From Candidatus Woesearchaeota archaeon (lineage in GTDB: Archaea > Nanobdellota > Nanobdellia > Woesearchaeales > UBA11716): DNA of 32,459 bases. The position numbers and the translations under genes were made by a program. The notes below the pieces were generated by a model. The model made no database searches and was not told the DNA's origin. It saw nothing but the letters and a program-made list of their open reading frames with translations. Within the stretch, counting starts at the first letter, position 1. Every line of letters starts with the position of its first letter. Where the stretch lies: the NCBI GenBank assembly GCA_013329175.1, contig DUKR01000031.1:1-32459 (forward strand), written 5' to 3'. Shown here piece after piece: positions 1 through 32,459 of the stretch.

Positions 1-14
1 CTCTCAATAGGTTT

Positions 15-110
15 AAAATTTCCCTTAGTGTCCTAATATCGTTCCCAGAGCATCCTATTCTCCTCAAGGGAATAGTGGGTCAAGAACGATTTAAGGACAC
101 GAGGAAATTT
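15..110. repeat. Palindromic dispersed element, copy 1
   Basis: GTGTCCTAATATCGTTC (28-44) is near-complementary to GAACGATTTAAGGACAC (84-100), with an inner stem CTATTC..GAATAG around TCAA. Near-identical to 10691-10780; reverse-oriented relative of 16838-16918. Confidence 0.9.
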
Positions 111-200
111 CCAACCTTGTGGGATTTGAAAATACTTTACACATTTCAGCATGGAGTTCATATAATTCCTTCATAATTGGATATTAGTATATCCTAATAT

Positions 201-779
201 TTAAATATTCTCTGTTCTTGCCTGTTTCACCGGACAGGAATGCAGGTACAGAGCAGTGCGGTAGATGCCATAGCAAAGCAATGCAATAGACATAAGAGAC
301 AACTCAAATCCTTTGTATGGCAGGAGCACAAGCACACTTCCTCCTATGCCTAGAAGCGATGCGACACCAAGCCCGCATGCAGCACATCCTGGAGCAAGGA
401 CGCCAAGAAATGCGCCAACTGAAGCAAGTATTTTTGCCTTCCCTCCCCCTGCAATTGCACCTACCCTCATTTTATATGCAAGCAGGCTAACCAGCACTCC
501 CAACAGCAGGCTGATAACGGCCAGGCTCAGAAAGGAATGCAACATGATTGTTGCAGGAAAGCTCCAGAGGAGGATGGCAACAGACGTAGTTGCATATCCC
601 AAAGATTGCCCTGCGGAAAATGACCAGATATTACCAAGATTTGCAAGAACGGCATTCGCAAGATAAAAGAAGAAAGCAACCGCTATGGTGAGCATGGCGT
701 ATTCCTTTTTCTTCAGGACACCCACTGCATTGGCAAAAGCTGATGCCGTATTTTTTCTCATGCACATGACTATCCTCAC
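201..779 (-). CDS. Small polytopic membrane protein with PGCAACG motif, last gene of multicopper oxidase operon
   Basis: 192 aa ORF, several hydrophobic segments, GVLAPGCAACGLG motif; 4 nt downstream of the multicopper oxidase ORF on the same strand. Confidence 0.8.
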   Translation of the reverse strand: MRIVMCMRKNTASAFANAVGVLKKKEYAMLTIAVAFFFYLANAVLANLGNIWSFSAGQSLGYATTSVAILLWSFPATIMLHSFLSLAVISLLLGVLVSLLAYKMRVGAIAGGGKAKILASVGAFLGVLAPGCAACGLGVASLLGIGGSVLVLLPYKGFELSLMSIALLCYGIYRTALYLHSCPVKQARTENI

Positions 780-783
780 CCAC

Positions 784-2562
784 CTATGTAACTGACAATG
801 CTGTCATCATTCCAGCTTCAAGATGCTCTGCGATATGACAATGCGCCATCCACTCGCCTGGATTTGTCACATCAACCAGGATATCAACTGTGCTTCCGAG
901 CGGCACAAGCACGGTGTCTTTCCAGGCAAAATTTTTGGTAGGCACTCCATCAACGCTTAGCACCAGGAATCTCTGCCCGTGCAGGTGTATAGGATGCTGC
1001 ATAGGGTGCATTGAGTTAGGGTCGTTGAATAAGCTGATTTTAAGCTTATCTCCAACCTTTGCCTTCATGCCTATGCCCATGTTTTCTTTGCCTGTCAATC
1101 CATCTTTCAATATCCACTTGATGTTGCTTGTGTCAGAATGAGAATTCATCATCTGCATAGTGTCCTCCCATTCAATTTTTTCTCTTTCCTGATCCCCATC
1201 CATCTTCATCATATCCTTCATCATCCCCATTGGCAGGCCGATAGTGAGATTGAGCTGGTAATCCACAGGTTTGCTAAAATATTCCCTGAAATGGTCCACA
1301 TCGCTGATGACCTCTCTGTTCTCCCTCATGGCATCAAAAGAGCGTGCATAAGAGGCATCGGTTTGCGAAGGGCTTACTCTTACTGAGCCAAGAGTATATG
1401 TCCTCTTCGGCGTGGTGTGCAGTATTGCATAGTTCCCTTCCTGCTCATAGAAGACATCAACAATGTATCGCTCAGCAGGGGCAATTAGTATGCTGTCAAC
1501 ATACTCTTCCTGCTCATATTGGCCAAGGTCGCTGCCCACAAGCTTCATCTTGCCGCCCACAAATGTAATATTAAAAGGCCGTACATTCGCTACATTGGTG
1601 AGGTAAAACCTGACAACATCCCCTTTCATCGCGTCAAGCGCATAATCGGTGCCACCATTGACAAGCAGGGTATTGCCGAATCTTCCCATGATAGCGAAGT
1701 TCGCATGGTCACTGCCATAAGGGACGATATCACCATCCTCAATCAGGATGTCATCAAGGACGAGAAGCTCTTCCCTGTTCACAGGGTTGTAGGCTTGCGA
1801 TGGGACAACCAGCATATTTCCGGCAAGGCCGCTGTCCTGCTGGAAGTCTTCCCGGATGTGTGGATGATACCAGAAGATTCCATCATCAGGGAAATAGGTA
1901 GTGTAGGTGAATGATTCCCCTTCCTGTACAGGCTCTTGGGAAATCCATGGAACGCCATCATCCTTGATATTGTGCCGCAATCCGTGCCAGTGGACAGTGG
2001 TATTCCATTCTATAGTATTCTTGAAGATGACCGTGATTGTTGAACCCTGCTTAACCTTAAAGACGGGCCCTGGAATCTGGCCGTTATATCCGTACATCTT
2101 GTAGGACTTTCCATTAATCATCTTAGAAACAATTTCAGCAGTCAACTCTACCGTATCTCCATCATCCAGAGTAAGGATTGTGGTGCTCTTCGCAGGAGAA
2201 AGAGAGCTTAACAAAACATCCTCACCAGGGCTGGCCGTATACTGAGAGTCCATCCTTATGTCATCCATCATGCCCTTTCCTTGATTGCTTGGCATCATGC
2301 TTCCTGATGCTTTCTGCTCAAGCTCGCGATAATCATCACACCCTCTCATGTTGGGCATCATCTTGCAGTGCTCAATCATTGCCATGTCTTTCTCGCTAAG
2401 GACAATTTTCTCTGCATTAAGGGCCGCTTCTTCTCCATTCTGTTGGTTGGACACTGCGCATCCTGCCAGAAATACCATGGCAGCCATGCCAAGTAGCGGC
2501 AGTATATGCTTCATTCTGGCGGTAGCATAAGCTTCTTTGTTGCCAAATCCATTTTTTTTCAT
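784..2562 (-). CDS. Multicopper oxidase (lipoprotein-type signal, Met-rich segments)
   Basis: HWHG, WYHPH, HPIHLHG and HCHIAEHLEAGM copper motifs; FLAGC lipobox-like N-terminus; Met-rich MGMMKDMMKMDG and MMPSNQGKGMMDD loops. Confidence 0.95.
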   Translation of the reverse strand: MKKNGFGNKEAYATARMKHILPLLGMAAMVFLAGCAVSNQQNGEEAALNAEKIVLSEKDMAMIEHCKMMPNMRGCDDYRELEQKASGSMMPSNQGKGMMDDIRMDSQYTASPGEDVLLSSLSPAKSTTILTLDDGDTVELTAEIVSKMINGKSYKMYGYNGQIPGPVFKVKQGSTITVIFKNTIEWNTTVHWHGLRHNIKDDGVPWISQEPVQEGESFTYTTYFPDDGIFWYHPHIREDFQQDSGLAGNMLVVPSQAYNPVNREELLVLDDILIEDGDIVPYGSDHANFAIMGRFGNTLLVNGGTDYALDAMKGDVVRFYLTNVANVRPFNITFVGGKMKLVGSDLGQYEQEEYVDSILIAPAERYIVDVFYEQEGNYAILHTTPKRTYTLGSVRVSPSQTDASYARSFDAMRENREVISDVDHFREYFSKPVDYQLNLTIGLPMGMMKDMMKMDGDQEREKIEWEDTMQMMNSHSDTSNIKWILKDGLTGKENMGIGMKAKVGDKLKISLFNDPNSMHPMQHPIHLHGQRFLVLSVDGVPTKNFAWKDTVLVPLGSTVDILVDVTNPGEWMAHCHIAEHLEAGMMTALSVT

Positions 2563-2617
2563 GTTAACATCCCCTTGAGATTTTTTTCACGGTGTATGAT
2601 AATCATTGGTTTAGCTT

Positions 2618-3184
2618 TCATCCCTCGGGGTCTGTGCCTAGGCCAGAGCCAATAAACCCCCTAATAGCATCCTCATCATAGGCATCAAGCACCTTGATGC
2701 TGCCAAGCCTTGTTAAGGCAATCTTTGCCTTCATGTTTTTATAAGGTGCGATATATACAAAATCAAATTCATCTGCAAAGCCTTCAAGCTTTCCGATAAG
2801 CCCATCTTCACAGGTATAATTCCTACAATCATAATTGATGATGACCCCTCCCCGCCCATTCTCTTCACCATCAGCATGCTCAAGCATATGCTTCTGCACT
2901 TCTATACGCAGGGGATTTCTGAGCACATGGGATGGCGGGGACGCCTCCACATGACCCTTTATGTAGGTAGGAGGAAATGTCTTTGCCGTTGAAGCAAAAT
3001 AGGCGCCTAAGCTGAGAAGGATGATGCTGATAATGATTACTGACCATATTTTCATCCTTTTTTTTGCAGCCGAGTCAAGGAGTGGCTTTTTTGTTGGCGG
3101 TGAGTGCTTTGCGTTTTTGTGCTGTTGCAGCGCCTCTGCTGACTGAAACTGCTTATTGCAGTTGCGGCACATAAATTCACTCAT
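2618..3184 (-). CDS. C2H2 zinc-finger / single TM / DUF3105-like protein
   Basis: N-terminal CRNCNKQFQSAEALQQHKNAKH, TM helix WSVIIISIILLSLGAYFA, C-terminal segment resembling DUF3105 (VFIAPYKNM-like, ALTRLG, DAYDEDAIRGFI). Confidence 0.7.
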   Translation of the reverse strand: MSEFMCRNCNKQFQSAEALQQHKNAKHSPPTKKPLLDSAAKKRMKIWSVIIISIILLSLGAYFASTAKTFPPTYIKGHVEASPPSHVLRNPLRIEVQKHMLEHADGEENGRGGVIINYDCRNYTCEDGLIGKLEGFADEFDFVYIAPYKNMKAKIALTRLGSIKVLDAYDEDAIRGFIGSGLGTDPEG

Positions 3185-4187
3185 CCTTGCCTCCTTCCTT
3201 TTTTTTTACGCGCATCCTGATGACTGATACTATGACAATGCCGATGAAAATCGCCAATGTTGTTATCCCCATCGTATCAGCATACGCAAAGCCAAGCAGC
3301 CACCGCTGCAACCCATAAAAGTACTGGCTTGTCCCAAAGATATTCCACCCATTCACAACACCAGTACCCCTGAAGATAATGAATACTGCACCGATTCCCG
3401 CAAGCAACACGCCTGAAATCATGTTGGGTATAGTTAGTGTGAAAGCCTTCCCAAAAAGCCGTATCTGATACCCCTTCCCCTGCATCCACTTTCTGCTGCC
3501 AATATCAAAGCGGTCATAGGCAATCGAGAGAATAAACAGCGGGACAAAGATGCCAAGCGAGTAGAAAAACATAAGCAGCACAGCCCTTGCAATGCTACCT
3601 TGGAGTGCAGCTATCCCTAAGATGCCTCCAAGAATTGGCCCTACACACGCAGTCCAGCCTAAGGCAAACAGCAGGCCCTGCGCAAATACTGCCCTTCCCC
3701 CATTGCCAGCAATCATTTTTTTTCGAAGAGGAGAGGCAAAGCCCATGCCAAGGAAGGAGAGCATCCCTAATACCACGAGCAGAATGCCTGCAAAGACGAT
3801 GACCGCAGGATGCTGCAATGCGCTGTACGACCTTTCGCCTATGATGCCTGCGACAATCCCAAATGCTGAGAATACAAGGGCAAACCCAGCAAAAAACACC
3901 AGTGTCATGCGGGTAATGTCTTTCTTTTCCCTGCATGCATACGAAAGATATGCTGGAAGCAATGGAAGAATGCAGGGAGAGAGTATGGTCAGTGTTCCTG
4001 CAAGAAACGCTACAGCAAGTGAGAGCTTCATAAGAAGTGATGCGGTCATCTCATCATTATACGCTACGATTTTCTGCAGATTATCGGGCAGGTGTGCATC
4101 GGCAAAAGCAAAGGGAGCAAAAGCAGCCAAGGCTATAACAATTGTTAAGCACAGCGCAAAATTCCTTGACAGTTTGTGATATCCCAT
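3177..4187 (-). CDS. ccdA: CcdA/DsbD-type thiol-disulfide transmembrane protein
   Basis: TILSPCILPLLPAYLSY and GWTACVGPILGGILG motifs, multiple TM helices; typical CcdA family. Confidence 0.92.
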   Translation of the reverse strand: MGYHKLSRNFALCLTIVIALAAFAPFAFADAHLPDNLQKIVAYNDEMTASLLMKLSLAVAFLAGTLTILSPCILPLLPAYLSYACREKKDITRMTLVFFAGFALVFSAFGIVAGIIGERSYSALQHPAVIVFAGILLVVLGMLSFLGMGFASPLRKKMIAGNGGRAVFAQGLLFALGWTACVGPILGGILGIAALQGSIARAVLLMFFYSLGIFVPLFILSIAYDRFDIGSRKWMQGKGYQIRLFGKAFTLTIPNMISGVLLAGIGAVFIIFRGTGVVNGWNIFGTSQYFYGLQRWLLGFAYADTMGITTLAIFIGIVIVSVIRMRVKKKEGGKDE

Positions 4188-4199
4188 CAGAAAAAAGCC

Positions 4200-5345
4200 C
4201 TATGGCTGCTGTGAAGGTTGGGTTACCTTTCCTGTAGCAGCATCCATGTACGGCAAACCGGCAAACTCTACCGCCTCAAAGACATAGGTGCTGTCGTTTG
4301 CGACTTTTCCCACCTGCTTCCATGATGCAATAAGCAGCGGGTACTCCTCAACGTCTCCTGAAAGTAGCAGTGTCGGAAGTTTGGCAATCTCATACCGCTC
4401 AACAAGCTCCTTTCCTTTGGCGCTCACTGCATCAATAACCTCTTCGCTGCCTTTTGCGATTCCCATGCGGGAAAGTATCTGGCTGTGGACTTCCTTAGGG
4501 TCATAACATTCCTCGCACGAGCTGTCAGAAAGATAGATGACATCAACAAAGCCCTTCACTTTTCTGTCAGGGATACTGTAATAAGGTGGCTCAACCTCTC
4601 TTTGGACAAACGAGCCATCCTCTTCAATACTTCCTGCAAGTTTCCATGCCTGTGCTATCTCGGGATATTCGTTTAGCTCCTGGTCAAGAATGAGCGCAGG
4701 AAGCTTCTCAATGCCGTACCGTGCGATGAGCTCCTTCCCTTCTGCTGAATCAGCATCTATCCTGTCTTGCTGGCCGATGGCGACACCTGCCTGCGCAAAT
4801 TGTGTAAGGAGTGGCTCAGGATCTGTGCACTTTTCGCAAGTATCCTTGGCAAGAAGGATAGCCGCAACGCTTCCCTTCACATTACCGCTGGCAGCATCAA
4901 CATAAGGCGCCAGGACATCAGAGAAAATAAAAGCATCGTTGCCCTCTTCCATGAACGACAAGAGAAAGCCTGCCTTCTCAAGTTCTCCTTCAGCAACCAC
5001 AGTCGGCAGCCTTGCGATGCCGTGCTTCAGGATAAGATTCTTCGCCTCAGGCTCTGTGGATTGCAGAGCCCTCTCGGACACGATGTTCACGTTGCCTGTT
5101 TTTATCCTGTCAGTGACATCCTCAATGGGAAAGCAATTGCTGCAGGATGTTGTGATGGTCGTCAGTTTCAGTTCAGCAGGCCTTGCTGCTTCCTTTGCCT
5201 CAGCCATCTTTTCCTCAACAATTGGATTGAGCAAGGCAAGCTGGCCAGCGTTCACAACTGCTATCAGGAGGAGGGCTGCAACTAAACCCATGAGCAGCAG
5301 GCGCGTCCTTTTCATATTTTTTTCTTCACCATGTTCTCTGCTCAT
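4200..5345 (-). CDS. Membrane-anchored protein with three tandem thioredoxin-like repeats
   Basis: N-terminal TM; three CxxC sites (TSCSNCFPIEDV, DTCEKCTDPEPL, SSCEECYDPKEV), each followed by a KELIxRYxIxKLPxL-like segment. Alternative start at 5315. Confidence 0.85.
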   Translation of the reverse strand: MSREHGEEKNMKRTRLLLMGLVAALLLIAVVNAGQLALLNPIVEEKMAEAKEAARPAELKLTTITTSCSNCFPIEDVTDRIKTGNVNIVSERALQSTEPEAKNLILKHGIARLPTVVAEGELEKAGFLLSFMEEGNDAFIFSDVLAPYVDAASGNVKGSVAAILLAKDTCEKCTDPEPLLTQFAQAGVAIGQQDRIDADSAEGKELIARYGIEKLPALILDQELNEYPEIAQAWKLAGSIEEDGSFVQREVEPPYYSIPDRKVKGFVDVIYLSDSSCEECYDPKEVHSQILSRMGIAKGSEEVIDAVSAKGKELVERYEIAKLPTLLLSGDVEEYPLLIASWKQVGKVANDSTYVFEAVEFAGLPYMDAATGKVTQPSQQP

Positions 5346-5360
5346 GGTTTGTGCCCTTAT

Positions 5361-5588
5361 TTAGCATCCCCCGACCATCTGCGGAAGGTTATTGATGCTG
5401 CTGGGAAGTGCTGCTGGTGCTCCCGAAGTGCCGCCTGATGCCCCTGGTGCCTGCGATGACGAGGCTGCTTTCACCGAGAAATCGCTTCCGGCTAGGTCGC
5501 TTTTGATGCTGTTTAGCTGGAATGCCTGCACTGCCGAGACCAGCAGCAGCACTCCAAGAACAACAGCCATAATAGTTGTCTGTTTCAT
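5361..5588 (-). CDS. Small signal/TM-anchored protein ending LPQMVGGC
   Basis: 75 aa; N-terminal hydrophobic segment followed by FQLNSI, low-complexity Ala/Ser/Pro linker, C-terminal LPQMVGGC. Confidence 0.75.
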   Translation of the reverse strand: MKQTTIMAVVLGVLLLVSAVQAFQLNSIKSDLAGSDFSVKAASSSQAPGASGGTSGAPAALPSSINNLPQMVGGC

Positions 5589-5618
5589 TCTTTCATTCCT
5601 CCATTTTCAGGTAAATAA

Positions 5619-6440
5619 TTAACACCCGCCGACCATGCCTGGCAGGTCCTTCAATACTGACGTATCCCCTCCTCCAAGCTTTGCGCCTAACTCTATCATA
5701 TTCTTTGGGAAAAACAACGTCTTCCAGCGCATCACTTCGCGCAAAACTTCTGCGTCGCTATAATCAGTATAGGCAGTAAGGTAAAGCGTTACGGATAGCA
5801 ATGCCGGATTATGCTGGCAGCCGCACTTTGACTCACCGTTCTTGTCTGCTCCAGCAGGCCCTACACCACAGCAATACTCGCACGACACTCCATAGGGATT
5901 GGATGCAAGATTCACATACCGCCTGAACGCCTCAGGATTACTCTTCTGTACTTCTGCCTTCAGTGACCTGAACATGTTGGCGAGCTTTGCAAGGGAGTCT
6001 ACTGGCTCGTCAAAGCTCACCCCAAGCGCTTCTCCATACTCAGGCGTCCCTGTAGGAAACATTACCTTCATCGCTGCATCTGGTGATGTCATCTCTGCAA
6101 CAGGAAACACCGCAGCTATCGCCTGGGGTGTAGAGGAAATGCCATCAAGAGAAAGCTCACCAAGATCCCCTCCGCCATACATCATCCTGTTTGCCCCTGT
6201 GCCTCTTTCTGCAAGTGCTGAGACAGATGCAAGCTGAAACTGGTTGAACCCTATCAGAAGGATGGCTGCAACAACAAGCGTAATCACATGCTTTGTGAAT
6301 AGCGTTTCTTCCTGGTGATGAATGGCATGATGCTTACCATGCGCTGTGTGCTTCCCTTCTGTTGCATCAGCAGCGTCCTGCTTGATGTCGTCTGATTGTG
6401 ATTCGTTGCGTACTTCTTTGCTTGGCTCTTTATCTTCCAT
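5619..6440 (-). CDS. TM-anchored Cys-rich protein ending LPGMVGGC
   Basis: His-rich cytosolic N-terminus (HTAHGKHHAIHHQ), TM, FQLASVSA, CEYCCGVGPAGADKNGESKCGCQHN cluster, C-terminal LPGMVGGC. The ORF extends to 6467, but ATG at 6440 fits TATA spacing. Confidence 0.8.
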   Translation of the reverse strand: MEDKEPSKEVRNESQSDDIKQDAADATEGKHTAHGKHHAIHHQEETLFTKHVITLVVAAILLIGFNQFQLASVSALAERGTGANRMMYGGGDLGELSLDGISSTPQAIAAVFPVAEMTSPDAAMKVMFPTGTPEYGEALGVSFDEPVDSLAKLANMFRSLKAEVQKSNPEAFRRYVNLASNPYGVSCEYCCGVGPAGADKNGESKCGCQHNPALLSVTLYLTAYTDYSDAEVLREVMRWKTLFFPKNMIELGAKLGGGDTSVLKDLPGMVGGC

Positions 6441-6477
6441 TACACACCACCTGTATCGCCTTAACAACCGCTGACCC

Positions 6478-6487
6478 TATATATAAG
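6478..6487 (-). promoter_or_regulatory. TATA box for the left copper operon
   Basis: TATATATAAG on plus (CTTATATATA on minus), ~40 nt upstream of ATG at 6440. Confidence 0.7.
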
Positions 6488-6491
6488 AGTG

Positions 6492-6519
6492 GGGAAACGA
6501 CAGGGAAAAAACAGGGAAA
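6492..6519. promoter_or_regulatory. Three GGGAAA/TTTCCC repeats at 11-bp spacing between divergent TATA boxes
   Basis: GGGAAA at 6492-6497, 6503-6508 and 6514-6519. Confidence 0.75.
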
Positions 6520-6520
6520 G

Positions 6521-6530
6521 GCTTATATGC
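6521..6530 (+). promoter_or_regulatory. TATA box for the Cache-DUF835-wHTH regulator
   Basis: GCTTATATGC ~25-30 nt upstream of ATG 6555, consistent with a leaderless transcript. Confidence 0.65.
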
Positions 6531-6554
6531 AAACTTGCTTTGACAGCGGCTGCT

Positions 6555-8303
6555 ATGCAAATGCATGGGAAAAAACGGCTCCTTGTAGCGGGCATCATGG
6601 GAGGAATTGCCATTGTCGCTGTTGTCATCTTCATCCATGCACTACAGTTCTCAGCAATCGAGCAGACCGTCGTCATGTATCTGGCTGAAAAGCAGCAGAT
6701 AGAGACAGAGCATGCCGCCCACCAGATAGAGACGCATCTTACCATGATGCGGGATGAGTTGCTCACCAAAAGCAAGTTCCCAGTCATAGAAGAAGTGAGT
6801 GCACTGCGCTGCATCAATGCAACAGGCACTCACCCTGATACGGTAAGCGACACTCTCCTCCAGCTTGACCGGAATGGTGATGTCATCGGCTGCTCTTCGT
6901 CCCAATATTCTGCCTTTGCGGGAGCAAGCCTGAAAAACAGCCCGCTCTTTCAAAAGCCACGGGAGACAAGAGAGCCCTACGTATCAGGAGCCATGAATGA
7001 AGGCAGTAGCGCATTCATCGCTGTCTCTGTCCCGCTGTTTGAGACCAGCGGCTACACTCCCTACCCTGATTTTCGCAAGTCCTTCCAGGGGACAATCATT
7101 GGCATCGTCAGCGTCACAAGCATTTATCACAGCTTTATCCATCCAATCACTGATGCTGACGGAAGCAGCTTTATACTTATGCATGAAGGAGACGGTCAGG
7201 TGCTTCTCCAAAGCGATGGTATTGGGCAGGACCTGATTAATCCCATTGTGCGTGCCTCTCCACTGTCGGAGGAAAAAAAATATGCTCTTGCAAAGCTACC
7301 TGTTATGGGAAAAGCAATCATCACCAGTGAAAGCATCATTCTCGGTGGAGAGACATGGAAGCTTGCAGTCATTACCCCTCTCTCCTACCACAACAAGGAC
7401 ATTCGGGAAGCTCAGGCTGGGCACATCGCAAGTCTCATTATCATCGTCCTTCTCATGGCAGGGGTTTTTGTGCTTCTGCTTTCTCTCTATCGGTCAAAGG
7501 AAACTGCTGAAGAAAAGCTCTCGCAGGTGCATGTCACCCTTGAAGAGCTAGGCATCAATATCAGCCATGAGACTGACAAGCCCTATGCAAAGCCTGCCTT
7601 CTCTTTGGTTTCAGGAAAGGTCTATCTTATAGCAGATGACAGCGAGAATCAGGCCTACGAATTATTTGCAGGACTCCTTCAGGAAGGCAATGCTGGCTTT
7701 GCCCTGACAAGGGAAAACCCTTCATCAGTTCAGGAGCGCTATCACCTCAAAAATACTCCCTTCCTCTGGCTCAGCAAGGCAAAAAGTGAACAGTATCCTT
7801 CTGAAACTGATCCAAAAAAGCTCCTTGCACTCATCAGAGAGTTTATCGAGAAAGGAGGAAAGAGCGCAGTACTGATAGACCGGCTTGAATATCTTATCGC
7901 TGAGCATGGGGAGCAGGAGACCCTTGGTATGGTTAGAAATCTCAAGGATGCGATAACAGGAAAGCAGGCAGTCCTCATTCTTGGCATCAATCCCGAATCT
8001 ATTACGCAACAGGCACTCGCTTCCCTTCGCACAGAGGCAGTTGACCTCTATCACAAGGAGCTGGCAAGAAGCCTCCATCTCACCGGGCAGGAGCTTGCCA
8101 TCCTTTCTCTCATCAATGAGCGCAACGCTGAGCACAAAATGATCTCTTTTCGGGACATCTCGGCAAGCCAGAATATCACCAAGCCCACCACAAGAGCCAG
8201 AATCAGACGCCTCTATGATTTGGGACTAGTCACTGTTGACCAGAAGGGAAGATACAAGTCATTATCGCTGACTGCAAAGGGAAGAAGGGCGCTTGGTGGG
8301 TGA
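6555..8303 (+). CDS. Membrane-bound one-component regulator: Cache-like sensor, TM, DUF835, winged-helix HTH
   Basis: Two TM segments flank a ~280 aa Cache-like ectodomain; cytosolic GKVYLIADDSENQAYELFAGLLQEGNAGFALTRENP...PFLWLSKA matches DUF835; C-terminal LTGQELAILSLI...SQNITKPTTRARIRRLYDLGLVTVDQKGRYKSLSLTAKG is a wHTH. The ORF track start is 6489; ATG 6555 is preferred. Confidence 0.85.
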   Translation: MQMHGKKRLLVAGIMGGIAIVAVVIFIHALQFSAIEQTVVMYLAEKQQIETEHAAHQIETHLTMMRDELLTKSKFPVIEEVSALRCINATGTHPDTVSDTLLQLDRNGDVIGCSSSQYSAFAGASLKNSPLFQKPRETREPYVSGAMNEGSSAFIAVSVPLFETSGYTPYPDFRKSFQGTIIGIVSVTSIYHSFIHPITDADGSSFILMHEGDGQVLLQSDGIGQDLINPIVRASPLSEEKKYALAKLPVMGKAIITSESIILGGETWKLAVITPLSYHNKDIREAQAGHIASLIIIVLLMAGVFVLLLSLYRSKETAEEKLSQVHVTLEELGINISHETDKPYAKPAFSLVSGKVYLIADDSENQAYELFAGLLQEGNAGFALTRENPSSVQERYHLKNTPFLWLSKAKSEQYPSETDPKKLLALIREFIEKGGKSAVLIDRLEYLIAEHGEQETLGMVRNLKDAITGKQAVLILGINPESITQQALASLRTEAVDLYHKELARSLHLTGQELAILSLINERNAEHKMISFRDISASQNITKPTTRARIRRLYDLGLVTVDQKGRYKSLSLTAKGRRALGG

Positions 8304-8332
8304 GATAGCCTTATCTCTTTCATCTCCAGCTC

Positions 8333-9049
8333 TCAAAAATCCTCAAAAATGTCTGTGCTTTTGCATTTTGGGCATTCAGAAATGGTCAGGATATCCCTTT
8401 CACCGCCCCCGATATGGCCATAGTTTTCCACCCCATATCTCTCCAGCATGATTTTTTTGATTTCCTTATCAATGAGCATATTCTCAGGAGAAGTATTCAA
8501 TTCAAAATATCTGGTCCTTATCCCTTTTTTGTTGTCGCACTTTAGGCAGGCAACAGGCCCAAATGTATCCCATCCATCAGGCAGTTTCACATCACCTGGC
8601 TTCACTTCCCTTATCTCAATTACTGGCATGAAGCTTTTGTCTTCAAGCTCGATATCATGCTCAAACAGGAAGTCCATAGCCTCATCAGTAATCTCTTTAT
8701 CCCTATGGGCAAGCCATTGTTCCCTCAGCTCAGGGTGCAGTTCAAGCAGCGCCTTAAAATTCAGGAATGGCTTTCTTCCCTTCAGGCTTCTGTCAAATTC
8801 CTGTGCAAGATTAAAGTCCCTGAGCCCATAGGCAAATGATTGCATAATGTTGATGTCATCTTGTGGCATTCTTGGCTGAAATGCGATGAAATTGTCATTA
8901 TCCGTTTCTTCAAGCTTCTTTTCATAATCATTCTCATAGTCGCTGATAAAGACAATGCACTGGTTCTTCTTGTCTATCAGGTAATGATGCTCAGAGGATG
9001 CTAATTCTATTGCTTCTTTGATGTCATCAAATGGTATGCTGAGTTTCAT
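8333..9049 (-). CDS. UPF0158-like protein with C-terminal CxxC
   Basis: N-terminal DDIKEAIELA and IMQSFAYGLRDFNLAQEFDRSLKGRKPFLNFKALLE match UPF0158; C-terminal CPKCKSTDIF. Confidence 0.75.
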   Translation of the reverse strand: MKLSIPFDDIKEAIELASSEHHYLIDKKNQCIVFISDYENDYEKKLEETDNDNFIAFQPRMPQDDINIMQSFAYGLRDFNLAQEFDRSLKGRKPFLNFKALLELHPELREQWLAHRDKEITDEAMDFLFEHDIELEDKSFMPVIEIREVKPGDVKLPDGWDTFGPVACLKCDNKKGIRTRYFELNTSPENMLIDKEIKKIMLERYGVENYGHIGGGERDILTISECPKCKSTDIFEDF

Positions 9050-9079
9050 TTTTCCGTCTCCCTTTTTTGGGTGGCTTTA

Positions 9080-9985
9080 TCATTCCTCCCAGTCAGGATA
9101 TTGTTCAGGAGAGTCTCCTTTAGAGTCGAGCAAAACAGGATATTTCTTTCCCTTCTCTACTTCTCCAAAATCGATTACCTCTATCTCAAACCTGTGGTCA
9201 TCCCCAAAATCAAACAGGTAAGCAAATTTCTGCCCTTTCCTGAATGCAAAAGCTCCAGCCTCGATATCAGCAGTCTTTCTTCCTTCAGGTTCATAAGGGC
9301 AGGTAAATTCAGCATCGGGATCCTTGCTATAAAACTTGTTGTCCATGTAAAAAGAATACAGGTGGTCATCATCCCAGTCAAGGGCATCTTGGATAGCATC
9401 ATGCAGGTCTTCCAGAGTCTGCGATGCCTTCAGCTCAATTGTTCTCCATGTGCTTTTTCGATACTTGAATTTGACTTTAAAGATGATTGTCTGTTTCTTG
9501 TCAATTGGTGCTGGGACGAAGGGCTTGCTTATTGCTTTGATTTCCTCAATATATTTTTTCAAATCCTCCGTAACAGCATCAATCCTGCTTCTTTTGGACT
9601 TGTCGTTAAATGGCAGTTCCCCTGCATCTTCTAGTCGCTCCATCAGTTCAAAAAATATCCTTCCTTTTCTGTCGGGAAGCAGGAATAGGAACTCATGAAA
9701 GCCGGTGTCATCCATTTTTTTATACGCTTTTTTAAATCCTCTGAGTTTTGGCTCGAGCCTTTCTTTCACAGCTTTTGTAAATGCTTTCTCACTGCATTCG
9801 CCTAATTCTTTCTTGATTTCTTCAGAGATTTCTCTAGTGGTGCTCATCTGTTTGAGCAAAAGCTCAAGAGCGTCAACTACAGGGGTGAAGTCTTTCGTCT
9901 TTAGCTCCATCAGATTGGCCATGTCGTAATGTTTGTCGAAAAAATCAAGCATATCTTTGCTGGTTTTCATTCTATGCCTCCTCAT
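9080..9985 (-). CDS. Plasmid pRiA4b ORF-3-like family protein
   Basis: IELKASQTLEDLHDAIQDALDWDDDHLYSFYM...FAYLFDFGDDHRFEIEV...YPVLLDSKGDSPEQYPDWEE is characteristic. Confidence 0.85.
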   Translation of the reverse strand: MRRHRMKTSKDMLDFFDKHYDMANLMELKTKDFTPVVDALELLLKQMSTTREISEEIKKELGECSEKAFTKAVKERLEPKLRGFKKAYKKMDDTGFHEFLFLLPDRKGRIFFELMERLEDAGELPFNDKSKRSRIDAVTEDLKKYIEEIKAISKPFVPAPIDKKQTIIFKVKFKYRKSTWRTIELKASQTLEDLHDAIQDALDWDDDHLYSFYMDNKFYSKDPDAEFTCPYEPEGRKTADIEAGAFAFRKGQKFAYLFDFGDDHRFEIEVIDFGEVEKGKKYPVLLDSKGDSPEQYPDWEE

Positions 9986-10035
9986 AAGGTGATAGATAGC
10001 GTCCCTTAGCTTGGAAATGAGTTATGGTTTCATTT

Positions 10036-10861
10036 TTATCTGGACTGCCTTTTCAATTCCAGCCTTTTGGCCGCCTTGTCTTCTGTAAGCAATCTCATTT
10101 GCTGAATCGCTATTCTGTTTAATTTGACCAGCCTTTTATCCTGCTGCATGCCTTCATTGATGAATAGGGCATTGAGGTTTTCCAGATTGGAAAGGCATAC
10201 CAGTTGAGAAACGTTTGCGTAATCTCTTAATATTACCGTTTTTGCTGGTGTTGCTGTCTCTCCACTCTTTAGCAATCATCCCGAATAATGCCACATTCAG
10301 GATATCTGCTTCGCTTGCATAGATGCAGTTTGCCTGCTCTTTTGTAATCTCTTCAGGTATGAGATTTTCTTTTATTGCATCCGTATGAATCCGATAGTTG
10401 ATTTTGGCAAGATTCCTCCTGATGTCCCAGCCCAATAGCTCTCTTTCCTGCTCCTTCAGCCGTTGGAATTCCTTGATGAGATATATCTTAAATTCCGGGC
10501 TAATCCACATGCCAAATTCAAAAGCAATGTCTTTGTGGGCATACGTTCCGCCATAACGACCGGCAGTTGCCCTCAATCCAATAGCATTTGTTTTTTCAAC
10601 CCATTCTTTTACACTAACCTTAAAATTGTTCAATCCTGCTTTGCTTCTAATTGCGGCATATTCGCCATAATTAAAATTAGGGTTGTTTAATTTTTCCTTA
10701 GTGTCCTCATATCGTTCCCAGAGCATCCTATTCTCCTCAAGGGAATAGTGGGTCAAGAACGATTTAAGGACACGAGGAAATACTGTCGAGACCAATAAGT
10801 CCTCTTTGTGCTCAACATCTTTTATCTCGGAAAGCTTGCCTTTTTTCAATGCTTCAATCAT
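10036..10861 (-). pseudogene. Frameshifted KilA-N domain protein whose N-terminus is encoded by a palindromic repeat
   Basis: LNNPNFN...KTNAIGLRATAGRYGGTYAHKDIAFEFGMWISPEFKIYLIKEFQRLKEQE is KilA-N. The family C-terminus (LRDYANVSQLVCLSNLENLNALFINEGMQQDKRLVKLNRIAIQQM) continues in another frame from ~10225. The start of the ORF is not KilA-N-like. Confidence 0.85.
10691..10780. repeat. Palindromic dispersed element, copy 2 (inside the KilA-N ORF)
   Basis: 73-nt core 10701-10773 differs from copy 1 (28-100) at one base by eye. Confidence 0.92.
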
Positions 10862-10962
10862 TGTATCCCTCTATCTAATTTTGACATCCACTTCCCTTCA
10901 TCCCAAGCACTTCGGATTCTCTTGTCCTGAAAAACAACAAGCGCAGCATCTTTTGAACCCAT
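10858..10962 (-). pseudogene. Truncated Bro-N/antirepressor-like N-terminus (34 aa)
   Basis: Translated by hand: MGSKDAALVVFQDKRIRSAWDEGKWMSKLDRGIQ*. LVVFQDKRIR-W---KW resembles Bro-N starts; the stop overlaps the next ORF's ATG (ATGA). Confidence 0.5.
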
Positions 10963-11262
10963 AACCCATTGCAAACCTCCAGCATATATAATCGTTTTGC
11001 TTTTATTCCTTTATTCAGCACCAACCATCAACAGGCTTCCTGAATTGCATGCCTAAGCGGGCTTTTTTTTTTGATAAAATTCTTCATGGATTATCCTGCT
11101 AATGCCTTTGCCATTTTACGACAGCGAAAGCTATAAATAGCATCCCGATAAAAGATGCCCAGCAAGAATACCAGGCCATTTTGCGGCGCATAAGGCAGAG
11201 CCTGTGCCCCTATGCACAACGCCTGAAAGCTGGTGTACGTAGCAAAAAAAAAGGTGAAAGCA

Positions 11263-12411
11263 ATGCAAGTTGAACAAAAACAATGGGCAAAGGAATCAGG
11301 ATGGAAAGAAATTACTTCACAAAAGCTTACGGCAAAGCCTCAGCTAGTGCTTGCCTTTGGTGCAACAGCGCTCCTGAAAGACAAGGCCAGATATGACGAA
11401 ATAAAATCACTGTACCCTTCTTCCCATCTGGTGGTGTGCTCGACAGCAGGAGAGATTGCAGGCACCACTGTTTCTGACGGCACCCTTGTCGTGACTGCCA
11501 TCCAGTTTGAAAAAAGCACGGTGGAATGCGTTTCCGTAAGCATCAGCAATGCTGAAGAAAGCCAGCAGAAAGGAAAAGAACTTGCCGGCATGCTGAAAAA
11601 AGAAGGTCTTGTGCATGCACTCGTCTTTTCTGACGGGCTAAAAGTAAACGGCACAGCGCTTGTTGCTGGACTCCTTGAGAGCCTGCCTGAAAATGTCTCA
11701 GTCACAGGCGGCCTTGTGGGTGACGGTGCAGATTTCAAGAGGACGCTTGTAGGCATCGACAGCCCTCCTGAAGAAGGAAAGATTGGCCTTATCGGATTGT
11801 ACGGCGGGATAAAGATAGGCTACGGTTCCTTAGGAGGATGGGACCCCTTCGGAGTTGAAAGGACAATTACCAAATCAAAAGGCAACATCCTGTATGAGCT
11901 TGACGGAAAACCCGCATTGAATCTCTATAGGGAATACCTAGGAGAGCAGGCAGCAGGCCTTCCCGGAACAGGACTCCTGTTTCCCTTGTCCCTCAGGATG
12001 AAAGATGGAGATGGAGGCAACGAAGTGGAAGTGGTGCGCACCATCCTTGCAATTGACGAAAAAGAGCAAAGCCTGACTTTTGCAGGCGATGTGCCTGAAG
12101 GGACTCCCGCAACCCTCATGAAAGCGAATTTTGAGCGACTCATTGACGGAGCAGGGAAGGCAGCCTCAATGAGCATAGAGCCTATTGCAGGAGGAAAGGC
12201 AGAGCTTGCCCTCCTGATCAGTTGCATTGGCAGAAAGCTAGTCCTCAAGGAGCGTGTTGAAGAGGAGATAGAAGCTGTCCAAAGCGCTATCGGTGGGCAG
12301 GCAGCACTGACAGGTTTTTATTCTTATGGAGAAATATGCCCTACTGCTCCGAAAAAAAAGCAATGCCGGCTGCATAATCAAACCATGACCATCACGACAT
12401 TCAGGGAATAG
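11263..12411 (+). CDS. FIST domain sensor protein (FIST_N/FIST_C)
   Basis: PQLVLAFGATALL, VCSTAGEIAG, VSVTGGLVGDGADF, GYGSLGGWDPFGVERTITKSKGNILYELDGKPALNLYREYLG, ALTGFYSYGEICP. The ORF extends to 11233 with GTG. TATA CTATAAATAG at 11131-11140. Confidence 0.92.
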   Translation: MQVEQKQWAKESGWKEITSQKLTAKPQLVLAFGATALLKDKARYDEIKSLYPSSHLVVCSTAGEIAGTTVSDGTLVVTAIQFEKSTVECVSVSISNAEESQQKGKELAGMLKKEGLVHALVFSDGLKVNGTALVAGLLESLPENVSVTGGLVGDGADFKRTLVGIDSPPEEGKIGLIGLYGGIKIGYGSLGGWDPFGVERTITKSKGNILYELDGKPALNLYREYLGEQAAGLPGTGLLFPLSLRMKDGDGGNEVEVVRTILAIDEKEQSLTFAGDVPEGTPATLMKANFERLIDGAGKAASMSIEPIAGGKAELALLISCIGRKLVLKERVEEEIEAVQSAIGGQAALTGFYSYGEICPTAPKKKQCRLHNQTMTITTFRE

Positions 12412-12412
12412 C

Positions 12413-12730
12413 ATGCACAACATACTCAAGCGCCAGGCAAAGAAGCACCTTGGCTTTTCTATCGATGCCATCCCAAAAGAATGGGAACACTTTCTTGCGG
12501 CAGTCAGCACCACCTACGATGACTGTGATATGGACAGGCGCCTGATAGAGCATTCGCTTGAGCTCAGCACCAAAGAGCTGAACGAGACAAACAGGAACCT
12601 GAAGGAGCAGATCAGAAGGGCAGAAGAGCGCACACACGATCTTGAGCGGTTCAACAAGGCCGCTGTTGACAGAGAGCTGAAGATGATTGAACTCAAGAAG
12701 CGAATAAAGGAGCTAGAAGGAAAAGCGTGA
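12413..12730 (+). CDS. Small coiled-coil protein resembling the linker preceding histidine kinases
   Basis: LKRQAKKHLG...FLAAVSTTYDDCDMDRRLIEHSLELSTKELNETNRNLKEQ pattern, otherwise seen fused in kinases/response regulators. Confidence 0.7.
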   Translation: MHNILKRQAKKHLGFSIDAIPKEWEHFLAAVSTTYDDCDMDRRLIEHSLELSTKELNETNRNLKEQIRRAEERTHDLERFNKAAVDRELKMIELKKRIKELEGKA

Positions 12731-15021
12731 AATACCTCCATAAGCTGCTCATGGGATTTAGCATTGCCTTCCTTTTCGTAGCGCTCACCGGCACTGTTGC
12801 GATGTATCTCAGCCAGCAGGCATTAAAGGAATCCATTGGGAATGGTTTTATTGAGCTTGCTGAGGAGGCAATAGATAAGATAGACCGGAGCATCAGCAAG
12901 AGAATAGAGCAAGCTGAAGCCTATGCTATTAACGTTGCGGGAGATCCTGACTTGCGGGAATCAAACACACGCTTTGCGGCGATGGATGATGTGCAGGGCT
13001 ACATTGATGAGCAGGAAAGGGAATGGAGGGCTGCAAAAAGTGATGAGCTGACGCCATTTATGCAAGCACTGATCCTGAACCCACTTTCCCGGGAGATACG
13101 GGATGAGTTCCTGCTTGAAGCCTTCTATAGGGAAAAGTATGGCTATCCTGTCTTTGCCGAGGCATTTGCTACAAACGCCTACGGAGCAGTCGTTGCTCTC
13201 AGCAATAGGACATCAGACTACCGTCAGGATGATGAAGAATGGTGGCAAAAGGCAAAAGAAGCAGGGAAGTACGTTTCAGACTTCAACTATGACGAAAGCG
13301 CAGGGGTGTACTCGCTTGATATTGCCGTGAGAATGGAAGATACCGAAGGCAATTTTGCAGGAGTCTTCAAGGCGGTGTTGAACATAAGAGAGATAGTAGA
13401 CATTGCAACGGTTGTGCATCTAGCTGAGCACAACGAGGAGATGGATTTTCGGCTTCTTGACAGGGAGGGAAGGACCATCACTGCAACTGATGATTATGAG
13501 GTCATGGAAGCATTCGCTTCTGGCAGGCTTCTTCCCAGGCTTTCGGCGGCCACAGCAGGCTTCTTCACGGCAAAAAGCAGCGATGAGAGGGAAGGCGATG
13601 AATTTATTTCCTATGCCCATTCCAGAGGTTCTGGAGAGTATGCGGGCAATGGATGGATCCTCGTCATTGAGCACGAAAAAGAGCATGCACTGCAGCCTAT
13701 CTACAGGCTTCGCGCAATCCTTGTAATCATTGCAGGCATGTCAGTTTTGGTGGTGGTGGTTATCTGCCTCTATCTATATGCCATCGTTTCAACGCCTATT
13801 AGAAGACTGAGAAAAGCAACAGAGCAGGTTGCAAAAGGCAACCTTTCAGTAAAGATGCCTGTAGAATCACATGATGAGCTGGGGCTTCTTGCAGCTGACT
13901 TCAAAAAAATGGTTGTGGCGCTGGATGCGTCACGAAAGGAGCTGGATGCCCTCAATAAGGGTCTTCAGAATAAAATAGAAGAGGGAACAAAGGAAGCAAG
14001 GAAAACTGCGGAAGAAGCCGAAAAAGCAAAGCGGGCCACCCTCAATATGATGGATGACCTCACAGAAGCGATGGAAAAGCAGAAGCGGCTTGAGAAAATC
14101 AAGACTGAGTTCCTCAGCGTCACTTCCCATGAGCTGAGAACTCCCATTACGCCTATGAGCAGTGAAGTGGAGATGCTTCTTGGGGAATTCTTCGGAAAGC
14201 TGACTGACGAGCAGAAGAAGAGCCTTGAATTGGTTCAGCGAAACATCACCCATCTTGACCATCTTATCAGCGACATTCTCGACATCTCCAAGCTTGAATC
14301 AGGCAACATGAAGTTTCTCATGAAAAAAGGGAGCCTTGTTGCAGTATTGCAGGATGTCGTTGAGACGATGAAGATCAAGGCAAATGAGAGGAATATCTCT
14401 CTAACGCTGAAGGCAGATGCCATCCCTGAATGCGTGTTTGACCATGACAGGATTGCACAGGTTGCAAGAAACCTGGTCAACAATGCCATAAAATTCACGG
14501 ATTCTGGCGGGGAAATAACAGTTGAAGCAATCAACCAGGGCGACTATGCCCTCATGAAAGTCAGCGATACGGGCATAGGGATACTTAAGGAGGACCAGGA
14601 GAAAATTTTCAGGCCGTTTGTTCAGGTGGACTCCAGCATGTCCCGCAATTATGAGGGAAGCGGTTTAGGTCTTGCTATATGCAAGGGAATCATCGCAAAC
14701 CACAATGGAAGGATATGGGCTGAGTCTGAAATAGGCAAAGGCTCAGTTTTCCAGTTTACCATACCCTATAAACTCAGCGCAATGAAAGGGGAGGTAGAGC
14801 TGTTTAACTATAGTGAAGAGGAAGCCTTAAATAGGTTTATGGAAGACATAAAGAAAAAAGGATACCGCATAGTGCAGGGCAAGGAAAAAGAGCTTTTGGG
14901 TGGTAATGTCATAGATACAAAAGGCAAACTGAGGTATGACCTTTCATTAAAAGATCTTGAGGAAAAAGGATATATAACAGGAGAGGATAACCATCAGCAA
15001 GAGCATATTGGTAGTGGATGA
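12727..15021 (+). CDS. Membrane histidine kinase (Cache-like, HAMP, HisKA, HATPase_c)
   Basis: Two TM helices, HAMP STPIRRLRKATEQVAKGNLSVKMP, H-box SVTSHELRTPITPM, N-box RNLVNNAIKFTDSGG, G1 DTGIGI, G2 GSGLGLAICKGI. Confidence 0.95.
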   Translation: MKYLHKLLMGFSIAFLFVALTGTVAMYLSQQALKESIGNGFIELAEEAIDKIDRSISKRIEQAEAYAINVAGDPDLRESNTRFAAMDDVQGYIDEQEREWRAAKSDELTPFMQALILNPLSREIRDEFLLEAFYREKYGYPVFAEAFATNAYGAVVALSNRTSDYRQDDEEWWQKAKEAGKYVSDFNYDESAGVYSLDIAVRMEDTEGNFAGVFKAVLNIREIVDIATVVHLAEHNEEMDFRLLDREGRTITATDDYEVMEAFASGRLLPRLSAATAGFFTAKSSDEREGDEFISYAHSRGSGEYAGNGWILVIEHEKEHALQPIYRLRAILVIIAGMSVLVVVVICLYLYAIVSTPIRRLRKATEQVAKGNLSVKMPVESHDELGLLAADFKKMVVALDASRKELDALNKGLQNKIEEGTKEARKTAEEAEKAKRATLNMMDDLTEAMEKQKRLEKIKTEFLSVTSHELRTPITPMSSEVEMLLGEFFGKLTDEQKKSLELVQRNITHLDHLISDILDISKLESGNMKFLMKKGSLVAVLQDVVETMKIKANERNISLTLKADAIPECVFDHDRIAQVARNLVNNAIKFTDSGGEITVEAINQGDYALMKVSDTGIGILKEDQEKIFRPFVQVDSSMSRNYEGSGLGLAICKGIIANHNGRIWAESEIGKGSVFQFTIPYKLSAMKGEVELFNYSEEEALNRFMEDIKKKGYRIVQGKEKELLGGNVIDTKGKLRYDLSLKDLEEKGYITGEDNHQQEHIGSG

Positions 15022-15343
15022 CCAGAGAGATGTTGCAGGGACCATCAGCACGGTGCTGAAAAAGCACGGCTATGATGTCGAAACTGCGTATGATGGGAAT
15101 GAATGCCTGCAAAAGGTAGAGAATGGCCGTTTCAGGCTGATTTTCCTTGACATTATGCTGCCTGGAATGAGCGGCGATGCAATAGCAAAAGAACTGCGAA
15201 AGACCTATGACAGCAAAATAAAAATAGTGTATGTGACCATCAAGCCAAAGGCTGAGGTAGATATAACTGATGCTGACGGATTCATCCAGAAGCCGTTTAA
15301 AATCAGGGAAATCATCAGGGAAGCGGAAGTAATGATTGCATAG
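15008..15343 (+). CDS. Single-domain response regulator (receiver)
   Basis: VVDDQ, FLDIMLPGMSG, VTIKPK...FIQKPF; overlaps the kinase 3' end. Confidence 0.9.
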   Translation: MVVDDQRDVAGTISTVLKKHGYDVETAYDGNECLQKVENGRFRLIFLDIMLPGMSGDAIAKELRKTYDSKIKIVYVTIKPKAEVDITDADGFIQKPFKIREIIREAEVMIA

Positions 15344-15406
15344 TGATATGCAGAGGAGCTTTTTGCATTCTTTCAACAAAATACTGCGGCAAAGCAGGAA
15401 TCAGGG

Positions 15407-15778
15407 GTGAAAACAATGGCTACCATTATTATAGTTGATGACCACAAGGACATAGTGGACACATTGGTAAAGATAGTCGTGAAGATGGGGCACACCGCAG
15501 TTACGGCAGGTAATGGCGAGGAATTTCTCAGCAAGGTGAGCGATGCAAAGCCTGACCTGGCATTGCTTGACGTGATGATGCCAGGACTTACCACAAAACA
15601 GATACTCAACGGTCTTAAGGAAAAGAATCTTGGAAATCTGAAGGTCATCCTCGTAACAGTCGTTCGCTTTGCAGATGAGGAGAAAAAAGCGCTGATGAGT
15701 GAGCATAACATCGTGGACTATGTCACCAAGCCATTCAAAGTACATGAGCTGATGGAAAGCATCAAAAGGCAGCTTTAG
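15407..15778 (+). CDS. Single-domain response regulator (receiver)
   Basis: IIIVDDHKDIV, LLDVMMPGL, VTVVRF, VTKPFKVHELM. M at 15416 may be the start. Confidence 0.92.
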   Translation: MKTMATIIIVDDHKDIVDTLVKIVVKMGHTAVTAGNGEEFLSKVSDAKPDLALLDVMMPGLTTKQILNGLKEKNLGNLKVILVTVVRFADEEKKALMSEHNIVDYVTKPFKVHELMESIKRQL

Positions 15779-15787
15779 GCGGACACT

Positions 15788-16291
15788 ATGGAAACCGAGT
15801 TGGTCATCATCTCACCGCAGATCTATCATGCATCAGTGATTGGGTTTGCCAAAAAAGCTGCAGAAAGCAATGAAAACGTCTGCTATGTGTCGCTGAACAA
15901 GACCTATAAGTCAATGCTACAGGCTTTGAAGAAGAGCAGCATTGAGAAAAAAAAATTCTTTTTCATTGACGTGATATCTCCAACCGTCTTTAAGACAGCT
16001 GCTGCCAAGCAGTGCATTTTTCTGGATTCATTGAACCTGAATGACCTGGGGAGCACGCTTCTTGGCGTCATCAAAAAGAACAGGATAACATTGGTTATTT
16101 TTGACTCGCTGTCGTCCCTTCTGGTCTATAAAAAAGATGATGAGGTGCTTGATTTTACCAATTATGTCCTGCCTTTTCTGGAGGAGTCAGGGGTAAAAGC
16201 CACCCTGCTGTGCCTGTCTGACGATTCCGAAAAGCCGGCAATCAAGCAGCTGAAGATGCGGGTTGGTGACGTTACGCTTATGAAAGAGTGA
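15788..16291 (+). CDS. KaiC/RecA-like signalling protein lacking Walker A, paralog 1
   Basis: VCYVSLNKTYKSMLQALKKSS, FFFIDVIS, ITLVIFDSLSSLLVYKK (Walker B-like); N-terminal VIISPQIYHASVIGF lacks GK[ST]. Confidence 0.8.
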   Translation: METELVIISPQIYHASVIGFAKKAAESNENVCYVSLNKTYKSMLQALKKSSIEKKKFFFIDVISPTVFKTAAAKQCIFLDSLNLNDLGSTLLGVIKKNRITLVIFDSLSSLLVYKKDDEVLDFTNYVLPFLEESGVKATLLCLSDDSEKPAIKQLKMRVGDVTLMKE

Positions 16292-16803
16292 CTTTCAGAA
16301 TGGTCAATATACTTGCGATTGTCTCAAATTACCTCTATCAGGGAAAGTTGTATGAGATAGTCAAGGACGCTGAGAGGGTGAATAACAAGATACTGTATGT
16401 CTCCCTGAACAAGACGTACAAAAGCCTGATTGCCCAGTGCAGTAGTGATGCTGTTGATATAGGAAAATTCTATTTTATCGATACGATAACCGCTACGGTC
16501 ACTGAGCCAGCTCCTGTTGAGCATTGCTTGTTTCTGCCCACTGCAGATGATGTTCAGTCGCTGTATGCGGGGATAATAAAAACCGTAAAAGAAAAAGGCA
16601 TAGACATCGTGATATTTGATTCCCTTTCCTCACTGACGACATATAAAAATTTTGATGAAATCGTGCATTTTGTCACGACGCTTTTAGGCACTCTCTCCAT
16701 TCTTGACTGCTCAGCGGTATTTACCTGCATGCAAAGCGATGAGAATGCGCCGTTGATCCAGCACGTCAAGATGAAGGTTGATAAAAGCTATGAGCTGAGC
16801 TGA
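16288..16803 (+). CDS. KaiC/RecA-like signalling protein lacking Walker A, paralog 2
   Basis: Same architecture as 15788-16291 (ILYVSLNKTYKSLIAQ, FYFIDTITATV, IDIVIFDSLSSLTTYKN); overlaps it by 4 nt. Confidence 0.8.
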   Translation: MTFRMVNILAIVSNYLYQGKLYEIVKDAERVNNKILYVSLNKTYKSLIAQCSSDAVDIGKFYFIDTITATVTEPAPVEHCLFLPTADDVQSLYAGIIKTVKEKGIDIVIFDSLSSLTTYKNFDEIVHFVTTLLGTLSILDCSAVFTCMQSDENAPLIQHVKMKVDKSYELS

Positions 16804-16837
16804 TGGATATCAATAAAGCATGGCACCTCAAAAACAC

Positions 16838-16918
16838 CTCATGTCCTTAAATCGTTCTACCCACTATTTCCTTGAGGAGAATGGAGGGCTCTGAGAACGA
16901 TATTAGGACACTAAGGAA
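16838..16918. repeat. Palindromic dispersed element, copy 3 (opposite orientation)
   Basis: TGTCCTTAAATCGTTCT / AGAACGATATTAGGACA arms; loop CCTTGAGG is the reverse complement of copies 1/2. Lies between convergent genes. Confidence 0.9.
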
Positions 16919-16922
16919 TACA

Positions 16923-19109
16923 TCAGATCTCTATAATTTTCCAACTTGACAAGTCATTAGGATTGTATTCGTATTTCTCTTTGTCATTGTCATTGTAACG
17001 CCATGTTCCGTTTACAAAAATAGCAATACCGCCCCAGACTTTCTTATCTTTGTTTTTCTTGAGGTATTTTTGTAATCCTTCGGCTCTTGGCCCTGCTTCT
17101 TTTGCTGTCATTCCGCTTTTTGTGTCAAAGAGACCGGTAGAGCCGTCTGTAAACAGCACGATGAAGTCAACATAGAAAGCTCTCTCAATTCCATTCTCAT
17201 CTGTATATGGCACTGCGAAATATTTTGCTTCTGCTTCGCCGTTCTTGAACCACCATTTTGCTTTTTTTGATTTGTTGAGCAATTCTATAAATCTTCTTTC
17301 CGGCTCGCTTGGTTTCTTTGTGTAAAATGGCTTCATTATTGAGGTTGGCTGTTCTTCTTTGCTGTATCTGCTGTTGTAGCTGATAATAACAGGAATTTCC
17401 CATTTTGGTATCTCTTTCTTCTCTCTCTTTTCGTTGAGTTGTTCAACGACTTCTTTTTTGTAGCGTTCTTTTGCTATGTTGATGGCATCTACGAATGCCT
17501 GCACGTTTTCCTTTCCTAAAACTATTCTTTGGGCTTGCGGATCAAACTTTCTGAGCTTGTATTTTTCTGTGAAAAAGTTGTAAAGTGCTGTTTTCATCCT
17601 ATCGCTTGAATCTGATGGTGCGTATGGTGTGCAGTTATCAGCAATGAATTTATCAAATAACTGCTGTAATTCTGCAAGATTTAGCTGGACTTCAATTTGC
17701 CCTTTTCTTTCAATTTCTCCTAATTGGTCAATGTTTACAATTTTGCCATCTGCGATTATCGGGCTTACTATTCGTGATGGCTGGGCAGTAATTTTCTTCT
17801 GGAGTTTGGTTTCTTCTGCCACTTTCATAAAAATATCGCCAAACTTTCCCGATAGTCTTGTTCGTTCTCTTTGTCTTTTCAGGAAAATTGAGGGCAGATA
17901 GATGTCTTTGTAGAGTTTGCTGTCCCTTTTTGCTTCATAAACAGTAACGTAATCCTTTGCATAATCTTCTGTAATCTCAATATTCGGCAGGTTTGTAAAG
18001 ACATAACCTTTATTCAAATCTTCTTCATTATAATACTTCAATTCAGGCATTCTCATAATTCTGCCAATGGTCTGAATGGTAAAAGTGAAGCTTTTTGATT
18101 CTCTGAAAATAACGAGAATTTGCGCTCTTGGGCAATCCCAACCTAAAGCAATAGCCTGTTTGAAAACCAAAACGTCTACTTCATTGTCGTTTTTGTCAAC
18201 ATTTGCCAGATTGTCGGTTTTTTCTTCTGAAAGCCACACTGCCAGCTTTCCGTTTTCTTCAGTTATCTTGAATTTGTCCTTTAGAATTTTTACAACATCA
18301 TCTTTTTTGTTAATGAGATTACTCTTTTTGTCTGGCAGTTGGATAAGCACAAGAGGGTTTATGTTTGAGCCTTCTTTCTCGTAAAGTTTGGCTACTTCCT
18401 GCCTTTTCTTTAACGCTTGCTCTATAATCAGCTCATCTGAGCTTTTCGTACCTGTTTTTATTTCCAGAAATTCGGGATTAACAGCTATCTCTGACTTAAT
18501 CATTTCTTCAGCTTTTACCTGTGAAATATGCACTTTTTCAATCTCAGAAACGTTCTCTTTTAAGTGGGGAGTAGCTGATACTTCAATCGTAACTTTGGGC
18601 CCGATTGTCTCAATCAATTCTTTTGATTTTTCAGAACTCGCTGTATGATGGCTTTCATCAATGATTAGGATTATTTGCCTTCCTTCTTCCTTTGTATTCT
18701 GTATTAGGGCATTGAGATTATTGTCCTGCTCATTCTCTCGGACATAAATGTTAATGTCTTTCTTGTTTATGCTATGCCAATTTATGAACAAAATCTCATT
18801 TTCCCCTATCTGTCTGTCTTCCAAATCTTCAAAATAAGAGCATTGGATTAACCGGTCATCTTCGTAATATTTCTCTAATTTCTCTTTGCTTTGTTCGTGT
18901 AACATTCTGACAGAAACCCAGACGAAAGAGTATTTTGTATGGTTCTCCTTGACCAATTGTTTAAGCATCTCAGAAACCATAACTGTTTTACCGCTTCCTG
19001 TCGGTGCTTGGAAAATTACAACTTCATTGTCCGGCGTATTCAGAACATTCTGGACTTTTGCTTTAAGACTTTCAACTGCCTTTTTCTGATAATCTCGTAA
19101 GTCTATCAT
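16923..19109 (-). CDS. res: Type III restriction enzyme Res subunit (helicase-nuclease)
   Basis: QAPTGSGKTVM, IIDESHH, SATPH, QTIGRIMRMP helicase motifs; C-terminal FYVDFIVLFTDGSTGLFDTKSG PD-(D/E)XK motif. Confidence 0.93.
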   Translation of the reverse strand: MIDLRDYQKKAVESLKAKVQNVLNTPDNEVVIFQAPTGSGKTVMVSEMLKQLVKENHTKYSFVWVSVRMLHEQSKEKLEKYYEDDRLIQCSYFEDLEDRQIGENEILFINWHSINKKDINIYVRENEQDNNLNALIQNTKEEGRQIILIIDESHHTASSEKSKELIETIGPKVTIEVSATPHLKENVSEIEKVHISQVKAEEMIKSEIAVNPEFLEIKTGTKSSDELIIEQALKKRQEVAKLYEKEGSNINPLVLIQLPDKKSNLINKKDDVVKILKDKFKITEENGKLAVWLSEEKTDNLANVDKNDNEVDVLVFKQAIALGWDCPRAQILVIFRESKSFTFTIQTIGRIMRMPELKYYNEEDLNKGYVFTNLPNIEITEDYAKDYVTVYEAKRDSKLYKDIYLPSIFLKRQRERTRLSGKFGDIFMKVAEETKLQKKITAQPSRIVSPIIADGKIVNIDQLGEIERKGQIEVQLNLAELQQLFDKFIADNCTPYAPSDSSDRMKTALYNFFTEKYKLRKFDPQAQRIVLGKENVQAFVDAINIAKERYKKEVVEQLNEKREKKEIPKWEIPVIISYNSRYSKEEQPTSIMKPFYTKKPSEPERRFIELLNKSKKAKWWFKNGEAEAKYFAVPYTDENGIERAFYVDFIVLFTDGSTGLFDTKSGMTAKEAGPRAEGLQKYLKKNKDKKVWGGIAIFVNGTWRYNDNDKEKYEYNPNDLSSWKIIEI

Positions 19110-20764
19110 TTGAATATCCTCTTGTAAACGTTTAATATGACTGCTGGAATTGGCCTTAATTCAACCAGATCAGCGACATCCTCAAATTCATCTTCTCTTG
19201 CACTTTCATCAAGAGAGAAAACATAAACGACAAACTGCTTTTTTAATTTTTTAGCTTCTTTTTTGAATGGCTCAATGCCCTCATCATCGTAAATTATTCC
19301 TAAATGTTTGTCTTGACCATTCTTGAAAATTTTGAAATTCTTGCCATCCATAACCTCATCAAAACAATCTTCTTTTAAGCAAAGCATTTCTGTTGATTTA
19401 TCAACCATTTTATGCTTATTAGTATCGGTTTGTTCAGCATCAACGAAGCCGGTTTTATAATACTTCAAACCGCCGGGCATATTACTTACTAACTTACCTT
19501 TAGATTCTTTTTCTAAATTTTGAATTACCTTTTTAACACGAGGATAGCATATATCCTCGGCAATTTTATCACCTGAACCGTTATTGTTTTCATTGTTTGT
19601 ACAGAGTATAAACTTTCTAAATCCATTATCCTCCAAATTGTACTCTGTTACAGCTTGCCCAGTAGTACCCGAACCCGCAAAAAAATCAAGAATAATACTC
19701 TTTTTTGTTGATGATAATTCTACTATTCTTTTAATTAGTGAAACAGGTTTCGGATTATTAAATTTTTTAGCACCTAACAATTTTTCTAATTCCTGAGTTC
19801 CATTAGTAGTTGTCCCAACGTCATCCCAAATTGATTTTGGGGCTAACCCTTTACCCTCCGCATCAGTTAAATAGCGTTTTAGTTGTGGTTTTGAATTTCC
19901 AGATTTTCCAAATATTATTCTACCCTCTGCAAAATATTTTTTATATTCTTCCTCTGTTGTTCTCCAATGCCTACCTTTAGGAGGCATAAAAATTTTTCCT
20001 GTTTTAGGATTTTTTATTGGATATTCTAAATTTGGTCGTATTTCTGGAGCATCAAATGGATCAGCAGTCCATGGACCTCTTGGATCATTATCGGAATTAA
20101 GAAATTTACCATTATTTACGCCTTTTAATCTAAATTCATGCTTATGTTTTTGTAACCACTTCATGCTTTTTGCATAGAATAATGTGTGATTGTGATTCAG
20201 AGAAACAATTGTATCGCTTGAAACTGATTTTCTTGAATTCCAAATAATATCAATAACAAAATTTTCTTCACCAAAGATATCATCACATAATAATTTTAAT
20301 TGTGCAACTTCAGTATCATCAATAGAAATAAAAATCATTCCTCTTATCGACATTAAATTTTTTGCTAATTTCAATCTCTTAGACATGAATGAAAGCCATT
20401 TACTATGTCTGTAAGTATCCTCTCTGTCAATTATTTTATCGTTATAAACGAAATTGTCTCCAGAGCCACGATTATACGGCGGATCAATGTAGATAACATC
20501 AACAGTCCCCTTATGCGTATAATTCAAAACTGAAAGAGCGTGATAATTATCGCCCTCTATCAAAATATTTACTTGCTTTTTGTCATCCGTTTTAATTTCC
20601 TTTTTTGTATCTTCTTCTAGAATAGGCAATTCTGTTTCGCATCTTTTTGCAACAGTTTCAGGCTTTTCTTCCCAGACTATTCCATATTTCTTTCTTTTTT
20701 CAACTTTCTTTAACTCTCTAACCAATTCTTCTTTTGACCAATTGGAATAATCTTTTTTTGCCAT
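19106..20764 (-). CDS. mod: Type III DNA methyltransferase Mod subunit
   Basis: VDVIYIDPPYNRGSGDNFVYND (DPPY), ILDFFAGSGTTGQAV (FxGxG), WDDVGTTTNGTQEL; ATGA overlap with res. Confidence 0.95.
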   Translation of the reverse strand: MAKKDYSNWSKEELVRELKKVEKRKKYGIVWEEKPETVAKRCETELPILEEDTKKEIKTDDKKQVNILIEGDNYHALSVLNYTHKGTVDVIYIDPPYNRGSGDNFVYNDKIIDREDTYRHSKWLSFMSKRLKLAKNLMSIRGMIFISIDDTEVAQLKLLCDDIFGEENFVIDIIWNSRKSVSSDTIVSLNHNHTLFYAKSMKWLQKHKHEFRLKGVNNGKFLNSDNDPRGPWTADPFDAPEIRPNLEYPIKNPKTGKIFMPPKGRHWRTTEEEYKKYFAEGRIIFGKSGNSKPQLKRYLTDAEGKGLAPKSIWDDVGTTTNGTQELEKLLGAKKFNNPKPVSLIKRIVELSSTKKSIILDFFAGSGTTGQAVTEYNLEDNGFRKFILCTNNENNNGSGDKIAEDICYPRVKKVIQNLEKESKGKLVSNMPGGLKYYKTGFVDAEQTDTNKHKMVDKSTEMLCLKEDCFDEVMDGKNFKIFKNGQDKHLGIIYDDEGIEPFKKEAKKLKKQFVVYVFSLDESAREDEFEDVADLVELRPIPAVILNVYKRIFK

Positions 20765-20767
20765 AAT

Positions 20768-20914
20768 TTAAGACCTTGATTTGTTCCTCTTTAATTCCTC
20801 AACCATAAAATTTTCAAACTGTTTTGATAAGATGAAGCCCTTCTGCTCACAGTATCTTCTGTATTCTTCGTAAACTTCTTCTTCAACGCTTAACGATACT
20901 GTCTTTTTTGCCAT
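20768..20914 (-). CDS. Ribbon-helix-helix-like small protein (48 aa) upstream of mod
   Basis: Translated by hand: MAKKTVSLSVEEEVYEEYRRYCEQKGFILSKQFENFMVEELKRNKSRS; 3 nt upstream of mod. Missed by the ORF track (size cutoff). Confidence 0.7.
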   Translation of the reverse strand: MAKKTVSLSVEEEVYEEYRRYCEQKGFILSKQFENFMVEELKRNKSRS

Positions 20915-21059
20915 AACCACCAACCCATGTATGTATATATAATCTTAAATGTAACTCCTATATAAATGTAACGACACCCTCTCTCATATAATATTTTTTC
21001 AGAAAAAGAAACAAAAACACGCCCCTGCTCCCTGTCCTTCGGAAATCATAGTCATCCTT

Positions 21060-21089
21060 TTTCCCCATTCTTTCCCTATTATTTCTTCC
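21060..21089. promoter_or_regulatory. 11-bp-phased TTTCCC-type repeats upstream of the right copper operon TATA box
   Basis: TTTCCC at 21060-21065 and 21071-21076, TTTCTT(CC) at 21082-21089; TATA-like TTTATAT follows at ~21093-21100. Confidence 0.7.
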
Positions 21090-21091
21090 AG

Positions 21092-21100
21092 TATTTATAT
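21092..21100 (+). promoter_or_regulatory. TATA box for the right copper operon
   Basis: TATTTATAT ~25-30 nt upstream of ATG 21123. Confidence 0.65.
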
Positions 21101-21122
21101 TGGGTACGCCATTGCCCATAGC

Positions 21123-21518
21123 ATGGCACCAAAAACAGCGTACGGATACAAAAGAGCACTCAGCATCCCTTTTACTGAAGCACTGGACAAAGCAAGAACT
21201 GAGTTGCAGGCAAATGGCTTTGGCGTCCTGTGCGAGATAGACGTCGCGGCAAAGCTCAAAGAAAAAGTCGGCGCAAACATCGGCAGGTATGTCATACTTG
21301 GAGCCTGTAACCCTCCTTTGGCGTACAGGGCAATTTGTGCTGAGCGGGACATCGGCCTTATGTTTCCCTGCAACATTGTCATCTCTGAGAAGGATAGCAA
21401 GGTGACAGCCTCCTGCATCCTCCCGACAACAGCGATGGGGATGATTGATAATCCCAAACTCAGGGAAGTTGCAGCAGAAGTTGAAGTGCAGCTCAAAACA
21501 ATAATAGACAAGCTCTAA
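21123..21518 (+). CDS. DUF302 domain protein
   Basis: SIPFTEALDKARTELQANGFGVLCEIDVAAKLKEKVG...YVILGACNPPLAYRAI...GLMFPCNIVI matches DUF302. Confidence 0.93.
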   Translation: MAPKTAYGYKRALSIPFTEALDKARTELQANGFGVLCEIDVAAKLKEKVGANIGRYVILGACNPPLAYRAICAERDIGLMFPCNIVISEKDSKVTASCILPTTAMGMIDNPKLREVAAEVEVQLKTIIDKL

Positions 21519-21530
21519 AGAGTATCTACA

Positions 21531-21962
21531 ATGGCAGATGCACATCTCAAGGAAAAGCTCGCAACCGCAACAGGCAGCATATCGGGCGCTGCAAGCATTA
21601 TGGGCTCCTGGCAGGTCTGCCACAGCATCTGCCTTGGGCTTATCGCACTACTTGGCATCATTGGCATCACCATCACAGGTATGCCCTTGCTTTTCCTCAA
21701 TAAGATTGCCATTCCGCTATGGAGCATAGCAGTCATCCTTCTGGGAGTTACCTCTTATTTGTATGTTACAAAAAAGTGCATATCAAAGAATCTTATCCTG
21801 CTCAACACAGGACTCATTATTGCTGGCATTCCCTTCCCAAAAGTCAGCAGCTTCCAGCCCTTATTCTGGATTATCGGAGGGATGGCCGCAATCTTTGGCC
21901 TGACGCTCTTCATCAGGGAAAAGCTTGACAAGAAAAAATGCAGGAGGCACCATCATGGATAA
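21531..21962 (+). CDS. Small polytopic membrane protein with His-rich C-terminal tail
   Basis: 4-5 hydrophobic segments; C-terminal KKKCRRHHHG; within copper operon. Confidence 0.75.
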   Translation: MADAHLKEKLATATGSISGAASIMGSWQVCHSICLGLIALLGIIGITITGMPLLFLNKIAIPLWSIAVILLGVTSYLYVTKKCISKNLILLNTGLIIAGIPFPKVSSFQPLFWIIGGMAAIFGLTLFIREKLDKKKCRRHHHG

Positions 21963-22434
21963 CAACAAGGAAACATACCTGCTCTACGGGATTGTCGCTC
22001 TCGCAATCATCGTCCTCGCGTACACTGGCTACAGCGTCATTGGGCAGGGCATAATGCAGAAAGACAAGTACATCCAGACTGTCCCAATAACAGGAGAAGA
22101 TTCCCCCTACCAGGCAGTCTCTACAGGAAGCACAGGAGAAGGCGAAGTGCAGATAGAACTCAGCCCTCATGAGCCGCAAGGCGGAAGGCTTGCTATTGAC
22201 ATAGCAGCAAACACCCATTCTGTTGACCTCTCGCAGTTTGACCTGAAGGAGATAACCGCATTGCAGATAGGAACAAAGCAGTTCAGGCCTATTGACGCGC
22301 CAACTCTTTCCAGCCATCATGCCTCAGGCACTCTTACATTTGATATCGGCTCAGCTAAAACTGACGCATTCATTGTCATTATCACAGGCATCCCAAAGGT
22401 TGCAACGCGATCTTTCAGATGGGATGGAACATAA
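21955..22434 (+). CDS. Membrane-anchored extracytoplasmic protein, unknown function
   Basis: N-terminal TM then ~120 aa beta-rich domain; overlaps the preceding gene by 8 nt. Confidence 0.7.
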   Translation: MDNNKETYLLYGIVALAIIVLAYTGYSVIGQGIMQKDKYIQTVPITGEDSPYQAVSTGSTGEGEVQIELSPHEPQGGRLAIDIAANTHSVDLSQFDLKEITALQIGTKQFRPIDAPTLSSHHASGTLTFDIGSAKTDAFIVIITGIPKVATRSFRWDGT

Positions 22435-22467
22435 AGAAGACTCCCAAAAGAGAGAGGAACAAGAACA

Positions 22468-22947
22468 ATGAAACGAACAATACTGTTAACTGCCCTGCTT
22501 GCAGCGGGCATTCTCATCCTTGCCGGCTGTGCGCAATCAGGCACCAACACAGGCGCAAGCGTAGCGGGGAAATCATCAGGCACCGCGATTACCATTTTCA
22601 AATCAGACTCCTGCGGCTGCTGCGGAGTGTACACTAAATACATGGATAGGGAAGGCTATAACGTAACCATCAATACTGTCAGGGACACCACAGCAATAAA
22701 GGAGCAGTACGGCGTCCCTGCTGCATTGCAGAGTTGCCACACAACTGTGGTAGGCGATTATGTTGTTGAAGGACATATCCCAAGTGAAGCGGTAGAAAAG
22801 TTGCTTTCTGAAAGGCCTGACATCAAAGGCATAGCGTTGCCGGGAATGCCATCAGGCTCTCCAGGTATGCCTGGCTCTAAAACTGGCGAATGGACCATCT
22901 ATGCGCTCAACAACGACGGAAGCTATGACGTGTTCATGAAGGTATGA
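22468..22947 (+). CDS. DUF411 metal-binding lipoprotein
   Basis: ILAGC lipobox; ITIFKSDSCGCCGVYTKYMDREGYNV, YGVPAALQSCHTTVVGDYVVEGHIP is DUF411. Confidence 0.93.
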   Translation: MKRTILLTALLAAGILILAGCAQSGTNTGASVAGKSSGTAITIFKSDSCGCCGVYTKYMDREGYNVTINTVRDTTAIKEQYGVPAALQSCHTTVVGDYVVEGHIPSEAVEKLLSERPDIKGIALPGMPSGSPGMPGSKTGEWTIYALNNDGSYDVFMKV

Positions 22948-23465
22948 GGATGAAGCTCAAGCCTCTTTTTGTACTGGCAATGGCCTCCCTGCTGTTCGCA
23001 AGGATAGCAGATGCCCATTGCCCCCTTTGCACTATAGGCGCAGGCGCACTAGCCGGAAGCGCAGCATGGCTTGGCGTCAGCAAGTCAGTGATAGGCGTAT
23101 TCATCGGAGCATTTGCTGTCTCCACGGGCTGGTGGATGGCAAGGCTCATTAAAAAGAAGGTCATCCCCTACCAGATGCCAGCAATAATTTTGGCATCATA
23201 CCTCCTGACCGTTCTGCCGCTCATTCCTCTGCTGAAAGATTATCATCCCCTCTACCTTTCGTGGCTTGGCACCTATGGCACAACCTACGCCATTGACGTC
23301 TTTTTGCTCGGAAGCATAGTTGGTGGCATCATCGTCTGCATCACACCCTGGCTTTCCGCAAAGCTCACTGCTCTGCGCAAGGGGAATCTCATTCCGTATC
23401 AAGGTATCAGCTTAACCTTTGGCTTGCTTTTCATTGCAGGTATCATCATGCAGGTGGTGGCATAA
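22944..23465 (+). CDS. Polytopic membrane protein with exported AHCPLCTIGAG motif
   Basis: Signal-like N-terminus followed by ADAHCPLCTIGAGALAG; 4-5 TM segments. Confidence 0.75.
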   Translation: MRMKLKPLFVLAMASLLFARIADAHCPLCTIGAGALAGSAAWLGVSKSVIGVFIGAFAVSTGWWMARLIKKKVIPYQMPAIILASYLLTVLPLIPLLKDYHPLYLSWLGTYGTTYAIDVFLLGSIVGGIIVCITPWLSAKLTALRKGNLIPYQGISLTFGLLFIAGIIMQVVA

Positions 23466-23466
23466 T

Positions 23467-23982
23467 ATGGGAACAAACGGCGCAGCTAGGGAACTGCAGG
23501 AATGGATGGAAAAGCTAAAGAAGTCAAAAACAAATGAAGCAGACCTTTCCCGCGACGAAGACTTAAGCATTGCTATTATGAACCTTATCAGCCTTGAGGA
23601 GCATTTCTATTTCACCGCAATGAAGACAGGCAACGGCTCGTACCTTGAGTTGCTTGATGAAGTAAGAAAGAAGCGCATTCAATTCCTCAAAAAGATTGTC
23701 AGGGATCCAAAGGGTGAGGAATGGTGCATAAGTAAGCATCTCCTTGCAGCAAGCATGCGCTTATTTGAAGTAGGCACAAAAGAATTGTCGGTAAAGGGAA
23801 AAGATGCAGCAATGCCATTTTTTCAATCAGGCTTTGACCTGTGGTCCATGTTTTTTTGCATTAATCTTGGGATGATAGAAGCCAAAGACATGAATCAGGA
23901 AGCGCTTCAGAAAGAGCATACCAGAACAGGAAAGCTCTCGGAAATGATGAAAAATATCATCAACTGCTGCAAAGAGTGGTAG
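23467..23982 (+). CDS. Helical protein of unknown function
   Basis: Same-strand operon position; ATG 23467 is preferred over ORF start 23419, which overlaps the preceding gene. Confidence 0.65.
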   Translation: MGTNGAARELQEWMEKLKKSKTNEADLSRDEDLSIAIMNLISLEEHFYFTAMKTGNGSYLELLDEVRKKRIQFLKKIVRDPKGEEWCISKHLLAASMRLFEVGTKELSVKGKDAAMPFFQSGFDLWSMFFCINLGMIEAKDMNQEALQKEHTRTGKLSEMMKNIINCCKEW

Positions 23983-24050
23983 CAGGGCGTTATTGGCAAG
24001 TTTGCGGCATCAGTTTATCAATAGCAAAAAAGGACACTGGTGATGCGACC

Positions 24051-24680
24051 ATGATGAACACAACAAAAAAAATAATGGCATTACTTGCACTAACGATGCT
24101 CTTTGCAGGCATTACGCTTGCTATAGAGAGCGATGGGATGCACGGCTCCTTTGAGCAGGCTGAGGCACTGATTAACGCAAAGGCCACCTGCTCAAGCCTT
24201 ACCGATGAGCAACTGGAATTGATTGGCGACTACGTGATGGAGCAGATGCATCCCGGAGAAGCCCATGAAGCGATGGATGCTATGATGGGCGGCGAGGGTT
24301 CTGAAAGGCTTCGGCTTGTCCATATCAACATGGCACGATCATACTATTGTGGAGATGCGCAGGCAATGGGCACTGGCATGATGTATAGCGGCTATGGAGG
24401 AAACCGTGTAGGGATGATGGGTTCTGCAATGATGGGGCAAAACTACCCGGCAGCAGGAGACAGTGGATATGGCATGATAAGCCAGTACGGTGCATATCCT
24501 GGTGTCCAACAGGGATACAGCGGCATGGGTTCGATGATGAATGGAGGCTCCATGATGTACGGCTACAGCTTGTGGTATCCGCTTCTGCAGCTTGTGTACC
24601 TTGCTCTTGCAGCATTGGTTTTTGGCGCCATCTTCTGGTGGACGTACAGGCTGATAGCAAGAGAGAAGAAAAGAAAGTAA
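24051..24680 (+). CDS. Exported Met/Gly/Tyr-rich putative copper-binding protein with C-terminal TM
   Basis: Signal peptide; YVMEQMHPGEAHEAMDAMMGGEG; repeated MMG/YSGMGSMM segments; C-terminal TM with RLIAREKKRK. Confidence 0.75.
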   Translation: MMNTTKKIMALLALTMLFAGITLAIESDGMHGSFEQAEALINAKATCSSLTDEQLELIGDYVMEQMHPGEAHEAMDAMMGGEGSERLRLVHINMARSYYCGDAQAMGTGMMYSGYGGNRVGMMGSAMMGQNYPAAGDSGYGMISQYGAYPGVQQGYSGMGSMMNGGSMMYGYSLWYPLLQLVYLALAALVFGAIFWWTYRLIAREKKRK

Positions 24681-24684
24681 TTGA

Positions 24685-24809
24685 AAGTCTCATTATTATA
24701 GCAAAGTGCAGTAATAATGAAACTTTTAGATATGCACTTTGCTATACTAGCAGAAAACACAAATGTTCGATAATTAATGTTTTCTGCTATTACTGCACTT
24801 TGCTATAAG
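24685..24809. repeat. Compound inverted-repeat element with alternative stems
   Basis: 24697-24717 is perfectly complementary to 24789-24809 (21 bp); 24749-24760 to 24779-24790 (12 bp); 24698-24711 to 24734-24747; 24685-24699 to 24713-24727 (one mismatch). Confidence 0.92.
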
Positions 24810-24835
24810 GGCAATGCAGGAGTGACGAGGGTACC

Positions 24836-25498
24836 ATGCTCAGCGACGACTATGCCTACGGAAACTGGATTATTGTGGTTAGCCTGATAGCTCTTGCCCT
24901 CTTCTTCATCACAAAATACATTCCCTTAAGGACCAGGTTTGAGAAGCGGACTGGAGGAGTGCTGCTTGCCTTCTTTACGGCACTCTTTGCCGAGATGTAT
25001 GGCATTCCGCTGACAATTTACCTTCTCTCCTCGTTTTTTGGCGTGCAGATCCCCTTCACCCACCAGTATGGCCATCTCCTTGCCTATGCATTCACGTTTA
25101 TCGGCATCCCCATCCTCTATGGGTGGATATTCGTGATGGCAGTAAGCACCATCATGCTGCTCATAGGAATAGGCCTCATCATCAAGGGATGGAAGGCAGT
25201 CTATCATGCCAAAGGAAGCATGGTGACCACAGGCATCTACGCAAAAATCAGGCATCCTCAGTATACAGGGATTTTCATTATCATTACTGCATTCATCATC
25301 CAGTGGCCTACGTTAATTACCCTCATCATGTACCCTTTTCTTGTGGTGATGTACTACAGGCTTGCGCTTCGTGAGGAAAAAGAGGTGATGCTGCGTTTTC
25401 CTGCCAGATACTCAGCTTACCAGAGGAAAACGCCAATGTTTTTCCCTTCACTGCTGAAGCAGAAAATCAGGAGACGACTACCCAATGCAAAAGCCTGA
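24836..25498 (+). CDS. Isoprenylcysteine carboxyl methyltransferase-like (ICMT/PEMT) membrane protein
   Basis: GSMVTTGIYAKIRHPQYTGIFI...YRLALREEKEVMLRFPARYSAYQRKTPMFFP. Confidence 0.88.
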   Translation: MLSDDYAYGNWIIVVSLIALALFFITKYIPLRTRFEKRTGGVLLAFFTALFAEMYGIPLTIYLLSSFFGVQIPFTHQYGHLLAYAFTFIGIPILYGWIFVMAVSTIMLLIGIGLIIKGWKAVYHAKGSMVTTGIYAKIRHPQYTGIFIIITAFIIQWPTLITLIMYPFLVVMYYRLALREEKEVMLRFPARYSAYQRKTPMFFPSLLKQKIRRRLPNAKA

Positions 25499-25578
25499 TG
25501 GATGCACCATCACCAAAGGAGAAAAAGAAAAACGCATGACCGTGCGCCTTTGCACCATGCTTGAGGAGTGTGAATGCA

Positions 25579-25830
25579 ATGAAGAAAACTGTTGCCGTAA
25601 AAAAAAGCCATAACCACAGCAATCACCTGCTGCTGATGGCACTTTGCTGCATAGCTCCGATACTCATCGCAGCCCTTGCTGTCTATGCCTTTGGCCTCAA
25701 CAGGAGCTATCTTGCCTGGGCAGCTCTCATCGGCTGCATGCTCATGCACGTCTTCATGATAAAGGGCTGCCATAAGGAAGAAGAAGCAGGCATGAATAAA
25801 AACAGCAAAGAGCAGGAGAAGTGCCACTGA
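25579..25830 (+). CDS. Small His/Cys-containing two-TM protein
   Basis: KKSHNHSNHLLLMALCCIAPILIAALAVYAFG...GCMLMHVFMIKGCHKEEEAG...EKCH. Resembles small copper-island membrane proteins such as DUF2933. Confidence 0.65.
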   Translation: MKKTVAVKKSHNHSNHLLLMALCCIAPILIAALAVYAFGLNRSYLAWAALIGCMLMHVFMIKGCHKEEEAGMNKNSKEQEKCH

Positions 25831-25857
25831 GTATGGTGGCAATAAAAGAAGTGCACA

Positions 25858-28113
25858 GTGGCTAAATACCCTAGCAATAAAGTGACTCTCGCACTCAAAG
25901 TGAGGGGTATGGACAACTCGCACTGCGTCCACATCGTAGGCTCTGCCCTCGACAGGCTTGAGGGCATCATTGACAAAAAGCTTTCAGCAAATGAAAAGGC
26001 AGCAATTACATTCAACCCCAAAATAGTTACTGCAGAGCGCATCAGGCAGATAATCAATGACGCTGGATACGATACCTATGAGGAAAGCACTGGCATTGCT
26101 GACCGGGAAAAGGAAGACCGCAAAAAAGAGATTCAGAGCCTGAAGAAAAAGACCTTTATCTCAGCAGTGCTTGGCCTTCCCCTTCTCTATCTTGCGATGG
26201 CTCGCCATATTGGCCTTCCCACCATTGAAGACATATCCCTTCTGGCTATCATCCAGTTCCTCTTTACAACGCCCATCATGCTCCTTGGCTATCAGCTCTT
26301 CACTAAGGGGTTTCGTTCCCTCATCAAGGCAAAGACAGCAAACATGGACACCCTCATCGCTATTGGAACAGGCGCTGCCTACGCCTACAGCCTCATAGCA
26401 TCAGCTTTCATCCTTTCAGGAAGCACCCTCTTTGGGAAAGAGGATATCTACTTTGAAGTTGCCGGTCTTCTTATCGTCTTCATCCTGCTTGGCAGATACT
26501 TTGAGGCAGTCGTTAAAGGCAGGACATCTGAGGCCATTAAAAAGCTCATGGGTCTTGCGGCAAAAACTGCCATCGTCATCAGGGATGGAAAAGAGCAGGA
26601 AGTGCAAATTGACGCTGTCATTGTCGGCGATGATGTCGTTGTCAAACCAGGGCAGAAGATTCCGGTTGATGGCGTTGTGCTTTCTGGCCATTCGTCAGTT
26701 GACGAGAGCATGGTGTCAGGCGAAAGTATCCCTGTCGAAAAGACAAAGGGAAGCAAGGTCATCGGTGTAACTATCAACAGGACAGGGGCATTCACCTTTA
26801 GGGCGACAAAGATAGGAAAAGACACCATGCTTGCCCAAATCATCAAATTGGTCGAGGATGCGCAGGCAAGTAAGGCTCCCATCCAGAAGCTTGCCGATAC
26901 CATCTCAGCCTATTTTGTCCCTGTCGTCGTTGGCATAGGCATCATTGCAGCGATCACCTGGTATCTTCTGGGCATGGGCTTTTTGTTCTCTTTCACTATA
27001 CTTATCGCTGTCCTGATTATCGCCTGCCCCTGCGCTCTTGGCCTTGCAACACCCACTGCCGTCATGATGGGCACAGGCAAAGGAGCAGAGCATGGCATCC
27101 TCATCAAGAGTGCTGAGGCCCTTCAGAAGACAGGAAAGCTCTCGGTAGTCATATTTGATAAGACCGGGACGATCACCAAAGGGAAACCCGAAGTGACTGA
27201 CATCGTCAGGGCAGGGACAGGAAGGCTTGATGAAAAGGAATTGCTCAGGCTTGCGGCAATCGCCGAAAAGAAGTCAGAGCATCCTCTGGCCGAAGCGATT
27301 CTTGCAAAAGCAAAGCTCCTCAAGCTGGATGTTCCTAACCCTTCATCATTCAATGCTGTTGCTGGCCAGGGTATTGAAGCAGCATCAGGGAGAGCCACAA
27401 TCCTGCTTGGCAACAGGAAGCTCATGCAGACAAAGGGCGTTCCCATAGATGGCATCAAAGGGCAGCTTGCAGGGCTGGAGCGTGAAGGAAAGACCGCAAT
27501 GCTCATAGCAGTCAATGGCAAAGCAGCAGGCGTCATTGCAGTCGCTGACACTATCAAAGAGCAGTCAGCAAAAGCTATAGCGAATCTTCAGGCAATGGGC
27601 ATTGCAACCTACATGCTCACCGGCGACAATGAGACTACTGCCAGGGCAATAGCACGTCAGGCAGGCATCCAGAATGTCCTTGCAGAAGTCATGCCTCAGG
27701 ACAAGGAAGAGGAGGTCAAAAAGCTTCAGGAGAAAGGCGAGGTTGTAGCAATGGTTGGCGACGGCATCAACGATGCTCCCGCATTGACGCAGGCAGATGT
27801 GGGAATTGCAATTGGCTCGGGAACTGATGTTGCTATTGAGTCAGGCGACATCGTTCTCGTGAAGAATGAACTGTCCGACGTAGTTTCCGCTATCAACCTC
27901 AGCCGCTACACTCTCAAGAAAATCAAGCAGAATCTCTTCTGGGCCTTCATCTACAATATATTAGGCATACCAGTTGCAGCAGGCATCCTCTATCCCTTCA
28001 CTGGGTTCCTCCTGAATCCAGTCATTGCAGGAGCTGCTATGGCCTTCAGCTCGGTATCGGTTGTTGCAAATTCACTGATGATGAAACGATATAGTTTAGG
28101 TAGGGGGAGGTGA
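25858..28113 (+). CDS. copA: Copper-type P1B ATPase (CPC), with degenerate N-terminal HMA domain
   Basis: [50 protein letters not shown]-terminal HMA has GMDNSHC instead of GMxCxxC. GTG start. Confidence 0.95.
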
Positions 28114-28284
28114 AATCCAAAAATAATCGCAGAGGTTCATTTAGGGAAAGCCTTTCTAAACGTTTTAAACTATAAATTTCAGCTTTTTAAACGGTTGGCA
28201 AGGCAATTTACAATACGAATGATATTAATACTACCCGCTGTTACAAAATGAAAAAAAAATAGAGAGGCCCCAGAGGGATTACAG

Positions 28285-28494
28285 ATGGCAAAAAAAACAC
28301 TTAACCTGAGCATAAAGGGCATGCACTGCCCAAGCTGTGAAGCGCTTATCAAGGACATTGCAGGCGACTGCAAGGCAGACGTCAAGTCAATCTCCCACAA
28401 GACCGGCAAAGCAGAGGTATCTATAGAAGAAAAAGACCTGCCAGCATTCAAAAAAGAGATGGCAAAAGAAGGCTATACGGTGGAACAGGTATGA
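28285..28494 (+). CDS. copZ: HMA-domain copper chaperone
   Basis: 69 aa, LSIKGMHCPSCEALIKDI, ...AKEGYTVEQ. Confidence 0.9.
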   Translation: MAKKTLNLSIKGMHCPSCEALIKDIAGDCKADVKSISHKTGKAEVSIEEKDLPAFKKEMAKEGYTVEQV

Positions 28495-29402
28495 CAACAA
28501 CAATCTATGTCCCTGACATCGAATGCGATTCCTGTGTCAGGCTTATCGGACGCAGGCTTGCTGGCAAAGGCATAACAGGCTACACCATAACAGGAGATAT
28601 CCTTCTTCTTGAAGATTCCGAGAAGGCAAATGACGTCATCAAGGAAATTAAATCACTAGGCTTCCGGGCATCAACAAGCCCATTTGACAGGAAGTCTTTC
28701 AAAGAGCGCTTTCGGGACTTCAGGGAAAACAAAGAGAAATACCAGACAGAGAGAGAAGGCATTGAGACAGCCTTAGGCGTCTTTGGCCTCCTGGCAGCAA
28801 TAACCATCGTGGCCTATGTAGGCTTTCTTAACAGAATCCCAAACTTCCTGCATAATTACGGCTGGTGGCTCTTCTACCTGCTTATAGCAATCACAGCAAT
28901 AGGCGCAGCTCTCTGGCACTACACAGCTTACCGGGCAAAATTCACCTGCATGGTTGGCATGATGGTCGGCATGACCTTTGGCATGCAGACAGGGATGATG
29001 CTTGGCGCAATAATTGGTGCGACAAACGGCTTCTTCATAGGTTCAATGATTGGCATGCTCATCGGAACAGCAGCAGGCGTAGTAACAGGCAAATGCTGCG
29101 GTGTCATGGGCATCATGGAAGGCATGATGGCAGGCGTCATGGGCGGCACCATGGGCCCGATGATTTCGGTCATGATGTTCTCAGACCATCTGCTTTGGTT
29201 CATGCCCTTCTTTATGCTCATAAACATCGTCATCATCATCGGCCTCTCCTATCTGCTCTTTGAGGAGGTCGTTGAGCAGAATAAGGAAATCATACGAAAG
29301 CCTGCTGACTTTCTTACCGTAGCGTCGCTTTCCATCATTGCAGCGTTCCTTCTTGGAGCGCTCATGCTCTACGGGCCAACATCAGCATTGCTCACATTTT
29401 GA
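28491..29402 (+). CDS. HMA domain fused to Met-rich glycine-zipper membrane domain
   Basis: N-terminal YVPDIECDSCVRLIGRRL HMA-like; TM segments; 12 consecutive Gxxx tetrads (residues 156-203) followed by GVMGIMEGMMAGVMGGTMGPM. Confidence 0.85.
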   Translation: MTTTIYVPDIECDSCVRLIGRRLAGKGITGYTITGDILLLEDSEKANDVIKEIKSLGFRASTSPFDRKSFKERFRDFRENKEKYQTEREGIETALGVFGLLAAITIVAYVGFLNRIPNFLHNYGWWLFYLLIAITAIGAALWHYTAYRAKFTCMVGMMVGMTFGMQTGMMLGAIIGATNGFFIGSMIGMLIGTAAGVVTGKCCGVMGIMEGMMAGVMGGTMGPMISVMMFSDHLLWFMPFFMLINIVIIIGLSYLLFEEVVEQNKEIIRKPADFLTVASLSIIAAFLLGALMLYGPTSALLTF

Positions 29403-29413
29403 GGTGAAAAACA

Positions 29414-29941
29414 ATGAAACAAATCATACGATACAGCGCCTTTGGCGGCGCAACTCTTGCCATCGCTGCTATCCTGTTCTTCTCATTTACAGCATCAGGA
29501 ATAGCAACTGTAGGTGCAGTCACAGGAAACGCAGTCAAAGATGCAGTAAAAAGCCAAGTATCAGCTAACGGTATTCAGGAAGTCGCGCTTTCCTATAAAA
29601 ATTATCAGTATCTCCTTGAGCCATCCACGCTTACAAAAGGCGTCCCCGTCAGGATGACGGTTGATCTTGCCACGGTCAATGGGTGCCTGCGTGACATTGT
29701 CATTGCCTCTTTTGGTGTGCGAAAGCGCGTAGCAGAGGGCGACAATATCATAGAATTCACCCCGGACAAGGCAGGAACCTTCACCATCGCCTGCTCCATG
29801 AACATGGGCCGCGGCACCTTTGAAGTTGTCGAGCCTGACGGTACGCAATCTTCATATCAGGAGACAGCTCCATCAGTAGCAGCAGGAGCTGCAAGTTGCG
29901 GCGCATCCGGAAGCGGCTGTGGCTGCGGTGGAATGAGATAA
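29414..29941 (+). CDS. Cupredoxin-like exported protein with Cys/Gly tail
   Basis: Signal/TM; VRMTVDLATVNGCLRDIVIASFGV...IIEFTPDKAGTFTIACSMNMGRGTFEVVEPDG; C-terminal SCGASGSGCGCGGMR. Confidence 0.85.
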   Translation: MKQIIRYSAFGGATLAIAAILFFSFTASGIATVGAVTGNAVKDAVKSQVSANGIQEVALSYKNYQYLLEPSTLTKGVPVRMTVDLATVNGCLRDIVIASFGVRKRVAEGDNIIEFTPDKAGTFTIACSMNMGRGTFEVVEPDGTQSSYQETAPSVAAGAASCGASGSGCGCGGMR

Positions 29942-29965
29942 TCAGTCTCTTTTGAGCCGTTGAAA

Positions 29966-32149
29966 ATGAAACACACAACACTCAACATCACAGGCATGCA
30001 TTGCGCATCCTGCTCGGCAGTCATCAACAGGGCGCTTAACAAAGCAGAGGGCGTAACAAAGGCAAACGTCAACATTGCAACGAACAAAGCGACCATAACA
30101 TACGATGAAAAGAAGATAGATATTCCCAGAATCATTGCAGCAATAAAAAATAAAGGCTATGGTGCAGGCGTTGCTGACGGCAAGGACAATACAGAGGCTC
30201 AGCAGGAGAAGCAGAAGCTTGAGATAAAGGCGCTCATGTTCCAGTTCACGATGGGATGCATCCTCTCCCTTCCCATCCTCATTCTTGGCATGTTCTTCAT
30301 GCAAAGCCCTATCCCCTATCAGGACTTCATCATGTGGACGCTTGCCACCCCTGTTCAGTTCATCGTCGCTGCGCCTATGTACCAGAGTGCATGGCAAGCT
30401 TTGAAAGGAAAATCAGCAAACATGGATACCCTGATTGTGATGGGAACTTCAGCAGCCTACTTTTACAGCCTCTATGCCCTTTTTTCAGGCAATGGCTACC
30501 TTTACTTTGAGGCAAGCGCGGTCCTCATCACTGTTGTCGTCCTTGGCCGATTATTGGAAGCAAAAGCAAAAGGAAAGGCAAGCGACGCCATAAAGCGCCT
30601 CATAGGCCTTAAGCCAAAGACTGCCCTTGTGATTCGCAATGGCAGGGAGGAGAATATAGCGGTTGATGAGGTCATGGAAGGCGACCTTATCATCGTCAAG
30701 CCAGGCGAGAAAGTGCCAGTTGATGGCATCATCACTGAGGGCAATTCAGCAATAGACGAATCCATGGTTACTGGCGAATCGCTTCCTGTAGAGAAGAAAA
30801 AGGGTGATGCAGTGATAGGCGCAACCATCAATAAGCACGGCTCATTCACCTTCAAAGCGACAAAGGTAGGAGCAAACACTACACTTGCCCAGATCATCAG
30901 GCTTATAGAGGAAGCGCAGGGAAGCAAGGCTCCTATCCAGCGCTTTGCCGATACCGTCTCAGCCTATTTTGTCCCCGCAGTGCTCGTCATTGCAGCCCTG
31001 ACCTTCATAGGATGGATGACTTTCGGCAATAAAGACCTCAGTTTCGCTCTTATAACTACCGTAGCAGTCCTCGTCATTGCCTGCCCTTGTGCTTTGGGCC
31101 TTGCCACCCCTACCGCAATCATGGTAGGCACGGGAAAAGGCGCAAGGGAGGGAATCCTCATCAAAGGAGGTGAGGCACTGGAAAAAGCCCATAAGATAAA
31201 GCACGTCATCCTGGATAAGACAGGGACAATAACCAAGGGCAAGCCTGAAGTAACTGACATCATCCCTTTAGGCAAACAGGCAAGAAAGGCAGTGCTTGAG
31301 ATTGCAGCATCCATAGAGAAAGGAAGCGAGCATCCCTTGGCTGAAGCGATTGTTGCAGAAGGAAAAAAAGAGGGCATTTCCCTCAAAAAGGCTTCGGCTT
31401 TCAGAGCAATCCCTGGCCACGGCATCACGGCAAAGATTGCAGGAAAAGCCTATCACCTTGGAAACGCAAGGCTTATGAAAAAGCTTGGCGTGCCGCTCAC
31501 CAGATACCAGCAGGAGATCCATGCCCTTGAGTCTGACGGAAAGACTGCAATGCTCCTTGCCAAAGGAAAATCCCTTCTTTGCATCATTGCTGTCGCTGAC
31601 ACCATCAAGGAAAGTTCACCTGATGCCATAGCGCTCCTGCACAGGATGGGCATCAGGACATACATGATAACTGGCGATAATGAGCGTACGGCAAAAGCCA
31701 TAGCAAAGAAGGCAGGAGTAGATACGGTTTTTGCAGAAGTGTTGCCTGAAGACAAGGCCAAGCATGTGCAAAATCTTCAGAAAAGCGGAGCCGTTGCCAT
31801 GGTGGGCGACGGCATCAATGATGCTCCAGCGTTAGCCCAGGCAGACATTGGGATTGCCATGGGCTCAGGGACTGACGTTGCCATGGAAACAGGCGACATC
31901 GTCCTCATGCAGGACGACCTGGTGGGTGTCGCAAAAGCCATCAGGCTTAGCAGGCTCACCATGGCAAAGATCAGGCAGAACATGTTCTGGGCACTGGTGT
32001 ACAACACCTTAGGGATTCCTGTTGCTGCGGGCCTTCTCTATCCCTTCACGGGCTGGCTGCTTTCGCCTATCATTGCAGGGGCAGCTATGGCATTGAGCAG
32101 CGTTTCGGTTGTGAGCAATTCATTGCTATTGAGGATGAAGAGGTTATGA
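29966..32149 (+). CDS. copA: Copper-type P1B ATPase with intact HMA domain
   Basis: [66 protein letters not shown] track start is 29960; ATG 29966 is preferred. Confidence 0.95.
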
Positions 32150-32190
32150 ATGTGAAGGCTCACAGTCTCTTGATATCATAACAGTTATTG

Positions 32191-32266
32191 ACATTTGTGT
32201 TTTCTGCTCGAAGGAGTGAAAAATGCAAAGGAACGAGGAGAAGCAGGCAGCACAGCAGAAAACACA
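32191..32266. repeat. Inverted pair of the AGCAGAAAACACA motif
   Basis: ACATTTGTGTTTTCTGCT (32191-32208) is the exact reverse complement of 24750-24767; AGCAGAAAACACA at 32254-32266 gives a 13-bp inverted pair. Confidence 0.8.
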
Positions 32267-32459
32267 GCAGGCAGCACATCGCTTCAGGATTGAGCGCTGC
32301 GCGAGCCATTGCCGCAGTGTAGCGCACTGAGCAGGTGGGGTTGATGGATGGGTGCTGGCACCGTGCACGACGGAATTTCCATGAGCTATCTCACCGTAGG
32401 CAAAAGGAGAGAGAACAGCAGCATCGCTTTTGGCAAAGTATAGAGAAATGCGTTGATTA

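Follow-up and report, generated by a model that had tools for sequence, protein, structure and literature searches.

An inverted pair of hairpins between metal-resistance genes of a Woesearchaeota archaeon, best called a REPIN/PATE-like non-autonomous mobile element

The window, meaning the whole stretch of 32,459 nucleotides analysed here from a Candidatus Woesearchaeota archaeon, contains a metal-resistance region (21531-32149) with two heavy-metal P-type ATPases (25858-28113 and 29960-32149), an HMA protein and a DUF411 protein. Genes for a helicase and a DNA methylase, at 16923-20764, appear to resemble a type III restriction-modification pair. The segment under study and its two neighbours have the following layout:

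23976-24680, + strand: upstream ORF, a neighbour outside the element, Met/Gly-rich, without Pfam match
24682-24695, - strand: left remnant, apparently from an older copy in inverted orientation, TGAAAGTCTCATTA, matching TAAAAGTTTCATTA at 12 of 14 positions
24696-24792, + strand: two-hairpin element, very probably mobile, complete, 97 bp, TTATAGCAAAGTGCAG...TGTTTTCTGCTATTA
24696-24746, + strand: hairpin unit 1, stem 24697-24710 / 24733-24746 (14 bp), 22-nt loop
24747-24792, - strand: hairpin unit 2, stem 24748-24759 / 24778-24789 (12 bp)
24793-24808, - strand: right remnant, apparently from that older copy, CTGCACTTTGCTATAA, matching at 16 of 16 positions
24836-25498, + strand: ICMT-like methyltransferase gene (Pfam PF04140), the downstream neighbour outside the element

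The inverted repeats of the segment are real and well above chance, with folding z scores of -8.5 as DNA and -7.4 as RNA that none of 200 shuffles equalled. All four stems named in a preliminary description of this DNA are present, each one base lower than the coordinates given there: the 21-bp repeat (24696-24716 / 24788-24808) and the stems of hairpins 1 and 2 are perfect, whereas the 15-bp stem exists as 24684-24698 / 24712-24726 with 14 of its 15 positions paired. The sequence TGCACTTTGCTATA occurs twice on the + strand, at 24733 and 24794, and once more on the - strand at 24697. The mutual exclusivity of the two conformers is likewise real, folding as RNA giving -45.3 kcal/mol for the conformer with the 21-bp stem against -41.8 kcal/mol for the one with hairpins 1 and 2.

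The segment was compared by blastn with its own genome (1.56 Mb in 142 contigs, 86% complete), and many further copies with unrelated flanks were observed, an outcome which the preliminary description had said would favour a mobile element over a switch. What these copies always share is the 97 bp at 24696-24792, in full, shortened or extended, and three copies (on contigs C52, C66 and C133) are 99-100% identical, that on C66 being identical and that on C133 99%. With a covariance model (R1), for which 14 sequences from 11 genomes were used, at least seven near-complete copies were detected in the own genome, along with several longer or truncated ones, and 24696-24792 received the top score of that genome (111.9 bits). 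By sequence alone, matches were found in 17 of 383 relatives within the class. A 79% identical element is present in an independent record, a Candidatus Woesearchaeota MAG (L084). Within the order, R1 matched 83 of the 295 genomes sampled, from 62 of 197 genera, a count that includes the own genome. Since one copy may match R1 on both strands and up to 14 matches were scored per genome, the 47 of these 83 genomes with at least three scored matches are taken to hold at least two copies each. Single weak matches may be chance; the relatives compared are MAGs, and copy counts are at-least figures. An exact 19-mer in Nitrosocaldus (L085), without a model match, was set aside as chance, and a scan of IMG/VR with exact patterns for viral carriage gave no matches. 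No relevant paper on MITEs of Woesearchaeota or DPANN archaea was found in a literature search of incomplete coverage.

The stems are conserved through compensatory changes. Of the stem cells in alignment A1, 93.6% are paired, compared with 27-49% in slid controls, a percentage that leans towards the structure, which was derived from the same sequences; the double changes are stronger evidence for that reason, with both sides changed in 12 of 26 pairs and 48 double-change cells against 14 in shuffles, a number reached by none of 500 shuffles. The two hairpins abut each other. Hairpin 1, matched by the R2 model, and hairpin 2 in reverse complement, matched by R2 on the - strand (60.7 bits), align as one homologous unit (alignment A2), with model matches on both strands. 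In this unit TWATAGYARAnnnCA is followed by a loop that contains TAAT..GAAC and by the complementary arm (consensus TWATAGYARA-nnn-CA...GAAC...TG-nnn-TYTRCTA). In the unit alignment 94.7% of cells are paired and G-U pairs occur in only 3 of 357 cells. More G-U is usually expected in structural RNA, and this scarcity suggests that the palindrome is kept at the level of DNA. Several subfamilies of the element are present per genome. Some copies from three genera contain extra small hairpins inside the loop of hairpin 2, giving elements of 130-173 bp:

L037, 1518-1690: copy with extra loop-2 hairpins
L180, 1402-1549: copy with extra loop-2 hairpins
L181, 1460-1607: copy with extra loop-2 hairpins
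L222, 1597-1729: copy with extra loop-2 hairpins
L223, 1689-1818: copy with extra loop-2 hairpins

Two copies, on C11 (L039, 1494-1666) and C83 (L041, 1487-1583), have the common outer repeat GGTGAATTGCGCTAG ... TTGAATAATTTTCCGCATTTCACC; the C83 copy is without the 72-bp loop-2 insert of the C11 copy and its hairpin-1 loop is inverted, either a real loop inversion or an assembly effect.

A recent burst was seen in genome G562, where 24 copies, 100% identical over 94 bp, occupy 24 different sites, and genome G507 holds about 40 copies, at least 11 of them identical among the subset read. At two G562 loci, congeners keep the flanking genes and show no R1 match there: the spacer before a gene read as spt4 from its sequence is element-free in G457, G471, G500, G544 and G553, and the site on C36 in G471, G500, G544, G553 and G567. 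At the C36 site, the one locus where the uninterrupted site can be read, and that approximately given the roughly 80% identity of the congeners at this place, the joined G562 flanks align across the junction with the element-free relatives without a duplicated stretch, and no target duplication was found in the flanks of the 24 identical G562 copies either. The flanks were also checked for insertion 3' of a fixed tetra- or pentanucleotide, and a one-sided preference emerged for G562, namely T at +3 in 23 of 24 (p=1.4e-9) and a purine at +1 in 23 of 24, together with C at -1 in 11 of 19 for G507.

The window copy apparently landed within an older copy in inverted orientation, about 30 bp of which would survive. 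When 24696-24792 is deleted and one TTA is kept, TGAAAGTCTCATTA is brought up against CTGCACTTTGCTATAA, and the joined flanks correspond in register to TAAAAGTTTCATTATTACTGCACTTTGCTATAA, the terminal sequence of an element in reverse orientation, at the 12 of 14 and 16 of 16 positions listed above, the left register match having a chance of about 3e-6 (one position). A single nesting event that left both remnants would explain both the perfect 21-bp repeat with its mutually exclusive stem, through the right remnant, and the 15-bp stem, through the left one, and the switch-like geometry would then be a by-product of nesting. Against this stands the shortness of the 30-bp remnant, and a local template switch could yield the right arm, but not the left match. 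A third arm within 60 bp occurs in the window copy alone, 1 of the 123 copies examined. Two G507 copies (L168 and L174) are also flanked by partial sequence of their own type, which may be an assembly effect.

Most copies (110 of 123) lie outside ORFs of at least 90 aa, and by an ORF rule 58 are placed between tandem, 26 between convergent and 15 between divergent genes. The copies show no consistent association with genes for copper or other metals, and recurrent neighbour proteins near copies across genomes formed small, uninformative clusters only, of housekeeping types such as HhH-GPD glycosylase, phosphoesterase and mannosyltransferase. In three genomes a BRO-N domain protein (55-74% identical) lies beside or close to an element copy, but its position is not consistent and the association may be coincidental:

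L107, 651-1559: BRO-N protein and element copy
L114, 2241-3095: BRO-N protein and element copy
L209, 6179-7036: BRO-N protein and element copy

A long autonomous version of the element was sought in the own genome and four relatives with the unit model, and no gene enclosed by two single units was found, the search turning up four-hairpin and longer-loop forms. One four-hairpin form (L207 about 2287-2471; G225 C14:199786-199970) has two other hairpins between two element units. In the own genome, a stretch of about 810 bp (C124:11437-12244, L031) is bounded by the left and right ends of the element and consists of internally repeated sequence, parts of which recur beside another copy (L044); no transposase-like ORF was seen in it.

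The preliminary description had proposed an RNA switch or attenuator, and a copper-responsive device steering the downstream gene via the two exclusive stems could draw on conformers at most 3.5 kcal/mol apart as RNA and on the position between two same-strand genes of the metal-resistance region. This reading is rejected because the third arm is unique to the window copy and the element is absent at orthologous loci: the orthologues of the ICMT-like gene in G350, G411 and G557 are element-free, though G411 carries copies elsewhere. Unrelated genes adjoin the other copies, no T-tract terminator was found, and Rfam gave no credible family at gathering or relaxed thresholds, so that a switch is extremely improbable. 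The same DNA had also been likened to a MITE or to an IS200/IS605-type hairpin end, a comparison which holds in that the element is dispersed, mobile and ORF-less, bears a hairpin at each end and leaves its target unduplicated, and fails in that the hairpins are unlike the ends of the IS200-type element compared. An ordinary MITE of a DDE transposon, with TWATAGC as imperfect terminal inverted repeats, would fit termini that are short, imperfect and inverted in a multicopy, ORF-less element, but it appears improbable, as the 24 identical copies and the one uninterrupted orthologous site are without target duplication, and covariation keeps full hairpins in each half, which is unexpected for simple terminal repeats.

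The hairpins at both ends, the lack of target duplication and the one-sided flank preference resemble single-strand (HUH-type) transposition, and they also speak for a miniature IS200/IS605 derivative of PATE type, moved in trans by a Y1 TnpA, as does the presence of Y1 genes in some element-rich genomes, among them G562 with its recent burst. That derivation is possible but rather unlikely, since Y1 genes were found in 12 of 25 element-rich genomes and in none of the other 13, including G225 and G118 (95-97% complete), the flanks gave no clear sign of a strict target of 4-5 nt, and the termini of the IS200-type copies in G562, the one element compared, with ends delimited by comparing two copies, are unrelated to the element. 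The own genome has only broken Y1 fragments of IS200 type, each interrupted by a stop codon within the match (C34:11824-11949, C73:2-148 and C51:2-100). An R1 search of 27 Y1 loci gave weak matches only, the best of them, at 31 bits, lying some 1.4 kb away from the gene, and a Y1 transposase partner was discarded, with neither linkage nor common ends. An archaeal counterpart of the bacterial REPINs, with an unrecognised or since-lost helper other than Y1 TnpA, is a reasonable possibility that falls somewhat short of an even chance: the inverted pair of one hairpin unit, about 97 bp long and mostly extragenic, with compensatory changes and several subfamilies, has the same design as REPINs, inverted doublets of one palindromic unit (PMC3116915), but no RAYT gene flanked by the element was found among the 27 Y1 loci searched with R1, the units start with TWATAG in A1 and A2 and no 5' GTAG/GGAG tag was found, and REP systems are described as bacterial, the REP-type Y1 proteins of a published survey being bacterial and the IS200-type subclass alone being seen in archaea (PMC6006769).

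As the obvious enzymes failed the tests made, in a helper search that covered one family (Y1), a trans-mobilised element recognised by its hairpins, with a putative helper enzyme, is preferred. With dispersal, a recent burst in a relative, absence at orthologous loci of congeners, no target duplication and conserved stems all observed, 24696-24792 is very probably a non-autonomous mobile element consisting of an inverted hairpin pair, mobilised in trans and nested in an older inverted copy. Such an element would spread through the genome without duplicating its target, a putative enzyme supplied in trans would recognise the hairpins, most likely as single-stranded DNA, and the window copy would have landed inside the older inverted copy, whose two remnants would give the 21-bp repeat and the alternative stems. 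Against this reading, no transposase gene was found with the ends of the element, none of the Y1 genes lies beside a full-strength element, and the G562 IS200-type ends show no resemblance.

The element is best called an archaeal REPIN/PATE-like non-autonomous mobile element, which would work like a REPIN or a PATE without necessarily belonging to either. Like REPINs (bacteria; REP doublet, BIME; RAYT/TnpAREP), it is an ORF-less inverted pair of palindromic units of about 100 bp, mostly extragenic, with many copies and compensatory stem changes (PMC3116915), but its units are about 48 bp with stems of 12-14 bp and a large conserved loop, and its host is archaeal. The palindrome-associated transposable elements (PATEs) of Haloquadratum walsbyi are likewise archaeal and transposase-free, with palindromes near both ends and no target duplication (PMC3119063), whereas they are described without terminal inverted repeats and share their palindromes with IS605-type elements; the halves of the present element are homologous in inverted orientation and the compared IS200-type ends do not match. 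The small mobile repeats (SMRs) of the same archaeon, compared by description only, share terminal inverted repeats, the absence of target duplication, an enigmatic mobilisation and insertion into other mobile elements (PMC3119063), but a double hairpin does not figure in the description used. The present element also differs from a further group, in a likeness by description only, in being longer and non-organellar. That group, the double-hairpin elements of fungal mitochondria, has two adjacent hairpins, mobility and no coding capacity.

It is conceivable, though doubtful, that this double-hairpin family, widespread in a DPANN order, travels as single-stranded DNA and owes its movement to an enzyme other than RAYT or IS200 TnpA, a hitherto unrecognised system in which the REPIN design evolved independently. 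REPIN-type doublets have been described as bacterial and tied to RAYT enzymes, and a family of REPIN-like elements that occurs in roughly one in four genomes sampled from a DPANN order and has expanded recently, without any RAYT being found, would show the design to arise or persist in the absence of RAYT. The missing mobilising enzyme becomes a concrete target, and annotators are warned that switch-like alternative stems can result from one mobile hairpin landing in another.
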